A stretch of DNA of 64,000 bases from a virus: positions 1 through 64,000 of IMG/VR virus record IMGVR_UViG_3300014839_000005. One strand, written 5' to 3'. Positions within the stretch are counted from its first letter, which is position 1; every line of letters starts with the position of its first letter. A program made the position numbers and the translations under genes. Below the pieces are notes generated by a model, which made no database searches, was not told the DNA's origin, and saw nothing but the letters and a program-made list of their open reading frames with translations. Shown one piece after another: positions 1 to 64,000 of this stretch.

Positions 1-48
1 GACAAGACAAATAAGAAGGCCGAAGCAGAGAAAAAGTATCGTTTTCAT
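1..48 (-). CDS. 5' end of a secreted or lipoprotein-like gene (partial)
   Basis: A minus-strand reading frame starts with ATG at 48 and runs off the window edge; only 16 residues (MKTILFLCFGLLICLV) are visible. A good ribosome-binding site (AAAGGAG) lies 5 bases upstream. The residues form a typical signal peptide: one Lys, then a hydrophobic core with Cys. The product is probably exported or membrane-anchored. Nothing can be said about its function. Confidence 0.55.
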   Translation of the reverse strand, partial: MKTILFLCFGLLICLV

Positions 49-70
49 AATATCTCCTTTATAATAAGCG

Positions 71-316
71 TTATTGCTTATTAAAGAATAAAGTTATTAC
101 AGATAGTTTTGAACAATCACAACCTTCATGATCGATGATAGTCGTAGCTTCTAAGGATTTGAACATTGGGCATTGATAAAGTTCCAACAAAAAATCCTTA
201 GTAATTGGTGTTGGCTTGAGTATGATTTGATAACCATCAGGTTCATCAAAAATGAATGCAATTGGTTTTCCAATAAGAATAAGTTGGATGTAACCATGCA
301 ATTCTTCAAACTTCAT
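71..316 (-). CDS. Hypothetical protein, 81 aa
   Basis: Small acidic protein of no family I recognise. It is the first gene after the promoter-like element at 359-394 and has an AAGGGA ribosome-binding site. The C-terminal third carries two close cysteines (C-D-C-S) followed by a hydrophobic stretch. It probably forms a transcription unit with the partial signal-peptide gene at the window edge. Confidence 0.6.
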   Translation of the reverse strand: MKFEELHGYIQLILIGKPIAFIFDEPDGYQIILKPTPITKDFLLELYQCPMFKSLEATTIIDHEGCDCSKLSVITLFFNKQ

Positions 317-358
317 ATAAAATCCCTTTCTTTGAATAGTAAGACGGCATTGCCTTAC

Positions 359-394
359 TATCTTAGTTATACCATATAAGGGGGTATAATAACT
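359..394 (-). promoter_or_regulatory. Minus-strand promoter-like element (AGTTAT-N18-ATAACT)
   Basis: Half-sites AGTTAT (365-370) and ATAACT (389-394) are separated by exactly 18 bp. On the minus strand the second half-site runs into a weak -10 (TAAGAT). The T-tract of the upstream terminator abuts it, and gene 71-316 lies downstream. Confidence 0.6.
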
Positions 395-430
395 AAAAAA
401 AAGCCTCCAATACCTTTCAGTATTGGAGGC
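395..430 (-). terminator. Intrinsic terminator of the NAD salvage genes
   Basis: An 11-bp perfect stem (403-413 with 420-430) is followed on the minus strand by eight T (395-402). It lies 25 bases after the stop codon of the nicotinamide phosphoribosyltransferase gene. Confidence 0.85.
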
Positions 431-454
431 CTTATTTTCTAAATAAATAACAGT

Positions 455-1804
455 TTATTCGTAGTATATAACGCCATTTGCATTCTGTCTTATCTCTTCA
501 AAAGAATACTCTTTCATAATATTCCCATTAAGATAGACGGTTTGCATCAGGCTGTTATAACTTTCTCCGTTCACTGTTTTTACCTTGCGAAGCATCGACA
601 GCTCCAAATCGAGAATGCCTTTTTTGGATTTCTTGCCAGGGTCAGTTGCTGGATCTTTGTAGACCTCAATATCTTTTCCATCAACTTTAGCCCAGCTGCA
701 TTTGAAGGCAAACTTATTCGTATCCCTGTCAAAGCCTTTTTGAAGCAATCCACCACCCATTCCGAATGCGAGATTGGTAGCGCTGAAATGTATCTTCTCA
801 GCAGCTTCCAAAATTTTCTCCAGAATTTCATCATTGATACCGTCTCCTTGAATTACTCTTACCTTATTCAAGACTTTATATCCTTGATGATTCATTGTAT
901 AACCAAATCGATCACCTAGAATACAAAGAAGCCGGCAAACAACTTCAACAGGATCGCCAGAATCAGGTCTCACAACCAATGTCGCATTCATCTTCATCAC
1001 TTCTTCTTTGAGTTTATCTCCCCAAAGATTTGCTGCGGCATTGTAATTGATCATATTTCTATATGCATCAATCTCGTTGTCTTTCCCCCACATACTCATG
1101 GTGAAATGCTCTGCCACAGGGATGGAGAAACCGGCCATGTTGATGTTGTAATATTTATTGGCCATCCATATACCAGCAATAGTATCCGACCCCATAAAGT
1201 TAACCAAATGAGCTGCCCCACCAATCATTGCCTGTTCCTGACAAGAGACGCCCCTGCTGCCAAAATCATGGAGTTTGAATCCAATTTCGGCATTGGGATT
1301 ATCGGAAGTTTTATTAAGATATTTCTGGATAACACTTTTGACATGCCATCCGTATGTGGCTATAGTAATAGGATACCATAACCTGACCAAAAGTGTTTCA
1401 ATCCACGAAACAATCCCGAAAATATCAGGATCTTCAACGGAAGTCTGGACGGAAAATAGAATGTTATGGGTAGGAATAACGCATCCTTCAGGAACTGCCC
1501 TGATTTTTATAGGAAGCCTTCCTCCATAAGTATTGACAATTTTCATCCATCCATCGTAATTAAAAGGACAACCATGAAGTTGAGCAAATGCTTTTGCTTC
1601 TTCAACTTCAAATCTGGTTATCGGATTCGAAAGATATTTTTTCAGATAATACTGCAAACCGAAGAAAAGTGTTTCTCTCCAACGACCACCACGGCTTTCA
1701 AAATAAGAAAACATCGCAGTAGTCTTGGGAGGATATTGACACCAGTGGGAAAGTTTGTAGCTATCGGTGTCTAAAACCAGGCTAAGGACAAGGCGATTTT
1801 CCAT
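455..1804 (-). CDS. nadV: Nicotinamide phosphoribosyltransferase (NAMPT/NadV family)
   Basis: Makes NMN from nicotinamide and PRPP, the first step of one-step NAD+ salvage. The 449-residue protein is close to the family length (about 470-490). Recognisable blocks are LDTDSYKLSHW near the N-terminus, GFKLHDFGSRG near residue 180, AEHFTM near 230 (the His that is phosphorylated in the family), VVRPDSGDPVEVV near 276, IQGDGIN near 317 and FGMGGGLLQKG near 350. I chose the ATG at 1804 because AAGGAG precedes it; an in-frame start at 1861 would overlap the next gene and lacks such a site. It lies 40 bases downstream of the NMN adenylyltransferase/Nudix gene, so the pair covers nicotinamide to NAD+. 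Such pairs occur in phages (e.g. KVP40) and can rebuild NAD+ drained by host defence; that role here is inferred. Confidence 0.95.
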   Translation of the reverse strand: MENRLVLSLVLDTDSYKLSHWCQYPPKTTAMFSYFESRGGRWRETLFFGLQYYLKKYLSNPITRFEVEEAKAFAQLHGCPFNYDGWMKIVNTYGGRLPIKIRAVPEGCVIPTHNILFSVQTSVEDPDIFGIVSWIETLLVRLWYPITIATYGWHVKSVIQKYLNKTSDNPNAEIGFKLHDFGSRGVSCQEQAMIGGAAHLVNFMGSDTIAGIWMANKYYNINMAGFSIPVAEHFTMSMWGKDNEIDAYRNMINYNAAANLWGDKLKEEVMKMNATLVVRPDSGDPVEVVCRLLCILGDRFGYTMNHQGYKVLNKVRVIQGDGINDEILEKILEAAEKIHFSATNLAFGMGGGLLQKGFDRDTNKFAFKCSWAKVDGKDIEVYKDPATDPGKKSKKGILDLELSMLRKVKTVNGESYNSLMQTVYLNGNIMKEYSFEEIRQNANGVIYYE

Positions 1805-1844
1805 GATAAAACTCCTTTGTTTCAATTCTCTCATTGAGAATCTA

Positions 1845-2861
1845 TTAAAGTTTATTGACAAAATACTGGATTATTGCGAGATGATCTTCAAAGAAATTTT
1901 CTTCTAACAATGCAAGATCATTAATAGGAACCCATTGAGCTGAAGCCGCATCATCGTCTCCTCTTACAACAGGAAGAGGTTTGTCACCATCAAGAACAAA
2001 TAGATAAGCATGAGTTATGCTACGACCACGCAAACTTCGTTTTGGATGGTCAAAAACATGCTGATCTTTGATACAACGCTCAAGAACTGGAAATGGAACA
2101 GCTATTTTTGTCTCTTCCCTTAGTTCCCTGATAGCGCAATGGCTGATAAACTCATCCTGATTCAAGAATCCACCAGGAAGTGCATATCTTCCTTTTCCAG
2201 GTTCGACTTTTCTTGTAACTAAAAGAATATGACCAGCCTGAACGACAACCGCATCAGTTGTTACAAATGTTGGAGGAAATGGGGCAACTCCCCATATTTT
2301 TTTATAAGATTTAATATAATGATACTCATCCTGTAGTCGTTTAAAAGTATCAGTTTTCTTAAAATCATCCAATTCATTTGCAACACGAACTGGGACCATA
2401 TGATCCCATTTATCCGTTTCTCCCAACAGTCTTTCGCGTATTAGCGTTCCATCAATTCTTTCTCCATACGCAAAAACTGCTGGTTGCGGCAAAAGTTTCC
2501 ATTGAGGAAAGAAATTCAGATAGTACGAAGAGTCATCTTTAAAATGACCTATCAAAGAAACATCACCCTCTCCTACCATACTTGCTACGGTATTTTGAAG
2601 TGACGTTATCCATGTAGTATCACTATAAAGAAAATCACGAAGAGGGCGAATAAGAAGTCTGCTGGTTTCTTGCCCCGATAAACTATTATTAATAAAATTT
2701 CGTCGGGACTCAAAATCCCACGGATTTTTTATTGTTGTTGGAGCCCTATAACTTCCAAGAACAACAATAACACGATCTGATTGTTCAAGTGCGGTTTGAA
2801 TGAGGGTTTTGTGGGCGTTATGAAATGGTTGACCGCGCAGTACAAATACTGTATACTTCAT
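1845..2861 (-). CDS. nadM: Bifunctional NMN adenylyltransferase / Nudix hydrolase
   Basis: Two domains in 338 residues. Residues 1-150 are a nucleotidyltransferase fold: RGQPFHNAH at 9-17 is the nucleotide-binding (H/T)xxH region and DGTLIRERL near 138 the second phosphate-binding motif. Residues 195-335 are a Nudix domain with a near-perfect Nudix box (GFLNQDE...RELREETKI, 231-253). Expected reactions are NMN + ATP to NAD+, and hydrolysis of an ADP-ribose-type pyrophosphate. The fused architecture is known in bacteria and in some large phages. First gene of the NAD salvage pair; the start is preceded by AAGGAG. Confidence 0.92.
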   Translation of the reverse strand: MKYTVFVLRGQPFHNAHKTLIQTALEQSDRVIVVLGSYRAPTTIKNPWDFESRRNFINNSLSGQETSRLLIRPLRDFLYSDTTWITSLQNTVASMVGEGDVSLIGHFKDDSSYYLNFFPQWKLLPQPAVFAYGERIDGTLIRERLLGETDKWDHMVPVRVANELDDFKKTDTFKRLQDEYHYIKSYKKIWGVAPFPPTFVTTDAVVVQAGHILLVTRKVEPGKGRYALPGGFLNQDEFISHCAIRELREETKIAVPFPVLERCIKDQHVFDHPKRSLRGRSITHAYLFVLDGDKPLPVVRGDDDAASAQWVPINDLALLEENFFEDHLAIIQYFVNKL

Positions 2862-2929
2862 ACTAACTCCTTTTGTTTCGGCTCTCTCTTTGAAAGCCTA
2901 TGTGAATACTGTTACATTTTAAAGATACT

Positions 2930-3076
2930 ACATGGTTCAGTGACTGCTCCCACGGCTAAAGCCGTGGGCTTTCTCGCTCACAAGATCGTAAATTGGCCTG
3001 AAAAATCGGTTAAAGGGCATTTGGCTCCTAATCAGGTTTAAAGCCCCGCGACTTTAGTCGCAGGGGATATTTACAT
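2930..3076. mobile_element. Mini-element (MITE/PATE-like) related to the IS200/IS605 element at 42.3 kb
   Basis: A non-coding stretch of about 147 bp bounded by two strong GC-rich hairpins: CCCACGGC/GCCGTGGG (949-968, counting from 2000) and CCCCGCGACT/AGTCGCAGGGG (3044-3066). Its right end, TTTAAAGCC...TTTACAT (ending 3076), matches the right end of the TnpB element (TTTAAAGCC at about 43539, TTTACAT ending 43576), including a hairpin between the two words. It carries no transposase and was probably mobilised in trans. The exact left boundary is not clear. It sits between the terminator at 3102-3126 and the NAD salvage operon, where a promoter would be expected. Confidence 0.6.
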
Positions 3077-3101
3077 TTTATTCCTTCTAATTGTTATAAT
3101 T

Positions 3102-3126
3102 AAAAAAAAGGCTGCGCGATGCAGCC
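3102..3126 (-). terminator. Intrinsic terminator of the Ubl operon
   Basis: Stem GGCTGC/GCAGCC with a short loop (3110-3126), then eight T on the minus strand. It lies 5 bases past the stop codon of gene 3132-3539, closing the operon that starts near 8.9 kb. Confidence 0.85.
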
Positions 3127-3131
3127 TATTT

Positions 3132-3539
3132 TTAATCAGTTTCAGGAATATCAGTCGCTTGAGGAGCAGGAGGTACTGGAGGAATATCACTTTCAGGAAC
3201 TACGTCAGGGTCTGCGTTACTCATTGACGTAAGGATTGCTGCTTCAACCTCTTCAAGATCGTCTGTCTTCTCAAGTTCATTACCATAGTCGTCATAGATA
3301 ATGAATTTAGTTGGCGTGATATCGAGATCGAAATCGATATTCTGAGCCATATCGCATATAAACTCAATTTTGCATCCTGAGTTTGAAGCGATAGCGGATT
3401 CAATATCAGGTTCAACTGATCCAGGTTCCGTATCGTCATCTTTTGGATATGTGCAAATAATACTTGTTACTTTTTCGAGATTAATTAATTGAGTATGATA
3501 TCCGTCAGCTTCTTTTGTGATTACTTTTATTGCTCTCAT
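3132..3539 (-). CDS. Hypothetical acidic protein, last gene of the Ubl operon
   Basis: 135 residues, strongly acidic, with a Pro/Asp-rich C-terminal tail (P-P-V-P-P-A-P near 122-129). No family recognised. It follows the tandem Ubl gene in the same direction with a 71-base gap, and the operon terminator comes straight after. It could be a substrate, adaptor or regulator of the ubiquitin-like pathway, but position is the only argument. Confidence 0.7.
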   Translation of the reverse strand: MRAIKVITKEADGYHTQLINLEKVTSIICTYPKDDDTEPGSVEPDIESAIASNSGCKIEFICDMAQNIDFDLDITPTKFIIYDDYGNELEKTDDLEEVEAAILTSMSNADPDVVPESDIPPVPPAPQATDIPETD

Positions 3540-3610
3540 ATTTCTCCTATACTAGAAATAAAGAAGGGGCTTATTCAGCCCCATCTTCGGTGAAATAACC
3601 AACCGAATGG

Positions 3611-4084
3611 TTAGTTACCTTTGGTTCTCGTGCTCAGAACGAGGCGCACGGGAAGGGCGGCATCTGCGGGTGTCGGAATGGTCGTATCGCCAGAGACCGC
3701 TTCTCCGCCATTGATACGGTATTCATAGACATCCTTACCCTCTTCCGTGTAGAACTTCGCCCTGTCTGCCGGCGGCAGCGTGTTGATCAGGCTTTTGATC
3801 GAAGTGCCTGATTCACAGGGAAGTTCGATGATGGCATCCGTATGCCCGATACGGATGATTTTTACCGTAAAGGGCGTGTTGCCCTTCATAGCGTCGCCGA
3901 TATAGACGACATCGCCGTCTTCGAGTTCGTAGCCACGTTCCACATTCTCCTGGTTCACGGTGATGCAACCAGGCCTGTAGTTCACGTTGGCTTTGTCCAG
4001 AAGGCCTCCAACTGTCGGGTTGTCGGAGATTTCATACTCGATGACCGGCTTACCGATGAGTACTAATTTGACCAGAACACACAT
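3611..4084 (-). CDS. Tandem two-domain ubiquitin-like (beta-grasp) modifier
   Basis: 157 residues that read as two ThiS/ubiquitin-like units. Unit 1 (about 4-69) begins VKLVLIG and ends in KGN; unit 2 (about 72-157) begins FTVKIIRIG and also ends in KGN, at the very C-terminus. Both have the alternating hydrophobic strands and the central Gly/Asp turn expected of beta-grasp proteins. The repeated tail suggests a poly-Ubl precursor that a peptidase trims after the Gly, as with eukaryotic ubiquitin; this is inferred. The downstream E1 and JAMM genes support a protein-modifier role. AAGGAG precedes the start. The gene is visibly more GC-rich than its neighbours. Confidence 0.72.
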   Translation of the reverse strand: MCVLVKLVLIGKPVIEYEISDNPTVGGLLDKANVNYRPGCITVNQENVERGYELEDGDVVYIGDAMKGNTPFTVKIIRIGHTDAIIELPCESGTSIKSLINTLPPADRAKFYTEEGKDVYEYRINGGEAVSGDTTIPTPADAALPVRLVLSTRTKGN

Positions 4085-4101
4085 GATAGAACTCCTTAAG
4101 G

Positions 4102-4863
4102 TTATATTGACTTGAATTGGCGATACATATGATCATAATGTTCGCCATCTGCTGCAACACATTCGGGAAATACAAACTGCAGTTCACTAAGAACCTTTGG
4201 TGCAGTAGCTTCACCGCGTTTCAGATATTCTTTTCCATACTTCAGATCAAAGTGATGGATAAGCCTCCAAACCGCTCGACTGGCTAGATTATATACGGTT
4301 GGTATTATTGACGCAGATGCGCCACATGCCGATACTTCGGCCTGATCGTCATCGTATAATGTCTTTTGCCATTCTTCAACTTCGACTGGATTATTTGGAT
4401 CAAAGGCATAGACCCTACCTTTATCTATACCCATTCTCGTCTCAATAACCAAATCGGTGGTGAATGAATACTGTAAAACGTTCTTAAATATATCCTTTCT
4501 ACTGGCCATGGTATCGGTCAATAGAAAGACATAAGTTGATCTTACATCGTTTTGGTTAGTGACCATTTCATTGTGAGTCTCAATAGTAAAGCCGCACTTG
4601 CGCATAATCACATCAGCAAGTGCCATTACTTTTGGCATACCAATGTGACTTCGATCATACGCCTGATTGACTAAATTATGCTCCTCAACAATATCACCAT
4701 CCCACACTTTCATTGTTCCTTGGCCTTGGACTGAGTTGCCCCAGCCCATTTGAGCTAATTGGAGAGCTACATATGAGCCCGTTGCTCCGACACCGATAAT
4801 TGCTACGCTTTTCTTTCCAATTTGACTTGGATCGAGTAGCGCTAATTGCCTCGAATAATCCAT
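4102..4863 (-). CDS. E1-like (ThiF/MoeB family) Ubl-activating enzyme
   Basis: About 253 residues covering a single ThiF-type adenylation domain. Visible features are the nucleotide-binding loop GVGATG (about 24-29) after a beta strand, VWDGD (about 53-57, ATP ribose contact), HNLVNQAY (about 62-69, equivalent to the N-x-x-R-Q region of E1s) and a candidate catalytic cysteine in SACGASA (about residue 180). No CxxC zinc pairs are seen. Expected reaction: adenylate the C-terminal Gly of the Ubl encoded upstream in this listing and pass it to its Cys. I chose the ATG at 4863; the GTG two codons earlier is less likely. It lies between the JAMM and Ubl genes. Confidence 0.88.
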   Translation of the reverse strand: MDYSRQLALLDPSQIGKKSVAIIGVGATGSYVALQLAQMGWGNSVQGQGTMKVWDGDIVEEHNLVNQAYDRSHIGMPKVMALADVIMRKCGFTIETHNEMVTNQNDVRSTYVFLLTDTMASRKDIFKNVLQYSFTTDLVIETRMGIDKGRVYAFDPNNPVEVEEWQKTLYDDDQAEVSACGASASIIPTVYNLASRAVWRLIHHFDLKYGKEYLKRGEATAPKVLSELQFVFPECVAADGEHYDHMYRQFKSI

Positions 4864-4875
4864 AAACACCTCTTT

Positions 4876-5679
4876 CTATTTTGTAAACTCAAAAGCGTAT
4901 GAGTGTTTATGTTTATTTTTCTTACTTCTTTTTCCTCCAGCAAAGTAATTTTCCCTCGGTGTATACGTGGTATCAGGCCCATAATGCTTGACTATTCCAC
5001 GATTAGGAAGTGGGGGAGTCCCAAATCCCATTCTTCTTTGATTCCAGTCATCAACTCCTTCTCCATATAACTCATCACTGAAACCGTTGCTGAGAGGATA
5101 TGATGGCGTGGTGGGAAGATTTACCGCTTTCAATTCGAGGATTTTTGCCCTTATCTTTTTATCCTCTTCATCTTCATCGGTTTCCCATTTGATATTATCA
5201 AAACGACGTTTGTTCTGATAATCGTAAAATGAGATAGACAGCAATCCTGCCTTGTTGAAAATGCCTCGGATAAGATAAGATTCGTTTCTATTCATTCTTT
5301 CAATTGACTGAGTCTCATCCTGTCCTGAAGGAGAAACTCCCATATCGACATGGGAGTGTCCCCAGAACTTCGCCTTGCTTAAATCGGCTTCTCTGTTATG
5401 AGTCATCAGCCATTCAGCCATCAATGTTTCACCTTCGGGGGAGATTTCACACGTGGCTCCTGCAGCTTCAGAGTGTTTGGGATAAAAGATATCCCTGATA
5501 ACGTATGTATTGTTTTCAAGTTCGTCTACAAAACCAAATACGCCGACTTCATGAGGATGAAGATCGGCAATAGCAGTCAACCATTTCAAGGCATTACCTG
5601 TAACCCTGATTGTAGGTGCTGTTATTTTAATTGGTTCGAGAGTTGTGTAAGTTGTTTGTTTAGCTGGTTCTGGCTTCAT
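4876..5679 (-). CDS. JAMM/MPN-family (JAB) isopeptidase
   Basis: 267 residues with a complete JAMM zinc site: Glu44 in HPHEVGVFG, then H108-S-H110 with seven residues to S118 and two more to D121 (WGHSHVDMGVSPSGQD). This is the E...HxHx7Sx2D signature of active deubiquitinase-type metallopeptidases. The likely job is to mature the tandem Ubl at its KGN tails and/or to remove it from targets. The C-terminal 100 residues are basic and of unknown role. The start overlaps the end of the upstream gene by 20 bases, implying coupled translation within the operon. Confidence 0.9.
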   Translation of the reverse strand: MKPEPAKQTTYTTLEPIKITAPTIRVTGNALKWLTAIADLHPHEVGVFGFVDELENNTYVIRDIFYPKHSEAAGATCEISPEGETLMAEWLMTHNREADLSKAKFWGHSHVDMGVSPSGQDETQSIERMNRNESYLIRGIFNKAGLLSISFYDYQNKRRFDNIKWETDEDEEDKKIRAKILELKAVNLPTTPSYPLSNGFSDELYGEGVDDWNQRRMGFGTPPLPNRGIVKHYGPDTTYTPRENYFAGGKRSKKNKHKHSYAFEFTK

Positions 5680-6781
5680 TTGCTTCCTCCACTATTGGCC
5701 ACATTTGAATAGGGCGACCCATCACATCATCTTCATTGGGAGTGCGAATATATCTCACCAATAAATCGACGAGCTGTTCCAGGTCTTTGTTAATCAGACA
5801 TTTTAATATCGGCTCAGTCCATGTTCCGAAACAGGGTTGGCCAACAAGATTAACATGACCGCATTCTTGACCAGCATTTAAGTCTTCTCTTGTGCGGTTT
5901 CGTATGATAATCGGAGGTTCATTTGTTACTCTGGTTCCCAGCATGGCGTCAAGCCTTACATAGAATTCCATTTCACCAATATCTCTCTTCTTACCATCTT
6001 TTAACGGGTTGGTTATGATGTGGTCGGTTTTAATTACGAGATAATTGTTGGTAAAGTAAATTTCCTTTATCATATTATGCTCGTTTTTTACCAATCCATC
6101 AATTTTTTCCCTGAATAACGAAACAATGGGATCCGCTCCGAGCGAACTTGATAACCTTGTAATTTCATTCTGCATAGTCATAAGATTGGCCATTAGTCTG
6201 TTATACTGAGCAGTTCTATCCGTCAGCATTTTGGCCCGACCTGCAGCGTCATTATCAAGTTTGGAAGCAATTAACGTTGTCAGATTTTCAGGAGTGATTT
6301 TTTCAAGATTTGGAAGCCCTCTTAATGAATTGTGTTCTGACCCATCTTTGGGAACGTCACGGAATGCGGGATGTTCTTTTTGGCATGTACAGCGATCAAT
6401 CAATTCCTCACAATCCTCACATCTTTCGCAATCGCAATCCGAAAGAAGGTGATCACATGCCGGACATCTTGGTTCTTCATCAACCTGTCCAGGAGCAGGT
6501 GTTGCACCTGCATTTTGGGCAGTTTGTCGTTGCTGCTGCTCGGCTGCAGTTACTATGGCATAACTGTATTCGACAATGCCGTTATTAGCATGTGTTGTTA
6601 TCGGTCTGCCGAAATGATTGCTAATTGCAATCCTTAGCAACTCAACAGTGGGTGCGTCAAGTATGTCAAACTTGAACTCACCGCTGGTTTCCCCAAAATT
6701 CCCTTTTGCATACCTGAAAATACTTTCAGGTATTGTAGCGAGAGTAAAACGAAACTCTCGCTTTAATAGTACAGTTACCAT
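5660..6781 (-). CDS. Zinc-cluster protein with C-terminal E2-like domain
   Basis: 373 residues. Residues 1-80 form a small alpha/beta domain. Residues 106-133 hold eight cysteines (CPAC, CDC, CEDC, CTC) that could bind two zincs. The C-terminal domain has H309, C317, then DLEQLV, PNEDD (348-352) and WP. This resembles the ubiquitin-conjugating (E2) core, where an H-P-N segment precedes the catalytic Cys and an L-L-x-x-PN-x-DD helix follows. The same residues occur with identical spacing in the next gene upstream (6790-8829), so the two share a domain. E2 function is inferred; a RING/E3-like role for the Cys cluster is also possible. Confidence 0.6.
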   Translation of the reverse strand: MVTVLLKREFRFTLATIPESIFRYAKGNFGETSGEFKFDILDAPTVELLRIAISNHFGRPITTHANNGIVEYSYAIVTAAEQQQRQTAQNAGATPAPGQVDEEPRCPACDHLLSDCDCERCEDCEELIDRCTCQKEHPAFRDVPKDGSEHNSLRGLPNLEKITPENLTTLIASKLDNDAAGRAKMLTDRTAQYNRLMANLMTMQNEITRLSSSLGADPIVSLFREKIDGLVKNEHNMIKEIYFTNNYLVIKTDHIITNPLKDGKKRDIGEMEFYVRLDAMLGTRVTNEPPIIIRNRTREDLNAGQECGHVNLVGQPCFGTWTEPILKCLINKDLEQLVDLLVRYIRTPNEDDVMGRPIQMWPIVEEANEARTS

Positions 6782-6789
6782 TCTTCCTC

Positions 6790-8829
6790 CTATACAGGAA
6801 TTGCCCCAGCCAATACTTCATCAAAGTGTTGGTCTTCGGGCTTGTTTATAAATTCAGCCTTTTCAGGTTCTTTTTCAGTCGCTTTTTGTTCTTGCAACCT
6901 TATCATTTCCTCCGAAATTTCGGGCCAACAATTTACATATTTGCCGGCTGCATCATCGGTATTCGCTTGTTGCAAAAACAGAATTAACTGAAGTACTAGT
7001 TGATACAAATCCCTTTTCTTATATGCATTTGTCATACCAATTGCCAAAGTTCCATGACAAATGTGTCCATCCTGGAATACATGAGGAGCCTGCATATTTT
7101 GACCGCTGAAAGCTACTATCTGATGCTTCGTGTTCTTAATGAGGACAGTATTGTCGGTATTGTATGAATTGGAGTGCATTCCAATGGTAATATGGAACGT
7201 TCCAATATCATGCATCTTTTTACTTCTGTCATCACGGGCATACAAGTCATCAGTATATACATGAACAGTTTCGTCTTTGATGAAGACGGTCTTTACTTTT
7301 GGAATAGACTTTACCGCAGTGTATTCATCAAATGCTTTTTTCCGCATCTTTGTCTGCTGTTCAGACTCATTAAAAGATTCAATTTGTTCCATGTATTTTG
7401 AACACATTTTTCCAGATTCCATAGCCTTGGTCAAATAATCTTCATACGCAGCCTTTGCATCCTCATATGCCTTCTTCAACTGACGAATGACGGAACTGGA
7501 ACTGTCCATGACAAATTTAATATATTCATCACAGTTTCCCTTTTCCAGAATAGCCTGATAATTACTGTCGATTTTCAGCAATTCAGAATATGGAACTAAA
7601 CCGTCAAACCGTCTTGCTATTTCACTCATAGCTGTTTTTGCAAACTTCTTATTATCATATGCGTTAAACATCAATATGATAATATTCCGTTCTTGTAATG
7701 CAAATACGACATTAGTCGCAGTATCCTTATAAATTTTATCGTATTTTGCATATGGTGAGTTTCTTTGTTCGGCGAATATTTTATCTATCGCTTCTTTTTT
7801 GGCGTCTGAACTCATGGATCCATCTTTAATAGCCTGAATCTCTTTGTTTACATCATTACCTTTAATAATGGCAAGATTATGAATTTCAGTTCCAAAAGCA
7901 GTGGACTTAATCTCACTGATAGTGTTGGTAATATCTGTATAACCACTTTGCGCACCATTAGTAGCGATAAATAAAAAAGATTGATTTACAATAGACTTAG
8001 AACTCAACGCTTTCTTTGCCTCCATAAGCCATCTTCTGTCGTCGCCTATAATAAGATGACATTTTACTTGATTGGCAAAATCAAATAGAAAACTATCATC
8101 AAATACTTCTGGAGCAGCGCGTAGTTTACATACCTTGAATTTGCTGTCATTTTTACTTTCGAAGCGAAATCCTATAGTATGTAACTGTTGCAATCGCTCA
8201 TCAACAGTTTCAGATACTTTATCCAGCGCTTCTGCTAAAGTGGTTTTATGCCTTTTCACTGTACGCCTTCCTCCTTCATCTTCCACATTTTCCATAACCT
8301 CTTCAGCCATCGTTTCTGCCAATCCTCTCACAGTTCCTCGTAATCTTTCCTCTGCAGCTCGACGTTCTGGCGCAGGACCTATACCTCCAGTTGGTTGTGC
8401 CATATCCTCAGGCCTTATAACACGAACCATTGGTTCAGGTTCTTCAGGCATTGGTTCTTCAGCATAGGCAGTTCTGATTTCTCTTTCAAAGTTAGCCACA
8501 TCAAACCTTTGAGTGCCAACCCCTGCCTCTTGAATAGCTTCATACGTTGTTGTCTCTTTTACTGAACCATTAGTTAGACTATTAAGAATGTCATCGTTGT
8601 AATAATATTTATGAATGATCACTCTCATCCCTACAATGTCGGCTTCCTTATCAAGAGGCATTAAACGGTCAGAATCTCCTGCAAGTTCCCATACCCTTTG
8701 AAGAGCGCCCAGGACTCTGATATAATAGTTCTTTGTTATCATAGCGGCTACTCCGCCGCCATTTAGCACAAATGGCTCAAACGGAATTCCGAGAACCAGC
8801 GCCAACCTTTCCTCGATAAATCCGAACAT
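6790..8829 (-). CDS. Large protein with C-terminal E2-like domain
   Basis: 679 residues, first gene of the Ubl operon. The N-terminal part is unrecognised. Residues 150-260 are charged, the middle is alpha/beta, and 440-510 is coiled-coil rich. The C-terminal domain has H583, then Cys591 eight residues later (PHVFQDGHICHG), DLYQLV, NTDD and WPEI. These match gene 5660-6781 position for position (H to C 8 residues, C to DL 16, then N-x-DD and WP). The H...C and following helix resemble an E2 active site. The promoter-like element at 8890-8924 lies just upstream. Family assignment needs structure prediction. Confidence 0.6.
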   Translation of the reverse strand: MFGFIEERLALVLGIPFEPFVLNGGGVAAMITKNYYIRVLGALQRVWELAGDSDRLMPLDKEADIVGMRVIIHKYYYNDDILNSLTNGSVKETTTYEAIQEAGVGTQRFDVANFEREIRTAYAEEPMPEEPEPMVRVIRPEDMAQPTGGIGPAPERRAAEERLRGTVRGLAETMAEEVMENVEDEGGRRTVKRHKTTLAEALDKVSETVDERLQQLHTIGFRFESKNDSKFKVCKLRAAPEVFDDSFLFDFANQVKCHLIIGDDRRWLMEAKKALSSKSIVNQSFLFIATNGAQSGYTDITNTISEIKSTAFGTEIHNLAIIKGNDVNKEIQAIKDGSMSSDAKKEAIDKIFAEQRNSPYAKYDKIYKDTATNVVFALQERNIIILMFNAYDNKKFAKTAMSEIARRFDGLVPYSELLKIDSNYQAILEKGNCDEYIKFVMDSSSSVIRQLKKAYEDAKAAYEDYLTKAMESGKMCSKYMEQIESFNESEQQTKMRKKAFDEYTAVKSIPKVKTVFIKDETVHVYTDDLYARDDRSKKMHDIGTFHITIGMHSNSYNTDNTVLIKNTKHQIVAFSGQNMQAPHVFQDGHICHGTLAIGMTNAYKKRDLYQLVLQLILFLQQANTDDAAGKYVNCWPEISEEMIRLQEQKATEKEPEKAEFINKPEDQHFDEVLAGAIPV

Positions 8830-8889
8830 AATTCCTCCTAATTAAAAAAAATTAAGTTTATAATTAATTAACTAATTAATATTACCTAC

Positions 8890-8924
8890 ATTATAGTTAT
8901 TACAGAAATGGAATTGAAATAACA
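8890..8924 (-). promoter_or_regulatory. Promoter-like element of the Ubl operon
   Basis: AGTTAT (8895-8900), 18 bp, ATAACA (8919-8924). On the minus strand the element runs into a perfect TATAAT -10. It lies 61 bp upstream of the start of gene 6790-8829. Confidence 0.75.
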
Positions 8925-8930
8925 GAGGAA

Positions 8931-9233
8931 TTATGAAACGGTATCGTGAGAGAGGTTTATGGCTCTTTTAATTTTAACCCAGCCTTCCCAACTATTGCAC
9001 CAAAAAGCGTGAGCACCTAACATATTAAGTTTTCCTAAAATATTAAACTGGAGAGGATCAGGAACCTCTCCAGATTTTTTAACTTCAAGAAAACATGGTC
9101 CAGTTATTTTGTTGGTAAAGAAAATGTCTGGGATGCCATTATCTGAGCATCTTATGATTTTAAAACAGATCATGTGTTTATAAGAGCGCAGATCTTTTAA
9201 AATCTTAGTTTGAAGTTTCTTTTCTTCAGCCAT
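8931..9233 (-). CDS. VRR-NUC-type nuclease
   Basis: 100 residues matching the compact phage VRR-NUC fold of the PD-(D/E)xK superfamily: N-terminal helix (EKKLQTKILKDL), catalytic GIPDIFF near 33-39 and FLEVKKSG near 48-55, then a C-terminal segment with W residues. It probably cuts branched DNA or acts as a structure-specific nuclease in replication or recombination. It overlaps the start-stop region of gene 9226-9423 and is followed by the Ubl operon promoter. Confidence 0.85.
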   Translation of the reverse strand: MAEEKKLQTKILKDLRSYKHMICFKIIRCSDNGIPDIFFTNKITGPCFLEVKKSGEVPDPLQFNILGKLNMLGAHAFWCNSWEGWVKIKRAINLSHDTVS

Positions 9234-9423
9234 GTTTTTCTTCTTGATCTATTGATGTTGAATTATATCCGTCTGAATGCCCTATATCATATCCAGCCTT
9301 AAAAGCATCTTCAAGAATTTCTAATATATCTATCATCATACTGTCGATAAATTCTTTTGTTTCTTGTTTTTTTACATCAAGTTTATCCGCTTTGTATTTA
9401 TCCCAAGCTTCTGAAGCACTCAT
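9226..9423 (-). CDS. Hypothetical protein, 65 aa
   Basis: Small charged helical protein with no recognised family. It overlaps both neighbours by a few bases (nuclease downstream, gene 9420-9614 upstream), typical of translational coupling in a phage operon. Confidence 0.65.
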   Translation of the reverse strand: MSASEAWDKYKADKLDVKKQETKEFIDSMMIDILEILEDAFKAGYDIGHSDGYNSTSIDQEEKHG

Positions 9424-9614
9424 GGTCTCTCCTTTTGAATATCTGTTAATTCATGCAGTTCCTGAAATATATAACCTGTATTTTCGGCTAACACTAATAT
9501 TGCACATTCTCCTCCATCTCGAATTTTATTTTTATACCAAAAACCACACCGTTCTTGTAGACAATTGGCAAATGACATAGTAGGCTCATCTTTTGATAAT
9601 GGACACACTTTCAT
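9420..9614 (-). CDS. Hypothetical Cys-containing protein, 64 aa
   Basis: Contains four Cys in the first 37 residues (C4, C18, C23, C37), possibly a small zinc or redox site. The start lies two bases after the stop of the helicase gene, and its end overlaps the next gene (ATGA). No family recognised. Confidence 0.65.
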   Translation of the reverse strand: MKVCPLSKDEPTMSFANCLQERCGFWYKNKIRDGGECAILVLAENTGYIFQELHELTDIQKERP

Positions 9615-9616
9615 AA

Positions 9617-11383
9617 TTAATCCTTTAAAAAAAGTTTCCTCATATTAGCTAAAGAGGTTAAATCCTCAGATAATTCTTCTTTTCGATTAACAGCCTCTAA
9701 AATATCTTCATCAATCGTATCTTTACACGTCAGGTCTATTATAGTAACCTTTTTCTTCTGACCTTCTCTTACCTGACGCCCGATAGCTTGATTTCTTTTA
9801 ATATATGAATAATCAATGGCAAAGAATATTTGATAATTCGAAAATTGTATATTTAACCCAACACCACCCTTGGAAGGATTGGCTACTAGAATTCTATATT
9901 GTGGATCTTTAAATTTTTCAACAGTTTCAAATGCATCTATATCTTTATACAATTTCAAGACAGGCCCATAGCCGGCTTTTTCTATTGCGTCAGTTATGAT
10001 ATCAATAGAATGCACGAAACTGCTCCAGATAATAATCTTACTATTTGGTATGTTTCCAAGTGTTTCGATAAGTAACTTTAATTTTGCGTTTTCTTTAAAA
10101 TCTATGATGTTTTGCTCTTTTGTTTCAGAACCGTCATCCGCTACTTTAATCACTGTATTTAAATAAAATCCAGAAGCGATTTGTTGCAGTTTAGTTATTA
10201 AAGTAAGAGCTGTTTTTGTTGATATTGTTTCATCACATGCGTTATCAACTTCACATTTCTTATTGCATTTCTCGCACATATTAAATATGGTGGCAACAAG
10301 ATTGGTCTTCATATCTTGATAGACTTTAGCTTGTTCAGCATCCATTTCACATTCATATCTTTCAAATATTACATCTGGAAGGTCTAAACATTCATCCCTG
10401 GTAAATGCCACGGCTACTTTGTCGATGATTTCCTTGACCGCAGTTCTTGTTCCAGATAATTCTTTCCATATAAATCCATCGGGATCCACAGTAAAACAAA
10501 ATCTCCTTCTGAATTCATAAAATGAAGCATACGGAACTGTATCAGGTCCAAGGAATCTGTATGGCATGAAAAATGACAAGGAATTGTTTGCCACGAGTGT
10601 TCCGGTGACAACATACTTATACTTGATATTTTCAAATTTACTAATAACTGCTTTTGTTTGTCTTGAGCGATACGAGCCGATTCTATGGGCTTCATCCAAA
10701 ACAACCATATCAAAATAATTATCACTGAAGTAATCAGTAAGTCCATAAATAGACTCGTAGTTTGATAGGTAAATATCATAGTCAATATTTTTCTTAGCAT
10801 CTTTAAATCCTTTATTAAGAATTTTATCTGCTTGAATTTTATTATTCAACACAACGCATTTAAGATGCGGCACTTGTATTCTAGCTTCTTCCTTAACATT
10901 AGTTTTCAGATTACTTAATGTTATAACAAGACATTTCTTGATTTGACCTTTTTGAATTCTTTTATCTATTGCCCATAAATAAGGAGCTGTCTTACAAGTA
11001 CCAGGATCAGCTAGAAGTGCTGCGGAGCTATTATAAGCCATCATATTAAACATTACCTTCTGGTGATCTAACGGCTTATAGATTCCTTTAACATCATAAT
11101 CAAATTTAATCTCTCTGCCATATTGTCCTCTGATCTTCTGGACATTCTCGATTCGTTTTTGCGTATTGAAAGAGACTGTTTGTATAGCTTCTTCAGCGCC
11201 AGGACCATATTCTATTCCATAATTCATGAAGTTAAGAATTTTAGGGCCGGATTTGACTGGAAGATAGATCTGATTAAGGCCTCGTATCTTCCAGCCATCA
11301 GTACAATTTTGTATAACCTCTAGCAAATCACGATCATTACATTCTACGCATAAAATAAATAAATCAATCTGTGTCACTTTCAT
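9617..11383 (-). CDS. SNF2-type superfamily 2 helicase/translocase
   Basis: About 588 residues with both RecA-like halves. Motif I is a variant P-loop ADPGTCKT (near 124), motif II LDEAHR (near 227), motif III TGT (near 258), and the C-terminal half has IIWSSF, the KGGVGLN segment and motif VI QAIGRQVREGQ (near 535). This is the layout of SNF2/Rad54-like translocases common in phages, used in replication restart or recombination. The Cys in place of the usual Gly of the P-loop is odd. I chose the ATG at 11383 (GGGAGA upstream). The divergent GIY-YIG gene begins 54 bases away. Confidence 0.9.
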   Translation of the reverse strand: MKVTQIDLFILCVECNDRDLLEVIQNCTDGWKIRGLNQIYLPVKSGPKILNFMNYGIEYGPGAEEAIQTVSFNTQKRIENVQKIRGQYGREIKFDYDVKGIYKPLDHQKVMFNMMAYNSSAALLADPGTCKTAPYLWAIDKRIQKGQIKKCLVITLSNLKTNVKEEARIQVPHLKCVVLNNKIQADKILNKGFKDAKKNIDYDIYLSNYESIYGLTDYFSDNYFDMVVLDEAHRIGSYRSRQTKAVISKFENIKYKYVVTGTLVANNSLSFFMPYRFLGPDTVPYASFYEFRRRFCFTVDPDGFIWKELSGTRTAVKEIIDKVAVAFTRDECLDLPDVIFERYECEMDAEQAKVYQDMKTNLVATIFNMCEKCNKKCEVDNACDETISTKTALTLITKLQQIASGFYLNTVIKVADDGSETKEQNIIDFKENAKLKLLIETLGNIPNSKIIIWSSFVHSIDIITDAIEKAGYGPVLKLYKDIDAFETVEKFKDPQYRILVANPSKGGVGLNIQFSNYQIFFAIDYSYIKRNQAIGRQVREGQKKKVTIIDLTCKDTIDEDILEAVNRKEELSEDLTSLANMRKLFLKD

Positions 11384-11437
11384 AATTCTCCCTAACATTT
11401 CTTGGTTATTTACTATAATTAATACTATATTTACACT

Positions 11438-12115
11438 ATGAATTCAACATTTATTTATGCCTTATTAGATCCAATAGAAAAACAAGAGTTTCATATTTAT
11501 ATAGGTAAAAGTGATAACCCATATATACGGTATTATCAGCATCTAAAGGATAAAAATCATAGTTATAAAACTTGTTGGATTAAATCACTTACTAAAGAAA
11601 ATTTAAGTCCCGATATACAAATTCTTGAAATCGTAGATCAATATATATGGGAAAAAAAAGAAATAGAATGGATTAAATTTTATAGAGAACATAATTATAT
11701 TATAGTTAATGAAACTAATGGTGGAGATGGTGGATATTTTACTAAAGAAATTCAAAGAAAAATGATTGAATCTCGTAAAGGAAGAAAACCTAATCTTGGA
11801 AATCATCATTCTGAAAAAACAATAAAAAATCTTAGTAAATTAAATATGGGAGATAAGAATCATTTTTATGGAAAACACCACTCTGAACAAACTAAAATCA
11901 AATTAAAGGAATCTCATATAGGTATATGCCGATCTAAAGAAACTAGAAAAAAGATGAGCGAAGGTCACTATGGTAAACGCCGCTCTGAAGAAACTAAAAG
12001 AAAAATTAGTGAATCTCATAAAGGAATATGCCCATCTGATGAAATTAAGCAAAAAATAAGTAAAATTAAAATAGAAAAAAATAGACAAAAACAACATCTT
12101 ATTTTATTTTCATAA
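11438..12115 (+). CDS. GIY-YIG homing endonuclease with NUMOD3 repeats
   Basis: 225 residues on the plus strand inside a minus-strand gene cluster. The N-terminal GIY-YIG domain (FIYALLD near 5, IYIGKSDNPYIRYYQH near 20-35) is followed by about six NUMOD3-type DNA-binding repeats of the form HSExTkxKIkEShkG (about 100-215). This is the structure of SegA-like free-standing homing nucleases. It is very AT-rich and oriented against its neighbours, which fits a recent insertion. A TATAAT lies at about 11413. Confidence 0.92.
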   Translation: MNSTFIYALLDPIEKQEFHIYIGKSDNPYIRYYQHLKDKNHSYKTCWIKSLTKENLSPDIQILEIVDQYIWEKKEIEWIKFYREHNYIIVNETNGGDGGYFTKEIQRKMIESRKGRKPNLGNHHSEKTIKNLSKLNMGDKNHFYGKHHSEQTKIKLKESHIGICRSKETRKKMSEGHYGKRRSEETKRKISESHKGICPSDEIKQKISKIKIEKNRQKQHLILFS

Positions 12116-12125
12116 TAATTTTATT

Positions 12126-12611
12126 TTATGTTGTCCAGTTGAAGAACCCTGTTTTTATATTATTATTTTCCACTAATCCAGTAAAAATAAGACGCTTATT
12201 TTCTGTTGCCCAATCCTTAATTTCAATATTATAGTGATATTCTTTTCCAGAACTATTTTTTGAGTCTTCTACAGTAAAATCCTTACTCAATCGCGCCTTA
12301 GCCAACATTCCCAGCACAAAACTCTCCATATTTGTCGGCCAAATAAGAGATGAGGATGGATTTTCCATATTCATAACATCTTTGAAAATCACACTGTTTT
12401 CTGCAGCTAGAGATTCGAGTCTTTTTGATATTTGATTACAAGCATGAGCTGTAATGTTAAGCCCATACTCTCCCGTATTGTCATGTTCCTTAATTTCTCG
12501 CTTCAAATCGTCAACAAGGCGAGATAAATTCTTGATTTTTGAGTCTATTTCTGCCTTTTCAGCAAAGGCCTCAGCATATTCTTGATATTTTTTGTCCAAT
12601 TCATCACTCAT
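12126..12611 (-). CDS. Hypothetical protein with N-terminal coiled coil
   Basis: 161 residues; residues 1-45 are a charged heptad-like helix, the rest mixed. No family recognised. The first codons overlap the end of the upstream gene (ATGA), so the two genes are co-translated. The GIY-YIG gene converges on it from the other side. Confidence 0.7.
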   Translation of the reverse strand: MSDELDKKYQEYAEAFAEKAEIDSKIKNLSRLVDDLKREIKEHDNTGEYGLNITAHACNQISKRLESLAAENSVIFKDVMNMENPSSSLIWPTNMESFVLGMLAKARLSKDFTVEDSKNSSGKEYHYNIEIKDWATENKRLIFTGLVENNNIKTGFFNWTT

Positions 12612-13267
12612 TGCAACTCCTCTTGAAAAACCATCACGCCATACTTGTTAAAAGAGACATCTATAGTATCAAAATAAGTAAATTTTTCTAAAAATTTGTT
12701 ATTTTCGTCGATTAAATCGAGAAATTTATGCAACATTCTAGTCTTTAATCCGTTAGTTGTCTTATATAATGGATAGTTTAATAATTCACCATCTTTAGTG
12801 ATGGTAAATTCAACTCTTATTTGATTTTTTCTTAAAATTAACTCATTTGTCAATACAAATGACGCTCTCAAAATAGAAGATATATCATCTAGGTATTTGT
12901 TTATGTAAAAAAAAGGAATAATAAGCGTTGTGCTGGTAAAATAAGGATATTTATATCGTAGACCGACCATATTTTCAAACTTAAAATCAATTGGCTTTAT
13001 CCTGCATAATTCATTTATAGATGAATTGATATGATCGTTATATATTATCACCTTTTTTCCAATAAATGGCTTTAAACATAATGGAGTATTGATTTTAAGT
13101 AAATTATGATCTTTATATATAGTATTTTTCGTATTATCATTAGTTTGTATAAAAGCTATTGATATCGTATTGTCGGTTTCATGAATAACAGAGTAATCTA
13201 TGTAATTTTTATTTGGTTTAAACTTTGTAAGATCAATAAATTTAGATATAGTATCCGAATAAAGCAT
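12608..13267 (-). CDS. Hypothetical protein, 219 aa
   Basis: AT-rich gene for a beta-rich protein (many I/Y/N residues) of unknown family. GGAGGAG precedes the start. Its last codons overlap the start of gene 12126-12611. Confidence 0.7.
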   Translation of the reverse strand: MLYSDTISKFIDLTKFKPNKNYIDYSVIHETDNTISIAFIQTNDNTKNTIYKDHNLLKINTPLCLKPFIGKKVIIYNDHINSSINELCRIKPIDFKFENMVGLRYKYPYFTSTTLIIPFFYINKYLDDISSILRASFVLTNELILRKNQIRVEFTITKDGELLNYPLYKTTNGLKTRMLHKFLDLIDENNKFLEKFTYFDTIDVSFNKYGVMVFQEELQ

Positions 13268-13284
13268 AACTCCTCCAGAAGAAG

Positions 13285-13318
13285 AAAGAGGGATAATGCG
13301 ATACTTACCCCTCTTTTA
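13285..13318. repeat. Hairpin sharing a 15-mer with the ncRNA terminator at 28.28 kb
   Basis: AAGAGGG/CCCTCTT stem around a loop that contains GGGATAATGCGATAC. The same 15 bases occur in the terminator at 28275-28302 in opposite orientation. It sits in the leader of gene 12608-13267. Confidence 0.55.
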
Positions 13319-13326
13319 CTAATAGC

Positions 13327-13398
13327 CTAATAGTAACCAATGAAATACTTCGTCAGTAGCAAAATTAGATCCATTGAGATTATGGCTACAATAAGCAT
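13327..13398 (-). CDS. Small hydrophobic peptide, 23 aa
   Basis: Reading frame ATG 13398 to TAG 13327 encodes a single hydrophobic segment (begins MLIVAIISMDLILLL). It has a strong ribosome-binding site (AGGAGG, 4 bases before ATG), better than many neighbours. Likely a membrane micropeptide. Function unknown. Confidence 0.5.
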   Translation of the reverse strand: MLIVAIISMDLILLLTKYFIGYY

Positions 13399-13446
13399 GA
13401 AACCTCCTAACCGGCTTAACATTAAGCCGTCGGGAGCGGCAACCAA

Positions 13447-15528
13447 TCAGGCGTTCATGTAATCATTCGCCTTAGCTTCATCTTCAGTACAAGCATCAAA
13501 CTCATGCCTGATCTTCAGATGAGATATCTGGTTGTGTTCTGTTTCACTGATTTCTAATTTATTTTTGTTAATTATTTTTTCCATGTTTGTTGGACTTACA
13601 CTGAAGTAATAGATGATATCGCTCATCTTTAAACCCTTTTTCAGAAGAAGAGGCACGACCTTTTCAGAATCGTACTCCCTTATTTCCTTGGCATAATTAT
13701 CCAACTTGGCCGTTTCATCAATAGTTACTGTTTGTTCGCTGGTTTTAATAAAGGTTTTACATTTTTCTGTAAGATTTTTGATTTCTTTTTTATTGGTTTC
13801 AACTCGTTTCCACGCGGTTATACAATCTTCTTTGGTTTTTACCTCGAAGGATTCAATATCATTTATGTTGTTAATATGCTTTCTGTTAAACAGAGGACAA
13901 ATATTATTGTCTCCAAGATAACAACAATAACAATATTCATTCCTTCTTGGCAGAAATGATTTATCTGATTCTTTCATTAATTCATTTTCAATATCTATGA
14001 TTGAATCATTAATCCATTGACATGCTTCTTGTGCCATTTGTTCTATATTTTCAACTTCATATTCAACAGTTTTTCCAAACCGCAAATATTCTATTGATAC
14101 AATAACACGCTTAATGGATTCAGGAGGAAGGAATTTATACAAAAGAAGCAGATATATCTTAAGCTGCATATCGCGTTTCAATTGCTCAATAGTCATCATA
14201 ACTCTTGATGTTTTATAATCAGTAATCAATACATATTCAGGATAATATTCTATAATATCAAGGATACCTCTGAAAAATATTGAATCTGACCTCCAATCAG
14301 ACACGTAATTCCAATCTTTATCAAAAGCCAATTGTTTTTCAACAAGAGCTATCTGCCCGAACTTATTTGAGAAATCTTTTGCTCTATAAAACCTAAGCAT
14401 AATCAATTCAACATCCCTAATTATATCGGGATCAGTAACCTTAAAATTTCTTAATGTTTCATTGATTATTTTATTATAAGTATCAAGATCGGGCATTGAT
14501 ACTTTTTCATATTCTGATTCACCAATCTTTGCATCCATTTCATGAACAAAATGAGACATACCTTTAAAGCCGGTATACTGCATGATATCTTTAGGATTTT
14601 CAAATAAATAATATCCTAACTGTTTGGATGTTATTTCCTGTTTAGATTCATCCATCAGATTAAAATATTGTTTTGTATTTATCACTAAAGCATCATTTGC
14701 AAATTTTGTAATTATAGCATACAGAGAAAATTTATTTGCAAACGTCTCCCTATAACACCAGACACTTGTATTCTGTGCCACTTTATGGCATACAGATCCA
14801 GTAATAAGTGCATCCTGATCTGGTTCATGAACTTTATCTATATACCTTTTTTTCCATTTAAATGGACACTGGTGAAACAAATTAATTCTTGAAAAAGAAT
14901 ATGGTTGCGTAAACATCTTTTTTACTGCAGCCATTTTTTCTTCATTACTGATTTCTGGTTGTTGCGCTATCATATCCACCGCCTTTGTTTCTGGCAGGGC
15001 ATTAAACATATCCTGTTGCACATGAACACTGGGAAAATTTTTTAATTTAAGATAAAGTTCTATGGTCTTTTCAACATCATATTGAGAGCCATGGCCTTTA
15101 CTCGGATCAAATTTAATACCTTCTCTGATACATGCCTTTTTAAGAGCATTTCCACCATTATATCTTGCCCTGCAAATGCTTAAAGTGTCTTCTATTTCCA
15201 TTGGTTTTATTTTAAGAAATTTAAGGTCGAATTCAATTAAGTTATGTCCTATTACTTTTCTTTCTCCAATAAAATTAACAAGAGTTTCCTGAACACCATC
15301 TAATAAGTAATTAGGACTGTCTTTTACCATATCTATCGTTATTCCATGAACTGCTGTAGCTTCAGCTGGAATAAAATTATTTCGAGGTTTACATCTTTGG
15401 AAGAATTCTTTTCCAAGAGATCCGTCTTCTTTAAATCTTCTAGCACAGACTTCCACGATCTCTTCATGTTCAGGATTAAGTCCTGTTGTTTCAACGTCAA
15501 CGCAGACATATTGTTTCTCAGTACCCAT
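13447..15528 (-). CDS. DnaQ-like exonuclease fused to RecB/Cas4-like nuclease
   Basis: 693 residues with two nuclease modules. Residues 1-170 are a DEDDh 3'-5' exonuclease: D11 and E13 in CVDVETTGLNP, HNLIEFDLKFL near 100, and H-x4-D in HGSQYD near 146. Residues about 215-560 are a PD-(D/E)xK domain of the RecB/Cas4 type: QCPFKWKKRY near 219, a G-x-x-x-H segment (GSVCHK), and catalytic LITDYKTSR near 432. A Cys cluster (YCYCCYLGDNNICP near 530) plus the Cys in QCPF could form the Fe-S cluster seen in Cas4/AddB. The fusion would be a two-active-site DNA end-processing enzyme for replication or recombination. The C-terminal 130 residues are helical and unassigned. Confidence 0.85.
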   Translation of the reverse strand: MGTEKQYVCVDVETTGLNPEHEEIVEVCARRFKEDGSLGKEFFQRCKPRNNFIPAEATAVHGITIDMVKDSPNYLLDGVQETLVNFIGERKVIGHNLIEFDLKFLKIKPMEIEDTLSICRARYNGGNALKKACIREGIKFDPSKGHGSQYDVEKTIELYLKLKNFPSVHVQQDMFNALPETKAVDMIAQQPEISNEEKMAAVKKMFTQPYSFSRINLFHQCPFKWKKRYIDKVHEPDQDALITGSVCHKVAQNTSVWCYRETFANKFSLYAIITKFANDALVINTKQYFNLMDESKQEITSKQLGYYLFENPKDIMQYTGFKGMSHFVHEMDAKIGESEYEKVSMPDLDTYNKIINETLRNFKVTDPDIIRDVELIMLRFYRAKDFSNKFGQIALVEKQLAFDKDWNYVSDWRSDSIFFRGILDIIEYYPEYVLITDYKTSRVMMTIEQLKRDMQLKIYLLLLYKFLPPESIKRVIVSIEYLRFGKTVEYEVENIEQMAQEACQWINDSIIDIENELMKESDKSFLPRRNEYCYCCYLGDNNICPLFNRKHINNINDIESFEVKTKEDCITAWKRVETNKKEIKNLTEKCKTFIKTSEQTVTIDETAKLDNYAKEIREYDSEKVVPLLLKKGLKMSDIIYYFSVSPTNMEKIINKNKLEISETEHNQISHLKIRHEFDACTEDEAKANDYMNA

Positions 15529-15530
15529 GA

Positions 15531-15833
15531 TTATTCCTTTACTACATTTAATAAATCTTCAATTTTTTTTCTTAATGTGAGATAATATTCAACATCTTCA
15601 GTTACTAATGGCCGTTCCATTAATTTACATATAGCAACATGAAGGACACTTAATTCCATAGCTGTGAAAGCTACATTAACTTCAGTAACTTCTGTACGAA
15701 CTTTAATTCCAAATCCTTTTTCTATACCAGTTTCAAGTTCAATACATCTAGTTTTATATGTATCCCTTTGTTTCATTGCTTCGTCAAGTAGTTTTTTTAA
15801 TTCTTCAAGTTCTACATTTTTAAATCCGAACAT
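15531..15833 (-). CDS. Hypothetical coiled-coil protein, 100 aa
   Basis: The N-terminal 35 residues form a charged helix (LEELKKLLDEAMKQRD), followed by a small alpha/beta part. It lies two bases upstream of the nuclease fusion gene and overlaps the end of gene 15820-16080. No family recognised. Confidence 0.65.
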   Translation of the reverse strand: MFGFKNVELEELKKLLDEAMKQRDTYKTRCIELETGIEKGFGIKVRTEVTEVNVAFTAMELSVLHVAICKLMERPLVTEDVEYYLTLRKKIEDLLNVVKE

Positions 15834-16080
15834 GATGCCTCCTCATATATTCTTTCATCATTAAACGAACATCAGAGTCTTTAGCAAGGTGATAAAGATT
15901 AAATTCTGTCACGTAAGCTCCTAAACAAGCGCCACTTTTGTCTTTTGTTTCAGTTATTTTATCAGCATCATAATCTTCATCATCAAAATCCACAACATAG
16001 CATTTTTTAATCTTACCTCTTCCCATTTGAAACACATCCTGAACTAATCCGCCTTCTACTTGAATAACAATACTTGACAT
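15820..16080 (-). CDS. Hypothetical protein, 86 aa
   Basis: Begins MSSIVIQVEGGLVQDVF, a beta-strand-rich start, followed by an acidic middle (DFDDEDYDADKI). It resembles small phage proteins of unknown function. First gene of the run reading to the nuclease fusion. Confidence 0.6.
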   Translation of the reverse strand: MSSIVIQVEGGLVQDVFQMGRGKIKKCYVVDFDDEDYDADKITETKDKSGACLGAYVTEFNLYHLAKDSDVRLMMKEYMRRHHVRI

Positions 16081-16141
16081 ACAGAGTCCTTTGTAAAAAA
16101 AAAGATTGTAATATAACTAAAAAATGATTTACGAGTAAGCG

Positions 16142-16425
16142 TTGCCTCCCCAAGGCGAGTAGAGCCCCTCAGCGAGACGAGCCTGGGGAAGGCAAAAGCG
16201 TGAAGTTGCGTTTATCTAGAATTAACAGATAGTGCTACACATATCCGCTTCCTTTTGGAATATAATCTTATATTACAATTCATTAATGCAACTAAGATCA
16301 CTCATGAACGATAAGTGATCGTCTGGCGTTGAACCACCTAGGGCTTCCCTAGGTGGGGCCAGACGTGAGCGAAGAGTTCATCATACACACGTTACTCTGT
16401 GGTCAGTATGGTACATACTGACATA
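16142..16425 (-). ncRNA. Candidate structured RNA, about 285 nt, four hairpins
   Basis: This gene-free stretch holds four strong stems: 16142-16156 with 16181-16195 (TTGCC/GGCAA extended by CCCC/GGGG), 16297-16303 with 16314-16320, 16321-16343 with 16347-16364 (GTCTGGC/GCCAGAC enclosing CCACCTAGGG/CCCTAGGTGG), and a 9-bp stem ending near 16424. AGTTGC near 16204 can also pair with GCAACT near 16290. A TGTTAT-N18-ATAACA element at 16502-16531 points toward it, so I place it on the minus strand. No family recognised. Confidence 0.55.
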
Positions 16426-16496
16426 AAAATCTTGCATTAAATCTTTTTTGTCTGGATTAAATCGATTGTTTGCTGATATTGATGAATAGGTTGCTT

Positions 16497-16531
16497 ATTG
16501 CTGTTATTACATAAAAGTAGAATAGATAACA
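16497..16531 (-). promoter_or_regulatory. Promoter-like element upstream of the 16.1-16.4 kb structured RNA
   Basis: TGTTAT (16502-16507), 18 bp, ATAACA (16526-16531), the same geometry as the other elements, but the -10 is poor (AGCAAT). Confidence 0.4.
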
Positions 16532-16716
16532 ATAGTACAGTCCAAAATGCCATAAATACAATACAAAAGTCATTCATTACAATATTCCATTCTAATAAAT
16601 ACCTGGCTATAGTATTTTGTCTATAGCCAGGTTCTCCAAAATTAAATTCTAAATTTTAACCAATTAAATCAATCTTTTCTAATAAACATCTAATTTTAGC
16701 ATCATATAATAATTTT

Positions 16717-16820
16717 TTGCATAACTAAGACGAATGTAAGGCCCGTACAGGCAAGGCCTGGTTCCACTGGATTAATTCCCAGTCGCGTCTGATACAGACG
16801 GTTTAGGAAACCTTATGCAA
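16717..16820. ncRNA. Candidate cloverleaf-like RNA, about 104 nt
   Basis: An 8-bp closing stem TTGCATAA/TTATGCAA (16717-16724 with 16813-16820) encloses four hairpins: AGGCC/GGCCT, ACTGG/CCAGT with a loop of 7-8 nt, CGTCTG/CAGACG with a 3-nt loop, and GGTTT/AAACC. The layout recalls a tRNA with a long variable arm, but no proper T-arm is present, so I do not call a tRNA. Strand unknown. Confidence 0.45.
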
Positions 16821-16850
16821 GACGATTCGAACCCGAATAATACAAATAAT

Positions 16851-17052
16851 TTAACACCAGCCAGGGTCTTCACCCTTAGCTTCACTCTCTTCGATTTTAA
16901 TACCCTCTCTTTCTCTGACGTGTGGCATTATAAATTGGCCACAGTCACATTTTAAAAATCCCATCATACCACAATCAAAATCATTAAATTGTGTTTCAGT
17001 AAGTTTAATTTTATCACCACATTTGCATGTGATAAAGTAACTCCTTGTGCAT
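16851..17052 (-). pseudogene. Zinc-ribbon protein gene with an apparent +1 frameshift
   Basis: A good ribosome-binding site (AAGGAGG) and ATG at 17052 open a frame that stops after 12 codons. Skipping one base after the fourth codon enters a 60-codon frame with two zinc knuckles (CKCG and CDCG) and a normal acidic C-terminus ending at 16851. That second frame has no ATG, GTG or TTG of its own upstream. So the gene is either broken by one inserted base, programmed for +1 frameshifting, or affected by a sequencing error. Confidence 0.5.
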
Positions 17053-17071
17053 AATTCCTCCTTATACAGGG

Positions 17072-17311
17072 TTAAGTATTAAGACAGTCGTGAAAATCAC
17101 TTACCATAATTCTATAAAGACGATTAGGTTGAAGATGAGCATTAACTGGAAACATTTTCCTTCTTGGAGTTGCAACAAAAACTATTGGCGCTTCACAATA
17201 TTTACATTTAGTTACTTTATGACTCATAACATCAATTGGTTTACTTGATGCTCCGCTAACGGGAACAACATTTATAAAAGCGCCGCCATTTAAAGGTTTG
17301 TAATCATCCAT
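17072..17311 (-). CDS. Small zinc-ribbon protein, 79 aa
   Basis: Contains CKYCEAPIVFVATPRRKMFPVN (quoted in parts: CKYC, then API, then a basic turn and FPVN), the layout of a short phage zinc-ribbon family in which a CxxC knuckle precedes a basic turn and P-V-N/D. A later Cys could complete the site. It follows the frameshifted zinc-ribbon gene region and precedes a small membrane gene. Function unknown. Confidence 0.6.
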   Translation of the reverse strand: MDDYKPLNGGAFINVVPVSGASSKPIDVMSHKVTKCKYCEAPIVFVATPRRKMFPVNAHLQPNRLYRIMVSDFHDCLNT

Positions 17312-17318
17312 AAGTTCC

Positions 17319-17594
17319 TCAACTGATTTTCATTGCAATATTGAATTTTTTTTTAATTAACACATACATTTCTTGTGCGGCTCTTGATTCAGGAGTATCT
17401 ACTTCACCATTTTTCCAATAACCTAAAGCATTCATACAATCTACTGGATCAGGAAATTGTATATGTATTTCTCCTTTACGAATCATTGTTTTTATATAAC
17501 TATTTTTAGTTATATAACTATAGAATAAAAGTAATAAAAATGTTACAATACCTGTTACTGTTGCAAATAACAAAACTAATAATATTATATCCAT
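17319..17594 (-). CDS. Small membrane protein, 91 aa
   Basis: One clear transmembrane helix (about 4-29, MDIILLVLLFATVTGIVTFL start), then a soluble charged tail of about 60 residues. It abuts gene 17595-17750 (stop and start adjacent). Function unknown. Confidence 0.65.
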   Translation of the reverse strand: MDIILLVLLFATVTGIVTFLLLLFYSYITKNSYIKTMIRKGEIHIQFPDPVDCMNALGYWKNGEVDTPESRAAQEMYVLIKKKFNIAMKIS

Positions 17595-17750
17595 TTACTT
17601 CTCCTTTTGTTTATCTTTTTTTTCACCCTCCAATATTGCTTCCATCATTATGAAATAATACAGTGAAACATCAGCGCCGCACTTAGGACAGACATAATAA
17701 GCCCTTCCTTTTCTAATAGCCGTAGTGATATCAAAATCACAATCACACAT
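17595..17750 (-). CDS. Small zinc-binding protein, 51 aa
   Basis: Starting at ATG 17750 (AAAGG upstream) the protein reads MCDCDFDITTAIRKG with a later CPKCG, giving a four-Cys zinc ribbon, then a basic tail. A longer frame to 17798 exists but lacks a ribosome-binding site. Confidence 0.55.
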   Translation of the reverse strand: MCDCDFDITTAIRKGRAYYVCPKCGADVSLYYFIMMEAILEGEKKDKQKEK

Positions 17751-17803
17751 ATATTTACCTTTTTGATGGTTTATAATTAATAAATAATAAAAATCCAAAA
17801 TAA

Positions 17804-17876
17804 GCCGGCTGTAGTGTGTGGCCTTTGCCCGAAAGCCTGTATAGGAAGGAATTTCGGTGGAGGTAATACAGCCGGC
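17804..17876. ncRNA. Stable 73-nt hairpin between genes
   Basis: A perfect 10-bp stem GCCGGCTGTA/TACAGCCGGC (17804-17813 with 17867-17876) encloses a second stem CCGAAA/TTTCGG. On the minus strand it follows the stop of gene 17883-18095 and is trailed by a T-rich stretch, so it may be a terminator, an attenuator or a small RNA. Confidence 0.5.
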
Positions 17877-17882
17877 ACTTTA

Positions 17883-18095
17883 TTAATTCCTTTTTAAATA
17901 AAACAAAGATTGAATTTCATCTGCATTTAATTCTGTTTTATTACCAAAATCTGTTTTAATCCTATACACTACAAAAGATGTTACTGTAGGATGCTTAATA
18001 TCAAATATATACGAAGAAGTTATTCTGGCATTTCCTATTTTCCTACCATCTTTTGTATACAGTTTCATACCCTTTTTTAATTTGATTGTTTCCAT
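17883..18095 (-). CDS. Hypothetical protein, 70 aa
   Basis: Short beta-rich protein beginning METIKLKKGMKLYTKDG, which reads like a small SH3/OB-like barrel. GGA-containing ribosome-binding site. It sits between two structured intergenic elements. No family recognised. Confidence 0.6.
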   Translation of the reverse strand: METIKLKKGMKLYTKDGRKIGNARITSSYIFDIKHPTVTSFVVYRIKTDFGNKTELNADEIQSLFYLKRN

Positions 18096-18125
18096 AAAAT
18101 CCTTCCAGTATAACTAAAAGATAGA

Positions 18126-18251
18126 AGTGCTGTGCCAGTGATGACTGATGGTGCTCCTGTCATCCTGACTGCCGTCATGAATGCCGTAGGACATGAATGA
18201 CAATCGTCAGGATGACTGGTGCTCCATCAGATCAGAACGGGACACAGTACT
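18126..18251. ncRNA. Long rod-like hairpin, about 126 nt
   Basis: Nested complementary blocks form one extended rod: CTGTG-CC with GG-(A)CACAG at the base, CTGATGG (18145-18151) with CCATCAG (18224-18230), the 11-bp GTCATCCTGAC (18159-18169) with GTCAGGATGAC (18206-18216), and GTCAT with ATGAC at the tip. No coding frame. Strand unknown. Confidence 0.5.
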
Positions 18252-18662
18252 GTGTGCTGACTACTAACTTTCTAGTAATGTTACATTACCTGAAAAAGTC
18301 TTATACTGAAATCTAAAAAGAAATATAACTAAAATTGACTAAGTAACAGAATAAATCACCCAGAAAGAGGTGAATTCGAATGCCACCAGCGCCTGGAGAG
18401 CCTCAGCTGGTAATTTTCCCGTAGGGAAAGATGTGCAACCAGTTGTTACAACTGGCAAACAAATTCTTATATTTCTTTTACTTTTTAAAGTGTAACTAAA
18501 TTGATTGTGTGACAGAGTAAAACACGGAAAATACATGTAAATACTATCTCTTCGGACCTGCAGTATAATGTCCTCAAGCTCAACTTCCTGCGAAGCGTAG
18601 CGGAGCAGGAAGTAATAATGAAGTAAGTTGTTTCAACTTACTATTTATTAACTTACACTTTA
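18252..18662. other. Gene-free stretch with several hairpins
   Basis: Contains CCAGC/GCTGG, TTTCCC/GGGAAA, CCAGTTG/CAACTGG (about 18450), ACTTCCTGC/GCAGGAAGT (about 18583-18612) and GTAAGTTG/CAACTTAC. Two copies of a TAACTAAA word (near 18322 and 18490) separate the hairpin groups, as also near 16113 and 18111. I see no convincing gene; the one long frame there reads through the hairpins. Confidence 0.45.
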
Positions 18663-19247
18663 TTAAACTATTTTACGATCTAATTTTATTTGTTTTATAA
18701 CAATACCCAATTTAGACATTTCTTGAATAGTAAATATATTATTACGAACACTATTACAAACTCTACAGCACGGAACAACATTATCTATAGTATGTCCTTG
18801 ATTATTATCAATTCTATCACAACCAATATTTTCCGTATCTCCACAGTAATAACAAGGTTTTGTAATAATATTTTCTTTTAGCCAAGAAATTGTTAAATTA
18901 CAAGTAAATCCTTTTTGTTTATCTGTTTGTTTAAAACTTGATAATAAATAATTTACTCTATTTTTATTTCTCCATTTTTTAGCCTTTTCTTTTCCATATT
19001 TTTTAGAATAATTATTCTGATATAGTCTAATTTTATCTTTATTTCTTAAACGATATGATATTCTTTTTAATTTGTTATTTAAATCATAAATACGTTGTCT
19101 TTCTATAATTTTATTTTTATGTGCTAGACGATATTGTTGATCATATTGTTTTAGATTTTCTTTATGATCTACATAATATCGTCTAGCATATTTTAACATA
19201 TCGGCTTTATGATTTAAATAATATTGCCTAGAATATTCTTTATTCAT
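18663..19247 (-). CDS. HNH homing endonuclease with N-terminal repeats
   Basis: 194 residues. The C-terminal half is an HNH fold with zinc knuckles CYYCGD (near 132) and CCRVCNS (near 160) and IDNNQGH between. The N-terminal 100 residues are basic repeats of about 13 residues (Y-x3-Y-x2-H/N-K pattern), common in phage HNH proteins as DNA-binding spacers. Very AT-rich. Located between the hairpin island and the DNA-binding gene 19258-20274, likely a mobile insertion. Confidence 0.85.
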   Translation of the reverse strand: MNKEYSRQYYLNHKADMLKYARRYYVDHKENLKQYDQQYRLAHKNKIIERQRIYDLNNKLKRISYRLRNKDKIRLYQNNYSKKYGKEKAKKWRNKNRVNYLLSSFKQTDKQKGFTCNLTISWLKENIITKPCYYCGDTENIGCDRIDNNQGHTIDNVVPCCRVCNSVRNNIFTIQEMSKLGIVIKQIKLDRKIV

Positions 19248-19257
19248 AACAATAGCC

Positions 19258-20274
19258 TTATTTATCTAACAATGTCGCAGCAGCGGCATCCATAGACGCT
19301 GCATCATCAGGTTCTGTTTTTGCGGCATCAGCACCAAATTGACTTGCTATTGCCTTCTCATCTTCTGAATCCATAGCAGCTGCAGGGCCTTCTTCAGGGC
19401 CCTCAATCATGACAGCTTCTTCAATATCAGCATTAAGTAAAGAAAAGGATGAACCACCTGCTGTAAGCGCGGCAGCTTGATTCATTTTAATACCTCTTTT
19501 GATTGGCTCCATAATGGCAGCTGCTGTTTCAGGAGTTGGAATGATATCGGTAATAAAGATATCTCTTCCAGCACCTTTTGTTTTCTTATGTATAAGACTG
19601 AACTGCATTCCAAAAAAGCCTTCAAATGGAATATCTTTCTTGGCTTCATATTTTTTAATTATATGAGCGGCTTTACAAAGATTCCATAGTTTATCCAAAG
19701 AAGCTTCTATACCTGCTATAGTATATAAACTTCTCGTTTCAAATCTATAAGGATTTGTTGAAATGTCAATTAAAGGAAACACCTTCATAAGACCTATTTC
19801 CTTACAGTCCTTATGCATAAAATCAGGACATTCTTTATACTTACATTCCCTATCCAACCAAGTTCTCTTATCGCCTTCAACTTTAAGTTGTTTAGCTACT
19901 GTACTCATGCCATGGCCTCTACACATTAATCCATCAGTGCTTGAATACATTGCCAAACTACTTTCCCACAATTGTTCAGGATGTGAAAATAGACAGATAA
20001 AATCAATCTTTCTTGGGGTCTTTGAATTATTTAATGTTTCTTCAAGCTTCTTTTGAATATCTTCATTCAATTTCCACTCTTTTCGTGTCACATCTTTGCC
20101 GCCAATCCTATCATTGATGGTGATTTCTTTTAACATCCTGAAGTAACCACATGGAATAGGATGATTGGCTTTATTCGGACCTTCGCCAGGAGCAAAACCT
20201 GTTGAGATTTTGCCCTTGTATTTGGTAGTCTGATTAATGACTCCATTAACGTCATGCGTTAAGCCTTTAATCAT
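19258..20274 (-). CDS. Probable DNA-metabolism protein (Gp3/RDF-like?), 338 aa
   Basis: Has the layout of the phage Gp3-like (recombination directionality factor-like) family: an early CGYFRML segment, a Cys cluster near 137-152 (CKYKECPDFMHKDC), then L-F-P-L-I-D and a segment R-F-E-T-R-S followed by an amphipathic part. The last 70 residues are Ala/Glu/Asp-rich and probably disordered. It is grouped with the SSB-like gene and primase-helicase. The family match is by eye and weak. Confidence 0.4.
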   Translation of the reverse strand: MIKGLTHDVNGVINQTTKYKGKISTGFAPGEGPNKANHPIPCGYFRMLKEITINDRIGGKDVTRKEWKLNEDIQKKLEETLNNSKTPRKIDFICLFSHPEQLWESSLAMYSSTDGLMCRGHGMSTVAKQLKVEGDKRTWLDRECKYKECPDFMHKDCKEIGLMKVFPLIDISTNPYRFETRSLYTIAGIEASLDKLWNLCKAAHIIKKYEAKKDIPFEGFFGMQFSLIHKKTKGAGRDIFITDIIPTPETAAAIMEPIKRGIKMNQAAALTAGGSSFSLLNADIEEAVMIEGPEEGPAAAMDSEDEKAIASQFGADAAKTEPDDAASMDAAAATLLDK

Positions 20275-20283
20275 TGTTCCTCC

Positions 20284-21051
20284 TTAAAAATCTTCTTCTG
20301 TTCTTTTAATAGCTGAAGTATCCATAGTGGCTGTAGGCTTAACATCTGTTGCGTCAGCTTCTTCTGCAGGGCTTATATTGCCGGCATCTGATGCGACAGC
20401 CGCTGTTGTAGCGGTTGACATTCTAGCCATTTCTTCATCAGTATATTTTCGTGTGACGCTTTTATCTCCAGGCATCAATTTATTGATAGCGGTCACTTTC
20501 AATTTCGGTTTATTATTTTGATCAGGAACAAAATCCACTGTAGCATATATTTGCTTTAACATTTTATGATGTCTTGTGATTTCTATTTTTCCAGCCGTCT
20601 CAGTAAAATCTATTGTGCAATTTTCTTTTAGCCAAGTTTCATTGACTTCAATTTTATCTTTTCCTGTTAAAGCCACCATTTGCGGCTTCATAAATCTTGT
20701 GGTATTTTCAATTTTTTTATCATCAGCACCTTTTGCTGGAATAAGAGTCACGGTATGAAATATTGATGCTCCTGGAGGAACAAGATTTGTTCCTTTATCA
20801 CAAACCTGCAATGACATATTAAGTAATAAAGCATTCTTTCTTGAAATTTTTATTTCAGGACTTGGTGTCGGAATGGGATGGGTAGGATCTTTTTTATCAA
20901 ACCATACAAACTCCCCAACCTTTACGACATATGTTCCTGGATGCTCAATCCTTCTGTTTCCCCTTTCTGAAGGGGCATTATTGATTGCAGCTTGTGTTTT
21001 TTGCTGATCCTCTTCGGATCTTGACGAAAAAAAGGCTCCTAAATCACCCAT
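20284..21051 (-). CDS. Putative single-stranded DNA-binding protein
   Basis: 255 residues. A beta-rich core (about 35-200) starts with HPGTYVVKVGEF, typical of phage OB-fold ssDNA-binding proteins, followed by a low-complexity Ala/Thr/Asp linker and an acidic C-terminal tip ending TEEDF. This is the general plan of SSBs (OB fold, linker, acidic tip). It lies next to the primase-helicase and has its own promoter-like element just upstream. No exact family recognised. Confidence 0.45.
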   Translation of the reverse strand: MGDLGAFFSSRSEEDQQKTQAAINNAPSERGNRRIEHPGTYVVKVGEFVWFDKKDPTHPIPTPSPEIKISRKNALLLNMSLQVCDKGTNLVPPGASIFHTVTLIPAKGADDKKIENTTRFMKPQMVALTGKDKIEVNETWLKENCTIDFTETAGKIEITRHHKMLKQIYATVDFVPDQNNKPKLKVTAINKLMPGDKSVTRKYTDEEMARMSTATTAAVASDAGNISPAEEADATDVKPTATMDTSAIKRTEEDF

Positions 21052-21089
21052 CGAAACCTCCGGTTGTTGATAGTTAAATAAAGCTTCTC

Positions 21090-21124
21090 AATATAGTTAT
21101 TACAGAAATTGCTTTGTTATAACA
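21090..21124 (-). promoter_or_regulatory. Promoter-like element upstream of the SSB-like gene
   Basis: AGTTAT (21095-21100), 18 bp, ATAACA (21119-21124), then TATATT as -10 on the minus strand; gene 20284-21051 starts about 40 bp further. Confidence 0.7.
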
Positions 21125-21126
21125 TG

Positions 21127-21807
21127 CTAAAATGGTAATTCATCTTCTTCAACAATTTTAGGTATATCTATAACTTTATGTCGTTGAATACTGACAACCA
21201 AATCGTTAGCTTCTTTTGCAACTTTACTCCAATCAGTATCTATTATTTGAATAGGTTCAGTTTGTTCACCCTGTTGATAATTACCCCACATTTTATATGT
21301 TATAACAACATTATCTTTTATATCTCTCCAAGGTTCTGGATCGAATATTGCCAACTTCTGCAATAGTTCTTTAGGAACTTCCGGTTCTTTTACATACCAT
21401 TCTCGATCTTCTTTATTAGGCTGGAGAAGCTTAATCATAAGCCTCTCCAGCGAATCATGAGCACTAACATTGGAATTAAATATAGAATGCATGAGTAAGA
21501 ATCGTTTTAAATTTTTATCATTACAAACTATAGTGGTTATGATATTGTCTATATCATTTTGCACCATTAATACAGAAGTTAAAAGTTCTGTATATGTTTT
21601 AAGTTCAGTTTCTCTTTTTTTAGCCCATCCTAGTTCGATATATAATTGTAATATGCTATATATCTCACTATATGGAAATCTGTCAAAACTCACCAACTGG
21701 TTCTTTTCTAAAAGCCCAATTACTTGGGTCAGGAGTTTTTGTCTTTTTATCGACCTCAGAATTCTGTTCATCTGATTCAAGCTCAAGTATACTGCTCTGA
21801 TCGACAT
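21127..21807 (-). CDS. Hypothetical replication-region protein with SSB-like acidic tip
   Basis: Up to 226 residues; helical, ending in EEDELPF, which closely resembles the acidic aromatic-ended tail that bacterial SSB uses to recruit partners. The 5' end overlaps the primase-helicase gene by 125 bases if the ATG at 21807 is used; a TTG/GTG start near 21693, overlapping the primase stop, is more likely. No family recognised. Confidence 0.5.
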   Translation of the reverse strand: MSIRAVYLSLNQMNRILRSIKRQKLLTQVIGLLEKNQLVSFDRFPYSEIYSILQLYIELGWAKKRETELKTYTELLTSVLMVQNDIDNIITTIVCNDKNLKRFLLMHSIFNSNVSAHDSLERLMIKLLQPNKEDREWYVKEPEVPKELLQKLAIFDPEPWRDIKDNVVITYKMWGNYQQGEQTEPIQIIDTDWSKVAKEANDLVVSIQRHKVIDIPKIVEEDELPF

Positions 21808-24800
21808 GTTTACCTTCTCCTATATCGTTAATACGATCACTTAACCATTTATTAAACTTATCAGTCTTCTGATATTTTCGGTTATTTACTTTTACGATAC
21901 AGTTTCTGCTTAAAAGTAAATTAACAAGTATCGGCAGAAGATCATTTACAGGTTTCCCCCGTATTTTATCATCGGTTACTCCATCAACAAGACATAACTT
22001 GTTATTGGATACTCTTGATAGTACTCCTGCGAAAATAACCTTAATATCATCAACACTGAATTCACTATACTGCATGAATAAATTCATATCAACATATTTA
22101 AGCATGTTTATCATAACGGCCATATCGCCAAGATTTTCCTGTTTTTTCTGAATATCAGAATACCTGTCAAGATACATATTCTTTCCACAGTAAATCTTGG
22201 TTAAATAATCCATCATATACATGACATACTCATTCTTCACATAAATCTTATTATAATCATTTTCAAGAGTTGAATAAAGCATACTTGCAAGTGAGATTGA
22301 CAATCTTGCCAACTTTGCTCTCATCTCCTGATTGACTAATTGAGTCGATTTATGAAATTTTTCCAGCATTCTTTCCTGGGCGACATTTAAAGCATCTTCA
22401 AACCCATCTTCAAATATTACATCAGCTGGTTTTCTTGAATATGTCCATTTGATTAAGGTCTGACATTGATATTCAGTAAATTCCGTGGACATCTGTTCAT
22501 ATGCTGAACTGAAAGTCTCAACATCATCGGAGGCTACTATATAAGCAATATCAAACCTGGCAAGAATGTGATCTTTTCCACATAAACGCTTCAGCATTTC
22601 TATCCCACCTTCTGAAGCATTTTCAGAATTATAATCGGCATTCTTATATGTTCTTTTATTAGAGAGCATTATCTTTCTTACTCTTGCCCTCATTACTCCA
22701 TATTTCTGTTTTACTAGTTCAGCAAGACCTTCTGATCGTAGATAAGTCAAGTCATCAAAATCCTTTTCGGATATGATACTTAATTCATCTATAACGACAA
22801 CGCCACCATCATTCATTGGAAATTTTCCCCATTTAATTGTAGGCTTTTTCCTGTAATATTCAATAGAACCTACAAGGCCCGTCCTACTGACAGCATTAGA
22901 GCCGCCAAGGAATTCTCCAATTTTATAATGATTGTGCATAAACTTACTGACAACTGTTTTACCACAGCGACTCTGTCCAGCTATAAGAACTTCTACCCAA
23001 CCTCTTTTAATAGCCGGCAAAATAGTCTTATTATCTATTTCAATAGGCGAGAAATAAACTAAATCATTAAGAAAGAACAAGTCTTCCCTGCTATTGATTC
23101 CAGATGCATTGCTAAAGACCTCATATCGCCTATCTAAAGCCTGTTGTATGGTTTCATCTTTTTTCTGTTTAAATATCTGTAAAAGGTCATTAGTTTCATC
23201 ATTCATTACAAAGGTATCAATAGATGTTGCGATGGGATCAGCTGTGTAGCAGAATAGAACAGCATGTTGACCATTCCATGCTGTTGTTTGAACAGCCTTG
23301 AATCTATATGACTTGTTGGGATAGATATCCTTCTCAAGCATATAAGCCTCCATATCGATCTCAGATGCCCCTGCGTCCCTCATAGCCGACTCATCAGCAG
23401 TCTCGGCGATATCTCGTACCAGCCGGACATGAATAAGGCCATTAACGCCTTTATCTGTTAAGACAACATCATTGCAACGTTCTGCAATTTTAAGTAATCG
23501 TTTCTTTTGAATATTCTTTTTATCATCAGTTGTTTCAATTAATCCAAGTATATCATGTTCTTTTATTCTAATTGAAAAAGAATCTCTGGAATTGTATTCT
23601 TTTTCAAACTTAAAAGTCATATCATCAACTTCGCCAAATCCAGGTTTATCAGGTATGCTACAATGGCTGCATATTGCCTCACATAAATTATCATCGCGCA
23701 TACACTTACATCGCGCTTCCACAGTATGAGGATACTTAAATGATGAGCAATCAACATCGCCAACTGAGGCAATAAGATCAAGTTCAATCATTCCATCATC
23801 TGAATAATATCTGGATAATCTAGCTTCTTGAAGAGTGACTTTAAATATCTGTTTTTGTTTTCTGCTTATATTCTCACTATATACTTTTGTATTTATTTCG
23901 AGTTCTAAAAAGAGTTTTAAAGCAGTATCATTGAAACCATTAAGTTTCATGAAATCTGTAAAATCCTTTTGCGCTCTCTTTTGTTTTCCTTCCACATCTT
24001 TCATAAGTTCAGGATCTAACCCATATGGGTTAATATCTGACTTATCCAAATTTATTATTTTTACCTGTTTTGCATATGGATAAACACTTGCAGCGATGCT
24101 TTTAGAAGCTTTAACTCCAGAGTCATCGGCATCTGTTACTATAACAATTTCTTTTCCTGTAAAAAGTTGTTTTGCAACATCTGGACCGAATATCTTATTC
24201 ACATCAACATTAGCCGCAGAACCGAGAGTAACAGCATTTAATCCAAATCCGATAGCGCAATAGCAATCAGGTTCACCTTCCATGATATAAATCTTATTGT
24301 GCATAAAATTCATAGCAGGAGAAGGTATAGATGGATTGCCAGGAAATGGATGTGTCCATTTATTTCTTATATCTTCAGCCAATGGCTGATACGCTTTAAT
24401 ATTAACTAAATCACCATTGATTGAGAACATTGGAAAAGTAAAAGCCTGACCATTATAGCCAATCCTGTATTTAAGGATATGTTCTTCTTTAATATTTCTA
24501 GCCTGTTCTAAATAATCCCTCAAATCCTTTCTTCCCATCAATGTTGTAACATATCCATCGTTTATTGATTGATCTATATATGCTTCTTTTTTAACCTGGT
24601 CTTTTACTTCTTGTCCCATTACATATGGTTGACCTGTTTCTTTTACTTTTTCACCATTCAGTTTTTCATAGAGTTCTTTCATTTCCATCTTAATTCTTTT
24701 ATCATCCTCAGTCTTTCCAAGACTTAAGAATCTTTCAAGATGTAGACAGTCGATAGCCCATGAAGTAAACGATCCATCGTTCCTATCCATAGGGCCATTA

Positions 24801-25072
24801 GCGACAAACTCTTTATAAAAAATTGGAAGATTCCCTTTAATACCACAGGCGAAACAATGATATTTACCAGTGGTAGAATCAATACTCATACTGGCATGTT
24901 TATCTCCGCCGGACGCATGAGCAGCAGAATTTACGCAGAAGAATGAAGTTCCTTTATCATATTGTACACCAAAATCTTTATAGATCTGGTGATATTTACC
25001 ACTACACTCCATATCAATTATACTGAAGAGATATTTATAATCTCCCTTGTCTATATTATACTTTCCTGGCAT
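21683..25072 (-). CDS. Primase fused to MCM-like helicase
   Basis: About 1129 residues. Residues about 40-80 form a CHC2-type zinc finger (FFCVN...H...CFACGIKG). A TOPRIM domain follows, with MEGEPDCYCAIGFG near 262 and IVTDADDSG near 308. The C-terminal half is an AAA+ ATPase with Walker A GQSRCGKT near 697, Walker B VVVIDEL near 760, and an MCM-like order of elements: a G-L-V segment after Walker A, DDL, MRARVRKIMLSN (sensor 1) and LARFDIAYIV. It would synthesise primers and unwind DNA at the phage fork. I chose the ATG at 25072 (AGGAGG upstream); an earlier start lacks a site. It is much longer than T7-type primase-helicases. Confidence 0.88.
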   Translation of the reverse strand: MPGKYNIDKGDYKYLFSIIDMECSGKYHQIYKDFGVQYDKGTSFFCVNSAAHASGGDKHASMSIDSTTGKYHCFACGIKGNLPIFYKEFVANGPMDRNDGSFTSWAIDCLHLERFLSLGKTEDDKRIKMEMKELYEKLNGEKVKETGQPYVMGQEVKDQVKKEAYIDQSINDGYVTTLMGRKDLRDYLEQARNIKEEHILKYRIGYNGQAFTFPMFSINGDLVNIKAYQPLAEDIRNKWTHPFPGNPSIPSPAMNFMHNKIYIMEGEPDCYCAIGFGLNAVTLGSAANVDVNKIFGPDVAKQLFTGKEIVIVTDADDSGVKASKSIAASVYPYAKQVKIINLDKSDINPYGLDPELMKDVEGKQKRAQKDFTDFMKLNGFNDTALKLFLELEINTKVYSENISRKQKQIFKVTLQEARLSRYYSDDGMIELDLIASVGDVDCSSFKYPHTVEARCKCMRDDNLCEAICSHCSIPDKPGFGEVDDMTFKFEKEYNSRDSFSIRIKEHDILGLIETTDDKKNIQKKRLLKIAERCNDVVLTDKGVNGLIHVRLVRDIAETADESAMRDAGASEIDMEAYMLEKDIYPNKSYRFKAVQTTAWNGQHAVLFCYTADPIATSIDTFVMNDETNDLLQIFKQKKDETIQQALDRRYEVFSNASGINSREDLFFLNDLVYFSPIEIDNKTILPAIKRGWVEVLIAGQSRCGKTVVSKFMHNHYKIGEFLGGSNAVSRTGLVGSIEYYRKKPTIKWGKFPMNDGGVVVIDELSIISEKDFDDLTYLRSEGLAELVKQKYGVMRARVRKIMLSNKRTYKNADYNSENASEGGIEMLKRLCGKDHILARFDIAYIVASDDVETFSSAYEQMSTEFTEYQCQTLIKWTYSRKPADVIFEDGFEDALNVAQERMLEKFHKSTQLVNQEMRAKLARLSISLASMLYSTLENDYNKIYVKNEYVMYMMDYLTKIYCGKNMYLDRYSDIQKKQENLGDMAVMINMLKYVDMNLFMQYSEFSVDDIKVIFAGVLSRVSNNKLCLVDGVTDDKIRGKPVNDLLPILVNLLLSRNCIVKVNNRKYQKTDKFNKWLSDRINDIGEGKHVDQSSILELESDEQNSEVDKKTKTPDPSNWAFRKEPVGEF

Positions 25073-25280
25073 TTTTAACCTCCTGATATAAAGGGTTTCC
25101 AAAAGCTATTGCACACACCATTTCTTCTTCTACCAATTTTGTAAATTCTGGTTGAATCTGGTTGAATGCGTTCCTGATGGATCGCTTTTGTCGGGAAGTT
25201 AAACTTTTAGGATATGTTAATCTGAATTTTGGTTTAACATTTTGTAACTTGTTAAATAACTGGTTGACTACAATATCCAT
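25056..25280 (-). CDS. Hypothetical protein, 74 aa
   Basis: Basic in the middle (SLTSRQKRSIRNAFN), acidic near the end. It overlaps the start of the primase-helicase gene by 17 bases, so the two are probably translationally coupled. No family recognised. Confidence 0.65.
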   Translation of the reverse strand: MDIVVNQLFNKLQNVKPKFRLTYPKSLTSRQKRSIRNAFNQIQPEFTKLVEEEMVCAIAFGNPLYQEVKNARKV

Positions 25281-25281
25281 A

Positions 25282-25545
25282 TTATATTTCCGATCTTGGC
25301 CTCACGGGAATGGCTTCCCTTGATTCAGCTGGTGCAGCTCCTTCGGCGGCAAGACGAACCTTCACATTCATTACTGGTTTAATTTCAACTCCACCATTTT
25401 TCTTTCTTGACACAGTGATAATAGTAACTGGTTTTCCCTCGATAATCATAGCTATCTCTTCCATACCACTGAATGATGTCATAGTATGAATTTGATACTT
25501 GATACCCGAATCCAACTGACCCTCAAACTTCAAGGACTCACTCAT
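25282..25545 (-). CDS. Hypothetical protein, 87 aa
   Basis: Beta-rich small protein (MSESLKFEGQLDSGIKY start) with an Ala/Pro/Arg-rich tail. It directly precedes gene 25056-25280 (one-base gap). AAGGAG-type ribosome-binding site. No family recognised. Confidence 0.65.
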   Translation of the reverse strand: MSESLKFEGQLDSGIKYQIHTMTSFSGMEEIAMIIEGKPVTIITVSRKKNGGVEIKPVMNVKVRLAAEGAAPAESREAIPVRPRSEI

Positions 25546-25683
25546 AACACACTCCTTTTAAGGTAAAAAAAATTTTGACGGTAACAAGTAAAATAACGTT
25601 TCCTGAGAAAAATGCAAGTACTTTTTACAAGATATTTTGACTAATACCACATCTAGTATTTCATTTAATTTAAATAAGATATG

Positions 25684-25725
25684 TTGTGGTGCTTGTTAGT
25701 AGTACAAGTAGTACAAGCACCACAA
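25684..25725. terminator. 13-bp stem-loop after gene 25729-25929
   Basis: TTGTGGTGCTTGT (25684-25696) pairs perfectly with 25713-25725. It begins 4 bases past the stop codon of gene 25729-25929. There is no clear T-tract on the minus strand, so it may end transcription with help or protect an RNA end. The rest of 25560-25683 is AT-rich with no gene seen. Confidence 0.5.
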
Positions 25726-25728
25726 TAT

Positions 25729-25929
25729 TTATCCGTTCAGATCTACGACTTCGATGGGAACGTCTTTTGACCTGACCGCCTTAGTTGCTTGTAAAATTAA
25801 TACTTCCCTTTTTCCAGCGTCACTGGAAATAAGGTAAGTTGCTAATTTCACAGCTTCATCGATGTCATCAAACAGCCTTTCTCTTGAAAGCTCCTCACGA
25901 CGATAAACTGCAAATGTTTTTTTAGCCAC
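25729..25929 (-). CDS. Hypothetical protein, 66 aa
   Basis: Small alpha/beta protein starting MAKKTFAVYRREEL with GGAGG upstream. No family recognised. Last gene before the stem-loop at 25684-25725. Confidence 0.65.
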   Translation of the reverse strand: MAKKTFAVYRREELSRERLFDDIDEAVKLATYLISSDAGKREVLILQATKAVRSKDVPIEVVDLNG

Positions 25930-25942
25930 ACTTCCTCCTTTG

Positions 25943-26248
25943 TTAAGTTAAATATACCATACCAGACAGATTTGGACGATTACTTCGATAACTGCCATTT
26001 CCTATATAACTTAGCCCATTATGAATGGGAAAATAAAATCTTACACAATCAAGTGTTTCTTTATTTAATTTATCCTCCTCGTTTAATTGATGAATTTCCC
26101 TTGGGACTTCTTCAGGAAATGCATAATCAATTGTACCGCAGAATAATTCAATTTCTAAAGAGGTACGAGGTTTCATACCTCCATGGAAATCGAGAAAGTA
26201 ATCGTTAAGAAATGTTTTTTTGAAATTAACCTTTCTATGCACATACAT
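25943..26248 (-). CDS. Hypothetical protein, 101 aa
   Basis: Basic N-terminus then a mixed alpha/beta sequence with many Phe/Tyr. Between gene 26258-27349 and gene 25729-25929 in one co-directional run. No family recognised. Confidence 0.6.
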   Translation of the reverse strand: MYVHRKVNFKKTFLNDYFLDFHGGMKPRTSLEIELFCGTIDYAFPEEVPREIHQLNEEDKLNKETLDCVRFYFPIHNGLSYIGNGSYRSNRPNLSGMVYLT

Positions 26249-26257
26249 ACATATTCC

Positions 26258-27349
26258 TTATTTTAGAACATAATCAATAATCATCTTGAGATTTTCCCCG
26301 AATCCAGAAATCTGTATTTCATTGAATAGATAATCTTGAACTGCGACAAATGAAGTGACTGCCGGTGATACAGTATTGTCATCATAAATACGCAAGTATC
26401 CCTTCCCTCTCCATGGAGGAATATGATCTCTGGTATATTTATCATGTATTGTTCGATAATATAATCTCCTCGATACAAGCGCATCAGGAGCACCTGGAAC
26501 TGGGGGACAAAACGTTAATTCAATAAAATCCTTATGCCATTCAGGGTCATCGCATCTTACATTCAGCTTATGCCTTGCAAGACAGGACGCAAGATACTTT
26601 GCTAATTTAAATCGCACAGTATCTGCGTCGCAATGATAAAGCTTAGTGTAACGTGCGTAGTAATATTCTCTTTGTTCAACTGGGATGACGCCTTTCCATC
26701 CCAATTCATTTAATTCCTGAAATGAAGGAAGAGAAATGTCGATTCCATTCTTATCTGAATCTTTAAGATAAGCTAAAATTTTTTGCATAATAATATCAGA
26801 ACAAGTATGAAAATCGACATTGGAACATAAATCACTTTCCCTGATTGGTTTAATAAAGTTGGTAAGACCGAGAATCGTAATCAGGCTTTCAAAGTCAACA
26901 ACGTACTTTTTACTGGCATCAACTGATCCAGGTTCATCTTCAAAAATATACCATCCACTCAAATCCTCAATCCTGATATTAATCGATATTCCTGGAGCGT
27001 AAACTTGAGATACTCGTTGTTGTAAACAATAAAGCATTTTTAATCCCATAATCTCCGCTATATCGATAGACTTTGTATTATCAGGTTTTTTACTTCCCCA
27101 TGGAATAAGAATGGCGATAGGTTTATTATTCTCTATCGCTCTTCTTAATACAGAACGAATAGCGACCAGGCTTTCTGGGTTTGGAGCCGGTCCAAATCTG
27201 ACATGATGTGTTCCAACTAATTCGCTAACCACTCCTTCTAATTTTTGATTGGAAGTAGTGGCGGCAGGGACAGGAAATGTCAGCATTAAAGCATCTTTAA
27301 TCAAACCGGCATAAACATCGTCATTTGGAATTGAAATATTAAAGGGCAT
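26258..27349 (-). CDS. Unknown enzyme-like protein, faint isonitrile-synthase (PvcA/DIT1) resemblance
   Basis: 363 residues. The stretch IAILIPWGSKKP near 78-89, then DIAEIMGLKMLYCL, then Y-A-P-G-I and I-x-I-R-I-E-D near 120-132 follows the order seen in PvcA/DIT1 isonitrile synthases (P-x-P-x-K-S, P-D-x-A-E, Y-x-P-G-A, D-G). The match is short and other glycosyl- or nucleotidyl-transfer folds are possible. It is grouped with an HD hydrolase and small genes. I would treat it as unknown. Confidence 0.35.
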   Translation of the reverse strand: MPFNISIPNDDVYAGLIKDALMLTFPVPAATTSNQKLEGVVSELVGTHHVRFGPAPNPESLVAIRSVLRRAIENNKPIAILIPWGSKKPDNTKSIDIAEIMGLKMLYCLQQRVSQVYAPGISINIRIEDLSGWYIFEDEPGSVDASKKYVVDFESLITILGLTNFIKPIRESDLCSNVDFHTCSDIIMQKILAYLKDSDKNGIDISLPSFQELNELGWKGVIPVEQREYYYARYTKLYHCDADTVRFKLAKYLASCLARHKLNVRCDDPEWHKDFIELTFCPPVPGAPDALVSRRLYYRTIHDKYTRDHIPPWRGKGYLRIYDDNTVSPAVTSFVAVQDYLFNEIQISGFGENLKMIIDYVLK

Positions 27350-27377
27350 TGTTTCAATCCTTTAGTTAAAGTTTGTT

Positions 27378-27602
27378 TTATTTTTTTGTCCAATCTGCAT
27401 CACCGTCTTTTTTCCAGTGAGTACAATTGGCTATCGCAACATTTAAAGCTTTACCATGCTTAGCAACTTTCATGTGTACGAGTTCTTCAATGGAATTGAT
27501 ATAATATTTATCTATTCCATCATATACATATCGCACACCATCAACTAAAAAACCAGCCTTTCCTTCGTGTGAAGTAAAACACAGTCTGATATGTTTATTC
27601 AT
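27378..27602 (-). CDS. Hypothetical protein, 74 aa
   Basis: Small protein (MNKHIRLCFTSHEGKAGF start) whose first codon overlaps the end of the HD-domain gene (ATGA type), so they are probably co-translated. No family recognised. Confidence 0.65.
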   Translation of the reverse strand: MNKHIRLCFTSHEGKAGFLVDGVRYVYDGIDKYYINSIEELVHMKVAKHGKALNVAIANCTHWKKDGDADWTKK

Positions 27603-28171
27603 ACCAGTTCCCCTCTATGATATTTATCAATTGCATCTTTTAACAATTGAATTTCTTTTACCCAAACACCGGAAGGTATTCTTTGAGGATTTGATCCCCT
27701 GATATTAAGGTCTGAAAATTGCAGGAGACGGTTAAACTTATTATCAATTTGATTGTCGAATTTAAATAAAAACTTTTGAACCATACTTTTCGTCCAGAGA
27801 CCTCCTACTGCTGGACGCATGTGGTTTTCGATAATAAACATAGTCTCATACATTTGTGAATAACTGATTTTTTTATTATCCGCCATTTCAGTTACAACTG
27901 GACTTGCTAAAGTTTTACTAATATCCGCATGACCAGGAAAGATAACAAGACCATTTTTCATTTTTCTCGTTAATGCTTTCCCAACATCATGTAGTGCCGC
28001 ACATATCAGCATCACTTTATCATGTGGACACATAATTCGTATCTGATCTATGACCGCTAAAATATGGTTATATACCGTTGAATAGCTTTGCCAACGTGAT
28101 GGAAGGTTATCAATCGATTTTAATTTTACCACCATTGGTAATTCAAGTAAATATTTTTCTAATTCCAACAT
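27599..28171 (-). CDS. HD-domain phosphohydrolase
   Basis: About 190 residues with YNHILAVID (first metal His near 33) and ALHDVGKA (the HD pair near 62), then PGHADIS (a third His) and a later Asp-containing helix, the order of metal-dependent HD hydrolases. The substrate is unknown; nucleotides, nucleotide signals or RNA ends are the usual ones. I chose the ATG at 28171 because GGAGG precedes it. First gene after the promoter at 28213-28248. Confidence 0.85.
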   Translation of the reverse strand: MLELEKYLLELPMVVKLKSIDNLPSRWQSYSTVYNHILAVIDQIRIMCPHDKVMLICAALHDVGKALTRKMKNGLVIFPGHADISKTLASPVVTEMADNKKISYSQMYETMFIIENHMRPAVGGLWTKSMVQKFLFKFDNQIDNKFNRLLQFSDLNIRGSNPQRIPSGVWVKEIQLLKDAIDKYHRGELV

Positions 28172-28212
28172 TTTATCCTCCATGATTTGAAATAAATGAA
28201 CGTTATTGTTCC

Positions 28213-28248
28213 TATAATTGTTATTCCAATAAAAAAGAATAAATAACT
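28213..28248 (-). promoter_or_regulatory. Promoter-like element upstream of the HD hydrolase operon
   Basis: TGTTAT (28219-28224), 18 bp, ATAACT (28243-28248); the -10 region on the minus strand reads ATTATA. It lies between the ncRNA terminator and the HD gene. Confidence 0.65.
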
Positions 28249-28274
28249 AAAAAAAATATCAAGTAATAGCTAAG

Positions 28275-28302
28275 AAAAAGGGTATCGCATTATCCCCTTT
28301 TT
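28275..28302 (-). terminator. Intrinsic terminator of the large structured RNA
   Basis: AAAAAGGGG/CCCTTTTT stem-loop read on the minus strand; the loop holds the 15-mer shared with 13285-13318. It marks the 3' end of the RNA that starts near 28940. Confidence 0.75.
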
Positions 28303-28940
28303 CGGTTCCAGTGGACATCCTCCTTTTAAGAGAATGTAAGCGAACCGGCGTATTAAACCGTTCACCAGATTGCGCTATAGCTGGTATCCTTTTGGGACTA
28401 GTCGCTATGTACATACCACGTTTAACCGTGGAAACGCTATATTATCGTTCTACACTCATTATGGAAAACTAGCTATATCCCCATAAATCATGTGCAAGAC
28501 AGTGACCTCTCTGGAAGATCTCCATCCAACCCCTTTCGGGACACTTCGCAAATTCTTTTGGAACTCGACGACAGAACGCCATCCGACAATATAGAGTTAG
28601 CTTTGTGACATTACTGCCACGTCCAAAGATACAGTTATTCTATATTCATATATCTTGCGATATACCAGAATATCCCTGTCTCCCGTACTAAGATAAGCTA
28701 CAATCCTTAGTTTCTACTATCTTGAGTTTTGGTTTAGCAACCAGCCTCTTAGATAATAGATGCGTTTTCACGCTGACAGATTTCCTCCCTGCTAAAGGAG
28801 ACTTCCTGTCTGTGCAATTCGAGTGTCAGGCCCCTCGAACCGAAGGTTCTTCACTCACACCTTTCCATATACATCTTACGATGCCTCACAGCCGGTAATG
28901 CATATGAGTTTTAATTCTCTGGAACGTAGAATAACATTGC
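28275..28940 (-). ncRNA. Large ornate non-coding RNA, about 660 nt
   Basis: No usable reading frame on either strand, yet dense in stems. Examples are AATATAGA/TCTATATT (about 28587 with 28640) enclosing CTTTG/CAAAG; ATATC/GATAT; CCACG/CGTGG; ACCAG/CTGGT; GAACC/GGTTC; TTCGAG/CTCGAA; and CTGACA/TGTCAG enclosing ACAGA/TCTGT and CTCC/GGAG. A promoter-like element (28945-28979) lies just upstream and an intrinsic terminator ends it, so it is its own transcription unit on the minus strand. Size, absence of ORFs and phage context recall the GOLLD/ROOL class of large phage RNAs, but I cannot verify membership. Base composition is more GC-rich than the flanking AT-rich spacers. Confidence 0.7.
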
Positions 28941-28944
28941 TGTC

Positions 28945-28979
28945 ATTATTGTTATTACTGATTTATTATTATAATAACA
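28945..28979 (-). promoter_or_regulatory. Promoter-like element of the large structured RNA
   Basis: TGTTAT (28950-28955), 18 bp, ATAACA (28974-28979), -10 AATAAT on the minus strand. Directly downstream of the terminator of the XRE regulator gene. Confidence 0.7.
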
Positions 28980-29006
28980 AAAAAAAGAGGCTTTTGTAAA
29001 AGCCCC
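28978..29006 (-). terminator. Intrinsic terminator of the XRE regulator gene
   Basis: GGCTTTT/AAAAGCC stem (28989-29004) followed by a T-tract of about eight on the minus strand, 17 bases past the stop codon. Confidence 0.8.
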
Positions 29007-29022
29007 TTTTTTATTATAAATC

Positions 29023-29511
29023 TTAAGCGCAAGATACAATTTCGTTAAAAATCAAATCCTTTTGCGCTAAGATTTCTTTCTTCGTGGCCTCTAAAGCGTT
29101 AATTGCTTGACGGTGTTCTTCAGCTTCAGCTTCAGTTTCTTCAATTTGCTTTTTAATAATTGCTGAAGCTTGGTTGACAAGGACCTTCGCTTCGTTAAGA
29201 AGTCTGATAGGGTCTCTTTTGCGAATCTTCACGGAAAGATCGCCATGAAATAATCGATCCTTTCCCCTGCCTCCTTGTTTTGCAACAATCACATCTGGAA
29301 TAAGTTTCTTTAAATCCAGATCAACGGTGAGAAGCGCATTGTACACGGCAGGAGAAACTATATCGTTGGTTTTATTCTCCAAAAGAGAAATTTGCGCACG
29401 TGACATACCAGTAGCGTCAGCAAGTTTTCCCTGATTCATACCTCTTTCTTCACGAAATTCACGAATTGCTGTTGAAACTCGTGAACGAACAAGTTCTGCA
29501 ATCTTTGGCAT
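29023..29511 (-). CDS. XRE-type helix-turn-helix regulator with coiled-coil tail
   Basis: About 162 residues. Residues 13-75 form an XRE/Cro HTH: RGMNQGKLADATGMSRAQIS covers the two helices, followed by LLENKTNDI. The C-terminal 60 residues are a long charged coiled coil, probably for oligomerisation. It is the only clear DNA-binding regulator here and is flanked by AGTTAT-N18-ATAAC elements on both sides, so it is a candidate for binding those inverted half-sites (inference). The ATG at 29511 has AAGGAG upstream. Confidence 0.85.
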   Translation of the reverse strand: MPKIAELVRSRVSTAIREFREERGMNQGKLADATGMSRAQISLLENKTNDIVSPAVYNALLTVDLDLKKLIPDVIVAKQGGRGKDRLFHGDLSVKIRKRDPIRLLNEAKVLVNQASAIIKKQIEETEAEAEEHRQAINALEATKKEILAQKDLIFNEIVSCA

Positions 29512-29562
29512 ATTCATCTCCTTTTTTTTGATGTAATGCTTTATTACATTACATATTTAATA

Positions 29563-29841
29563 TTAATCCTGGTAATTAAGATACATATTGATGGTACTTC
29601 GAAATCCGATAAGAACATCCCTATTTCTGATCATATTTCCATCAATAGTAACTTTTTCAAGTTTTGACCATTCATGAAAAGTTTCCAGTACCTGGCCGAT
29701 TTTTTGAGTGACAATAGCGGCATTTTTCCTTTCAATATCACTCATAATCATCTCAGGATTTGCTGCAATAGTTACTACTAGAGGCTCAACAACTGCTACC
29801 ATCATCATTAAAGCTTGACTCATTGTTTCTGAATTATTCAT
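29563..29841 (-). CDS. Hypothetical protein, 92 aa
   Basis: Begins with a Met-rich hydrophobic helix (QALMMMVAVVEPLVVTI), then an amphipathic part. Could be peripheral membrane. First gene after the promoter at 29888-29922 and upstream of the XRE regulator gene. No family recognised. Confidence 0.65.
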   Translation of the reverse strand: MNNSETMSQALMMMVAVVEPLVVTIAANPEMIMSDIERKNAAIVTQKIGQVLETFHEWSKLEKVTIDGNMIRNRDVLIGFRSTINMYLNYQD

Positions 29842-29887
29842 AAAAATTCCTTTGTTAATATTGTATAATGCGTTATTGCATCACACT

Positions 29888-29922
29888 ATTATAGTTATAC
29901 CATATAATGGTTGATAATAACT
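29888..29922 (-). promoter_or_regulatory. Promoter-like element upstream of gene 29563-29841
   Basis: AGTTAT (29893-29898), 18 bp, ATAACT (29917-29922), perfect TATAAT -10 on the minus strand; preceded directly by the T-tract of the terminator at 29923-29948. Confidence 0.75.
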
Positions 29923-29948
29923 AAAAAAAAGGGGGCCCTAAAGCCCCC
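29923..29948 (-). terminator. Intrinsic terminator of gene 29973-30107
   Basis: GGGGGC/GCCCCC stem (29931-29948) then eight T on the minus strand. A second hairpin (AATAATAG/CTATTATT, about 29949-29970) lies just before it. Confidence 0.8.
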
Positions 29949-29972
29949 AAATAATAGCGTCAGCTATTATTC

Positions 29973-30107
29973 TTACGCAGCAATTTTTTCATGCTTATGG
30001 TCATGACTTTTGCTTTTCTTCTGGGCCGCCATCACCTCGTCGTGTTGACGGGCTTTTCGTTCTTCGTCAGTTTCCGGCTGATACCGATGGGATCCGTCGC
30101 CACACAT
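29973..30107 (-). CDS. Small His/Lys-rich protein, 44 aa
   Basis: Starting at ATG 30107 with AGGAGG upstream the protein reads MCGDGSHRYQPETDEERKAR and ends His/Lys-rich (HDHKHEK). The longer frame to 30155 is excluded because the promoter at 30154-30188 would place the transcript start inside it. May bind metal through its His residues; function unknown. Confidence 0.6.
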   Translation of the reverse strand: MCGDGSHRYQPETDEERKARQHDEVMAAQKKSKSHDHKHEKIAA

Positions 30108-30153
30108 AGACAACCTCCTGAAAAAAGTGTTAATAGAATAGATTAAACTGTCC

Positions 30154-30188
30154 ATTATAGTTATTCCAAATAATAGAAATTAATAACA
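30154..30188 (-). promoter_or_regulatory. Promoter-like element upstream of gene 29973-30107
   Basis: AGTTAT (30159-30164), 18 bp, ATAACA (30183-30188), perfect TATAAT -10 on the minus strand. Confidence 0.75.
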
Positions 30189-30201
30189 CTTTTTTATATT
30201 T

Positions 30202-30237
30202 AACCAAAGGTTCATTTTGAACCTTTGGTTTTTTTTA
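30202..30237 (+). terminator. Strong stem-loop with T-tract on the plus strand
   Basis: AACCAAAGGTTC/GAACCTTTGGTT 12-bp stem followed by nine T on the plus strand. It abuts the 3' end of the minus-strand gene 30235-30444, so it either blocks antisense transcription or serves both directions. Confidence 0.6.
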
Positions 30238-30444
30238 AATACAAGTAGGTTCTTTTTCCTTCGGTTCAACGTAATAACGCAGTATTGCTTGAAGTAATAT
30301 AAATCCGCCAAGAAATACAATCCCGATAATGCCCACAATTAAGGCTATTTTATTTTTAGCCATAAACCTCATTAAAGGATCAAAGTCATCCTTAATGTTA
30401 TTCAATTGTTTAATTAACATTTTTTTAATTGATTTAATATTCAT
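30235..30444 (-). CDS. Small membrane protein, 69 aa
   Basis: Basic N-terminal 30 residues, one transmembrane helix (about 33-55, IALIVGIIGIVFLGGFILLQ), short charged tail. GGAG ribosome-binding site. Isolated gene between the AT-rich region and gene 29973-30107. Function unknown. Confidence 0.65.
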   Translation of the reverse strand: MNIKSIKKMLIKQLNNIKDDFDPLMRFMAKNKIALIVGIIGIVFLGGFILLQAILRYYVEPKEKEPTCI

Positions 30445-31042
30445 AATTTTCTCCAGATTTAAGTGACTTACAACGATTTTGACTCAAAAAAAATTTCTCC
30501 AAATTTTAAACGATTAAGTTTACATAATATTTTATTAAACGCTTAAACTCAATAAGACCCCTTTCATTGATGAAAAATGTAATTTACAAAATGATAGTAA
30601 AAATTTAACGTTAAGTAGAATTCAGTCACTATATTAAAAACCTATTCTTTTTTCTATCTTAATACAAAATATTCTTTTTTTAACAGAAAATTGAATAGTG
30701 ATTGGAGAAAAATATTCTCATTTGTCAAATTTTTAACATGGGTATAACTTAAGTTATGATATGGGTTTAGAAACTTGGCTCGATTTTTGCTTAATTTATA
30801 TTATATATATATATAATAATATAATAATAGTATAGATAGATATATATATATGATATATAACATTAAGAACGTCCAACTGGTCTACATTCTCTCTTTTTTT
30901 TTGTTTGTGAATGTAGTTGATTTATGCTTAGTTTTTGCCCTCTTTTTATTCAGTGTGTGTGCGGGAGAGAGAGAGACATTATGTTGGAGGTGTCGCCGAG
31001 TTGGACGTTACCTAAAGCTTTAATCTTGAATTGTAAGTCATT
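30445..31042. other. AT-rich gene-free region, possible origin
   Basis: About 600 bp without a convincing gene. It holds a 14-bp perfect palindrome (ATAACTT/AAGTTAT, 30744-30757), an (AT)n-rich tract at about 30795-30862, and a long-range 11-bp stem AACGTCCAACT (30868-30878) with AGTTGGACGTT (30999-31009) that encloses CTACATTC/GAATGTAG. The AT tract could be a DNA-unwinding element; the 142-nt stem region could be an RNA. Neither is proven. Confidence 0.4.
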
Positions 31043-31068
31043 AAAAAAAACCATACGTTATTGTATGG
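31043..31068 (-). terminator. Intrinsic terminator downstream of the 12-codon ORF
   Basis: CCATAC/GTATGG hairpin (31051-31068) with eight T after it on the minus strand. Confidence 0.8.
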
Positions 31069-31127
31069 TTATGAAAATTATTAATTCAATAAATAGTGTT
31101 ATTGCTATTTTTGAAGATTGACTTGTT

Positions 31128-31166
31128 TTAGAAAAAAATAATCGCCATCATGATTTGGAAAATCAT
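31128..31166 (-). CDS. 12-residue hydrophobic peptide
   Basis: ATG 31166 to TAA 31128 encodes MIFQIMMAIIFF, with AGGAGG placed 8 bases upstream. It lies alone between the promoter at 31206-31240 and the terminator at 31043-31068. It could be a leader peptide, a toxin-like micropeptide or chance. Confidence 0.3.
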   Translation of the reverse strand: MIFQIMMAIIFF

Positions 31167-31205
31167 GATAACCACCTCCTCTCAATCAAAGGAGATAAAC
31201 TGTAC

Positions 31206-31240
31206 AATATAGTTATTCCTTAAAAACTGAGGAAATAACT
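31206..31240 (-). promoter_or_regulatory. Promoter-like element at the end of gene 31239-31727
   Basis: AGTTAT (31211-31216), 18 bp, ATAACT (31235-31240), TATATT -10 on the minus strand. It reads into the short unit that ends at 31043. Confidence 0.7.
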
Positions 31241-31727
31241 ATGCCGGTTTCTTTCTTGCTAGAAATTTCAATACTCCATAAATACCGCCAAGAGCAGCCC
31301 CTAAAGCAGAAATAGCTTCAAAGATCTTTGTAAGCATATCCACGATATCTTTACTGGATTTGGCAGAATCTTTTAAATTCGTTAATACCTCAGTCGCTGT
31401 CTTAATTTGATTTTCAAGATTATAGATTTTTTGATCATATAATCTTATATCTTTTAAATAAACCATATATGGAACATATTTACCTCGTCCTAATGGATGT
31501 GGGTAATCAGGAACCATCGCATCTGAATCTCTTACTGTCTTTTCAACTCTTTTAAGAATAGTTCTTTGTCCAGACCCTGATCTGAGTAAAAATCCACCAG
31601 AACCATCCTCTTTCATTTTTCCTGATTCTATCAATAAGGTATCTAATTTTGTGTCAGGATATGCTAAAAGTGGTATACAGGCTAGGAGGAAACAAGTCAT
31701 TAATAGGACGCTTATTTTTTTCATCAT
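31239..31727 (-). CDS. Exported or membrane protein, 162 aa
   Basis: N-terminal signal peptide with a possible lipobox-like segment (LLMTCFLLACIPLLAY), a soluble middle, a coiled coil near 100-120 and a C-terminal Gly/Ala-rich helix (about 135-155) ending in basic residues. The two ends could both contact membrane, as in spanin- or holin-like proteins, but I do not recognise a family. It is the last gene of the tandem-array operon. Confidence 0.65.
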   Translation of the reverse strand: MMKKISVLLMTCFLLACIPLLAYPDTKLDTLLIESGKMKEDGSGGFLLRSGSGQRTILKRVEKTVRDSDAMVPDYPHPLGRGKYVPYMVYLKDIRLYDQKIYNLENQIKTATEVLTNLKDSAKSSKDIVDMLTKIFEAISALGAALGGIYGVLKFLARKKPA

Positions 31728-32107
31728 TACCCCCTTTGTTCAGGTTGAGGAGAAAACGCTAATTGAACAATATTAGCTAATTCATCTTTAATATTTAATT
31801 TTAATTCTGATACATCTTCAGTTAATTCTATATTACCATTATTATCTACAACAGTAAAGACCCATCCTGCTGCATATCCAAGACTATCAGGAGCTGCAGA
31901 TCCATGTTTAAGATTTTGACAAATATAGGCCTCAGCTATTACAGTTCCCGCATAATCAAGGTTAAACCAATAATATCGATCTTCAGCACATGAAGATAAT
32001 ACATATATTTTAGCATTATCTATAAATTTATTATGTATTCTACAAGTCACCTTATCACCTGTTTTGAATACCTGTCCATTATAGATAAAACTAGCTCCTA
32101 TTCCCAT
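31727..32107 (-). CDS. Array paralog 1 (126 aa)
   Basis: Member of a tandem family whose core reads YNGQVFKTGDKVTCRI, then F-I-D-N-A-K-I-Y-V, then YICQN and a G-Y-x-x-x-W-x-F segment. The C-terminal 25 residues (IKDELANIVQLAFS) form an amphipathic helix. The family is short, beta-rich and SH3-like by eye; function unknown. It overlaps array paralog 2 by 17 bases. Confidence 0.7.
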   Translation of the reverse strand: MGIGASFIYNGQVFKTGDKVTCRIHNKFIDNAKIYVLSSCAEDRYYWFNLDYAGTVIAEAYICQNLKHGSAAPDSLGYAAGWVFTVVDNNGNIELTEDVSELKLNIKDELANIVQLAFSPQPEQRG

Positions 32108-32465
32108 TAATTAACTCCTTATATGTTAAAATTTTAGGAAAAGCATTAACAAGAATATATTCAAAACAATCTGGTAATTTTAATTTCTTAATACCACATA
32201 CATCAGAACTTCTAAGTTGAAATAATGGATGAACATAAAAAGCCCAGCTCCATTTAAAACCTAAACGATCTGGGGCTTTCTCACCATCATAATAATTTTG
32301 ACATATATAACATAAGACACTACTATCTGATGTTTTTATTTTTGTTATATATATTGCAGTAGTTTCTATAAAAGATCCTTGTATGTGGCATGATATTTTA
32401 TCACCTGTTTTATATAATACACCATTAATTGATAATGTATTAAAATGATTAGTATTTTCTTCCAT
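32091..32465 (-). CDS. Array paralog 2 (124 aa)
   Basis: Shares NGVLYKTGDKISCHI, F-I-E-T-T-A-I-Y-I and YICQNYYDGEKAPDRLG with its neighbours, then W-S-W-A-F and a C-terminal C-F-E-Y-I-L-V-N-A-F-P. Differs mainly in the loop after the first Cys. Confidence 0.7.
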   Translation of the reverse strand: MEENTNHFNTLSINGVLYKTGDKISCHIQGSFIETTAIYITKIKTSDSSVLCYICQNYYDGEKAPDRLGFKWSWAFYVHPLFQLRSSDVCGIKKLKLPDCFEYILVNAFPKILTYKELINGNRS

Positions 32466-32467
32466 AG

Positions 32468-32764
32468 TTACCTCGTAGGGAAAGCTGTTTCAAGAATACT
32501 TTCAAAACAGTCTGTATTTAATTTTTTAACATTGAACAGTTTAAATTCACTTGAATGTATTGCATATGAATAACGATATCCAAATTTATTTAAACAATCC
32601 CAACCTTGTACAATATTTTGACAAAGAAAAAAATATGACTCTTCACGATTAAGTCTTGCATCTTTAATTGTGCGAAACACTCCATCATTACGCAATATCT
32701 CGAATGAAACATAATCTCCTATCTTAAATTTAATTCCATTAATTATAAAAGTTTCTTTATCCAT
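32468..32764 (-). CDS. Array paralog 3 (98 aa, shortest)
   Basis: Shares NGIKFKIGDYVSFEI, CQNIVQGWDCLNKFGYRYS and the terminal D-C-F-E-S-I-L-E-T-A-F-P. It lacks the Cys in the first strand seen in the other copies and has a shortened middle loop. Confidence 0.7.
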   Translation of the reverse strand: MDKETFIINGIKFKIGDYVSFEILRNDGVFRTIKDARLNREESYFFLCQNIVQGWDCLNKFGYRYSYAIHSSEFKLFNVKKLNTDCFESILETAFPTR

Positions 32765-32766
32765 TG

Positions 32767-33053
32767 TTAATTCCTTGCATTAGGAAATGATTTATCCAAG
32801 ATCTCTTCAAAACAATTTAAATTTGATTTTTTTTGTAAATTATCAACATGATCTGTTGGCAATCCAAATAATATATTGAAAGACCAACTGCGTTTATATC
32901 CTAGATTATTAGGAGAACGATTGCCATTTTTAAAATTTTGACAGATATATCCTATTCCACCACCAATATTTCAGTTTCTACTATAGTACAAGTAATCTGA
33001 TCTCCTGTTTTGAATTTTTACCCATTATAACAAAAAAAGTCACCTGCAGCCAT
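32767..33053 (-). pseudogene. Array paralog 4, broken
   Basis: From ATG 33053 the frame reads MAAGDFFCYNG, then an in-frame TAA where the other copies have Gln, then KFKTGDQITCTI. A frameshift follows, after which the family motifs return in another frame (YICQNFKNGNRSPNNLGYK and C-F-E-E-I-L-D-K-S-F-P) to a stop at 32767. So it is a recently inactivated copy, or needs recoding. Confidence 0.75.
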
Positions 33054-33054
33054 A

Positions 33055-33384
33055 TTATTCTCCTATACGAGGAAAAGATTTATCTAATATTCCTTTAAAA
33101 CAATCTGTTGTTACTTTTTCTAAACCCCTTACTTGGTCATATATATAATCACCATTAACTGCAAATGCCCAACTATATTTATAACCAAACTGCCGAGGAG
33201 ATCTATTACCATTTTGTTTATTTTGACATATATATGCAGTCGTTCCATCGCTGGTTTTACTCTCTATATCATCTAACACATACAATACTGCATCAGTTAT
33301 AAAAGAACCATTTATATTACAACGGACATGATCTTTTGTTTTAAATTTTTGTCCATTATAATAAAAGAAACTATCCATAGCCAT
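33055..33384 (-). CDS. Array paralog 5 (109 aa)
   Basis: Shares YNGQKFKTKDHVRCNINGSF, D-A-V-L-Y-V, YICQNKQNGNRSPRQFGYK and C-F-K-G-I-L-D-K-S-F-P. It is the closest intact relative of the broken copy next to it, suggesting a recent duplication. Confidence 0.7.
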   Translation of the reverse strand: MAMDSFFYYNGQKFKTKDHVRCNINGSFITDAVLYVLDDIESKTSDGTTAYICQNKQNGNRSPRQFGYKYSWAFAVNGDYIYDQVRGLEKVTTDCFKGILDKSFPRIGE

Positions 33385-33385
33385 A

Positions 33386-33817
33386 TTATTCTCCTATAGC
33401 TTTTGCAAATTTTTCATTTTCTTGAGTAATGAAATTATCAATAAGAATAGCGAGATTATCTTGATTAGGAATAGGTTTATAAAAAGGGCTAATATATGGA
33501 ACTTTATAAAGAGTAAAGTCTTTAATTGGCTGATCAAAGGTTCCTGTAGCTACCGTAACTATTGTAGCATAAACATGCCGATATCCTAGATATTTTCTAT
33601 CATTATCACCATCGCCACTGTCTATTTTATTATTACAAATAAAAATATATCTATCCCCATTATCAAAATCCATCTCATCATAAGCATCAGTATCAGATTC
33701 TCTTTTTGAATGGATATAGATTTTAGCATCATTAATTTTAGTACGACGAATAATACAAGTAATTTTATCACCAGTTTTATAAGTGACACCTTCTAAGCGC
33801 ATAGTAGTATCTTTCAT
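33386..33817 (-). CDS. Array paralog 6 (143 aa)
   Basis: Shares GVTYKTGDKITCII, N-D-A-K-I-Y-I and FICNNK, then LGYRHVYA. It is longer because of an acidic loop (ESDTDAYDEMDFDNGD) and has a different C-terminus. The end overlaps nothing; the start overlaps paralog 7 by 4 bases. Confidence 0.7.
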   Translation of the reverse strand: MKDTTMRLEGVTYKTGDKITCIIRRTKINDAKIYIHSKRESDTDAYDEMDFDNGDRYIFICNNKIDSGDGDNDRKYLGYRHVYATIVTVATGTFDQPIKDFTLYKVPYISPFYKPIPNQDNLAILIDNFITQENEKFAKAIGE

Positions 33818-34224
33818 GATTTATATACTCCTTCAATAGATAATTTATCTTTTAATATCATTTGGTCTATTACTTCTTTTAATTTATCTTTTTCCACTTT
33901 TTCAAATTTAGTGACACCATCAGACCAAGAAGGAAATGGTGTACCAAAGTACGTTGATTCAAGCAATCCTGTTCCAATAGCAAATTTATAGCCTAATAAA
34001 TTAGGGTTCCATATGTGAGTTTCTGGATTCCAACTTGATCTTTCATTATTACAAATAAATATAATTGGTTTAAAATGATTTACAGCACCAGCTACCCTTA
34101 TCATTTCTTCACAAGAGCAAATATAAACTTTAGCTTCATTAATATTATGTCCATTATAGATGCATTTAACAGCATCTCCAGTTTGTATGATTTGATTTTT
34201 ATATTCAAAAAAACTATCCATCAT
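33814..34224 (-). CDS. Array paralog 7 (136 aa)
   Basis: Shares YKNQIIQTGDAVKCIYNGHN, N-E-A-K-V-Y-I-C-S and FICNNE, then LGYKFAIG. The C-terminal helix (DKLKEVIDQMILKDKLSIE) closely matches that of paralog 8. It overlaps both neighbours by 4 bases. Confidence 0.7.
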   Translation of the reverse strand: MMDSFFEYKNQIIQTGDAVKCIYNGHNINEAKVYICSCEEMIRVAGAVNHFKPIIFICNNERSSWNPETHIWNPNLLGYKFAIGTGLLESTYFGTPFPSWSDGVTKFEKVEKDKLKEVIDQMILKDKLSIEGVYKS

Positions 34225-34628
34225 ATATTTATCACTCCTTTTTCAATTGCTAATTTATCACGAGATACCATAACATCAATAAGATTTTTTAATTCATCTT
34301 TAATTTTAATTTTATGTTGAACATCTGTAACATGATCACTCCAGACATTACCTTCAAATTTATTAATTAAAGCTGCAGTAAAAGCTTTTTCATATCCAAA
34401 ACCACCAGGATAGGGACTTTCTCCCAGATGATTATCATAAAAATTATTATATACAAACATGACACCAAGCCAAACGCGATTTCGTCCCCATATTTCCATT
34501 ATTTCTGCTTCAGAACATACATAAATTTTAGCATCTGGTATGAAAGAACCATTTATTTTACAAGAAATTGAATCCCCCGTTTTAAATACCTCACCATTAT
34601 AGATTATAAAATCAATTTTCATAGACAA
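34221..34628 (-). CDS. Array paralog 8 (135 aa, first in the array)
   Basis: Shares YNGEVFKTGDSISCKINGSF, P-D-A-K-I-Y-V-C-S, a degenerate F-V-Y-N-N segment and GYEKAFTA, then a C-terminal helix like paralog 7. First gene of the array; AGGAGG-type site upstream. Confidence 0.7.
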   Translation of the reverse strand: MSMKIDFIIYNGEVFKTGDSISCKINGSFIPDAKIYVCSEAEIMEIWGRNRVWLGVMFVYNNFYDNHLGESPYPGGFGYEKAFTAALINKFEGNVWSDHVTDVQHKIKIKDELKNLIDVMVSRDKLAIEKGVINI

Positions 34629-34656
34629 TATCCTCCTATAGGCTTTATATATAAAA

Positions 34657-35556
34657 AAGCAATCATTGTCCCAATTAATGTTAAAAGATTAGTTTATACT
34701 TCTACAAACTTGGAAAGCTGGGTTCCGCAACGCCCACAAAACTTATTGCCGTAAGGGTTGCTCTTACCACACTGGCCGCAATAAACATGTCTCGTTTTCT
34801 CTACAGTGATAGGTTCTTGCCTTCCCATCAGTTGAAGTCTAATAATGGTTGGTGAACCATCTTTTCCTTCAAATGATGTTCTTCCAAAAACCTGACCAGA
34901 CATTGAACCTGGAACTGTAGCGCCAGGTGTACCGGCAGTAAATGTAACATTTTGTGCTCCCATCATAGAGTTGGTGCTACATTTTGCATTTCCAGTAGAA
35001 TTTGAACATGAGTAAAAAGAATTAATACTCTGTCCACCTCTACTACAAATACTGCCGCCATCGTTGCATGGAACGTAGGGTTTAGGATAAAACCCAGAAT
35101 CAGGAACGATATAATTGAAATAAACAGTCTTCTGGATTTCCTTCCAGAATTTTACTTCAATTAATCCATTTTCAGGACTGTTTGGGTCCTGAACTTCACT
35201 ATGACACAAAGGCACAAATTTAAAGCGGTTGCCTCGAAGCATGTCCCCATCAACGAGGAACCGCTCTAAATCCACTGAGGAATAAGAATGAAGGATGAGT
35301 TCATCTCCGCCCAGAACGTCTGTTCCGTCGATACTGACGGAGCAACAGGCGCGTTGCCAGTTGTCGTTCTTAAGAAGGAGACTATACTCGGAATTGAAAG
35401 GCAGATAGACCTTGCCGGCAATTTCCCTAAGGACTTTTTTGTTGGAATCTTTAACGGCGAGGACGAAGTTATTGGAGTGCATCATTGTATGACTTTCTAT
35501 GGGTATACTGACCAGACACCCAGTATTCTTAAGGTCAGTTGGGACAATGATTGCTT
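34657..35556. repeat. 18-bp perfect inverted repeats flanking gene 34694-35485
   Basis: AAGCAATCATTGTCCCAA at 34657-34674 and its exact reverse complement at 35539-35556. The 864 bp between them contain exactly one gene. This could mark an invertible or mobile cassette, or a shared regulatory site in opposite orientation. Confidence 0.6.
34694..35485 (-). CDS. Protein with C-terminal double zinc ribbon, 263 aa
   Basis: Residues 1-125 are beta-rich with a Y-L-P-F-N-S segment, 140-205 are Gly/Ser-rich with several Cys, and the C-terminus is a classic zinc ribbon (YCGQCGKSNPYGNKFCGRCG). Function unknown; such ribbons are often appended to phage or membrane-linked proteins. The gene sits between 18-bp inverted repeats and lacks a clear ribosome-binding site at the ATG used here. 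Confidence 0.65.
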   Translation of the reverse strand: MMHSNNFVLAVKDSNKKVLREIAGKVYLPFNSEYSLLLKNDNWQRACCSVSIDGTDVLGGDELILHSYSSVDLERFLVDGDMLRGNRFKFVPLCHSEVQDPNSPENGLIEVKFWKEIQKTVYFNYIVPDSGFYPKPYVPCNDGGSICSRGGQSINSFYSCSNSTGNAKCSTNSMMGAQNVTFTAGTPGATVPGSMSGQVFGRTSFEGKDGSPTIIRLQLMGRQEPITVEKTRHVYCGQCGKSNPYGNKFCGRCGTQLSKFVEV

Positions 35557-35595
35557 GGATAGAAATATAATGATTATTCCAATAATCTGCAAGAA

Positions 35596-36012
35596 TTATC
35601 GATAAAATAAATTACTTAAATGATCTAATATATACTGGTCTCTGCTATCTAAGTGTGCCCAACGACATACAAATTTTAAACACATTCCTGATCTTAGCCG
35701 TTTAGGAAGGCGACAACCCTTTCCAGGTTCAAAGAAGCCTAAAGGACCCCAACACAATTTATATGTCTCCATTTCGCTTTCAGGAATAAATTGTAAATAT
35801 CCAAAATTTTCATAGCATTTAGTGCAACAGCACCCCGCCTCTACAAATGTGTCGCCCTTACCTTTTTGTGCTCTTGCTCTAATACATTGTCCATCTTTGA
35901 AATCACATTTAAAGCCTAAAAGATCCTGAATACTAGCCGCATGTTCGTGGGTTTTTATTTGAATATCTCTCATAGAGCTTACTTTTGTTTTTAATGCATC
36001 AAGTTTATGCAT
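35596..36012 (-). CDS. Cys-rich hypothetical protein, about 138 aa
   Basis: Contains at least nine Cys, including GCCCTKCYENFGY near 85 and later GCRLPKRLRSGMCLKFVC, suggesting a metal site, possibly Fe-S. The ATG at 36012 has AAGGA upstream. It shares the ENFGYLQF phrase with gene 36028-36267 only loosely (ELFGYA). No family recognised. Confidence 0.6.
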   Translation of the reverse strand: MHKLDALKTKVSSMRDIQIKTHEHAASIQDLLGFKCDFKDGQCIRARAQKGKGDTFVEAGCCCTKCYENFGYLQFIPESEMETYKLCWGPLGFFEPGKGCRLPKRLRSGMCLKFVCRWAHLDSRDQYILDHLSNLFYR

Positions 36013-36027
36013 AGTCATCCTTTTGTT

Positions 36028-36267
36028 TTATTTTTTTATTCGTTTTTCAATAGTTGGTCTTACCTCATTCCACTCAAGAGCATATCCAAATAACTCCTGA
36101 GGATTTTTTTTAAGACACATAAAACCTTTACGAACTGCGCAAGTTCGACGAGGGCTACTGTAATGCAGTGTTTCTAATTTATTTGATACTTCCTCAAAGT
36201 CAGGACATGATCTCTTATCTTCAGCAAACATATAACAACAACACTGAATGATTCTTTGAATAGGCAT
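36028..36267 (-). CDS. Cys-rich hypothetical protein, 79 aa
   Basis: Cys at 9, 10, 11, 21, 43 and 51 (QCCCYMF, SCPDF, TCAV, MCLKK), reminiscent of small Fe-S or zinc proteins. Adjacent to another Cys-rich gene, so the two may work together. No family recognised. Confidence 0.6.
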   Translation of the reverse strand: MPIQRIIQCCCYMFAEDKRSCPDFEEVSNKLETLHYSSPRRTCAVRKGFMCLKKNPQELFGYALEWNEVRPTIEKRIKK

Positions 36268-36303
36268 AATTTTCCTTTTTTGAAATTGTTTAGATATTTT
36301 AAA

Positions 36304-36990
36304 TTAAGGTCTTTTTCTATCAGGAGGAATGAGTGCTTGTATTTCAGGTGGAAAATGTTTAATTCTTTCTTCTGTTTTATTATACAAATCAACAAATGGA
36401 TATCCGCAAGTTCTGTCCTTATGATCCTGATGAGTGGTAAGCCATGGAAATGGTCTTTCTACCCATGGAATAATAAATGTTCCCATTTCATCCAATTCTT
36501 GAATTCTGGATAAGACTCCTTCTCTGCAGTCGGTATATCTGACATCAATACCTTCGTCAGTTCTATGACCGCTGCCATGGACCCAGAAATTAGGATCATT
36601 TGATTTAAAATTATAGCACCAATCTCCTCCATTAAGTCCTTTTTTAATCATTGTAAAAGTATCAAAATGGAGTAGAATTCCTCTGGTTTTTTCCCAGAAA
36701 CAATAAAAATCTTCTTCTTTCTTAGAGGCTTCGCTGATAAATTTTTCTTGATAAATCTGAACAAATCCCATTTCAAGAAATGTTTTAATATATCCCTCTA
36801 AAGACATATTAAAACAAACATCATTATTTTGAAGAAGAAGTTGTTTTTTAACGTCGGAATGATCCATGTGCGCTAACATGCCAAGTAGTGTAGTTGTTTC
36901 ATCACTTTGACAATCCTTGCCAGTAAAATTTTCGGCAAAAGCTAATGGATCAAACTCCAAAGCTTCCTTGATTAATTTGTTTAAATTCAT
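36304..36990 (-). CDS. Hypothetical protein, 228 aa
   Basis: Acidic alpha/beta protein with conserved-looking pieces (WCYNFKSNDPNFWVHGSG near 125; TFIIPWVERPFPWLTTHQD near 175). The density of Trp, His and Asp suggests an enzyme, but I recognise none. Its start overlaps the previous gene (ATGA). Confidence 0.65.
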   Translation of the reverse strand: MNLNKLIKEALEFDPLAFAENFTGKDCQSDETTTLLGMLAHMDHSDVKKQLLLQNNDVCFNMSLEGYIKTFLEMGFVQIYQEKFISEASKKEEDFYCFWEKTRGILLHFDTFTMIKKGLNGGDWCYNFKSNDPNFWVHGSGHRTDEGIDVRYTDCREGVLSRIQELDEMGTFIIPWVERPFPWLTTHQDHKDRTCGYPFVDLYNKTEERIKHFPPEIQALIPPDRKRP

Positions 36991-37259
36991 TTGATTCCCC
37001 CTTCAGGAAATGCGTTTTCAACTATATGGTCAAGTGGTTTTTTATCTTGTTCAATTTGTTTTATAACCTTTTGATTAGCTTCTTCTACACAGTAATCATC
37101 TATTTCAAAACTATCATCCATAAACTCTGCATTGTCATATGGAAGTCCTGCATTTCTTGCTGCTTCTATAGCTTCTTCAAGATTTTTTGCTTGAACATAT
37201 ATACTTCCGTAATTACTCCACGAGCATGGAATCCTGAATTCATAAAGTTTATCAGACAT
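36987..37259 (-). CDS. Hypothetical protein, 90 aa
   Basis: Begins with two beta strands (YEFRIPCSWSNYGSIYVQA) then a helix A-x-x-L-E-E-A-I-E-A-A-R-N-A-G-L-P, the layout of small phage DpnD/PcfM-like or DUF-type proteins. C-terminal acidic helix. Overlaps the next gene by 4 bases. Confidence 0.65.
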   Translation of the reverse strand: MSDKLYEFRIPCSWSNYGSIYVQAKNLEEAIEAARNAGLPYDNAEFMDDSFEIDDYCVEEANQKVIKQIEQDKKPLDHIVENAFPEGGIK

Positions 37260-37268
37260 AACTACCTC

Positions 37269-37460
37269 TTAATCAGCCATTAACTGTTCGGGTTGGATTT
37301 CTGTATTTTCATCACAATCAAAACATTTGCGCAATTCCTTCATCGGGGCTCTACAATGTTCAGCTGCATCAGATGCCACTTCTGGTTCTGCGCCATCCTT
37401 GATATACATATTATAAAGAACTACTCTTTTTTGAAGTATATTTAAATCTCGCATTTTCAT
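37269..37460 (-). CDS. Hypothetical protein, 63 aa
   Basis: Helical small protein (MKMRDLNILQKRVVLYNMYI start) with two Cys. The ATG at 37460 follows GGAGG; an earlier start at 37472 would overlap the site itself. First gene after the promoter at 37497-37531. Confidence 0.6.
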   Translation of the reverse strand: MKMRDLNILQKRVVLYNMYIKDGAEPEVASDAAEHCRAPMKELRKCFDCDENTEIQPEQLMAD

Positions 37461-37496
37461 ATATTCCTCCAAGTTAAGTTAATAACAAATGATTCC

Positions 37497-37531
37497 ATTA
37501 TTGTTATTACCTAATACCTAAAAAAATAACT
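37497..37531 (-). promoter_or_regulatory. Promoter-like element upstream of gene 37269-37460
   Basis: TGTTAT (37502-37507), 18 bp, ATAACT (37526-37531), AATAAT -10 on the minus strand; overlaps the tail of the terminator at 37518-37551. Confidence 0.65.
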
Positions 37532-37551
37532 GCCATAAGATTGGCAGTTAT
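37518..37551 (-). terminator. Intrinsic terminator of gene 37559-37819
   Basis: ATAACTGCCA/TGGCAGTTAT stem (37526-37551) followed by T7 on the minus strand. The promoter half-site ATAACT is part of the stem. Confidence 0.75.
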
Positions 37552-37558
37552 CTTTTTT

Positions 37559-37819
37559 TTACTTGCGTTTTTTAGGACGCTTAGGAGTGACTTTTTTAGG
37601 CGATTTTTTAACTTTTGGCATTGGAGGTGATAGTTGTAGATAGCCAAAATTAAGACCAAGGAAGTGTGTACTGTATGTTCTTATTTTTTCGGGATGAACA
37701 GTGGGCGACGAAAAACGAACATAGTCTTGAATTGCTTTGTAATCACTAATTCCTGGAGCTTTCCTGAATTCCAGGCGTAGGATTACTTCTACTATTCTGG
37801 TTTCAGGATTGAGACCCAT
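37559..37819 (-). CDS. Hypothetical basic-tailed protein, 86 aa
   Basis: A short alpha/beta part then a very basic tail (PKVKKSPKKVTPKRPKKRK), suggesting nucleic-acid binding. Overlaps gene 37803-38009 by 17 bases. No family recognised. Confidence 0.6.
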   Translation of the reverse strand: MGLNPETRIVEVILRLEFRKAPGISDYKAIQDYVRFSSPTVHPEKIRTYSTHFLGLNFGYLQLSPPMPKVKKSPKKVTPKRPKKRK

Positions 37820-38009
37820 GTTTTTTTACTTTCTTTTTGAGTAAGTTAATATTATAGTGATTAAAGTATTTCATTTTAACAACACAGCCATCGGCATTTA
37901 ATGGCTCTCCCATCCAATCTACTCCTTTTGCCAGATACTTTCCTAAGTCAACCTTTTTACCATAATGCACTTTAACGATGAATGAAACGATAATTTCTTC
38001 GGTTGGCAT
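37803..38009 (-). CDS. Hypothetical protein, 68 aa
   Basis: Begins MPTEEIIVSFIVKVHYGKK, a beta strand pattern similar to the start of gene 37559-37819 (EVILRLEF), so the two may be distant paralogs. The stop of the upstream gene abuts its start. Confidence 0.6.
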   Translation of the reverse strand: MPTEEIIVSFIVKVHYGKKVDLGKYLAKGVDWMGEPLNADGCVVKMKYFNHYNINLLKKKVKKHGSQS

Positions 38010-38387
38010 TTATGCCTCCTCTAATTCCTGGAAAGAACAATACACCGTTTTTCCATTTTCAAATCTAACGTGGAATGGTAATGCTGATCCTTCGTCAATC
38101 CCAACCACTTTTCCAATAGTCCCTGGCTCCACTTGGGGACGTTTAATAAGTGAATTGGGATTAAGACCTTTTTTATTTAATTTAACTTCAGTATTGATTG
38201 GATACTTTTGTTCAAATGCCAGGGAAATTCGTGTTACAATAGCCACTTCTCTGTTATATGGCTTATTGATTGTTACTTCAGTTAAATGGCTTAATCCCAA
38301 ACCTGTAATATAATCCCGTAAATGATCAGCCAATGTTTTGGCATCATCTTTTTTAGCCACTATCGCAATATTTATTGTGCGGTACAT
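38010..38387 (-). CDS. Hypothetical protein, 125 aa
   Basis: Has two parts: an alpha/beta N-terminus (MYRTINIAIVAKKDDAK start) and a C-terminal small beta barrel with PGTIGKVVGIDEGSALPFHVRF, which resembles the KOW/SH3-like domain of proteins that bind nucleic acid or ribosomes. First gene of a three-gene run ending at 37559. Confidence 0.6.
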   Translation of the reverse strand: MYRTINIAIVAKKDDAKTLADHLRDYITGLGLSHLTEVTINKPYNREVAIVTRISLAFEQKYPINTEVKLNKKGLNPNSLIKRPQVEPGTIGKVVGIDEGSALPFHVRFENGKTVYCSFQELEEA

Positions 38388-38415
38388 AGGTAGGTCCTTA
38401 ATGGTGGCAAGGTGG

Positions 38416-38446
38416 GAGAAAAAAGGGAGAGGGCGAACTCTCCCTT
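38416..38446 (-). terminator. Intrinsic terminator of gene 38461-38859
   Basis: AGGGAGAG/CTCTCCCT stem (38424-38445) with T6 following on the minus strand. Confidence 0.8.
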
Positions 38447-38460
38447 AGGTTTGTTTATAG

Positions 38461-38859
38461 TTACTTACGAAATTGCATTCTTTTCAGTTTATCCAGCGCC
38501 CAGCGCTTATTCACATTTTTATTATATTGATTGAGAACTACCACATCAGTCCAGTTGACTATCTGACTGACTATTTCAGTATTTCTCAATGCTGAATACA
38601 TAGAGGATATGATAGATGCCGCTCTGCACAGTCTTATTTCATTCTCAACTTTCGGAGCGAATGCAGCCGTGACTGAGATAAATGGATTTGTAGGAAACTC
38701 CATTACATATTCATCGGGCCTTACTTTTCTGATGATAACCGATACAGTCTTCTTCTTCAGTAAGGGTCCATGCTGTTTATATATCTCAATTACATTATCT
38801 GTCATCCTCACAAGCCAACCATGGAGGCCGACCTGTTCTGAAAATTTCTTGAAATCCAT
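38461..38859 (-). CDS. Hypothetical protein, 132 aa
   Basis: Mixed alpha/beta protein, basic C-terminus (KLKRMQFRK). No family recognised. 15 bases downstream of gene 38875-39471, likely same operon. Confidence 0.65.
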   Translation of the reverse strand: MDFKKFSEQVGLHGWLVRMTDNVIEIYKQHGPLLKKKTVSVIIRKVRPDEYVMEFPTNPFISVTAAFAPKVENEIRLCRAASIISSMYSALRNTEIVSQIVNWTDVVVLNQYNKNVNKRWALDKLKRMQFRK

Positions 38860-38874
38860 TGTCTTTTCTTTCTG

Positions 38875-39471
38875 CTAGGTTGATACTTTTTGTCGAACCT
38901 CCAATCCTTTTTCAGGACTGACGACTTCGACAATATCTACGGTAGGGATTTGATTCATAAACGTTGCAAATTTCTTCAACACCACTATCGTTTTTTTGGA
39001 CAATCCCTTTGTGGGAAATGTCGTCATTTTAAGCATCATTACATTGTTTGAGTGGCGCTTATATTGTCTCACCGCTCTTTCAGGCTGATTATCTGATGCA
39101 CTTTCGGGGATGTGCTTCAGATTAGCTTTGATATTTGATAACGACTTAACATGTCGCGCATTTTTTATTTTTAGCACTTTTGCAACATCCATTGCGGTCA
39201 TATCGGGGTGATCGGTAAACATCTGTTTTGCTTTGATCTGAAATTTAGCAGACAGATTTGATACCGTACTCACACGGAATGGAGATATTTTTTCTGAATG
39301 ATGATGAGTCTTAATAAAATATCCCCTTAACGCTCCCAATGATTTAAGTTGTACGTCACTGAAGGACTTTCCAAGTTTAGCTTCAATTTGTTTGGGTAAT
39401 AAACTTGGATCCCTCGAAAGCATTTCTTTTATTTTTATTCTGAGTGGATTAGGTAGGTGATAATGACTCAT
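38875..39471 (-). CDS. Basic protein with two HTH-like repeats, 198 aa
   Basis: Two similar segments: residues about 12-55 (LSRDPSLLPKQIEAKLG...SLGALRGYF) and 80-117 (FTDHPDMTAMDVAKVLK...SLSNIKANL). Each has the pattern of a helix-turn-helix (D-P-x-x-x-P-x-x-I/V-x-x-x-L/K) followed by a L-x-x-L/I-x-x helix. Strongly basic, so probably DNA- or RNA-binding. Function unknown. Confidence 0.6.
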   Translation of the reverse strand: MSHYHLPNPLRIKIKEMLSRDPSLLPKQIEAKLGKSFSDVQLKSLGALRGYFIKTHHHSEKISPFRVSTVSNLSAKFQIKAKQMFTDHPDMTAMDVAKVLKIKNARHVKSLSNIKANLKHIPESASDNQPERAVRQYKRHSNNVMMLKMTTFPTKGLSKKTIVVLKKFATFMNQIPTVDIVEVVSPEKGLEVRQKVST

Positions 39472-39474
39472 TTA

Positions 39475-39645
39475 TTACCCTTTCTTTTTGTTTAACTCTT
39501 CTTTTTTATCCATCAATCTTTTTAGTTCTTTGGCGCTGCCGCCCCTTGCCTGGACTTTTTTAATTTTTTCATCAATGCTTAACGCATCATGCTTTGCCTG
39601 GCGAATGGCGGCTTGTTCTCTTCTCGCCTGTTTCGTCGATGGCAT
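39475..39645 (-). CDS. Small charged helical protein, 56 aa
   Basis: ATG 39645 (GGAGG upstream) to TAA 39475 encodes a highly charged helix (MPSTKQARREQAAIRQAKHD start; Lys-rich end). Three bases separate its stop from gene 38875-39471. Probably a nucleic-acid-binding or scaffold micro-protein; function unknown. Confidence 0.6.
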   Translation of the reverse strand: MPSTKQARREQAAIRQAKHDALSIDEKIKKVQARGGSAKELKRLMDKKEELNKKKG

Positions 39646-39679
39646 TTATGCACCTCCACAGGTTGAATTTATCGAAAAA

Positions 39680-40078
39680 TTATGTTGATTTCAGCTCTTT
39701 AGGTTTTTTTCTGAGGATTTTAAATAGACTTGAAGCTGTTTCCGACATGTTCGTCTTTTCGATTGCTGCAGCAATCAGCACTTCCGTTGGCATTGATTCA
39801 TGACCCACAAACATGTAATATGCCAAATTTTGAACAAACAGAATCTGTTTTTCTTCATCGAATTCAGGTGAAAAGAAAACAAACTTTTCACTTACGGCCC
39901 GTCCTGCCGCCTTGGTTCTTCCAGTTTCTTTGCAGAAGGCATCGAATTCTTCATGGCACTTGCACACGCCCCATCGAAGTCTCCCCTTATCAGGTTCTTC
40001 TATCATCGCAAAGGTACATCCACCTTTTGCCAATAATAGCCCAGCATTGTCGTGTTGTCGAACATGAAAGTATTGCAC
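39680..40078 (-). CDS. Hypothetical protein, 132 aa
   Basis: Alpha/beta protein with CTFAMIEEPDKGRLRWGVCKC near 22-42 and a conserved-looking KFVFFSPEFDEEKQILF. No family recognised. First gene after the promoter at 40133-40167; a hairpin lies in its leader. Confidence 0.65.
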   Translation of the reverse strand: MQYFHVRQHDNAGLLLAKGGCTFAMIEEPDKGRLRWGVCKCHEEFDAFCKETGRTKAAGRAVSEKFVFFSPEFDEEKQILFVQNLAYYMFVGHESMPTEVLIAAAIEKTNMSETASSLFKILRKKPKELKST

Positions 40079-40106
40079 TTTAGCTCCTTTGTTTAAGTAA
40101 ACAAAT

Positions 40107-40141
40107 AATGGAGTCAGAACTATTCTGACTCCATTATTGTT
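40107..40141. terminator. Stem-loop in the leader of gene 39680-40078
   Basis: AATAATGGAGTCAGAA/TTCTGACTCCATTATT, a 16-bp stem. It overlaps the -10 side of the promoter element, so it is either the terminator of the SPFH gene or a 5' RNA hairpin of the next transcript. Confidence 0.55.
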
Positions 40142-40167
40142 ATTCCGTTAAATTAGGCAAAATAACT
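40133..40167 (-). promoter_or_regulatory. Promoter-like element upstream of gene 39680-40078
   Basis: TGTTAT (40138-40143), 18 bp, ATAACT (40162-40167), AATAAT -10 on the minus strand; directly after the SPFH stop codon. Confidence 0.65.
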
Positions 40168-41358
40168 TTACTTCCCTCTCATTCCCGCATCAAGTGCAAT
40201 ACCTTTTGCGGTTTGTGCTATAAGTAAATTAATCAATTCATTTGCTCCATTGTTATAGCCTTTTCCTTCTCCTCCCATTACAATAGAAGGAACCCAAGCT
40301 CCTGGATATTTTGCAATTGCGTCGGCATATTTTTCATTCACATATTTCCATGCTTCAAGTTTAACATCAAGAGCGCCGTTTGCATTCATAACCAGTTTCT
40401 TACGTTCTGCCTCTCCCTCTCCAAGAAGGATTTGTTCCCTTTTGGTTTGTTCTGCAGCTTTTGCGGCAAGAGTGGCAACATCCAGTTTCTGCTGTGCTTC
40501 AGTAACGGCCTGAGCTTTAACAACCTCTTGTTTCCATTTTGCTTCAGCCGCATTAGCTTCTCCCTGCTTTGATACTGTAATCACATTTTGCTCAGCTCTT
40601 TTTGCTGAAGCTATAGCAGTTTGAACATCCATATTAATCTGCTGTTGCTGTTTGATCTGACCTTCAACAGCTTCATCGTATGGAAGACTGGTAATTGAAA
40701 AGTTAAAGGTGCGAATTCCATATTCTTTTAAAACAGGCTCTTCCTGCCTTGCTGGAATTCCATGTTCATCTTTAACAATATCGACTGTTGTGACAGTCTT
40801 TTCATTATTGGTAATAGGATCGGTTGTCTTAACATCTTTTTGCACTGTTTTATAAACACCATTTGATATTTGATCCTCAACATAGTTAAGCAGATAATTT
40901 CTTTTCTCTGCATAACTTTCTTTGGAACTCATAAGAGGGCCAGTCATATAAATACATTTATTGACTGTCATTCCCACTAATTGAGTTTCAACTGCTTCCC
41001 AACTTCCATATTTGATATGCATATTGGTAAGATGAGGAATATCTAACGGTATTTCTATCTGAACAGAACCATTCATAGTTCCGTGTCCACCATCGTTGAA
41101 ACGGACGGGTGTTTTGAATTCATAGGAACTACGCCGAGGATATTTGGTGACTTTCCCGAATCCTTGATATTTGATTCCCTGATTTGTAAACCAGGTCAGT
41201 TTTCCCTTAACAGGGCTTTGAATAACCATAACATGACTGGCATCAAGGTTCTCGAAAACGCTGCAACTTGCAATAAGCGCAACTAATGCAATGACGAGAA
41301 GTGCTATCAACTTGATGGCGCTAATCATTGCTTTTGTTGTCGGACTTTGTTCCTGCAT
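40168..41358 (-). CDS. SPFH/Band 7 (prohibitin-like) membrane protein
   Basis: 396 residues. One N-terminal transmembrane helix (about 12-34), an SPFH/Band 7 domain (about 40-250, with ASHVMVIQSPVKGKL and later YGIRTFNFSITSLPY), then an Ala/Glu/Lys coiled coil (about 255-330, EGEAERKKL), and a short C-terminal part. Prohibitin-like proteins form membrane ring assemblies that control proteases or membrane domains. A phage copy may shield the membrane or modulate FtsH-type proteolysis (inference). The small membrane protein 41370-41585 precedes it in the same operon. Confidence 0.88.
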   Translation of the reverse strand: MQEQSPTTKAMISAIKLIALLVIALVALIASCSVFENLDASHVMVIQSPVKGKLTWFTNQGIKYQGFGKVTKYPRRSSYEFKTPVRFNDGGHGTMNGSVQIEIPLDIPHLTNMHIKYGSWEAVETQLVGMTVNKCIYMTGPLMSSKESYAEKRNYLLNYVEDQISNGVYKTVQKDVKTTDPITNNEKTVTTVDIVKDEHGIPARQEEPVLKEYGIRTFNFSITSLPYDEAVEGQIKQQQQINMDVQTAIASAKRAEQNVITVSKQGEANAAEAKWKQEVVKAQAVTEAQQKLDVATLAAKAAEQTKREQILLGEGEAERKKLVMNANGALDVKLEAWKYVNEKYADAIAKYPGAWVPSIVMGGEGKGYNNGANELINLLIAQTAKGIALDAGMRGK

Positions 41359-41369
41359 TTTTAACTCCT

Positions 41370-41585
41370 TTACTTTAAATGTTTTTTGGTTTTAGTAATT
41401 TGGTCGGTGAGATCTTTTTCAACTACTTGCTGTTTAACATCTTCCAATTTTGCGGATAAAACAGCCTCCTTCCTGAAAATTGGAAATATGGGAGTACCTC
41501 TCATAAAAGGGAAAATGATTTGAGTAATCAATATCGCAAGTATGAGAACGACAACGACAAATTCAAACATAAACACAACAATCAT
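41370..41585 (-). CDS. Small membrane protein, 71 aa
   Basis: Transmembrane helix at about 4-27 (FMFEFVVVVLILAILITQII), then a soluble charged tail. Immediately upstream of the SPFH gene (11-base gap), so possibly a partner. Confidence 0.65.
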   Translation of the reverse strand: MIVVFMFEFVVVVLILAILITQIIFPFMRGTPIFPIFRKEAVLSAKLEDVKQQVVEKDLTDQITKTKKHLK

Positions 41586-41601
41586 AATATGTCCCTTTCA
41601 T

Positions 41602-41838
41602 TTATGGTAATATAATTTTGAATTTATAATTGGCTTTTTTAATCCTTTCCATTTGATTGAGTGCATCACATATGAATGTAGCGTTATCCATATCATGACC
41701 ATCGCATGTAGCGATTGTTTGTGGAACTAAATTATTTTTATTCTCCCATGGAGGCCCCCAAACTTTTTTTTCACTATCACGAATTAAAAGTTTACCATCT
41801 ATGGAGCGCTTAATTCTATATCTTGCACCTCCTGGCAT
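41602..41838 (-). CDS. Hypothetical protein, 78 aa
   Basis: From ATG 41838 (AGGAGG upstream): MPGGARYRIKRSIDGKLLIR, then KVWGPPW and a short C-terminal helix. The start overlaps gene 41799-42056 by 40 bases. A longer frame to 41880 is unlikely. No family recognised. Confidence 0.55.
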   Translation of the reverse strand: MPGGARYRIKRSIDGKLLIRDSEKKVWGPPWENKNNLVPQTIATCDGHDMDNATFICDALNQMERIKKANYKFKIILP

Positions 41839-42056
41839 ACAACCTCCTGTTGGTTGCAATTCATTAATGTTATTTGACAAAACTCATTTTTTACTGATTC
41901 TTTTATTGTTTCAAGTAATTGAGCAAGAAGTAAGTCTTGTTTTTGTGATTCTGATAATGGTCCTATTGCCGGACAACTCATCCTTAAAAGTTCTTGTCTT
42001 CCTTCTTGCATTACGGATAAGACTTTAGCTGTTATTCCTATACCTGCCACACTCAT
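41799..42056 (-). CDS. Hypothetical protein, 85 aa
   Basis: Helical protein with four Cys (C28, C60, C66, C73). Its 3' end overlaps the next gene in another frame. AAGGAG precedes the start. No family recognised. Confidence 0.55.
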   Translation of the reverse strand: MSVAGIGITAKVLSVMQEGRQELLRMSCPAIGPLSESQKQDLLLAQLLETIKESVKNEFCQITLMNCNQQEVVCQEVQDIELSAP

Positions 42057-42185
42057 TTATTTCTCCTTAATATTACTTTGTATAAGTTTTTGCATCGCAT
42101 CTTCCACTTCAATCATATTTTTATTTCCTGCATATCTAATTACTTGTTTATGTTTGAAGTGAAAGTTATTCTTACTGGCCGGCAT
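42057..42185 (-). CDS. Small hypothetical protein, 42 aa
   Basis: ATG 42185 to TAA 42057 (MPASKNNFHFKHKQVIRYAG start). GAGGA sits 9 bases upstream, inside the end of the preceding short frame. The frame stays open 26 codons further upstream, so this may be the 3' part of a larger gene disturbed by the nearby transposon. Confidence 0.4.
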   Translation of the reverse strand: MPASKNNFHFKHKQVIRYAGNKNMIEVEDAMQKLIQSNIKEK

Positions 42186-42190
42186 AATGA

Positions 42191-42277
42191 CTAATCCTCT
42201 TGGTCTCCATTTAAGCCAACTAATGATATAGTCAGCCTCTTGCGTCTTTCCGCAACTTCCTTTTCACTCTTTTTCAT
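42191..42277 (-). CDS. Short charged ORF next to the transposon, 28 aa
   Basis: ATG 42277 to TAG 42191 (MKKSEKEVAERRKRLTISLV start). It starts in a 12-base direct repeat (CTTTTTCATGAG twice) next to the left end of the IS element. Weak evidence; may be a fragment of the interrupted locus. Confidence 0.25.
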   Translation of the reverse strand: MKKSEKEVAERRKRLTISLVGLNGDQED

Positions 42278-42355
42278 GAGCTTTTTCATGAGGCTTACGC
42301 AAGGAAACCACGGGGCTTGTCCCCGTGGAGGAATTGCGTCCTCCAATTAAATAGG

Positions 42356-42384
42356 TTGACTTTTCAAGGAAAATAGAGTATAAT
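42356..42384 (+). promoter_or_regulatory. Sigma70-type promoter of tnpB
   Basis: TTGACT, 17 bp, TATAAT, ending 7 bp before the tnpB ATG. It looks host-like and unlike the phage minus-strand elements. The very short leader leaves little room for a ribosome-binding site. Confidence 0.7.
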
Positions 42385-42391
42385 TAATAAT

Positions 42392-43543
42392 ATGAAAGCT
42401 ATAAGAACCATCAAACTTAAATTCACTGGGAACCATAAGGCCGATCAAATCCTCCCAAATTGGCTTGATGCGTGTAATTGGCTCTCTAAAATAATCTATG
42501 AGCAAAAAGATACTAATTCTAATCGTCTTGCAAAAATCTATTATGGAACTGTAAGAGAAAAGTTTAATCTTCCCTCCCAGCTTACCTGTACTCTTTTTAG
42601 AACCGTTACTGCTTCTTATATGTCTCAAAAAACTCAGCATAAAAAATGGAGTCTCGCGGTTTTTAGTAAACCGGTAATACCTGTCATTTGGAAAAGAGAC
42701 TTTGCTCGATCCAAAAGAGGAGTCACTCTTTGGGCCAATAAAATTACATTTAATGATCCCAGACTTCTCCCAGAAAATTGGAAAGATTCTAAAATATCTC
42801 TTCGTGGTAAACAGTGGTTTTTTAATCTTTCCTATGAGATTGATATACCAGAACCTAAAACGCAAGGCGTTATTGTTGGGACGGATCAAGGTATCAAAAG
42901 ACTTTTTGTTGCTTCTGACTCGAATAATAATAAACTGTTTTACAAAGCTAATCATCTTAACAACAAACTTTCCAACATCAGAAGAACCAGAGCTAAAGTA
43001 CAAGCGGTTGGAACCAGATCGTCTCGACAACTCTTGAAGAGAATGTCGGGACACGAGGCTTCCGTAACTGAACATGCAGTGCATGTTGCTTCCAAGAGAC
43101 TTGTAAATTGGGCTGATTCTGTTGGTGCAAGAAAAATTGTTCTTGAGGATTTGTCTAACATACGAGAAGCCTCTAAGAGTAAAGGTAAAACTCTTAGAAG
43201 TAGGATTAACCGTTGGCCTTATGGAAATTTCACGTTTTGTGTTACTTATAAGGCTGCTTCCAAGGGTATTTCTGTGGAGGTTGTTTCTCCCAAGAATACT
43301 TCTCGTATGTGTCATAGATGCGGTCATATTGACAAATCCAACAGGGACGGTTTTTTGTTCAAATGCACGAGCTGCGGTTATACCGCAGACGCGGATTGGA
43401 ACGCCAGCAAAAATATTGCGGGACGTTCTATGTCTATCGGGTTGAACTCGATAGATATGGGGAGAAGTAAATCCCCCAGAAAACCGGGTACTATTGAGAT
43501 GGTGTTGCATAACTGCGATACCTGCTCGATGCCTGTTGTTTAA
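42392..43543 (+). CDS. tnpB: TnpB (RNA-guided nuclease of IS200/IS605 family)
   Basis: 383 residues, typical for TnpB. The RuvC-like triad looks intact: Asp in GTDQGIKRLFVASD near 168, Glu in KIVLEDLSNI near 250, and the last Asp in ADADWNAS near 332. A zinc ribbon (CHRCG...CTSCG) lies between the last two. N-terminal helix-turn-helix region with WLDACNWLSKIIYE. In studied relatives TnpB is guided by an RNA from the element's right end; that RNA would start in the 3' end of this gene and extend past 43576. No TnpA is nearby. Confidence 0.93.
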   Translation: MKAIRTIKLKFTGNHKADQILPNWLDACNWLSKIIYEQKDTNSNRLAKIYYGTVREKFNLPSQLTCTLFRTVTASYMSQKTQHKKWSLAVFSKPVIPVIWKRDFARSKRGVTLWANKITFNDPRLLPENWKDSKISLRGKQWFFNLSYEIDIPEPKTQGVIVGTDQGIKRLFVASDSNNNKLFYKANHLNNKLSNIRRTRAKVQAVGTRSSRQLLKRMSGHEASVTEHAVHVASKRLVNWADSVGARKIVLEDLSNIREASKSKGKTLRSRINRWPYGNFTFCVTYKAASKGISVEVVSPKNTSRMCHRCGHIDKSNRDGFLFKCTSCGYTADADWNASKNIAGRSMSIGLNSIDMGRSKSPRKPGTIEMVLHNCDTCSMPVV

Positions 43544-43641
43544 AGCCACGCCCCTTGTGGGCGTGGTAGTTTACATCTGCTTAATCTTGTTGATTCAGTT
43601 TGCATTGCCGCTTCCCTTTTTTCAAGTTCCTTTTGATTCAT
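43540..43641 (-). CDS. Short ORF running into the IS right end, 33 aa
   Basis: ATG 43641 (AAGGA-like upstream) encodes MNQKELEKREAAMQTESTRL and then reads into the IS right-end hairpin to a stop at 43540. It overlaps the end of gene 43622-44548. If the IS is removed at TTAC/TTTACAT the frame would stop within a few codons, so it may be a small gene altered at its tail by the insertion. Confidence 0.3.
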   Translation of the reverse strand: MNQKELEKREAAMQTESTRLSRCKLPRPQGAWL

Positions 43642-44548
43642 TTTCATTTCCTTTCAGTAAATACGGTTTATTAGCCATCTCTCCAAGTGTTGGCCCTTTC
43701 CAGAATGGATATACCCACCGTCTTGGTTTTTTAGATTCTGTATTAGATAAGCGCGGCCACCAATGCCCTCTTACCACAAATCTTTTATCAATTTTTCTTC
43801 CGCCACTACTAAGAGATTGGTAGTCTTTAGGTGCTGATAATGTGATGAACTTTTGGTCATGAAATTGGCCAGTCTTTATATTCTTAACAGACCTGATTCC
43901 ATGTTTTTCAGTATCACCAAGTATGCGGGTTGGATCATTAATATATAAGACGGTATTGAAGAACAGATTGGCCATATTTTTTGTATCTTCAGCTTCCATT
44001 GGAAGTATTAGCGCTCCAGGTTTTCTAGTTGCTGCACTTTGTTCTATAGTTTCATCCTGTCGCATATGCATCATAATACTTTCAAGCCCATCTTCATTAT
44101 TAACGAAAAATCCTGTTAAAGATACATTCCAATCTGGTTTAGGGACTTCTTTTCCATTATCTCCAACCCAGTGTACGTTTGGATTATTAAGAAGAATTTT
44201 GTTATCAAGAAATAAGATTCCATTGACCTTTCTAGGAGTATGTTCTGCAAAGTTTGTTTCAAACAATGTATCGTGTCCTTCAATCATGAATACATCAAAA
44301 GGATAATGAAAATCTGCAGAAGTTAAAGACCATGGAATATCCGTGTTTTTAAAAGCCTCTATGAGATCGTTAGTAAGAATAAAGGTTTTTTCACCATTTT
44401 CTATCCATGTCATGATTTTAGTTCTCATTACAGATAGATTATAGATGATTTCTTTAAACATTGGATAACTTCCAGGTCTTAGAGTTTGTTTGTCCATTAT
44501 AGTTTTAATCGTATCGATTGTCTCATCAACTTTACGAAGATAATTCAC
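43622..44548 (-). CDS. Hypothetical protein, 308 aa
   Basis: Helical first 50 residues, then alpha/beta. The end reads KRFVVRGHWWPRL followed by RRWVYPFWKGPTLG; a V-R-G-H-W/F ... R-x-W-x-x-P-x-W-x-G ending occurs in a family of phage and plasmid proteins of mostly unknown role (I recall AcrVA2-like proteins among them, but am not sure). No catalytic motif seen. It precedes the IS insertion. Confidence 0.55.
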   Translation of the reverse strand: MNYLRKVDETIDTIKTIMDKQTLRPGSYPMFKEIIYNLSVMRTKIMTWIENGEKTFILTNDLIEAFKNTDIPWSLTSADFHYPFDVFMIEGHDTLFETNFAEHTPRKVNGILFLDNKILLNNPNVHWVGDNGKEVPKPDWNVSLTGFFVNNEDGLESIMMHMRQDETIEQSAATRKPGALILPMEAEDTKNMANLFFNTVLYINDPTRILGDTEKHGIRSVKNIKTGQFHDQKFITLSAPKDYQSLSSGGRKIDKRFVVRGHWWPRLSNTESKKPRRWVYPFWKGPTLGEMANKPYLLKGNENESKGT

Positions 44549-44563
44549 TTATACCTTCTTTCT

Positions 44564-44776
44564 TTAAAAGTCTTCCCAATGTGTTTTATCAACAAATGGA
44601 TGGATAGAATATGAATATTCATTTATATCATGATAGACAACGCCCCATCCGAGACATATATCACAATTAGATGTATCTCCATATCCACGAGATAATCGAC
44701 GTTCTCCTCCACATTGCCAACACATATGTTTAACATGAAATATGAATTGAATAAAATGCCAAATTTTTTTTAACAT
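44564..44776 (-). CDS. Small zinc-finger protein, 70 aa
   Basis: An amphipathic/hydrophobic N-terminus then MCWQCGG and CDICLGWG, two CxxC pairs resembling one DnaJ-type zinc-finger repeat. The start abuts the stop of gene 44776-44979. Function unknown. Confidence 0.65.
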   Translation of the reverse strand: MLKKIWHFIQFIFHVKHMCWQCGGERRLSRGYGDTSNCDICLGWGVVYHDINEYSYSIHPFVDKTHWEDF

Positions 44777-44979
44777 TATTCCTCCAGTTTGAACAATTCC
44801 TTTACTTTCATATTTAAAAGTTCTTTTACTTCCTCTTCCGTCAATTTAATGGATCTTCCATAATCCAACGCCACATGAATAAATTTTCCCTGTGGCGATA
44901 TGTGTTTGCATTCTATTAATGCCAGTTCAAGGCATTTGAATGCAGCCAACATCCTGTCTCCATGTTCTATTTCATTCAT
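44776..44979 (-). CDS. Hypothetical protein, 67 aa
   Basis: Small acidic helical protein; ends L-K-V-K-E-L-F-K-L-E-E. No family recognised. Overlaps the next gene at the stop/start. Confidence 0.65.
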   Translation of the reverse strand: MNEIEHGDRMLAAFKCLELALIECKHISPQGKFIHVALDYGRSIKLTEEEVKELLNMKVKELFKLEE

Positions 44980-45002
44980 AATTTCTTCCTTAAAATGTTA
45001 TT

Positions 45003-45176
45003 TTACATATTAGGAGGTATTAATCGAAGTTTATCATGATAATCTTTTTGGTGTTCTTTAATGAATATTTTGCATTCGAACTTGGTGGGTTTTGAGAAGA
45101 CTTCTTTTTTTCCCGCTTTTACTCTCCAATTATAGATGGCACTTCTTCCTCTACCACCTATCATATTGGACGGCAT
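45003..45176 (-). CDS. Hypothetical basic protein, 57 aa
   Basis: ATG 45176 (GGAGGAAAG upstream) to TAA 45003; starts MPSNMIGGRGRSAIYNWRVK, rich in Lys/Arg. Its start overlaps gene 45161-45520 by 16 bases. No family recognised. Confidence 0.55.
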   Translation of the reverse strand: MPSNMIGGRGRSAIYNWRVKAGKKEVFSKPTKFECKIFIKEHQKDYHDKLRLIPPNM

Positions 45177-45520
45177 TCTTTCCTCCTTTGTTTAAAGTAT
45201 AAACGTTTCCATTCTGTTCTATGCTCAGGACAAAATCTTGGATATAGTTTTTGTCTTGGATAAAGTCGAATAACAAAGATATATCCACAGCCCCTTAATG
45301 CGCATTTAAGAGACATATCTACAACATCAAATTCTTTTGATTCGATGATACGATTTAATTTAATGATATATTTTTTTGATTTCTTTTTAGGTTTGCGGTT
45401 TTTAATATCGCGGTGTTTCATACAGTACTTACTTATAGGATGGCCAAGATAGTCGTGATGACATTCATGGCATTCCATTATTCTTAATCTTTGTCTGTTT
45501 TTGTACCTTGGTAACATCAT
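45161..45520 (-). CDS. Zinc-finger-like basic protein, 119 aa
   Basis: Two Cys/His groups: MECHECHHDYLGHPISKYC (about 15-33) and CALRGCGYIF...FCPEH (about 73-100), with a basic linker between. Likely DNA- or RNA-binding. First gene of the leftward operon at the divergence point with the RNA polymerase gene; promoter at 45554-45588. Confidence 0.65.
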   Translation of the reverse strand: MMLPRYKNRQRLRIMECHECHHDYLGHPISKYCMKHRDIKNRKPKKKSKKYIIKLNRIIESKEFDVVDMSLKCALRGCGYIFVIRLYPRQKLYPRFCPEHRTEWKRLYFKQRRKECRPI

Positions 45521-45553
45521 GGGCAGGACTCCTTAATTCAGTAAAACCATACC

Positions 45554-45588
45554 ATTATAGTTATTCCGAAATTTAGTGAATAATAACT
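45554..45588 (-). promoter_or_regulatory. Promoter-like element of the leftward operon at the divergence point
   Basis: AGTTAT (45559-45564), 18 bp, ATAACT (45583-45588), perfect TATAAT -10 on the minus strand, about 34 bp before gene 45161-45520. Confidence 0.75.
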
Positions 45589-45610
45589 AAAAAAAGTCAA
45601 GCTTTTATTT

Positions 45611-45648
45611 TTGCCACATTTTATGTATTTTCATTGTATACTATATTA
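45611..45648 (+). promoter_or_regulatory. Possible plus-strand promoter of the RNA polymerase gene
   Basis: TTGCCA (45611-45616) and TATACT (45637-45642) are 20 bp apart, longer than ideal. Lies in the only gap between the divergent genes. Weak. Confidence 0.3.
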
Positions 45649-45660
45649 ATTAGGAGTTTT

Positions 45661-48600
45661 ATGGCTATACCATCCCACCAAGACATACTTAAGAAGCTCA
45701 GCGACTTAGACACTTCGACCAGATCCAACGTTCTGATGAATGAGACTATTAAGAATACGGTAGGAAAGATATTGTCCTCAGTAGAGAATCCTAATATAAA
45801 ATTGCAGGTCAATGACATATGGTATAAACAAAAATACGATAATGACGACATCGCTGCCCAACAATCTGTTAGAAATAAACATCAGAACTGGACTGACGAT
45901 ATCAGGGCTGATGTATCGTTAATTGATAAAGCCACTGGAAAAATCATTGATCGTAATAAAGATTTAAAGATAACTAGCGTCCCAAAATTAACTCCTCGCA
46001 ATACCTATCTCATCGGCGGTAACGAATATTCTTTCACTAAACAGAGCCGTTTAAAACCTGGTGTATATACTAGAAGGCAGGAAAATGGCGAAATTAGTTC
46101 GTTTTTTAATGTCGATAAAACTATCGATTTTGATCGTGGTTTCAATAATAATTTTAAGCTTAATTTCAATCCTGAGCGTAAGACATTTACTATGGGTTAT
46201 GGTTCAAAAAATATACCCTTATATAATGCTCTTAAAGCGGTAGATATAAAAGATGAAGATTTGATGGATAAATGGGGAAAAGATGTCGTAGAGGCAAATA
46301 GACAGGCTTATGAAAAACATGAGTTCAGGGACCAAGCAAAATTGTATGAAGCAATATTTGGTAAAGCCGCTCCTGATACTATGACTCACGATCAATTAAA
46401 AAAAGAAATTAAAGATAGGTTATTTGCGACAAAATTAAGTTCTGAAACTACAAAACTGACCCTTGGAAAAGAATATGATGGAGTGAATAAAGATGTCCTT
46501 TTAGATGCTTCTAAAAAGATTATTGATATTCATAAAGGTGAGACAGAGGGAGATGATAGAGAGTCATTGTTGTATAAATCGTTTTACGATATTGAAGATC
46601 ATGCAAGAGAAAATTTGGTTAAAAAAAGCAAGAATATTATTGGGAGTTTGATTTATAAATTAGATAAAACTAAGAACATTAATAAATCAATAAGCTCGGG
46701 ATTCTTTGACCCGTATGTGATTGGCACAATAACAAAGAATATGTTATCAAGTCCTCCCAGTCAAACAAATATTATGTCTATGATTGGGGACGGAAATAAA
46801 GTCACTGTTATGGGTGAGGGCGGTATTGGTAATGAAAATGCCGTTACTAACCAAACAAGACAATTATCCAACAGTGAAGCTGGATTTATTGATCCATTAC
46901 ATACTCCTGAAGGCGGAAATATTGGAGTTACAAATCATTTAACCATCGGCACAATTAAAGTCGGTAATGATATTTATAATTCATTTCTTAAACTTAATGG
47001 AGAAAAAGTTCTTTACCGCCCTGTTGATACCCACCCTTTAAATATTGCCTTCCCAGACCAATATGATTTATCCAGTAAAAAGCCTGAACCTCTTAGCAAT
47101 AAGATTAAAGTGTTAAATCATGGAAAATTTAAAGAAGTAAAGCCCGAAGAAGTTGATGCTATTATGGCAAGTCATGTCAACATGTTCGACCACTCAGCTA
47201 ATATGATTCCATTTCTTGATTCCATACAGCCTAATAGGGGATTAACAGCGTCAAAAATGCAGGAACAGGCCCTTACCCTTAAATTTAGAGATAAACCATT
47301 ATTTAATCTTATCAATGAAAAAGGTCAAAGTTTAAACGAAAATTTAGGTCGCGTATCTCCCACTCCACGATCTCCTGTAGATGGTGAAGTTGTGGCAATT
47401 AACCCGAATTTAATAACATTACAAGATAAGCGTGGAAATAAAGTAAAAGTACAATTATACAATAATTTTTCATTAAATGCTGAAGGCTTTATTCATAATG
47501 AGCCAGTAGTAAAAATTGGCGATAAGGTTACAAAAGATCAATTACTTGCTGATAATAATAATACTAAAAATGGTCAGATAGCATTAGGAGCTAATCTTAA
47601 AGTTGCTTACATGCCATACAAAGGCTACAATTATGAAGATTCCGCTATTATGTCTGAAAGCGCCGCAAAGAAATTAACATCTGAACACATCTATGATTTT
47701 AGCGCTAAGAAATCTGCAAACGGCCATTTTTCTAAAAACAAGTTTAGAGCATATTATCCTGAAATAATTAATACGAAACAAGCTGCAAAACTTGACTCTG
47801 ATGGTGTAATTCACCCAGGGCAGGAAGTCGACCATGGAGACGTACTGATAGCTCATCTTGAGCGAAAGGCCCCCACAGCTGATGACATAGCCCTAGGAAG
47901 GCTTGAGAAGCAACTTCGCAGAGATATGGCTAATAAGGCTGTTACTTGGGATAATGACCATAAAGGGGTCGTTACAAGCGTTGCTAAACATGGTAATACA
48001 GTTACTGTAAGTGTTAAAACTGAGGAACCTCTTAAAATTGCCGATAAAATATCGGGTTTACATGGTAATAAGCATATCATCTCCAAAATAATACCTGATC
48101 ATGAAATGCCATTTAATCCCAAAACTGGTGAGTATATGGATCTCACCATGAGCCCAATTGGTGTTTCCAATAGGATTAATACTTCTCAATTACTTGAAGC
48201 TGCTGCTGGTAAAATAGCTACTAAAACTGGAAAACAATATGAAGTAAGAAATTTTACTCAAAGTGACAATACTGAGAGAGTTTTAAATGATTTGAAAAAA
48301 AATGATTTATCAGATAAAGATATTTTAGTCGATCCGCAATCTGGTCAACCATTTAAAAATCCTATTATGAATGGTGTTTCTCATATATTAAAACTTGAAC
48401 ATAAAGTTGACCATAAATTCTCTGCAAGATATAGGGATGGACATGATTCTAATGAACAAGCCATTACTGGTGGAGAAGAGGGCGGTAAAAATCTTGGTAG
48501 AATGGAAGTAGGAGCTTTATTAGCTAGAGGCGCTACAGAAAATCTTAAAGAAATGTTTAATATTAAAGGCCAAAAGAATAATGAGTATTGGAAAGCCCTT

Positions 48601-51600
48601 GAAACTGGAGATATGCTTCCTCCGCCGGCACCATCTTTTGTTTGGAATAAACAAATAGCAATGATGCAAGGTGCTGGAATTAATGTCGTTCAAAAGGGAA
48701 AACAACTTAATCTTAAACCTATTACTGATGAAGAGATAAAAGATTTATCTAATGGTAAATTAGAGAATCCAACAGATACATATAGAAAAAAAGACCTTGC
48801 TCCTATTAAGGGTGGATTATTCGATCCTGTTAAAGCTGGTGGTATGCAAGGTGAACATTATACACATTTTGAACTTCCCGAAAAGGTGCTTAATCCTATT
48901 ACCGCTACCGCCGCGTCTACTATGCTTGATCTTACTTTAGATGGCCTTGAAGATATTATTAATGGGAAACAATTTGTTGACCAGGATTCTGGAAAACTTG
49001 TAAAGCCTGGAACGCCCAATTCTTTTTCAGGCGGTCCTGCTGTTGAAAAATTATTAAGTCAAATCAATGTTAATAAGGAACTAGAACAACTTGAAAATGA
49101 TAGTAAAGTAATTACAAATAAAACACAATTGAATAAGATTCATAGAAAAATCAGATATTTTAAATCCTTACAACAAAACAAAATGAATCCAACTGATTAC
49201 ATGATAAAAAATGTATTAGTTGTTCCATCAAAATTCAGACCAATGTTTACTATGGGTACTGACAATACAGTAATTATGTCGGATGTGAATGATTTATATC
49301 AACAAACTGCTTATACTGCTGAAGCTCTTAAGGATTTAAAAGATACCTTAAATGAAACAATTAAAGATGATAATATAAAACATATTCAACTTGCTGAGAG
49401 TAGAGGACAGTTATATCAAGATGTTAAAGCCCTTGCCGGATTAAGAGAACCAACAGCATTTTTACATAGAAGTAAGAATAAAAAAGGCTTTGTTGCTCAA
49501 ATAGATGGTGGAAAAAAGCAAACTAAAGAAGGTTTTTTCCAGGATAAGGTTATTGAGAAAAGACAAGACTTGGTTGGACGTTCAACTATTATTCTTAATC
49601 CAGAACTTGGTGGAGATCAAATTGGAATTCCCAAATTAATGGCAAATAAAATTTTTCAGCCATTTATAATGCAAAAATTAGTAAGTTGGGGATATAATCC
49701 TCTTGAGGCACAAAAACAAATTGAAGATGATACTCCTGTATTTCAAAGAGCACGTCAAGTAGTATCTGATGAACGATTAGTTATAGCTAATAGGGCCCCT
49801 TCTTTACACCGTTGGAATATGACCGCATTTAAACCTATTCTTACCGACGGCAAATCAATAGAAGTACCAGCAACATCGATACATCAAAATTTCAATGGCG
49901 ACTTTGATGGCGACTGTTTTCAAATTCATGTTCCTATAGGTGTTAAAGCTCTTGAAGAAGCTAAGAAAATGACACCATCATCTAGTATGTTAAAAACTGG
50001 ATTTGACACCGTCCTGAATAAACCTGATTTAGATATGGTAGTTGGAAGTTGGCTTATGTCGCAGGGTAGAGGCGGAAAGGCTATTAATTTAAAATATGAT
50101 TCTATTGATAAAGCAAGACAGGATTTTAAGCAGAATAAATTTACTTATGGTGACACTATTACCGTAGATGGAATTAAAGCTCCATTTGGTCTGCATGAGA
50201 TTAATTCAGTTCTTCCTGAAGATGTTAGAAAATATGATATTGAGTTAACTGGAAAAAATATTGATAATTGGATTAAAGATACCACGTTAAAACACTCTGG
50301 AAACATGGGATTAACTTTAGCTGATAAAATTAAAGATATTGGTAATAATTATTCTACTGCTTATGGATACAGTCTTGGATTAAATGATGTTAGGACTGTG
50401 AGAGATATTCGAGATCCATTATTGGTTGAAGCTAATAGTAAAATGGATAAAAAAAATCCTTTTAGTATTATCAAAGAAATTGCTAATGTAAAAGATAAAA
50501 TGATTAAATTACTTCCTGGAAGATTAAATCCCGACAATCCACTTGTGATTGCGGCTTCATCTGGTGGTGGTAGGGGATATGAAAATTCATCTCAAATAGT
50601 GGGTATGCCAGGAATAGTACTTGATGCTGATGATAGGCCAATTCCGATGCCTATTACAAAGTCTTATTCAGAAGGTCTGGATACTTCTGCTTATTGGGCT
50701 GCATCACATGGGGCAAGAGGTGCTAATATTAAAAAATCAATTCAGTCGTACAAACCTGGATGGATGACAAAAGATTTGATGAATTCAATTTATGACACAA
50801 GAATTCATCATGATATTCCAGTTGATACTGAAGGATTGGAATATAGCATTGATAATAGAAAACATGTTATGAATCGTTATTTGGCAAAAGATATAAAAGA
50901 TAGTCAAGGTAAAATTATAGCAAAACGAAATGATATCGTTGATGGAGATTTGATTAGTAAATTAAACAAAATGAAAATTAATAGTATTTTTGTTCAGTCT
51001 CCATTAACAGACCCAACTCCTGGAGATGGTATATCAAGTTGGTCATATGGAGTTGAAAATGATGGAAAGCGTTTAAAATCTGGAGATCATATTGGTGTTA
51101 TGAGCGCACACACTATTACAGAGCCATCACTTAATATGTCTATGAAAGCGTTCCATAGTGGCGGCGCTATGACTGGAACAACAGTAAATACCAAAGGTTC
51201 GGTATTTGATGCATTGGACAGAACCCTTAGATTCACTCAGGCTGTTCCTGATAAAGCTACAATGTCTACTGGTGATTCAAAAATTAAAAGTATTGAAAAA
51301 TCATCTATTGGCGGTTGGGATGTTGTTCTGGAACATAATGATGGTAGAGAAGAAACTAGATATATTGAACCAAACAATACTCCTATTATTAAAGTTGGAG
51401 ATAAGGTTAAAAAGGGCGATTTACTTTCTACTGGTAATGTGTCAATGCATGATGTACTTAAATATAAAGGAATGAAGGAAACGCAAAAATTTCTTGTTGA
51501 TGAACTTGACAAATTGAATGAAGGAAAACTAGATAGAAGAAATATTGAAGTTCTTGTACGTGGTATTGCAAATACTACAAGAGTGATGAATCCAGGCGAT

Positions 51601-52008
51601 AGTGGGTATGTTGCTGGAGATACAGTTCCATTAACTACTATTAATGATTTTAATAAGAATCTCATAACCGAAAAGGATGTAGAGGAAACTGAAGGTATGA
51701 GATTGAATAAACCTTATGCTGGATTTGATATTGGAATAAAACTTGATAAGTCCGCTATTAAACATTTACAGAAAAAAGGTATTAAAAGAATAGAAGTAAC
51801 AAGAAATCCTATTATTCATGATCCATTTCTTGCCCCAGCTGGGATTGGCGGAAAAATAGCCTCTGCAAGTGAAGACTGGATCGCAAGAATGGCGCATAAT
51901 AGAATTGAAGCAGTTCTCAAAGAGGGTGCTACCCAAGGATGGAAAAGTTCTTTTGATGATAAAAATAAGAATCATCCGATTTCATTATTAGTTATGAATA
52001 AAATGTAA
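45661..52008 (+). CDS. Single-chain beta-beta' RNA polymerase (multi-subunit type)
   Basis: About 2115 residues. The N-terminal half is beta: HTPEGGNIGVTNHLTIG near 414, YKGYNYEDSAIMSESA near 650 and DKISGLHGNKHI near 795. The second half is beta': GGMQGEHYTHFELP near 1060, RAPSLHRW near 1380, the catalytic NFNGDFDGD near 1410-1418 (three metal-binding Asp), the bridge-helix/trigger-loop region SGGGRGYENSSQ near 1634 and SHGARG near 1682, and a C-terminal GGAMTGT segment. So both catalytic subunits are in one chain with no stop or frameshift between. No alpha or sigma partner is seen in the window. It probably transcribes phage genes, in the virion or late in infection. The ATG at 45661 has TTAGGAG upstream; the earlier frame start at 45634 overlaps the putative promoter. 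Confidence 0.95.
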   Translation: MAIPSHQDILKKLSDLDTSTRSNVLMNETIKNTVGKILSSVENPNIKLQVNDIWYKQKYDNDDIAAQQSVRNKHQNWTDDIRADVSLIDKATGKIIDRNKDLKITSVPKLTPRNTYLIGGNEYSFTKQSRLKPGVYTRRQENGEISSFFNVDKTIDFDRGFNNNFKLNFNPERKTFTMGYGSKNIPLYNALKAVDIKDEDLMDKWGKDVVEANRQAYEKHEFRDQAKLYEAIFGKAAPDTMTHDQLKKEIKDRLFATKLSSETTKLTLGKEYDGVNKDVLLDASKKIIDIHKGETEGDDRESLLYKSFYDIEDHARENLVKKSKNIIGSLIYKLDKTKNINKSISSGFFDPYVIGTITKNMLSSPPSQTNIMSMIGDGNKVTVMGEGGIGNENAVTNQTRQLSNSEAGFIDPLHTPEGGNIGVTNHLTIGTIKVGNDIYNSFLKLNGEKVLYRPVDTHPLNIAFPDQYDLSSKKPEPLSNKIKVLNHGKFKEVKPEEVDAIMASHVNMFDHSANMIPFLDSIQPNRGLTASKMQEQALTLKFRDKPLFNLINEKGQSLNENLGRVSPTPRSPVDGEVVAINPNLITLQDKRGNKVKVQLYNNFSLNAEGFIHNEPVVKIGDKVTKDQLLADNNNTKNGQIALGANLKVAYMPYKGYNYEDSAIMSESAAKKLTSEHIYDFSAKKSANGHFSKNKFRAYYPEIINTKQAAKLDSDGVIHPGQEVDHGDVLIAHLERKAPTADDIALGRLEKQLRRDMANKAVTWDNDHKGVVTSVAKHGNTVTVSVKTEEPLKIADKISGLHGNKHIISKIIPDHEMPFNPKTGEYMDLTMSPIGVSNRINTSQLLEAAAGKIATKTGKQYEVRNFTQSDNTERVLNDLKKNDLSDKDILVDPQSGQPFKNPIMNGVSHILKLEHKVDHKFSARYRDGHDSNEQAITGGEEGGKNLGRMEVGALLARGATENLKEMFNIKGQKNNEYWKALETGDMLPPPAPSFVWNKQIAMMQGAGINVVQKGKQLNLKPITDEEIKDLSNGKLENPTDTYRKKDLAPIKGGLFDPVKAGGMQGEHYTHFELPEKVLNPITATAASTMLDLTLDGLEDIINGKQFVDQDSGKLVKPGTPNSFSGGPAVEKLLSQINVNKELEQLENDSKVITNKTQLNKIHRKIRYFKSLQQNKMNPTDYMIKNVLVVPSKFRPMFTMGTDNTVIMSDVNDLYQQTAYTAEALKDLKDTLNETIKDDNIKHIQLAESRGQLYQDVKALAGLREPTAFLHRSKNKKGFVAQIDGGKKQTKEGFFQDKVIEKRQDLVGRSTIILNPELGGDQIGIPKLMANKIFQPFIMQKLVSWGYNPLEAQKQIEDDTPVFQRARQVVSDERLVIANRAPSLHRWNMTAFKPILTDGKSIEVPATSIHQNFNGDFDGDCFQIHVPIGVKALEEAKKMTPSSSMLKTGFDTVLNKPDLDMVVGSWLMSQGRGGKAINLKYDSIDKARQDFKQNKFTYGDTITVDGIKAPFGLHEINSVLPEDVRKYDIELTGKNIDNWIKDTTLKHSGNMGLTLADKIKDIGNNYSTAYGYSLGLNDVRTVRDIRDPLLVEANSKMDKKNPFSIIKEIANVKDKMIKLLPGRLNPDNPLVIAASSGGGRGYENSSQIVGMPGIVLDADDRPIPMPITKSYSEGLDTSAYWAASHGARGANIKKSIQSYKPGWMTKDLMNSIYDTRIHHDIPVDTEGLEYSIDNRKHVMNRYLAKDIKDSQGKIIAKRNDIVDGDLISKLNKMKINSIFVQSPLTDPTPGDGISSWSYGVENDGKRLKSGDHIGVMSAHTITEPSLNMSMKAFHSGGAMTGTTVNTKGSVFDALDRTLRFTQAVPDKATMSTGDSKIKSIEKSSIGGWDVVLEHNDGREETRYIEPNNTPIIKVGDKVKKGDLLSTGNVSMHDVLKYKGMKETQKFLVDELDKLNEGKLDRRNIEVLVRGIANTTRVMNPGDSGYVAGDTVPLTTINDFNKNLITEKDVEETEGMRLNKPYAGFDIGIKLDKSAIKHLQKKGIKRIEVTRNPIIHDPFLAPAGIGGKIASASEDWIARMAHNRIEAVLKEGATQGWKSSFDDKNKNHPISLLVMNKM

Positions 52009-52022
52009 TATGAGATATAATT

Positions 52023-52124
52023 ATGATCTCAATTTTAGATGGAATGTTAATTATATTAGCGTTAGTTTTATTATGTAGTTTAATAGTTATGGTAATAGAA
52101 AGAAAATTTCCAGACTTGAAATGA
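52023..52124 (+). CDS. Small membrane protein, 33 aa
   Basis: ATG 52023 to TGA 52124; a short head, one transmembrane helix (MLIILALVLLCSLIVMVI) and a basic end. Ribosome-binding site is weak. Between the RNA polymerase gene and the first tagged gene. Confidence 0.4.
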   Translation: MISILDGMLIILALVLLCSLIVMVIERKFPDLK

Positions 52125-52131
52125 GGTAATA

Positions 52132-52602
52132 ATGAATGCTGAATTAGGTAATATTGCAGCTGCTCCAATTAAAGGAATGAAAAATATTGTTCCCAAAGTC
52201 GGCAAATTTATCGAACATCATGGTGAAAATGTAATTGAAGGAGCCCATAGTGTTATTGAAGGTATTCATAATTTAAAGGAATCTGCTGATGATAAAATGA
52301 ATAAAATATCTGAATATTCTTTTATGGATGAACTGGAAAAAGTAGCAAAAAAATCTCATTTTGAAGTATTGAAAAAAAATAAAGTCCCCTTAAATGATGA
52401 AGAGCGTAAGAAGGTAATGGATCGAGATGCTGTATGGCATCAAGGTCCCAATGGAGCACCTTCTCCAGCTGTATGGAAATCAATAAATAAGAAGACTGGT
52501 AAAACAACTTTTGTAACGCATACGCACAGAGCTTTTAATACGGCTCCAACAGTTGAAGGAGCTATTGGCAGGTTTCATAAATTTATTAAAGGAACCGCTT
52601 AG
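52132..52602 (+). CDS. Tagged virion-region protein with internal motif, 156 aa
   Basis: Residues 1-55 are a helical, Gly/His-containing leader; residues 57-75 (NKISEYSFMDELEKVAKK) are the shared tag of this cluster; the C-terminal 70 residues read D-A-V-W-H-Q-G-P then KTTFVTHTHRAFNT and a closing FHKFIKGTA, a compact domain that I have seen as a conserved phage protein of unknown role. The tag placed between two parts suggests the leader is removed or acts separately. Confidence 0.65.
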   Translation: MNAELGNIAAAPIKGMKNIVPKVGKFIEHHGENVIEGAHSVIEGIHNLKESADDKMNKISEYSFMDELEKVAKKSHFEVLKKNKVPLNDEERKKVMDRDAVWHQGPNGAPSPAVWKSINKKTGKTTFVTHTHRAFNTAPTVEGAIGRFHKFIKGTA

Positions 52603-52637
52603 AAGACTTATATTATAAATATTGGAGGATTAAAAAA

Positions 52638-52979
52638 ATGAATTTAGAAAAAATAGCAAACGACGCATTTGTTGATGAATTAAAAAAGATTGCAAGTGAT
52701 AAGTCTCCACATGTTTCTCATACATCATCAATGTATGCGCCAATAAAAGCTTCTGGTAAAGGTGGAAAATGGGGAGCAATTCTTGGTGGCGGTCTTACTG
52801 GAATTCTTGGTCATCAAGGTCTTAAACTTGCTAAAATAACGCCTGAAAATAAAGCTTACTTTCCAATTCTTATAGCATCAATACTTGGTGGCTCCTTATA
52901 TGGTGGATCGAAAGGTGCATATGTTGGAGCCGCAATGGGTGGCGCTGAAAAAGTTACATCTCATTTAAAAAATGATTAG
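52638..52979 (+). CDS. Tagged glycine-zipper membrane-like protein, 113 aa
   Basis: N-terminal tag MNLEKIANDAFVDELKKIA, a short linker, then Gly-rich hydrophobic segments (GAILGGGLTGILG, ILIASILGGSLYGG, YVGAAMGG) as in channel- or membrane-inserting proteins. Good ribosome-binding site (GGAGG). Its last 36 bases are duplicated at 53519-53554. Confidence 0.65.
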   Translation: MNLEKIANDAFVDELKKIASDKSPHVSHTSSMYAPIKASGKGGKWGAILGGGLTGILGHQGLKLAKITPENKAYFPILIASILGGSLYGGSKGAYVGAAMGGAEKVTSHLKND

Positions 52980-52990
52980 GAAAACAATAA

Positions 52991-53479
52991 ATGGATTTAA
53001 TAAAAATAGCAAACAACGCATTTATTGATGAATTGGAGAAAATAGCAATACCAGCTTTTTTACAACATCCATTTCCAGCTTCATTAGAAGAAGCTAAAGC
53101 TATTAAATATTTAGGAAGATATTTTTCTCCTAAGCATCCACTAATTAAAGATTTAATTTCTTCTGGTAATGAATCTATTAATATGAATAAAAGATTATCT
53201 AATAATGGATTAATTGAATTACAACATCCTGATTTAAATGGGAAATTAGATAGATTAATTAAGCGACATGAATTAGCACATTATTTAAGAGATAAAAATT
53301 CAGGATTTAAGGGTGATGAATTATATAATACTCGATTAAAAAGATTTAAAGAAGAATTTATAGCAGAACTTTCGGCAACAAAAAGAATTCCAGAATATAA
53401 AAATAAATTAAAACGATATATTCATTCTTTAGGAGTTGGTGTTTATAGAGCTTTATTTAACAATGCTGGAATTAAATAA
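52991..53479 (+). CDS. Tagged HExxH metallopeptidase-like protein, 162 aa
   Basis: N-terminal tag MDLIKIANNAFIDELEKIA. Then a domain with RHELAHYL (HExxH, 93-97) and a downstream KEEFIAELSA helix (E122/E126) that could supply the third zinc ligand, as in small zincins (IrrE/SprT-like). It may process virion proteins, act in the host after injection, or cut cell wall. The small size and AT-rich code are typical of its neighbours. Confidence 0.6.
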   Translation: MDLIKIANNAFIDELEKIAIPAFLQHPFPASLEEAKAIKYLGRYFSPKHPLIKDLISSGNESINMNKRLSNNGLIELQHPDLNGKLDRLIKRHELAHYLRDKNSGFKGDELYNTRLKRFKEEFIAELSATKRIPEYKNKLKRYIHSLGVGVYRALFNNAGIK

Positions 53480-53554
53480 TGTCACAAGATTTTGCACCAG
53501 GTCTTCCCTCAAAATCACGCTGAGAAGGTTACATCTCATTTAAAGAATGATTAG
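53479..53554 (+). pseudogene. Recombination scar: ligase-type 5' fragment joined to a 3' gene fragment
   Basis: ATG 53479 encodes MSQDFAPGLPSKSR then stops. The APGLPSKS start matches gene 55693-56295 and, less closely, the ligase 56285-57676. From 53519 to 53554 the DNA repeats the last 36 bases of gene 52638-52979 (33 of 36 identical, including the stop). So two unrelated gene ends were joined by duplication and recombination. Confidence 0.65.
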
Positions 53555-53564
53555 AGTAATAATT

Positions 53565-54839
53565 ATGAATTTAGAAAAAATAAAAAATAACGCTTTTATT
53601 GATGAGATAGAAAAAATATCTTCTCCATTTCGTGCTTCAGATTTTGATAATATTATGAGAGAGGGGCAACGAGCTGGTAATGCATTGGCGGGAAAAATAT
53701 ATGGTGGAATTGGTGGAGGTATTGGTGGTTTAATATTAGGTGGTAAGATTGATAGAAAAATGTATGGCAAAAATAAAAGGCAAAATAAACAAGAGTCTTA
53801 TAAAGATTATAATAAGCGTAATAAAAATAATCAACGTATAGCAATTGAGCTTTTATCAGCAATTGGCGGGGCTGTTGGTGGAGCAAAAATTGGTGGAAAA
53901 ATTCCGTCATTAATTGATAATGGAATAAATAAATTTTTAACTACAAAAAAAATACCTGTTGCAACTAAAGGATTAATAGGCGGTACTGTTATTGGTTCAG
54001 GTGTTGGGGCTAGTAGTGGTTTAAAATTATCGAATCAATATTATGATGAAAGTCATGAAAAGTATATTAAAAGACGTAATAAAAATATTTTAAGAAATGC
54101 AATTATTGGTGGTTCTCTTGGTGCTCCAGTGGGATATTTTGGCACTAAAAAGATAAGGGAATTTATAGATATTTTGGACAAACCATATTCTGGTTATTCT
54201 GAAAGTGCTTATAAGAGTGAAAATATTCATGATCCTTATTTGAGGTTGCCATTTATTAAAACATCTGCATTAAATCCAATATTAAAAGGTGGACTTATTG
54301 GTGCTGGAATAGGGGGATCATTAGGATCTATTAGTGGGTTAGTAAAACCAAGAAAACGACTCAAAGAAGAAAAATTAAAAGATTGGAATAAAAGAAAAGA
54401 TAAAAAATGGTATCATTATGCATTACAACATTCAATTTTACCAGTTGTAGCATATGGTGGTTTGGGATCTTATCTTGGTGCAGCTTTTTCTACTGAAGAC
54501 GCAAAGAAAAAAATGAAAGCAGCAACATTGCCATTTAAAAATGCATTCAAAGAATATAAAAGACGTAAAGCAATGAACCCCAATATGGAATATGGAATAT
54601 TTGCGAATGCAAAAGATAAACAAAGCGCTAAAAAAATATTTACAGCAGAACTATTAAAAACTCATCCTGATAAATTCAGAAATCCTATTGTAAAAAATTA
54701 TGCACATATTCAAACTTTAAAATTGTTAAATATTTGGGATAATTATAAGAAAAGTGGACAATTTAATAAATTGCCTAATATGTATAAAGTAAATATATTA
54801 AAAAATGTACTTGATAAAATTAAAAAGGTTAAAATTTAA
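53565..54839 (+). CDS. Tagged membrane-like protein with J-domain-like C-terminus, 424 aa
   Basis: N-terminal tag MNLEKIKNNAFIDEIEKIS. Three blocks of glycine-zipper hydrophobic repeats (near 38-62, 95-150, 170-195, 245-265) alternate with basic linkers. The C-terminal 70 residues contain KTHPDKFRN near 365 within helices, the HPD signature of DnaJ J-domains. It could be a virion protein inserting in the host membrane and recruiting DnaK; this is inference. I chose ATG 53565 since the tag begins there. Confidence 0.6.
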   Translation: MNLEKIKNNAFIDEIEKISSPFRASDFDNIMREGQRAGNALAGKIYGGIGGGIGGLILGGKIDRKMYGKNKRQNKQESYKDYNKRNKNNQRIAIELLSAIGGAVGGAKIGGKIPSLIDNGINKFLTTKKIPVATKGLIGGTVIGSGVGASSGLKLSNQYYDESHEKYIKRRNKNILRNAIIGGSLGAPVGYFGTKKIREFIDILDKPYSGYSESAYKSENIHDPYLRLPFIKTSALNPILKGGLIGAGIGGSLGSISGLVKPRKRLKEEKLKDWNKRKDKKWYHYALQHSILPVVAYGGLGSYLGAAFSTEDAKKKMKAATLPFKNAFKEYKRRKAMNPNMEYGIFANAKDKQSAKKIFTAELLKTHPDKFRNPIVKNYAHIQTLKLLNIWDNYKKSGQFNKLPNMYKVNILKNVLDKIKKVKI

Positions 54840-54856
54840 ATAAGGAATTATTAATT

Positions 54857-55693
54857 ATGGATTTTATTAAAATTACTGAAGAAGCTTTTATAAATGAATT
54901 AGAAAAAATAGCAAAAAAGCGTGATAAGATAATGGGTGTTGGGGCTATTGGTACTGGTGCTATTACTTTAAATAAAGCAAAATCATTACTTACTGGAAGA
55001 AAAACTTTATATCACGGCACAACTTCTAAAGCTTATTCTAAAATTTTAAAAGAAGGAATTAAACCTCCTAATAAGAAAAAAGCCTTAAATACAGATGTTT
55101 TTAAACAATGGAATAAAAATTTACATAAAAATTCAGTTAAATTTGTTTATCTTTCTCCTGATAAAAAAATTGCAAGACAATTTGCTGTAAGGGGAACGTT
55201 AGGCGGAACATTACAAATAAATAAAGATATAGCAAAAGATATAGTCAACAACAATAGTGCTATTAAGAATGTTTTGAACAGAAATGTTAAATTAATAATT
55301 AATAGTATGAATCCATTTTATAATAAAAATATTGTTAAAGCTAACATTCCTATTTGGAATAAAAAATATACAGCAATACCAAATCCAGAAGCATCATTAC
55401 AAGATTTTACTTCTTTATTGAATGATGAAGGTGGTGAAAAAGTAAACTCTATATTAAAATTTTTAAGTAATCATCAAGTAAAAGAATTTAATAAAAAATA
55501 TCCAGCTTTTAAATCAATTTCTCCAGAATATATTAAAGGTTCAAAAAAATATATACCATTTTATAAAGACTTGGGTAAATATATTAAAGCAAAACCAGGA
55601 TCTTTTGCTAAAGGTTTAGGTTTAGCCGCAGCTGGAACTGGCATCGCTGGTTTAGGTATTAAACAATTATTGAAGAAAAAAGAAGAAAAATAA
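54857..55693 (+). CDS. Tagged ADP-ribosyltransferase-like protein, 278 aa
   Basis: N-terminal tag MDFIKITEEAFINELEKIA. Then LYHGTTSKAYSKILKEGI (51-68), the first NAD-binding strand motif of the KptA/PARP-like ART fold, and FVYLSPDKKIARQFA (96-110), the second motif (Y/S-x-x-x-x-A-x-x-F-A). A final Glu near 160-190 is not certain. A C-terminal Gly/Ala hydrophobic helix (near 258-270) ends in basic residues. T4 injects packaged ARTs (Alt) to modify host RNA polymerase; the shared tag makes a similar route plausible here. Confidence 0.65.
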   Translation: MDFIKITEEAFINELEKIAKKRDKIMGVGAIGTGAITLNKAKSLLTGRKTLYHGTTSKAYSKILKEGIKPPNKKKALNTDVFKQWNKNLHKNSVKFVYLSPDKKIARQFAVRGTLGGTLQINKDIAKDIVNNNSAIKNVLNRNVKLIINSMNPFYNKNIVKANIPIWNKKYTAIPNPEASLQDFTSLLNDEGGEKVNSILKFLSNHQVKEFNKKYPAFKSISPEYIKGSKKYIPFYKDLGKYIKAKPGSFAKGLGLAAAGTGIAGLGIKQLLKKKEEK

Positions 55694-56295
55694 TGTCTAA
55701 CAATTACGCTCCAGGCCTTCCTTCTAAATCAAAATTTGATCCTATTGATCAAAGTGATGATAAAATAATTTTAATGAGAAAAAAATGTGTATTGTGTAAT
55801 AAGATAAAATTAATAAAAGATTTTCATATAAATAAACAAAATATAGATAATCGTCATAGTTATTGTAAAAAATGTCATAAAAAATGGCGAGATAATTATT
55901 ATTTAAAAAATAAAGAACAAATAAATAAAAAACATATACAATATAATCATAATAATAAAAAACAAATTGCTGAAAATAATAAAAAATGGAGGCAAAAAAA
56001 TAAAGTTAAATATCAAGATCAAAAATTGAAATATAAATATAATATTACATTAGATAAAAAAAATCAAATGATTGTAGAACAAAGTGGAAGATGTGCTTGT
56101 TGTGGTGATGTTTTGGGAGTTAATCCTAAAAATATTTGTGTTGATCATGATCATATTTATAATATTATAAGAAAAATTTTATGTATGAAATGCAATATTG
56201 TTTTAGGATTAACAAAAGAAAATATTGATATTATTTTAAAATTATTAGAATATATTAAATATTGTAATAAATTAAAGGAGCAATATGGAAAATAA
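55693..56295 (+). CDS. Endonuclease VII-like HNH homing nuclease with ligase-like N-terminus
   Basis: 200 residues. Residues 1-20 (MSNNYAPGLPSKSKFDPIDQ) match the start of the ligase encoded next. After that come CVLCNKIKLIKDF and CKKCHKKW zinc knuckles, a basic linker, and an Endo VII/HNH core (CACCGDVLGVNPKNICVDHD, then CMKCNIVLG). So the nuclease gene appears to have captured the 5' end of a ligase-type gene. It overlaps the previous stop (TAATG) and the ligase start by 11 bases. Confidence 0.85.
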   Translation: MSNNYAPGLPSKSKFDPIDQSDDKIILMRKKCVLCNKIKLIKDFHINKQNIDNRHSYCKKCHKKWRDNYYLKNKEQINKKHIQYNHNNKKQIAENNKKWRQKNKVKYQDQKLKYKYNITLDKKNQMIVEQSGRCACCGDVLGVNPKNICVDHDHIYNIIRKILCMKCNIVLGLTKENIDIILKLLEYIKYCNKLKEQYGK

Positions 56296-57676
56296 AGAAT
56301 TTGCTCCTGGACTTCCTGATAAAAATCTGTTTGACAAAATTAATCAAAATGGTGAAACAAGATTAGTTATTCAAAAACATTTAGCTACTACCCCTCATTA
56401 TGATTTAAGATTGCAAGATAAAAATATTGCACATTCATGGGTTATTAAATCACTTCCTGGAGAACAAACCAGAATATTAGCTATACGACAACCCACTCAT
56501 ACTACAAAATATATGGATTTTGAAGGAAAAATAGAATCTGGATATGGTAAAGGAACTGTTAAAAAAGTTTATGATAAAGATGTTCATGTCTTATATGCTA
56601 ATGATAAGAAAATAAAGATGGTGTTGCCTGAAGGCGAATTCACCATGTTAAAACCTGAAAAGTTTAAAGATACTGATTGGTTAATGATACGAAATAAACC
56701 TATTAAAAATCCTATAACTGATAAACCTCAATATAAAGTAATAACCAAACCTTTAGATTTTTCTGATAAAAATAAAGTTCTTCAGCCTAAAGTCGATGGA
56801 GCCAATGCTATATTTGATTTAAGATCTGAGGCGATGAATAGAATTTATTCATATCGTACTAGCAAAAAGACAGGAATGCCAATAGATCACTCGCATCAAG
56901 TTCCAGGATTACGAGATCTTGAAATCCCAAAATCTTTAGATGGAACTGTTCTTCGTGGAGAATTATATGCTACAAAGAATGGAAAGCCATTACCAGCTGA
57001 GACTATAGGTGGAATACTTAATTCTAAACTAGATGAAAGTTTAAAAAAACAAAAAGAACTTGGAAAATTAAAACCATATATTTTTGATATTGTTAAATAC
57101 AAAGGTAAAGATGTTTCAGAAGAACCATATGCCGCTAAATATGATTTATTAAAATCAGTTCAAAAGAAATTACCACAACTAAGAGTTGCTGAGACGGCAT
57201 TTACTTCAAGTGCCAAACAAAAACTTGTTGATGCTATCAAATCGGGTAATCATCCAAAAACTGTTGAAGGTGTTATTGAGTGGGATCTTACAAAATCAAC
57301 AGGAGATCCTAAAAAACTTAAATTCAGAGATACTCATGATGTCTATATTAGGGAAATCTTTCCGGCGATTAGTGGCGTTAGTGGTAAAGAAAAAGACGAA
57401 GCAGGTGGATTTAAATATAGTTGGACTAAAAATGGCCCAATTGTAGGTAATGTTGGAACTGGTTTTGATAAATTAAAACGACAAGATATGTGGAAAAATA
57501 AAAATAATTATGTAGGAAAAGTTGCAAGAGTTAAATCTCAACAAAAATATAAATCTGGCAGTTTAAGGGCTCCTAGTTTTTATTCTTTAGATATAGAAAA
57601 AAATTTAAATTTAGAAAAAATATCACAATTTGCATTTTTAGATGAAATAAAAAACTTGTTAATTTTAAATGAATAA
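56285..57676 (+). CDS. LigD-type phosphoesterase-DNA ligase fusion, tagged at the C-terminus
   Basis: 463 residues. Residues about 24-125 are a LigD 3'-phosphoesterase (PE) domain: VIQKHLATTPHYDLRLQ (28-44) and later YMDFEGKIESGYGKGTV. Residues about 160-430 are an ATP-dependent DNA ligase: catalytic Lys in QPKVDGANA near 168, RGELYA near 222, EGVIEW near 329, KLKF near 344. The C-terminus carries the cluster tag (LNLEKISQFAFLDEIKNLL, about 442-460). PE-ligase fusions repair DNA ends in bacteria. The tag suggests this one is packaged, perhaps to seal or clean the genome after injection (inference). Confidence 0.88.
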   Translation: MENKEFAPGLPDKNLFDKINQNGETRLVIQKHLATTPHYDLRLQDKNIAHSWVIKSLPGEQTRILAIRQPTHTTKYMDFEGKIESGYGKGTVKKVYDKDVHVLYANDKKIKMVLPEGEFTMLKPEKFKDTDWLMIRNKPIKNPITDKPQYKVITKPLDFSDKNKVLQPKVDGANAIFDLRSEAMNRIYSYRTSKKTGMPIDHSHQVPGLRDLEIPKSLDGTVLRGELYATKNGKPLPAETIGGILNSKLDESLKKQKELGKLKPYIFDIVKYKGKDVSEEPYAAKYDLLKSVQKKLPQLRVAETAFTSSAKQKLVDAIKSGNHPKTVEGVIEWDLTKSTGDPKKLKFRDTHDVYIREIFPAISGVSGKEKDEAGGFKYSWTKNGPIVGNVGTGFDKLKRQDMWKNKNNYVGKVARVKSQQKYKSGSLRAPSFYSLDIEKNLNLEKISQFAFLDEIKNLLILNE

Positions 57677-58094
57677 CAAATTTAAAAAATGTTCTATATG
57701 TAAGATAGAAAAATCATTAAATAATTTTTATACTGATCCTACTCATAAAGATGGGCATCAATCGAGGTGTAAACAATGTGATAATAAGAATGGAAAAGTA
57801 TATAAATCTAAACATAAAATAGAAAGAATGAATTATCATTTAAAATGGAAATATAATATTTCATTAGAACAAAAAAATAGAATGATTATAGACCAAAATA
57901 GTAAATGCGCATCGTGTGGAGATATGCTTGGTATTAATGCAAAAAATATTTGTATAGATCATAATCATATTACAAAAATAGTTAGAAAAATACTATGTCA
58001 AAAATGTAATGCCGCATTAGGATTTATGGAAGAAAATGTAGAAAAAATATTAAAATTAGCAGAATATGCTAAATATTGTAACCAGATAAAATAG
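57669..58094 (+). CDS. Endonuclease VII-like HNH homing nuclease
   Basis: 141 residues: CSICKIEKSLNNFY and CKQCDNKNGK knuckles, then CASCGDMLGINAKNICIDHN and CQKCNAALGF. Clearly related to gene 55693-56295, so two copies flank the ligase. It overlaps the ligase stop by 8 bases. AT-rich. Confidence 0.87.
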   Translation: MNNKFKKCSICKIEKSLNNFYTDPTHKDGHQSRCKQCDNKNGKVYKSKHKIERMNYHLKWKYNISLEQKNRMIIDQNSKCASCGDMLGINAKNICIDHNHITKIVRKILCQKCNAALGFMEENVEKILKLAEYAKYCNQIK

Positions 58095-58103
58095 AAAATT
58101 ACA

Positions 58104-59489
58104 ATGGAAAACAATCCTATCTTCTACGTCCCTGTTCCCGTCATTTGCGGCGGACAGATTGTTCAGTATAAAACTGAAGGTAATTATTATTATGTAAAAA
58201 TAAGTGATACGCACCCAATGAATGGAGCTATAGCATGTTCTTTAATCTATCCTCCAGGCGCAAAAGCTAATTATGTTGTAGGAGATAGGGTAAAAGTTCT
58301 TGTTATGATGATGTTTGGTGGCGTTGAAATGAAAATACAGGGAGTAATGCGTAGTGCAAAGCATTACATTCTTGGTCTTAATGATAAAGGTCTAATCTTT
58401 CCTCTAGAAGAAGGTCCGTCATATTTAAGAAATGAAAAAGATCATTCATTTTTAAATAGAGATAATGATGCCGGCCTTTTAGCAACTGATGATGGATGTG
58501 CTATTATTACAACTCGTGGAGCTATCAAAACTATACATAGCCCCTTTGGTAATGGTATATATGAAAATATGAAACAGGATATGTATCAAAATTATCATCG
58601 GATAATTTCACATAACGAACCATATCAATCAAGAGAATATTTTGGGCTTTTTAAGGGATTAGATGCTGAAGATAAAAAATCGAGAACAGATCCTAAACGT
58701 TCTCTTTTATGTTATAAAAGATTTGTTACTCAAACAATGGATCCGTCCAGTTGGGTATCTACCTGTGAAGGGTCCTGGAATCCTTGGGTAGGGGCAAATA
58801 ATAGTGTTGAAGAAATAATTAAAGGTAGTAATATATTATATACCAAAATTATTCATTCTGGCGCTACAACTACAGCAAAAAGATTGACCGTGGAAGCCGG
58901 CGAGGAAGGCCCTACATTTTATAATTTCAGAATAGATAAGATGCTGACTGGAGAAAAAAGCATTCCTCTTGGAGCTGGAGCTTCTCCGGCGGTGTCAGGA
59001 AATACATTTAAATGCAGTATATCAGATAGTGGAGAGGTGGATGTACGAGCGGCTGCCAAGGGTATACCTTTAACAAATTTTTCAGGAGTACAATTAAAAA
59101 TTGACACTGATGGAAATCTTATTATCAATGCTAAAGGGGCTATTACTATATCTCATGGGGATGCAGATAAAAGTACATGTAGTATTGAATTTGATGGTAA
59201 GGGTGGAATCGATGTTAAGGCTTTGGGAGGATTTAAAGTTAATGGACAACCCGTTGCCAGTGCTACATTTATAGATTTTTGGTTACAATATGCGGCAGCT
59301 ATGTATACGTGTGCTACACCAGGATCTCCAGCGGTAATAAATCCTGCCGCCATACCATATATAACACAAAATTCTATTCCATTGACTAAGGATGCGAGTG
59401 CCGGAGGTTTTACGACAGCTGGATTGCCAGTTGCTCCTCCAATTACTGGATTACAACCATTTGCAGATTATCATCAGACAACAGCTTAA
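58104..59489 (+). CDS. Probable baseplate/tail-spike-type structural protein, 461 aa
   Basis: An OB-like N-terminal domain (about 10-95, with GNYYYVKISDTHP and GDRVKVLVMMMFGG), a large middle, and a C-terminal stretch of short repeating strands (NLIINAKGAITISHG, SIEFDGKGGIDVKA, GFKVNGQ) that looks like the beta-helix of gp5/gpV-type puncturing proteins. That arrangement fits a baseplate spike or hub. Not tagged. Structural assignment by fold impression only. Confidence 0.5.
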   Translation: MENNPIFYVPVPVICGGQIVQYKTEGNYYYVKISDTHPMNGAIACSLIYPPGAKANYVVGDRVKVLVMMMFGGVEMKIQGVMRSAKHYILGLNDKGLIFPLEEGPSYLRNEKDHSFLNRDNDAGLLATDDGCAIITTRGAIKTIHSPFGNGIYENMKQDMYQNYHRIISHNEPYQSREYFGLFKGLDAEDKKSRTDPKRSLLCYKRFVTQTMDPSSWVSTCEGSWNPWVGANNSVEEIIKGSNILYTKIIHSGATTTAKRLTVEAGEEGPTFYNFRIDKMLTGEKSIPLGAGASPAVSGNTFKCSISDSGEVDVRAAAKGIPLTNFSGVQLKIDTDGNLIINAKGAITISHGDADKSTCSIEFDGKGGIDVKALGGFKVNGQPVASATFIDFWLQYAAAMYTCATPGSPAVINPAAIPYITQNSIPLTKDASAGGFTTAGLPVAPPITGLQPFADYHQTTA

Positions 59490-59494
59490 ATATT

Positions 59495-59528
59495 TTGATT
59501 GATTAGCTCAATTAACGTATATTATAAT
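59495..59528 (+). promoter_or_regulatory. Plus-strand promoter upstream of the 749-aa structural gene
   Basis: TTGATT, 17 bp, TATATT (59518-59523), overlapping a TATAAT (59523-59528). About 60 bp before the ATG. Confidence 0.5.
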
Positions 59529-59586
59529 TAATCAGTATAGTTCCAGATAATCATTAAATTTTGTATTATACAAAAGAGGTAACAAA

Positions 59587-61836
59587 ATGATAAAGTTACA
59601 AGATGCAGTTTTAAGAAAGCCCACCTTTGAAAAAACAGCCACATACGAACTTCCTCAAGATGTAACAAACTGGAACTCTGAAATATTGGAGAAGTTCTTT
59701 GAAGAAGTGAATTATCTTCCAAAAGATATCAATACTGAAATAGTAGTCAATAGTATTGATGAGAACAAGGGATATGCAAAAGGTTCAGTTGTGGTTTGGT
59801 ATGGAAACCGCAAGTTAAATTTTCCTATTATTGTAAAGGATTTTCAACTCTATCCTTTTGATGTTTATATTACTGAAAAAGATGGTAAGTTTAAATATAA
59901 TAATGCTACAGAAGTCAATGTTAAAACATATTTAATGTCAAATGAAATTGGCAAAATTGAAAATATGTATGATGCTGCTATGGGTGCCAATATTAAGACT
60001 CCTGGTAATATTTCTCCTAAACGACATATCAATCTTTCTGACGACTATAATATTGATTGGATTTCCGCTTATCCTAATTTCACCAAGATGTCTTCAGATT
60101 GGCGGGAAGAAGATTTTAAGCACCTGAAAAATGTCCTTGAAAAGAATGCAGATATCGCTAGTTCATTTGTTGATACTACAGGGGACTTGGTTAATAATAT
60201 TATTAATCTTAATCGTGGTAAACAAGCAATTCCAAGAGATAAAGCACAAGGCAAACTTGACCTTAATAATGTTGTTGATGCAAAACAGGCACTTACTGTT
60301 ATTGATGCCGAAATGTTTGATACGGCAAAATTGATTCCCATTAAACCTCCAGCTGTTTGTGAATTAAGATTATATCAATATCCGTCCATGGAAGATTTCA
60401 TGGATAGAGGCGATAGTGAACTGTTAAGATTTTCTGCATCTAAAACTGGAAAACCTATTACTGGCGTAGTTCTTGATTATAAGACAATTGAAACTTCTGG
60501 AAATTGCCCTATTGAATGCGCCTCTTCTGTAACTTCAAAAGATGCTGATCCCATAGAACAAGCAAGAGCGGTTCGTAATCGTAGACCTCAGATATTTATC
60601 TGTTCTGAAGGTAAATATTATTCAACAGACGATGACTGGGGAAAATCAGGTATTTGTTTTTATGGATCCAATATTTTATCAATACCTGGTATGGTAGATA
60701 AAATTGTTGAAAGAATAGCTAATAAAACCACAAATGATTATCTCAGATTTAATAAAGATAATCATGGTAATGGTGATGATAAGATTTTTCATCGTAATCT
60801 TGAATTGCGCCAAGGTAAAGAAAATGTTGAAAATGGTGACGCAATCAAAAGCCATTATCAAGGTATCATTCCATGGCCGGCAACTGTATATCCGAACTTT
60901 GCAAGTCAAAATAAAGAATTACTTCTGATTTATGGAAATAATGATACTTATGAATGTGTCAAAATTTCTGGTCCATTTAAGAGATATAGGGTTAACGGGA
61001 CCACCGCATATGCTTGTTCAGAAATGGCTCTTATTCCTGCAAGAATTGCTGTCATTCAGCAAGTTGGTTCAGTAACTGATCCAGTCTATAAAATGATTGC
61101 AGGAGAAAGTAAAAAAGTATATTTAATTCCAGAAAATACTCTTGTTATCAATATGGATTTTATGGAGAGATTGAATAAAGATGACTTTATGAGTCCAGCA
61201 AAGCCTATTCAGAAGATTTATGAAGAAGCTTCAATTCTGAAGGTGGCAATAGATCTTGGACAAGATGGATATCGTATTTATGGAAGTCCTGTAAAACCTC
61301 TTCAGAAGATAGCGCATTTTGATGATAATACATGTCTTAATACTAAAGATGCTATTAATGTATTAAAAATTCTTGGTATGGAGAAAACAGCCGCCGAAAA
61401 AGCTCTTAAAACTGTTCTTATTAAAAATGCTGAATCTCCTGGTTCATCCATTATGGTATATGGAGTCAGGAATGATTATATTAATCCTAAACTTTATGAT
61501 GGTATTGAGAAACAAGCCAGAGTAAGAGATATATACCGTCAATTAGCTGCTGAGTTGAAAATAGATTTAATTAAAGAAGCTAGTGTTATAAGTGATCCTG
61601 AAGCTGTAGATGTTATGTTAAGTTTAAATTTTGTTAATGAAGATAATCTTAATGAATATGTTGATCAGGTTCATATTATTAAAAAGGTTATCGGCAAACT
61701 TTCAGCAATGTTGGTAGCTTCAAGGATGGGTCTTAGTGATATCGATGAGACTGCTACAAAGAAAGCTATTGATGGGTTAGACAATGTCGTCAAGGGACTT
61801 GAGAATATTAAATTATCAATATCTAATCAAGGATAA
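59587..61836 (+). CDS. Large virion structural protein, 749 aa
   Basis: Long alpha/beta protein with no enzyme motif that I can see. Some repeated phrasing (AKPIQKIYEEAS near 540; VKPLQKIAHFDD near 570). The position among tagged and baseplate-type genes and the length suggest a structural protein such as a tail or inner-virion component. It has its own promoter and a GAGG ribosome-binding site. Confidence 0.5.
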   Translation: MIKLQDAVLRKPTFEKTATYELPQDVTNWNSEILEKFFEEVNYLPKDINTEIVVNSIDENKGYAKGSVVVWYGNRKLNFPIIVKDFQLYPFDVYITEKDGKFKYNNATEVNVKTYLMSNEIGKIENMYDAAMGANIKTPGNISPKRHINLSDDYNIDWISAYPNFTKMSSDWREEDFKHLKNVLEKNADIASSFVDTTGDLVNNIINLNRGKQAIPRDKAQGKLDLNNVVDAKQALTVIDAEMFDTAKLIPIKPPAVCELRLYQYPSMEDFMDRGDSELLRFSASKTGKPITGVVLDYKTIETSGNCPIECASSVTSKDADPIEQARAVRNRRPQIFICSEGKYYSTDDDWGKSGICFYGSNILSIPGMVDKIVERIANKTTNDYLRFNKDNHGNGDDKIFHRNLELRQGKENVENGDAIKSHYQGIIPWPATVYPNFASQNKELLLIYGNNDTYECVKISGPFKRYRVNGTTAYACSEMALIPARIAVIQQVGSVTDPVYKMIAGESKKVYLIPENTLVINMDFMERLNKDDFMSPAKPIQKIYEEASILKVAIDLGQDGYRIYGSPVKPLQKIAHFDDNTCLNTKDAINVLKILGMEKTAAEKALKTVLIKNAESPGSSIMVYGVRNDYINPKLYDGIEKQARVRDIYRQLAAELKIDLIKEASVISDPEAVDVMLSLNFVNEDNLNEYVDQVHIIKKVIGKLSAMLVASRMGLSDIDETATKKAIDGLDNVVKGLENIKLSISNQG

Positions 61837-61839
61837 ATT

Positions 61840-62094
61840 ATGATTGATTTAGCAAAAATTTCTCAAGAAGCATTTATAGACGAATTGCAAAAAATAGCAA
61901 TGTCTGAAAGTGTTATAACAAAAGCTATTAATGCATCACACAATAAGGCTATGAGTCTTTTAGGACAATCACCAATAAGTGCATCAAATATTTCTGCAGC
62001 TGCAAAAAAAATAAGACAATCATCTAATATGAGATTAGGTCTTGCTAAAAGACGCGATAATGTTGGATATAGTTTTCTTAAAAAAGGAAGGTAA
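61840..62094 (+). CDS. Tagged small protein, 84 aa
   Basis: N-terminal tag MIDLAKISQEAFIDELQKIA, then a basic helical body (SNISAAAKKIRQSSNMRLGL). Begins 3 bases after the structural gene stop. Likely a packaged DNA- or RNA-binding protein; unknown. Confidence 0.6.
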   Translation: MIDLAKISQEAFIDELQKIAMSESVITKAINASHNKAMSLLGQSPISASNISAAAKKIRQSSNMRLGLAKRRDNVGYSFLKKGR

Positions 62095-62096
62095 TT

Positions 62097-62543
62097 ATGA
62101 TTGATTTACAAAAAATTGCTGAAAGTGCATTTGTGAATGAACTTGAAAAAATATCAAAACTTTCACACACACTTGAACCTGACGCTTATACACCTACTAT
62201 TAAACATTATGTTAAAAATATCCAAAATATTGAAAAGAAAGAAAAATCTGAATGGAATAAATTAAAAAACAAATATAAACCAGAAATAAGATCTAATAGA
62301 TTGGCTGCATTAGGTGGAGCCCTTGGAGGTGGTGGAGCTGGTTTTGCTATAGGAAAATTATTTGGTCTTCCCGTTTCAGGAACCATTGGTGGTAGTTTAC
62401 TTGGCGCTGGTGGGGCTGGTGGTATTATGAGTTATATTAACGAATTAAAAAGACCATCTTTTGGAAAAGAAATGTCTTCACATACAGAACGATATGGAGA
62501 AGGCGCTCCTAATATCAAAGATTTGCTAATAAATAGAGAATAA
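62097..62543 (+). CDS. Tagged glycine-zipper protein, 148 aa
   Basis: Tag MIDLQKIAESAFVNELEKIS, a basic helix, then a Gly-rich hydrophobic segment (about 75-118, ALGGALGGGGAGFAIG) as in membrane-inserting proteins. Two-base gap to the previous gene. Confidence 0.6.
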   Translation: MIDLQKIAESAFVNELEKISKLSHTLEPDAYTPTIKHYVKNIQNIEKKEKSEWNKLKNKYKPEIRSNRLAALGGALGGGGAGFAIGKLFGLPVSGTIGGSLLGAGGAGGIMSYINELKRPSFGKEMSSHTERYGEGAPNIKDLLINRE

Positions 62544-62544
62544 G

Positions 62545-62745
62545 ATGAATTGGCTTCAAAAAATAGCTGAAACTGCTTTTGATGATGAAATGCAAAAAAT
62601 TCTTCAAGCTGAAGGTATTGATAAAATAATGGATCATAGAGCTTTAACTAGAGTAACGAATATGAATCGCTCTGGTACTAATGTTGGAATTAATGATGAA
62701 TACAACCCGACAGAATCAGAAAGTACATATGGACAATCGTTTTGA
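62545..62745 (+). CDS. Tagged small protein, 66 aa
   Basis: Tag variant MNWLQKIAETAFDDEMQKIL, then a soluble polar tail. The end overlaps the start of the next gene by 17 bases. Function unknown. Confidence 0.6.
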   Translation: MNWLQKIAETAFDDEMQKILQAEGIDKIMDHRALTRVTNMNRSGTNVGINDEYNPTESESTYGQSF

Positions 62746-63145
62746 AGAAATAACGAAATACGCTTTTGATGAAGAGTTAAAAAAAATAGCAGACTTTTAT
62801 ACTGATATGTTAGCTACTTATCCTGATGAAGAAGAGGAACCTGAATACGAGGAAGAATATCCAGAACAAGCCGCTTCTTATGACTCCCAACGACCTAATC
62901 CAATTCCTAGTCTATTTGCTGGTGCAGGAACTGGAACTGCTTTAGCATCTGGTCTTGGAATGTTGAGTAATAATATATTGGGCAATCCTATTTCTCAAAA
63001 TTTTGCCAGAAATGCTATTATTGGCGGTTTAATGGGTGGATTAGGTGCTGGTATTCCAATTTTGATAAATCATTTTTCGTCATCAAATAATAATGAGGAA
63101 AATGATGTTGCCGCTCAACCCATCAATTCAATAATGGAAAATTAA
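62729..63145 (+). CDS. Tagged membrane-like protein, 138 aa
   Basis: From ATG 62729: tag variant MDNRFEEITKYAFDEELKKI, a very acidic stretch (DEEEEPEYEEEYPEQ), then two Gly/Ala hydrophobic segments (LFAGAGTGTALASGLG and IIGGLMGGLGAGIPIL). I chose this start because the tag begins there; the frame is open further upstream. Confidence 0.6.
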   Translation: MDNRFEEITKYAFDEELKKIADFYTDMLATYPDEEEEPEYEEEYPEQAASYDSQRPNPIPSLFAGAGTGTALASGLGMLSNNILGNPISQNFARNAIIGGLMGGLGAGIPILINHFSSSNNNEENDVAAQPINSIMEN

Positions 63146-63571
63146 ATGCATTCTATTACACATAAAGCTTTTATTAATGAGTTGGAAAAAATATCTGCAG
63201 CCGGTATAGTGGGAGATATATTAGCAGCTTCGTTGTTAGGTCAATTAGCTATGACTGGTGCTCAACATACTAAAGGAATAAAAGAAGCACTTAAAGCGGG
63301 TGCTACACTAAAACATGCTTTTAGTGCTCCTCCTTTGCCTATTGGAAAAGAATGGAAATTTGTACCATTAAATAGAGTAAATAATCAATTAAAATTACAA
63401 GAAAATCAATTAGCATCTATGACTAAAGAGAAATCTTCTTATGAACATTTTTTAGATGAACAAAGAAAACGAATGCAGACAATTGCTATGCCTACTGGTG
63501 CCGTTGTTTCTATAGCAGCAGAACGAAAACATGATCGTGAACATATACATAAAACACCAATGAAAGGATAA
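63146..63571 (+). CDS. Tagged small protein, 141 aa
   Basis: Shortened tag MHSITHKAFINELEKIS, a hydrophobic helix (AGIVGDILAASLLGQLAM), then a basic soluble part. Starts right after the previous stop. Function unknown. Confidence 0.6.
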   Translation: MHSITHKAFINELEKISAAGIVGDILAASLLGQLAMTGAQHTKGIKEALKAGATLKHAFSAPPLPIGKEWKFVPLNRVNNQLKLQENQLASMTKEKSSYEHFLDEQRKRMQTIAMPTGAVVSIAAERKHDREHIHKTPMKG

Positions 63572-63573
63572 AC

Positions 63574-64000
63574 AATGAATAAAGATACTATGCAAAAAAT
63601 TGCAGAAGAAGCATTTATTGATGAGCTGGAAAAAATTTCTGGTAAGAAAAGCGAAGTTGCTGGAACAGCAATTGGTGTAGGTGGATCCATTGGAGGGTAT
63701 GCGCTGACTAAAGGTGCAATTAAACGAGGAATGACACCAGAATATGCTAAGGCAATTAATGAATCTCTTATAAAAAATAAAACTATTGGAAAAGTTATGG
63801 GATCTTTAGCGCATTCACAAATGAAACATCCAGGTAAATGGTTAGCCGGTGGATTAGCTCTCAGTGCTATTCCTATCGCAGGTGGGTTAATGCAGAAAGC
63901 TAAATCAAAAGAAGAAATGGATAAACAAAACAAACAAACAATATCTAATTTAGCGCTTGGTCCCTACAATCTTGGTAAACGTATTAAAGCCTCTCTTGCT
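63574..64000 (+). CDS. Tagged membrane-like protein (partial, runs off the window)
   Basis: ATG 63574 begins MNKDTMQKIAEEAFIDELEK, a near-consensus tag. Two Gly/Ala hydrophobic segments follow (AGTAIGVGGSIGGYAL and WLAGGLALSAIPIAGGL) separated by a basic linker; 142 codons are visible with no stop before the window edge. Confidence 0.65.

Follow-up and report, generated by a model that had tools for sequence, protein, structure and literature searches.

The window, a 64,000-nucleotide stretch covering positions 1 to 64,000 of virus record IMGVR_UViG_3300014839_000005, carries six minus-strand genes across 8829-3132 that encode two E2-like proteins, a JAMM peptidase, a ThiF/E1 enzyme, a tandem ubiquitin-like protein (Ubl) and the small protein P0001. 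Sequence comparison and structural modelling suggest, with a probability that we put at about 0.83, that this cassette is a self-contained phage-encoded system for Ubl conjugation and deconjugation operating as a working cascade. The parts that characterise ubiquitin-like conjugation were found in it: a β-grasp modifier with a C-terminal glycine, possibly after processing; an E1 with a nucleotide loop, acidic residues and a conserved cysteine; an E2 fold, moderately well matched, with a putative catalytic cysteine and an HPN-like histidine; and a complete JAMM zinc site.

Organisation of the cassette and its host record

The open frames of all the cassette parts that had been read from the sequence are present (Table 1). 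Most are repeated in a second, near-identical contig, IMGVR_UViG_3300037086_000397, which runs from the P0005 E2 domain through P0001 at 99-100% identity and stops short of P0006. The first gene, previously placed from 8924, actually starts at 8829, and the likely start of P0003 is the ATG at 4863, since its relatives begin MDYSRQ. The P0004 gene shares 20 bases with the end of the P0005 gene, and a purine-rich sequence resembling a ribosome site lies upstream of five of the six cassette genes. The cassette had been described as a promoter-to-terminator unit. The latter end is supported by a terminator-like hairpin after the last gene (3127-3109), but the promoter is not, as the promoter search gave 28 matches compared to 20.3 ± 5.1 by chance and demonstrated none. 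A search for relatives of P0001 returned only the copy in the near-identical contig.

Table 1. Features of the cassette, with positions in the window
Feature	Position	Strand	Description
AT-rich leader	8830..8930	-	101 bases, AGGAGG ahead of start; upstream of P0006; possible promoter region
P0006	6790..8829	-	679 aa; long N-terminal region and coiled coil ahead of a C-terminal E2-like domain
P0005	5660..6781	-	373 aa; N-terminal Cys cluster and second E2-like domain
P0004	4876..5679	-	267 aa; JAMM/MPN+ metallopeptidase
P0003	4102..4869	-	255 aa; ThiF/E1-like adenylating enzyme
P0002	3611..4084	-	157 aa; tandem ubiquitin-like protein
P0001	3132..3539	-	135 aa, acidic; placed in the cassette by position only
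Hairpin, then T run	3109..3127	-	Intrinsic-terminator-like; immediately 3' of P0001

The record is that of a phage, as had been assumed, and of a tailed one, with a terminase (found with phrog_675), a head protease and a tail-sheath match elsewhere in it; phrog_2 and phrog_12, families for terminase and portal, gave no match in the record. SNF2 helicase, nuclease, primase or uracil-DNA glycosylase genes lie near the cassette here and in several other phages. Relatives of the SNF2, VRR-nuclease or PD-DEXK proteins were found in only about one third of the loci described below, the seeds being the window's own proteins. In the annotated phages examined, the cassette is situated among replication genes and not in an accessory region. 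NAD salvage genes adjoin it in this record, as had been pointed out, but this is no peculiarity, since such genes are common in phages (PMC9503650) and NAMPT is close by in few relatives. NAD salvage was accordingly rejected as a functional partner, not being a conserved neighbour.

The modifier, the activating enzyme and the peptidase

Searched singly against Pfam, PHROGs, NCBIfam and PADLOC, the JAMM protein, the E2s and the Ubl gave no firm match, and P0004 alone had no direct family match. With profiles of relatives and structural models, the identities proposed in the sequence-only reading for these proteins, as for the two E2-like proteins below, held, and none of the outcomes that it had named as refuting it occurred.

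Both halves of 3611-4084 were modelled by AlphaFold2 as β-grasp-like domains (pLDDT 83), and the top Foldseek matches of the P0002 model were polyubiquitin, linear di-ubiquitin, ISG15 and FAT10, at a probability of 1.00. Among solved structures the Ubl profile matched SAMP2 at 2.5e-5; ThiS was also matched. Domain 1 of P0002 ends in MKGN (Gly68) and domain 2 in TKGN, which is the C-terminus of the protein. Lys-Gly-Asn is the end of most Ubls among the relatives, with the glycine present in all 48 and the preceding lysine in 44. Tandem Ubls occur in the window and in three other loci (L042, L070 and L004) and a triple Ubl in a fourth (L025), and in these each repeat closes with KGN or KGS. The Lys-Gly at every repeat end resembles a polyubiquitin precursor, and JAMM could cut there.

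P0003 matched the ThiF family of Pfam (PF00899) above the curated cut-off, with an E value of 8e-17. It has a GxGxxG loop, acidic residues D57 and D59, K80 and a candidate catalytic cysteine, Cys182; the loop, the acidic residues and the cysteine are kept in homologues, the cysteine in 80 of 80 relatives. The best match of the E1 profile was UBA5 (2e-19), a conjugation E1, and ThiF and MoeB were matched as well. In P0004, the JAMM motif HSHVDMGVSPSGQD places HSH-x7-S-x2-D at residues 108-121, to which Glu44 is added. The two histidines, the serine and the aspartate are invariant in 84 of 84 relatives, and the JAMM profile matched solved JAMM1 at 9e-8, consistent with an intact zinc site.

Two E2-like proteins

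The E2-like domain of P0006 spans approximately residues 490-660 and carries the active-site motif PHVFQDGHICHG (His583, Cys591), with an N-x-x-D-x-A-G motif downstream. When residues 426-679 were modelled with AlphaFold2 (pLDDT 88, pTM 0.73), the leading Foldseek matches in the PDB were E2 enzymes, with probabilities up to 0.99 and a best E value of 0.011. We regard this as a moderate match to the E2 fold, weak by its E value. P0005 belongs to the same family by sequence homology across its E2-like domain, in which GHVNLVGQPCFG includes Cys317 and the histidine is also kept. Histidine and cysteine are invariant in 80 of 80 relatives. HPN...Cys is the active-site motif of eukaryotic E2s, and its His-to-Cys spacing is that of the phage motif, HPHVxxxGxxCxG. 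The E2 profile found no significant solved E2 among PDB sequences, a first search having returned coiled-coil noise; two non-significant matches to E2 W, at E of about 1, were aligned at HPH...Cys. Two E2s in one cassette are the exception, as most relatives have one.

The N-terminal cysteine cluster of P0005 (Cys106-Cys133) is a possible zinc site. A RING reading of the Cys clusters was rejected, since no RING model matched convincingly and none passes, and no E3 was recognised in the cassette.

The gene set recurs in phages

The same gene order was sought in other phages, as the sequence-only reading had proposed, by examining 83 loci, most of them viral contigs that the JAMM motif had picked out. 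The set recurred, with an E1 in 80 loci, an E2 in 76 and a detectable Ubl in 46, all on the strand of the JAMM gene, and in the viral loci the median E1/JAMM/E2 intergenic gap was 3 bases or fewer. The gene set is thus conserved across dozens of phage sequences, which settles the question of chance. The Ubl profile detected nothing in the other 37 of the 83 loci; 11 loci encode a different small Ubl-like protein ending in K-x-D-N, without the glycine. In cellular assemblies, 13 of 13 JAMM loci also had E2 and ThiF matches. Cultured phages, both crAss-like ones and those of Flavobacterium, carry divergent versions of the cassette; the crAss-like Ubl candidate, which is predicted to end at KSG, had no match in the PDB. 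We consider it fairly probable that a large, hitherto undescribed class of phages, including the cultured crAss-like phages crAss001 and DAC15, encodes its own Ubl cascade for reversible tagging in infection, made up of an E1, a JAMM deconjugase, poly-Ubl precursors and HPN-type E2s that have adaptor modules built in.

Proposed mechanism and alternative explanations

From what is seen in the sequences or models, namely the gene set, the folds, the invariant candidate catalytic residues, the KGN junctions and the co-occurrence, we infer each chemical step of the cascade and the order of the steps. JAMM would trim the tandem Ubl after the glycine at Lys-Gly|Asn, freeing Ubl that ends in Lys-Gly. 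ThiF/E1 would adenylate the terminal glycine, take the Ubl onto Cys182 and hand it to Cys591 of P0006 and/or Cys317 of P0005. The E2s would then join it to lysines of target proteins, and their coiled-coil and zinc-like modules may act in target binding or as E3-like parts, before JAMM strips the Ubl off again. Because the cassette lies near the helicase, nuclease, primase and glycosylase genes, our tentative guess is that the targets are phage or host proteins at the replication/recombination machinery.

The same genes could be read as a sulfur-carrier system, in which the Ubl, once processed by JAMM, would act like ThiS/MoaD and supply a thiocarboxylate for the thiolation of a cofactor, tRNA or DNA. 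The matches of the Ubl profile to SAMP2 and ThiS and of the E1 profile to ThiF and MoeB would fit. This is most improbable, since sulfur transfer needs no E2, yet 76 of the 83 loci encode an E2-like protein with an invariant cysteine; the best E1 match, UBA5, is a conjugation E1, and no thiolation enzyme was recognised in the flanking genes scanned. We also judge it very improbable that the phages captured a PRTRC cassette. The E1s do match at a profile-profile probability of 99.6% (E 7e-25), some phages have the PRTRC relative order Ubl-E2-JAB-E1, and the Ubls of both end in or near Lys-Gly, but the corresponding probabilities are 7.7% for the E2 and 0.2% for the Ubl, and searches of the record gave no match to PRTRC ParB, ParB_N or PRTRC_B.

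Conjugation could also serve other ends. The make-up of tandem Ubl, E2, JAB and E1 resembles that of the Bil defence systems, and Bil-like tagging of competing phages' proteins would amount to a phage-borne defence, or superinfection exclusion. We think this improbable, given the position of the cassette among replication genes in the annotated phages examined; NCBIfam and PADLOC scans, in which Bil models are possibly absent, gave no Bil-named match. Counter-defence, in which the phage would turn its Ubl machinery, or JAMM, against Ubl or other defences of the host so as to undo or sabotage them, appears unlikely. Hosts do use ubiquitin-like conjugation against phages (PMC10097602), and NAD salvage, which adjoins the cassette, has been proposed to counter NADase defences (PMC9503650). 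However, NAD genes are not conserved beside the cassette, and JAMM alone would do for deconjugation, yet E1, E2 and Ubl are retained with intact residues.

Significance and comparison with known systems

Until now, most descriptions of Ubl tagging in bacteria have concerned host defence or plasmids. A complete, conserved cassette carried by many phages would mean that viruses tag proteins too, which is directly testable in the Bacteroides and Flavobacterium phages that are in culture and have a related cassette. With a separate E1 and E2, a polyubiquitin-like precursor and JAMM, the cassette would bear on the possible origins of eukaryote-like ubiquitin pathways and would offer a possible orthogonal tagging chemistry. 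Our literature search, which missed recent Bil/Bub papers so that a prior description is possible, turned up no paper that describes such a system in phages.

By composition only, the cassette, with its Ubl, E2, JAB and E1, corresponds to a Bil operon. Compared by description, Bil/Bub likewise holds these four in one operon and the tandem Ubl recalls ISG15, whereas the present cassette is phage-encoded, has poly-Ubl junctions and often lies near DNA-metabolism genes. Archaeal SAMP2 and JAMM1 are the best solved sequence relatives of the phage Ubl and JAMM; unlike the phage cassette, SAMPylation is not known to include an E2. CBASS type II (Cap2/Cap3) shares a homologous E1 domain (PADLOC E1-E2 models, best 1e-11) and a JAB partner. 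Cap2 is, however, a single E1-E2 fusion and CBASS conjugates the cGAS enzyme itself (PMC10097602), whereas the phage E1 and E2 are separate genes and the modifier is a β-grasp protein; no CD-NTase match was found among the six cassette proteins (PADLOC, Pfam, NCBIfam). The lambda TAPI/TAPK pair also joins a phage Ubl to a JAB peptidase (PMC1779556), but these are tail-assembly genes with no E1 or E2 described, and not a conjugation cascade.

Among described systems, the PRTRC cassette of plasmids (type 6d of Iyer et al. 2006) comes closest. It also encodes an E2, protein B or Prok-E2_D (PMC1779556), and therefore E1, E2, JAB and Ubl together are not in themselves unprecedented. The cassette nevertheless falls outside PRTRC. 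P0003 scored 39.6 bits against a PRTRC ThiF cut-off of 144.75, which makes it homologous but outside the family. Protein B (TIGR03737) was unmatched, as was protein C, the PRTRC Ubl, which has the Lys-Gly end in common. The whole record, which may be incomplete, had no ParB match (TIGR03734 or PF02195). Assignment to PRTRC was rejected on these grounds. For JAMM and protein A, the PRTRC JAB, hhalign gave 76%, over the motif only. What the two share is a separate E1, E2 and JAB, a small Ubl ending in Lys-Gly, clearly homologous E1s and, in some phages, the relative gene order. The type 6d E2 is without the histidine that lies upstream at classical spacing in the phage HPH...Cys motif (PMC1779556). 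By profile, the phage E2 and Ubl are unrelated to those of PRTRC, and the cassette is distinguished further by being carried by phages and by Ubls that mostly end in KGN and are sometimes arranged in tandem.

A six-gene cassette on a tailed-phage genome

Six genes follow one another on the minus strand, with intergenic gaps from P0006 to P0001 of 8, -20, 6, 17 and 71 bases, and most of them have ribosome-site-like sequence upstream. Of the promoter-to-terminator unit proposed in the sequence-only reading, the downstream end is supported by a hairpin with a T run 3' of P0001; no promoter could be told apart from chance matches. A near-identical second contig (IMGVR_UViG_3300037086_000397) carries the same genes from the E2 domain of P0005 onwards, at 99-100% identity. 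Beyond the window, the 128.5-kb record encodes a GpA-type terminase (E 6e-58) and has a match to a head-maturation protease and a weaker one to a tail sheath (E 4e-5). The source record is therefore a tailed phage, in line with the phage origin given in the sequence-only reading. The window also holds a phage NAD salvage pair of known kind and an open frame uniting RNA polymerase beta (Rpb2) and beta-prime (Rpb1) domains, predicted to be a phage-encoded fused multisubunit-type RNA polymerase.

Features of the cassette, the window and two compared loci
Feature	Coordinates	Strand	Length
Cassette	8829-3132	-	
P0006, E2-like		-	679 aa
P0005, E2-like		-	373 aa
P0004, JAMM peptidase		-	267 aa
P0003, ThiF/E1		-	255 aa
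P0002, tandem ubiquitin-like (Ubl)	3611-4084	-	157 aa
P0001		-	135 aa
Hairpin and T run	3127-3109		
NAMPT/NadV-like and adenylyltransferase-NUDIX (NadM-like) genes	455-2861	-	
Fused RNA polymerase frame	45634-52008	+	2124 aa
Protein with an E2-profile match, adjoining JAMM, ThiF and Ubl	L075:2828-7900		1690 aa
Ribonucleotide reductase large subunit with an intein-like LAGLIDADG insert	L122:5973-9020	-	

Components of a predicted conjugation pathway

P0003 matched the ThiF/E1 family, whose profile found UBA5 as its top solved structure (2e-19). P0004 gave no family match by its sequence alone; it carries the exact JAMM signature, and its family profile reached JAMM1 (9e-8). The model of P0002 contains two beta-grasp-like domains, and Foldseek ranked polyubiquitin, linear di-ubiquitin and ISG15 first and FAT10 lower (probability 1.00). 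The C-terminal part of P0006 was modelled with a mean pLDDT of 88 as a coiled coil, beta meander, active-site loop and helices, and its leading PDB matches were UBE2A, UBE2S, UBE2L6, UbcH7 and further E2s. Because the best E was 0.011, with probability up to 0.99, the model gives good but not overwhelming support for an E2 fold. Among viral models, the top matches were unnamed or uncharacterised proteins, some from tailed phages, with a giant-virus E2 ranking lower. The domain recurs by sequence homology in P0005, which has a cluster of eight cysteines at its N-terminus and forms a long branch in a weakly supported E2-domain tree. The tandem Ubl, E1, JAMM peptidase and two E2-like proteins of the sequence-only reading were thus all borne out.

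We infer the chemical steps of the tagging cascade from residues and folds. Coiled coils and cysteine clusters beside the E2 domains of many relatives could choose targets, replacing an E3; RING models matched none of the clusters. Collectively, these results suggest that the cassette works like a ubiquitin-like conjugation system, with a probability of about 0.83 for a working cascade, its targets aside.

The third-codon-position G+C of the Ubl gene is 63%, against 26-38% in its neighbours and 34% GC in the window, which may reflect recent acquisition or high expression.

Conservation across viral loci

When 2.9 million viral contigs were scanned with the JAMM motif, 98 relatives were confirmed, and the 80 best of them were retrieved. 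After some repeats had been removed, these made up a set of 83 loci together with the window, five phage records and viral loci found earlier; some of the 83 are near-duplicates, so that counts are not independent events. ThiF was present in 80/83, E2 in 76/83 and Ubl in 46/83, always on the JAMM strand and at median distances from JAMM of 3, 0 and 1050 bases, respectively; 43 loci had all four. The set recurs on one strand, in several gene orders. The candidate catalytic Cys of E1 was kept in 80/80, the E2 His and Cys in 80/80 and the next Gly in 79/80, and the Ubl Gly and Lys in 48/48 and 44/48. JAMM invariance is partly due to selection, as loci were picked mainly via its motif; E1, E2 and Ubl were not, yet E2 membership was set by a profile containing the E2 motif. 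A collection of 84,980 cellular genomes yielded just 13 loci, each of them matched for both E1 and E2, which is consistent with a system carried mostly by phages.

Most single Ubls finish in KGN, or KG and a few residues. L025 has three repeats, each ending in QIKGN; L042 and L070 have two, and two are also present, with greater divergence, in L004 and the window. This layout is of a precursor type that could be cut after glycine, with a JAMM encoded beside it. In 11 loci of one group (L015, L080, L081, L083, L085, L086, L088, L097-L100), a different small Ubl-like protein ending in K-x-D-N lies upstream of the cassette in place of the KGN type.

Two complete or partial cassettes stand side by side in L066, where Ubl, E2 and JAMM each occur twice, and in L084, which has an additional JAMM and a 245-aa multi-Ubl-like protein. 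In the cellular assemblies L118 and L119, E2 and ThiF matches are scattered over several short frames; the genes may have decayed, or the frames may be broken by misassembly or by a reassigned stop codon.

Relatives in cultured phages and known systems

JAMM relatives occur in Kolpuevirus, crAss001, DAC15/17, PhiCrAssBcn and Flavobacterium FpV phages. Three such loci (L014, L016, L017) were examined: ThiF follows JAMM in them, and profile comparison relates the protein before JAMM to the E2 domain (hhalign 83%, E 9e-6) and aligns its HSH and Cys. Upstream, another protein has an N-terminal stretch leading to a conserved KSG and an extension. We read this stretch as a Ubl-like candidate; a PDB search with it did not confirm a Ubl nature. 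In these loci and the crAss001, DAC15 and PhiCrAssBcn records, the divergent cassette is annotated as thiamine biosynthesis protein, metalloprotease or hypothetical, and a main crAss-like survey mentions neither ThiF nor ubiquitin (PMC7886860). In the Xanthomonas jumbo phage PhiXhv-15, the neighbour of ThiF is a protein of 892 aa that contains an HPH...CLG motif and has a cysteine-rich tail.

None of the five operon types, nor the phage tail Ubl-JAB pair, of Iyer et al. 2006 (PMC1779556) equals the phage cassette. We set it beside PRTRC, CBASS and, by gene composition, Bil; membership in any of the three is not established. The nearest named cassette is PRTRC, whose usual order is ParB-E-C-F-B-A-ThiF, with protein B as the E2. 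PRTRC_B, PRTRC ParB and ParB_N were absent from the record. In profile comparison, the PRTRC E2 and Ubl did not match those of the phage, and the alignment of the PRTRC JAB with the phage JAMM was confined to the motif; the two E1 proteins are homologous (99.6%, profile-profile).
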